Part shown: positions 1 through 5,575 of the stretch, one piece after another
How positions within the stretch are numbered: the stretch's first letter is position 1
How the letters are laid out: the number at the start of each line of letters is the position of its first letter
Notes under the pieces: model-generated
Database searches by the model: none
Told to the model about the DNA's origin: nothing
Seen by the model: the letters and a program-made list of their open reading frames with translations, nothing else
From: Halieaceae bacterium
GTDB taxonomy: Bacteria; Pseudomonadota; Gammaproteobacteria; Pseudomonadales; Halieaceae
Assembly: GCA_002691565.1 (NCBI GenBank)
Contig: NZIH01000046.1
Span: forward strand, 4,625-10,199
Length of the DNA: 5,575 nucleotides
Reading direction: 5' to 3'
Made by a program: the position numbers and the translations under genes

Positions 1-195
1 GATAACGCCCTCTCGAGTCTTTGGCTGACTCGCGATAATGTCATCGCGCATGGGGTGGTCTGCGCCAGACTCGAGCAGATAGCAGGCGTAAAACGGCTCA
101 TCAACAACAACGCAGTCGGGGCGCGAATCCCAGGAGCGCATCATTGCCGTGGAAATATTTCGGGGACCCGACCAGCCTGCAATCCGTACCGTCAT
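1..195 (-). CDS. Sulfotransferase-like P-loop protein, N-terminal fragment (3' end beyond the window)
   Basis: The 65 visible codons begin MTVRIAGWSGPRNISTAMMR, continue to VVVDEPFYACYL, and then reach a DHPMRDDIIASQ stretch. The glycine/serine-rich GWSGPRNIST loop right after the first beta strand matches the phosphate-binding loop of sulfotransferase-type P-loop proteins, where it contacts the 5'-phosphate of PAPS. The following DEPFYA motif is typical of the bacterial sulfotransferase-like proteins found beside class-IV aminotransferases. The ATG lies one base after the stop codon of the upstream aminotransferase gene (TAAGATG). The nearest Shine-Dalgarno-like GGAG (212-215) is 16 bases away, rather far, so translation probably depends on coupling. 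The family assignment is by recall of motif and context. Actual sulfotransferase activity and the acceptor substrate are unknown. The reading frame is open to the window edge, so the gene is truncated only by the window. Confidence 0.8.
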   Translation of the reverse strand, partial: MTVRIAGWSGPRNISTAMMRSWDSRPDCVVVDEPFYACYLLESGADHPMRDDIIASQPKTREGVI

Positions 196-196
196 C

Positions 197-1129
197 TTAG
201 CTGCCACAGTTCTCCGGTAACGCACTCTCACTAACGACCAAGGCTTTATAGAGCGACTTAAGACGGTCCACCATAGGACCCCGCTTCGTATGTGCCATGG
301 TTCGACCATCCACTTCGAAAACGGGTGTCAATCCCGCGAACGTGCCTGTGACGAATGCTTCGTCTGCGCCGTATACCTGCATGAGCGAGAAGTTCTTTTC
401 AAACACGGGAATGCCGTTGGCTTTACACACGTTAATGACATTGCGCCGTGTAATACCATCGAGGCAATAATCACCGGATGAAGTCCATACCTCGCCGTCG
501 CGCACGATAAAGAAGTGCGTCGAGTTACAGGTGGCAACATGCCCGTGAGGATCTAGCATCAGGGCTTCGTCATAGCCCGCTTTAGCCGCCTGAATGCAGC
601 CGAATATACAGTTCAGTTTTGAGTGGCTGTTAATTCTCGGATCCTGCACATCGGCATACCCACGCCGCGTGTAGACCGTATACAGCCGAAGTCCCCGATC
701 ATTGAGACTCGGATCAGGCGCCTTGTATTCGGGGATGATGACAATGGTGGGGCCGCCAATCGTTACGGCTGGATCCTGATACGGAGTCGATTTAGTTCCG
801 CGGGTGACCATGAGCCGGATATGCACATGATCTGTCATTTGATTCGCCTGCAGTGTCTGGAACAAGCGATCACTCAATTCCTGCTGTGATAATCCCATAT
901 CGAGGTCGAGCGCCTTGGCACCCTCCCATAATCGTTTGAGATGGCGTCCGAGGAAGGGAATGGCACCCTCATGCACGCGCAGTCCTTCCCAGATACCGTC
1001 ACCCAGAATAAAGCCGCTGTCGAATACTGAAATCGTTGCCTGCTCGCGAGGAATCAATTCACCATTAATGTTGATGAGTATCGATTCGTTACGATTATCG
1101 GGGGCATAAGTATGAGTACTGTTCGCCAT
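197..1129 (-). CDS. Class-IV PLP-dependent aminotransferase (BCAT / D-amino-acid aminotransferase fold)
   Basis: The 310-aa product has the usual length of fold-type IV aminotransferases, which move amino groups between an amino acid and a 2-oxo acid in the cytoplasm. Visible landmarks, in order: the INGELIP start strand (21-27), the DSGFILGDGIWEGLR segment (37-51), an Arg at 66 in the H-x-x-R-L motif expected near the PLP phosphate, Lys171 in INSHSKLNC as the Schiff-base lysine, a GITR phosphate-binding motif (225-228), and TGT (261-263) before LTPV. The usual glutamate that contacts PLP N1, in the VxEGxxxN motif, appears replaced: the text reads HVATCNSTHFF, with Thr200 at that place. The start at 1129 is supported by a strong AGGAGGAG nine bases upstream. 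The gene is followed after one base by a sulfotransferase-like gene. In plants the two domains are fused in BCAT-like proteins. The substrate cannot be read from the sequence; a branched-chain, aromatic or D-amino acid are all possible. Confidence 0.9.
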   Translation of the reverse strand: MANSTHTYAPDNRNESILININGELIPREQATISVFDSGFILGDGIWEGLRVHEGAIPFLGRHLKRLWEGAKALDLDMGLSQQELSDRLFQTLQANQMTDHVHIRLMVTRGTKSTPYQDPAVTIGGPTIVIIPEYKAPDPSLNDRGLRLYTVYTRRGYADVQDPRINSHSKLNCIFGCIQAAKAGYDEALMLDPHGHVATCNSTHFFIVRDGEVWTSSGDYCLDGITRRNVINVCKANGIPVFEKNFSLMQVYGADEAFVTGTFAGLTPVFEVDGRTMAHTKRGPMVDRLKSLYKALVVSESALPENCGS

Positions 1130-1138
1130 TGCGGATCA

Positions 1139-1146
1139 CTCCTCCT
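1139..1146 (-). promoter_or_regulatory. Strong Shine-Dalgarno for the aminotransferase gene
   Basis: On the minus strand the bases read AGGAGGAG, a near-perfect anti-16S match, separated by nine bases from the ATG at 1129. This fixes the start codon of the aminotransferase and suggests efficient initiation for the first gene of the two-gene operon. Confidence 0.8.
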
Positions 1147-1363
1147 GTCGGATGTTAAGTCTGCGGATTGCCTTACTCGGGCGCAAGCATTTCACACTCG
1201 GCTGGCGCGCTACATGGCCTGTTTCTCGACCACAGCTGCCGCCAGACAGCACTCGCGCAAATGAATGCCGCCGCGTTTCAAAAGCAAGATTTCATGCGGT
1301 TTTATGGTTTATCGCGCTGAAAGTCCCAGTCATCGAATTTGACTCACTGGAAAATAGTCCTCT

Positions 1364-1390
1364 GTGAGATAACACACTCGGATTTCTCAC
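1364..1390. promoter_or_regulatory. Possible operator: inverted repeat GTGAGA-N15-TCTCAC
   Basis: Two exact 6-bp inverted arms, GTGAGA at 1364-1369 and TCTCAC at 1385-1390, are separated by 15 bases. The centre-to-centre distance is 21 bp, about two helical turns. They lie directly upstream of the AT-rich tract that probably contains the lipoprotein promoter. This geometry would suit a dimeric regulator, but a 6-bp inverted repeat can arise by chance, so the call is tentative. Confidence 0.25.
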
Positions 1391-1431
1391 TATTTTAATT
1401 TTAAGACCGAGATCAGCAACAGGATTTAACT

Positions 1432-4400
1432 ATGAATTCGATGACACGGATCATTTCCCGAGCACTGGTGGCCAGCCTGCTAGTTTTTATCGCCGCATGT
1501 TCCGACAGCGGCGACGGTGTTCTTTACAGCGGCGATCTGCCGAGTGCTCCTGAAGCGAGCACACCAGCGCCAGAACCATCACCCGGCAACATTGTCGAGG
1601 TGGCCACTGCAGCAGGAAGCTTCCCTACGCTGCTGGCAGCCGTTGAGGCCGCTGGACTAGCGGATGCACTGTCAGACGACAGTGCTTCACTGACCGTATT
1701 TGCACCAACTGAAGCAGCATTTGCGGCTCTGCCTGAAGGTACTCTTGATGCCTTGTTGGCAGACCCGGAAGCGCTCGCGAATATCCTTACGTACCACGTG
1801 CTGGATAGCGAAGTGGGCGTCGGCGCCGCACTTGATCTCGCGCCAACCACGGTAGCCACCTTGCAAGGTGGTGATATCGCGCTGACCAAGCGAGATGACG
1901 ACTATCTCTATGTCAACCTTTCTCAGGTCGTTGACTACGATATCGAAGCATCAAATGGTGTTATCCACGTCATCGACTCTGTGCTACTGCCACCCGATCT
2001 GACACCTTCCACAATGACGATTGCTGAAATCGCCCAAGCGGATGGTAACTTCGATACGCTGGTTACAGCACTTACCGCTGCCAATCTGGTAGGCACTGTT
2101 AATGATCCCGACGCATCACTGACAGTCTTCGCCCCAACAGATGCTGCCTTCGAGGAGCTTGGCGAAGCAGCCGTTAACTACCTGCTGAACAATCTTGAAA
2201 TTCTCGAAAGCACCCTGCTCTACCACGTAGTGGCAGGTGCCGAGCTGACTTCTATTGACGCCATTGCTGCGACGGGTACGTCGCTCGTAATGGCAAATGG
2301 CGACGAGGCTACGATTTCTCTCGGTGAATCAGGTCTGATGATTGAAGGCGCCAACATTGTCACCACAGACATCGTTGCTTCAAACGGCATCATCCATGTC
2401 ATTGACGTTGTACTTGAAGCGCCGAGTGCTGTAGCAGCGCCGCTTGCTGTGACACTGGCCGCTGACGGTTCATTCTCGACGCTGTCAGGGTTGATCGAAG
2501 AAGCTGGCCTGGCTGACGAGCTAATGGATCCTAATGCCAACATGACCATCTTTGCGCCTACTGACGATGCATTCGCCCAGATGAAGGCTGCTGGTATGTT
2601 CACCAAGGTCCTCGGTAAAGAGACTGGCGAGCACCTCGCTGACTTCACTACCGGTTCATTCGGTGATGCGGTTGTCGATCCAGAAACTGAAACATACACC
2701 TTCCCCACGGGTGCTCAGGACTGGGCCGGCTTTGCCAACAACGCCGACATTTACCCTCTGACCTTTGAAGAGGGCGGATCAATTACATTCACCGCGTCGG
2801 CAGCCACGCCTACGAACGTGCGCTTCCGGTTTGAATTCCTGCCCTTCCCTGATGTAGATCCGTCCTACGACACGGAACAGGTACTCATCGACAGCACGGA
2901 GCCAATGGAATACACCATTGAGATTCCATCACAAGGTGAGAACACGTTCTCATCATTCCTGCTCTACATCGTTGAGCGTGATCAACCAGTGATGGTCAGC
3001 AACGTTGTCGTCAGCAATGACACAACGCCGCCACCCGAGCCCGATGCGGAGCTGGTTAACCTCCTTGCCTATCACGTGTATGGAGACACCGTGTATTCAG
3101 GTGATGCGATAGCGCTCGATGGCAACTCTATCGAGATGCTAAATGGCGAAATGGCAGATATCTCTGTTCAGGATGGCAACTTGTTCATTAATGATGCGCG
3201 TGTTGTCACCGCCGATATTGCGGCCGGTAATGGCGTGATTCATGCCATTAACAAGGTGCTTTCTCTGCCAGGAGGTCCTACGTCAGTTGTAGCGGACTTC
3301 ACGACTGGTGCGTTTGGTAACGCAGTCGTTGACGCGGAGACAGAGACCTACACCTTCCCGTCGGGCGCTGAACCTTGGGCTGGCTTTGCAAATAATGCAG
3401 ACATCTTCCCAATCTCGTTCCCGGAAGGTGGCTCCATTACCTTCACGGCATCGGCGGCTGTTCCGACAAATGTTCGCTTCCGGTTCGAGTATCTGCCCTT
3501 CCCTGATGTGGATCCAGCCTACGACACGGAGCAAGTGCTGATTGATAGCACCGAGCCCATGGAGTACACCATCGAGATTCCATCTCAGGGTGAAAACACG
3601 TTCTCCTCGTTCCTTCTGTACCTTGTGGAGCGTGACCAGGCTGTCACCGTTAGCAATGTCGTTGTAACCAGTGGTGTTGAGCCCGAGCCCGAACCACCGG
3701 CTAACGCGGTTATGGCTGACTTCACAACCGGCGCATTTGGTAACGCAGTCGTCGACGCGGAGACAGAAACCTATACCTTCCCATCAGGTGCTGAGGGTTG
3801 GGCAGGCTTTGCTAACAACGCGGACATCTACCCATTGACGTTTACTGATGGTGGAACCCTGACGTTCACAGCTGCCGCAGATACACCGACACAGGTCTAC
3901 TTCCGGTTCGAGTATCTGCCCTTCCCTGATGTGGACCCAGCCTACAACACGGCGAGCGTGACTATTAACAGCGCTGAGCCCACTCAGTACAGCATCGACA
4001 TTCCATCGCAGGGCGAGAACACGTTCTCCTCCTTCCTGCTGTACATTGTCGAACGCGATCAACCTGTCATGGTCAAGGATGTGATGGTTGCTAGTGCTGA
4101 AGCCATGGAAGCGCCGACGAATGATGCGATTGCGGATTTCACAACAGGTGCTTTCGGCAACGCAGTGGTTGATGCTGAAACCGAAACCTACACGTTCCCA
4201 TCAGGTGCTGAGGGTTGGGCTGGTTTTGCTAATAATGCGGACATCTACCCACTGAGCTTCCCTGAGGGTGGTTATGTTACGTTCACCGCTTCTGCTGCGG
4301 CAGCGACAAATGTGCGCTTCCGGTTCGAATTCATGCCGTTTCCTGATGTAGACCCGGCTTACGATACAGCGAGCGTTCTGGTCGATAGCACCGAAGCAAT

Positions 4401-4530
4401 GGAATACACCATTGAGGTGCCATCTCAAGGCGAGAACACCTTCTCCTCGTTCCTACTCTATCTGGTAGAGCGTGATAGCCCAGTCACAATCACGAATGTT
4501 GTGGTATCGAGCTACATCCCAGCGGAGTGA
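1432..4530 (+). CDS. Large FAS1-domain lipoprotein with four copies of an unassigned ~127-aa module
   Basis: The 1032-aa product starts with a lipoprotein signal peptide: Arg6 and Arg10, a hydrophobic core, then the lipobox IAAC with Cys23 as the lipidated residue. Ser24 at +2 predicts outer-membrane sorting. A Pro/Ser/Glu-rich linker (24-52) follows. Three fasciclin domains come next: FAS1-1 (~53-188), FAS1-2 (~194-331) and FAS1-3 (~338-402 plus 538-613). Each shows the H1 motif (T-V/I-FAPT, at 88, 231 and 372), a YHV motif (121, 264 and 547) and the H2 motif (NG-V/I-IH, at 175, 318 and 600). FAS1 domains mediate adhesion in many organisms. A ~127-residue module occurs at 403-529 (inside FAS1-3), 621-747, 762-888 and 901-1027, joined by Pro/Glu-rich linkers. 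Invariant pieces include ETETYTFP, WAGFANNADI, PFPDVDP and PSQGENTFSSFLLY. The protein is very acidic and its only cysteine is Cys23. The ATG is preceded by AGGA at 1421-1424, seven bases away. A cell-surface adhesive or carbohydrate-binding role is inferred, not shown. Confidence 0.9.
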   Translation: MNSMTRIISRALVASLLVFIAACSDSGDGVLYSGDLPSAPEASTPAPEPSPGNIVEVATAAGSFPTLLAAVEAAGLADALSDDSASLTVFAPTEAAFAALPEGTLDALLADPEALANILTYHVLDSEVGVGAALDLAPTTVATLQGGDIALTKRDDDYLYVNLSQVVDYDIEASNGVIHVIDSVLLPPDLTPSTMTIAEIAQADGNFDTLVTALTAANLVGTVNDPDASLTVFAPTDAAFEELGEAAVNYLLNNLEILESTLLYHVVAGAELTSIDAIAATGTSLVMANGDEATISLGESGLMIEGANIVTTDIVASNGIIHVIDVVLEAPSAVAAPLAVTLAADGSFSTLSGLIEEAGLADELMDPNANMTIFAPTDDAFAQMKAAGMFTKVLGKETGEHLADFTTGSFGDAVVDPETETYTFPTGAQDWAGFANNADIYPLTFEEGGSITFTASAATPTNVRFRFEFLPFPDVDPSYDTEQVLIDSTEPMEYTIEIPSQGENTFSSFLLYIVERDQPVMVSNVVVSNDTTPPPEPDAELVNLLAYHVYGDTVYSGDAIALDGNSIEMLNGEMADISVQDGNLFINDARVVTADIAAGNGVIHAINKVLSLPGGPTSVVADFTTGAFGNAVVDAETETYTFPSGAEPWAGFANNADIFPISFPEGGSITFTASAAVPTNVRFRFEYLPFPDVDPAYDTEQVLIDSTEPMEYTIEIPSQGENTFSSFLLYLVERDQAVTVSNVVVTSGVEPEPEPPANAVMADFTTGAFGNAVVDAETETYTFPSGAEGWAGFANNADIYPLTFTDGGTLTFTAAADTPTQVYFRFEYLPFPDVDPAYNTASVTINSAEPTQYSIDIPSQGENTFSSFLLYIVERDQPVMVKDVMVASAEAMEAPTNDAIADFTTGAFGNAVVDAETETYTFPSGAEGWAGFANNADIYPLSFPEGGYVTFTASAAAATNVRFRFEFMPFPDVDPAYDTASVLVDSTEAMEYTIEVPSQGENTFSSFLLYLVERDSPVTITNVVVSSYIPAE
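2638..3018 (+). repeat. Module copy 1 (residues 403-529), inserted within FAS1 domain 3
   Basis: This copy starts ADFTTGSFGDAVVD and ends near VVVSN, followed by the linker DTTPPPEP. It sits after the first part of FAS1-3 (FAPTDDAF at 374-381 and a helix ending near 402) and before the ELVNLLAYHV segment that normally follows directly. The C-terminal half is almost the same as copy 2: both carry TEQVLIDSTEPMEYTIEIPS. The N-terminal half differs from the other three, for example Asp for Asn at the GDAV/GNAV position and TFPTGAQDW instead of TFPSGAE. Confidence 0.85.
3292..3672 (+). repeat. Module copy 2 (residues 621-747)
   Basis: This is the first of three tandem C-terminal copies. It begins directly after the end of FAS1-3 (HAINKVLSLPGG at 604-615) and is followed by a VEPEPEPPAN linker. 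Its N-terminal half groups with copies 3 and 4 (GAFGNAVVDAETETYTFPSG), and its C-terminal half with copy 1. It has Phe for Tyr in NADIFP. A 36-base stretch (3477-3512) is identical in copy 3. Confidence 0.85.
3715..4095 (+). repeat. Module copy 3 (residues 762-888)
   Basis: This copy lies 141 codons downstream of copy 2. It keeps all the invariant blocks but is the most divergent in the middle, with FTDGGTLTFTAAADTPTQVY where other copies have EGG and TNVRF. Bases 3900-3935 are identical to 3477-3512 in copy 2. It shares GAEGWAG and the TASV block with copy 4. It is followed by the linker AEAMEAPTND. Confidence 0.85.
4132..4512 (+). repeat. Module copy 4 (residues 901-1027), C-terminal
   Basis: This last copy ends only five residues before the stop (YIPAE), so the module itself forms the C-terminus. 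There is no additional sorting or anchor domain. It shares a 25-base identical stretch around the TFPSGAEGWA codons with copy 3, but uses different synonymous codons elsewhere. That indicates duplication followed by considerable silent divergence under protein-level constraint. Confidence 0.85.
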
Positions 4531-4547
4531 TCGGAATACCAAATCAG

Positions 4548-4572
4548 AAGGCGGCCAATGGCCGCCTTTTTT
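4548..4572 (+). terminator. Intrinsic (Rho-independent) terminator of the FAS1 lipoprotein gene
   Basis: A perfect 9-bp stem, AAGGCGGCC pairing with GGCCGCCTT, closes a three-base AAT loop. The stem ends in a run of six T (4567-4572). It begins 17 bases after the stop codon at 4528-4530, in the right orientation. On the opposite strand the stem is preceded by A residues but lacks a good T run (only TT follows), so it acts mainly for the plus-strand gene. The remaining ~160 bp up to 4735 show no convincing gene or second terminator for the convergent minus-strand gene. Confidence 0.93.
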
Positions 4573-4735
4573 ATGCCTAGGAATCGGGAGCGATTTTCAC
4601 GGCAAAAGACCTGATACCGCCACTGACGCCAATACGTTATGCATGACGCGATTAAGGCCGGTTTTTGGCGCTCAACGCGCTCTAACATGAAGACTCGCCT
4701 GCAGCAGGCTCAGACAAGTGCGCTATCCATCCTAG

Positions 4736-5575
4736 TTACAGACCGTTTCGGGTCTTCACTATCTCATCGGAGTTAGCCGGCATCGAGAAACTCACACCAT
4801 CTCGACCAACTGTGTAGTCCGGGAAAATATCCTCAGCTCCGTTAAGGAAAAGAAGCTCCTGACCGGGGATCACGAGCGGCGGCACGATGTGGTAATACAG
4901 TAGGTGGCCGACCCCCGCATCTCTCGCAGTCTCGGCTGCTTCTTTGGGACTCGCGTGGTAATCCAAGATATCAACCGTGATTTTTTCCATGACAGCGTTA
5001 CCGTTTCTAGCGGCTGCGGCATTCATCATCATGACGAGGTTGGGCGCTAAGGCCTCATGCACTAACAGATCAACGCCTTTTGCGTGCTGCTCGATCACAG
5101 CGGACTTATCGGTGTCTCCAGTGATGAGTGCTGTGCGTCCCTTATAGGTGAATAAGTAGCCTACAGCCGGGTCCACTGGAAGATGGTCAACGCCTAACGC
5201 ATCAACCGTTAAGCCGTTGGCTTCAAAAACACGTGTCAGTTGTGCATCAACTGGAAGAGGGAAAGGCTGCGCTGTTAAGCCCGCAGACTTAAGGGGCGCC
5301 ACCAAGTCGCCGTGGTGCTCATGGCGATACGCAAAGTCATTTGAATACGCCATGTTGAAACCTGCGACTACCGTCTCAACACCTGATGGACCGTAAACGG
5401 GGAGTGGTGCTGGATTCGATCCCGCAGCCCATCGAATGGTTGCCATCTCCCCAAGGGTGTCGATGTGATCGGAGTGGAAATGAGTAATAAAGACGGCCGT
5501 TATATCTCCCACCTGATAGCCCATACGTCCCAAATTCCGGACTCCATCAGTACCAGCATCCACAATGAAGAGCTG
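4736..5575 (-). CDS. MBL-fold metallo-hydrolase (RNase Z / AtsA-like), N-terminus beyond the window
   Basis: The frame is open from the window edge to the TAA at 4736-4738, giving 279 visible residues starting QLFIVDAGTDGVRNL. An in-frame GTG at 5563 lies inside the conserved IVDAG strand and is unlikely to be the true start. The metallo-beta-lactamase motif THFHSDHID (31-39) supplies His32, His34, Asp36 and His37. Further metal-ligand candidates are His131 in DHLPVDPAVGY, Asp154 in ITGDTD, and His229 in YYHIVPP. The LLVHEA segment (170-175) and the spacing of these motifs fit the RNase Z/AtsA-type subgroup, which contains tRNA 3' processing nucleases and arylsulfatases as well as many uncharacterised hydrolases. 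I see no long flexible arm insertion like that of RNase Z, so a small-molecule hydrolase is more likely. The substrate is not determinable. The missing N-terminus probably carries a signal peptide or the first strands of the fold. The gene is convergent with the lipoprotein gene. Confidence 0.85.
   Translation of the reverse strand, partial: QLFIVDAGTDGVRNLGRMGYQVGDITAVFITHFHSDHIDTLGEMATIRWAAGSNPAPLPVYGPSGVETVVAGFNMAYSNDFAYRHEHHGDLVAPLKSAGLTAQPFPLPVDAQLTRVFEANGLTVDALGVDHLPVDPAVGYLFTYKGRTALITGDTDKSAVIEQHAKGVDLLVHEALAPNLVMMMNAAAARNGNAVMEKITVDILDYHASPKEAAETARDAGVGHLLYYHIVPPLVIPGQELLFLNGAEDIFPDYTVGRDGVSFSMPANSDEIVKTRNGL

Follow-up and report, generated by a model that had tools for sequence, protein, structure and literature searches.

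In a 5,575-nucleotide stretch of a Halieaceae genome, hereafter referred to as the window, the third fasciclin (FAS1) domain of a predicted lipoprotein is split by a copy of the repeat module that the same protein carries in tandem. We consider it probable that this copy, a predicted jelly roll of the carbohydrate-binding module (CBM) type, arose when roughly one period of the repeat was inserted into a domain that is intact in relatives, and that the two halves still close as one FAS1 fold. The features of the window are as follows, with residues numbered in the encoded protein.

1432..4530, + strand: complete gene for 1032 aa; signal of lipoprotein type, then FAS1-1 and FAS1-2, FAS1-3 interrupted by module 1, and three tandem modules
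1432..1500, + strand: signal peptide with lipobox-like FIAAC, last residue Cys23 (read by eye)
1582..1992, + strand: FAS1-1, residues 51-187 (Pfam PF02469, 118.8 bits, residues 51-189)
2008..2421, + strand: FAS1-2, residues 193-330 (Pfam PF02469, 96.6 bits)
2443..2637, + strand: FAS1-3 N-half, residues 338-402, including the variable loop 382-402 (PF02469, trees, model)
2638..3015, + strand: nested module copy 1, residues 403-528 (repeat comparison; predicted CBM-like jelly roll)
3016..3045, + strand: Pro/Glu-rich linker behind the nested module, residues 529-538 (sequence)
3046..3270, + strand: FAS1-3 C-half, residues 539-613 (PF02469, trees, model)
3292..3669, + strand: tandem module copy 2, residues 621-746 (repeat comparison)
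3715..4092, + strand: tandem module copy 3, residues 762-887 (repeat comparison)
4132..4509, + strand: tandem module copy 4, residues 901-1026 (repeat comparison)
4550..4572, + strand: terminator-like hairpin GGCGGCCAATGGCCGCC plus T run, directly 3' of the stop codon (by eye)
197..1129, - strand: divergent upstream aminotransferase, branched-chain/D-amino-acid type (NCBIfam matches all below curated cut-offs); synteny anchor
4736..5575, - strand: downstream MBL-fold hydrolase, leaving the window (RNase Z-like matches below cut-offs); synteny anchor

FIAAC at Cys23 is presumably lipobox-like, and anchorage of the 1032-residue protein to the cell surface is likely.

The four module copies start at residues 403, 621, 762, and 901 and are 126 residues each. 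Copy 1 is 86.5, 76, and 81% identical to copies 2, 3, and 4, respectively, at the protein level and 74, 72, and 74% identical at the DNA level, and copies 1 and 2 form a direct-repeat pair flanking the FAS1-3 C-half. Searched alone against Pfam, copy 1 matched no family at E values up to 1, copy 2 gave weak DUF matches only, and no CBM family in Pfam matched the module. The whole protein scored 25.1 bits for DUF4073 in Pfam (cut-off 28.8), and an NCBIfam scan returned only matches below the cut-off; the sub-cut-off Pfam and NCBIfam matches within the modules comprised DUF4073, plastocyanin, SusE, and others. Membership of the module in a Pfam family was ruled out, as every match lay below its cut-off. 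The precomputed annotation of window-like proteins does include DUF4073, and the precomputed Pfam lists for the homologues P0106 and P0103 add PF14292 (SusE) and PF26955; SusE fell below the cut-off when P0106 was rescanned. A 1872-residue protein of the same order (L112 1131-6746, G353) carries five such modules in line, some spaced by other sequence.

Structure prediction gives the module a beta-jelly-roll fold of the CBM type, and the best fold matches of the model are CBMs, although it differs from the beta-jelly-rolls CBM29, CBM36, CBM6 of LamC, CBM4, and CBM22 (~6-17% identity in structure alignments). Structure comparison also revealed a resemblance to other jelly rolls, namely the gingipain adhesin domain 3m1h and toxin domains. 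The module is also carried by GH16 and GH81 enzymes. GH16 tails were surveyed in 12 genomes, of which G057 offered a 382-residue piece that was not readable. The tail consists of three 'GTW' modules in G000, G058, G064, G065, G070, G091, and G098. The 949-aa frame of G076 has one GTW module plus a partial one, and the enzymes of G060, G071, and G074 end in two to four 'mod' modules. The GH16 gene of the window's own genome (G000; L118 1232-5002, G000:C65) thus bears three modules of the other type, GTW, for which no family was matched in Pfam. When compared with L054, L056, L058, and L053, its tail shared 68-76% identity over a stretch of ~490 residues with the GTW tail that the FAS1 protein carries in G070, G076, G091, and G103. 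From this distribution and similarity, the two tail types are interchangeable between the GH16 and lipoprotein loci, and no other indirect evidence hints as well at a shared glycan target. The most likely ligand of the putative glycan-binding modules would be a storage beta-glucan such as laminarin, and the pattern suggests that in marine bacteria of the Luminiphilus type, FAS1 scaffolds display CBM-like heads that are exchanged with those of the GH16 enzymes.

A jelly roll alone reveals no function, and the matches to non-CBM jelly rolls, together with the missing Pfam CBM match, would also suit a module for protein binding or cell-cell adhesion rather than glycan binding. The presence of the other module type on the GH16 of the window's own genome likewise counts against the glycan-binding reading. 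We regard the protein-binding or adhesion alternative as unlikely, though worth bearing in mind, since the module is repeatedly attached to GH16 and GH81 enzymes, it interchanges with the other tail module between GH16 and the lipoprotein, and CBMs are the best fold matches.

The split of FAS1-3 was evident in the sequence. The translation of 1432-4530 holds FAPTDDAF (374-381), AELVNLLAYHV (539-549), and NGVIHAINKVL (600-610) at the positions first reported, and the domain keeps FAPTD (within 374-381), YHV (547-549), and NGVIH (600-604), which we take to be the conserved FAS1 motifs. The original prediction placed the insert between residues 402 and 538; the break after residue 402 was retained, and the end was moved from 537 to 538. 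Its likening of the inserted unit to a tandem unit with its linker agrees with the lengths, 136 residues (126 of module and 10 of linker) against an array spacing of 139-141. The N-half (residues 334-402) matched positions 2-42 of the PF02469 profile with 39.1 bits in Pfam and the C-half (residues 539-612) matched positions 53-121 with 57.3 bits, each exceeding the cut-off of 22 bits even by itself. Joined, the halves covered positions 2-121 of 123 with 98.2 bits, which is close to the uninterrupted FAS1-2 (96.6) and lower than FAS1-1 (118.8). The suggestion that nothing had been lost from the domain is too simple: the distance from DDAF to LVNLL is ~7 residues longer than in FAS1-1 and FAS1-2. 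The stretch 382-402 showed no differences between the window and G074 and was the least conserved section of FAS1-3 in the most distant pair compared (window vs G060, 53% of 17 residues).

A first AlphaFold2 model, made from an alignment without uninterrupted FAS1 domains on the halves, left FAS1 unfolded. In a second model, which included uninterrupted FAS1 rows, the halves were predicted to close as one FAS1 domain, as had been expected of residues 338-402 and 538-613. Its alignment contained 43 of 112 candidate single-FAS1 proteins (138-166 aa), as the full set was misaligned in most of the settings tried; in two further alignments, FAS1 sequences fell on the module, in one of them as judged from its conserved columns, and neither was used for folding. 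The closure depends on these rows without the insert, module confidence dropped in this model (block means 36-86), and its pTM of 0.50 gives no relative domain orientation. The predicted FAS1-3 matches the FAS1 fold of TGFBIp FAS1-4, which it resembles in that its halves match both profile and fold; in TGFBIp, however, the aligned region 505-635 is contiguous (131 residues aligned), whereas the present domain is interrupted by a unit of 136 residues. Thus, one FAS1 loop is predicted to take up a whole foreign domain with its fold kept. The arrangement combines a host split in sequence, a single predicted host fold, and relatives without the insert, as in a nested domain.

The unfolded first model would also fit a protein in which FAS1-3 does not close, its halves are spacers, and module 1 is tolerated as one more bead of a linear chain. 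The existence of variants that lack the C-half (P0114, P0115, and P0118) or FAS1-3 altogether (G070, G076, and G091) points in the same direction, and the dispensability of FAS1-3 in these lineages, where the C-half or the whole domain is missing, counts against the nested reading. We consider the linear arrangement rather improbable.

The homologue search returned 467 proteins, of which 120 were listed, and was biased to the insert since the query contains it. Among the 120 matches listed, 116 were nested, three (P0114, P0115, and P0118) had modules 1 and 2 adjacent with no FAS1-3 C-half, and one (P0111) began inside the module; P0001-P0049 (49 of the 120) were 99-100% identical to the window across the query region. 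P0120 is a hybrid of both tail types, with the nested module, one tandem module, and two GTW modules. The nested form was present in 7 of 140 family genomes (G000, G057, G058, G060, G065, G074, and G098), including the single-contig assemblies G058 and G060. The aminotransferase and the MBL-fold hydrolase flank the nested forms of L032, L034, L035, G058, and G060 where the contig reaches. The same two anchors flank two FAS1 domains and three GTW modules in G070, both are present at the G091 locus, and the aminotransferase is present at the G076 locus; at this same locus, L054, L056, and L058 (G070, G091, and G076, respectively) have two FAS1 domains and three GTW modules, with no FAS1-3.

Homologues with a FAS1-3 free of the insertion were found in G064 and G071. 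The intact FAS1-3 of G071 (L077/L042, G071:C68) lies beside the same aminotransferase, and its protein leaves the contig in an apparent GTW module start of 14 residues (by eye). G064 has an intact FAS1-3 and three modules, and only 42 residues of its aminotransferase are left, ~3.3 kb away where the contig ends. Trees of the N-half and the C-half (30 domains from 10 proteins), run separately, both grouped the FAS1-3 of the window with that of G064 and G071, making insertion into an intact domain the simplest history; the earlier suggestion that a copy was transplanted into a folded domain is therefore likely. In the FAS1-2 tree, G071 (no insert) was sister to the insert-bearing P0103, and it is thus possible that the insert was lost in this lineage or spread through recombination. 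In a search for short direct repeats around the nest junctions, the best candidate matched at 9 of 12 bases but did not lie at corresponding positions of the two junctions, and there was no clear target duplication.

Since tandem FAS1 copies make a half-domain fusion conceivable, the two segments might be remnants of two different FAS1 domains flanking a module; this is very improbable and is contradicted by both half-trees, which give the FAS1-3 of G064 and G071, and by the complementary PF02469 parts (2-42 and 53-121). Repeats misassemble easily, and the genome that holds the window is a draft in 69 contigs, but the chance that a repeat copy was misassembled into FAS1-3 is negligible, as the insert occurs in seven genomes of the genus and 116 of the 120 proteins listed and the two single-contig genomes G058 and G060 contradict an artefact.

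Six pairs were compared for dN/dS, and the nested module of the window vs G060 was saturated at synonymous sites. Between the window and G074, the FAS1-3 N-half had a dN/dS of 0.035 and the nested module one of 0.015; for the C-half, protein identity was 92% and synonymous sites were saturated. Between G098 and G065, the values were 0.050, 0.046, and 0.086 for the N-half, nested module, and C-half, respectively. The split FAS1-3 and its nested module are under purifying selection.

In a tree of 89 modules from 24 proteins, the nested copy of the window was 92-95% identical to the nested copies of G098, G074, and G065, vs 76-86% to its own tandem copies. Elsewhere, the nested copy matched its own array in P0103 (99%), P0106 (97-98%), P0116 (98%), and P0102 (82-97%), and that of P0100 was 99% identical to the next copy and 58-61% to later copies; P0120, with 65% identity to its tandem copy, was the exception. 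These matches indicate that the nested copy has been overwritten repeatedly, though not always, and that its homogenisation with the array, as judged from protein identities, is not universal.

P0114 corresponds to P0100 with exactly 220 residues deleted (915/930 identical), a length equal to the nested-to-tandem spacing, and the breakpoint can fall anywhere within residues 395 to 526, essentially inside the module. Such a deletion, which removes the FAS1-3 C-half, would be expected if copies 1 and 2 had recombined; P0114, P0115, and P0118 could also reflect assembly collapse of near-identical repeats. Intact, nested, and partly deleted forms coexist in close relatives, which makes it possible to trace how a discontinuous domain arises and is lost.

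Under the nested reading, the lipid-anchored FAS1 chain would be a scaffold and the modules its glycan-binding heads, three of them in line at the C-terminus. The nested head would be attached through two linkers to the FAS1-3 loop that separates the FAPTDDAF segment from the helix preceding YHV, and this double tether would keep it near the scaffold, branching off to the side. Its gene segment would remain in recombination contact with the array and be overwritten by it (concerted evolution), while a crossover with the first tandem copy would delete the FAS1-3 C-half.

CBMs nested in loops of enzymes are already known. According to the part of PMC7848910 consulted, GH10 xylanases of the Xyn10C type and Pm25 have CBM4s nested in the catalytic barrel; the likeness lies in CBMs placed in a loop of a folded, sequence-discontinuous host within a glycan-degrading system. 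They differ in that the host is an enzyme rather than FAS1 and holds two CBM4s, and the same part describes no nested copy related to a tandem array of the same protein. In the alpha-amylase SusG, CBM58 is nested in the B domain of GH13 and was argued to act independently (cited in the same part of PMC7848910). It likewise sits within a loop of another domain, but its host is an enzyme and CBM58 is a different, described family. Searches of titles and abstracts in the open-licence PMC literature turned up no account of a FAS1 domain hosting a CBM-like module.

A second nest was found in a gene of G074 related to sensor histidine kinases (L049/L061 609-2654, G074:C136), which holds one array period of ~139-141 aa in a permuted register: the last third, the linker, and the first two thirds. 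Membrane segments predicted by eye flank it on both sides, which probably places it in the sensor part. Kinase orthologues in G058, G063, and G070 have no module. P0241 (1036 aa, 98% identical over the region, HisKA and HATPase above cut-off) has the module at the same site and register, as do P0245-P0247 (59-60%), which shows the kinase nest to be genuine and long-standing. One in-frame stop precedes the kinase part in the G074 copy, and P0241 has none. At the kinase junctions, the preceding 12 bases match at 8 of 12, too weak for a duplication claim. The nearest arrays among the sequences compared were those of P0102 and P0119 (~70%). We tentatively raise the possibility, itself doubtful, that the array donates mobile units, single periods of which are captured in-frame by unrelated genes of the same clade, with the FAS1-3 and kinase nests as results. 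Capture of one period in the linker register would give the module nested in FAS1-3, where nested and tandem copies, acting as direct repeats, could erase half of the host domain. Capture in a shifted register would give a naturally circularly permuted module in the kinase sensor, so that a two-component system would come to sense glycans, and the kinase with its nested permuted module is a possible glucan sensor.
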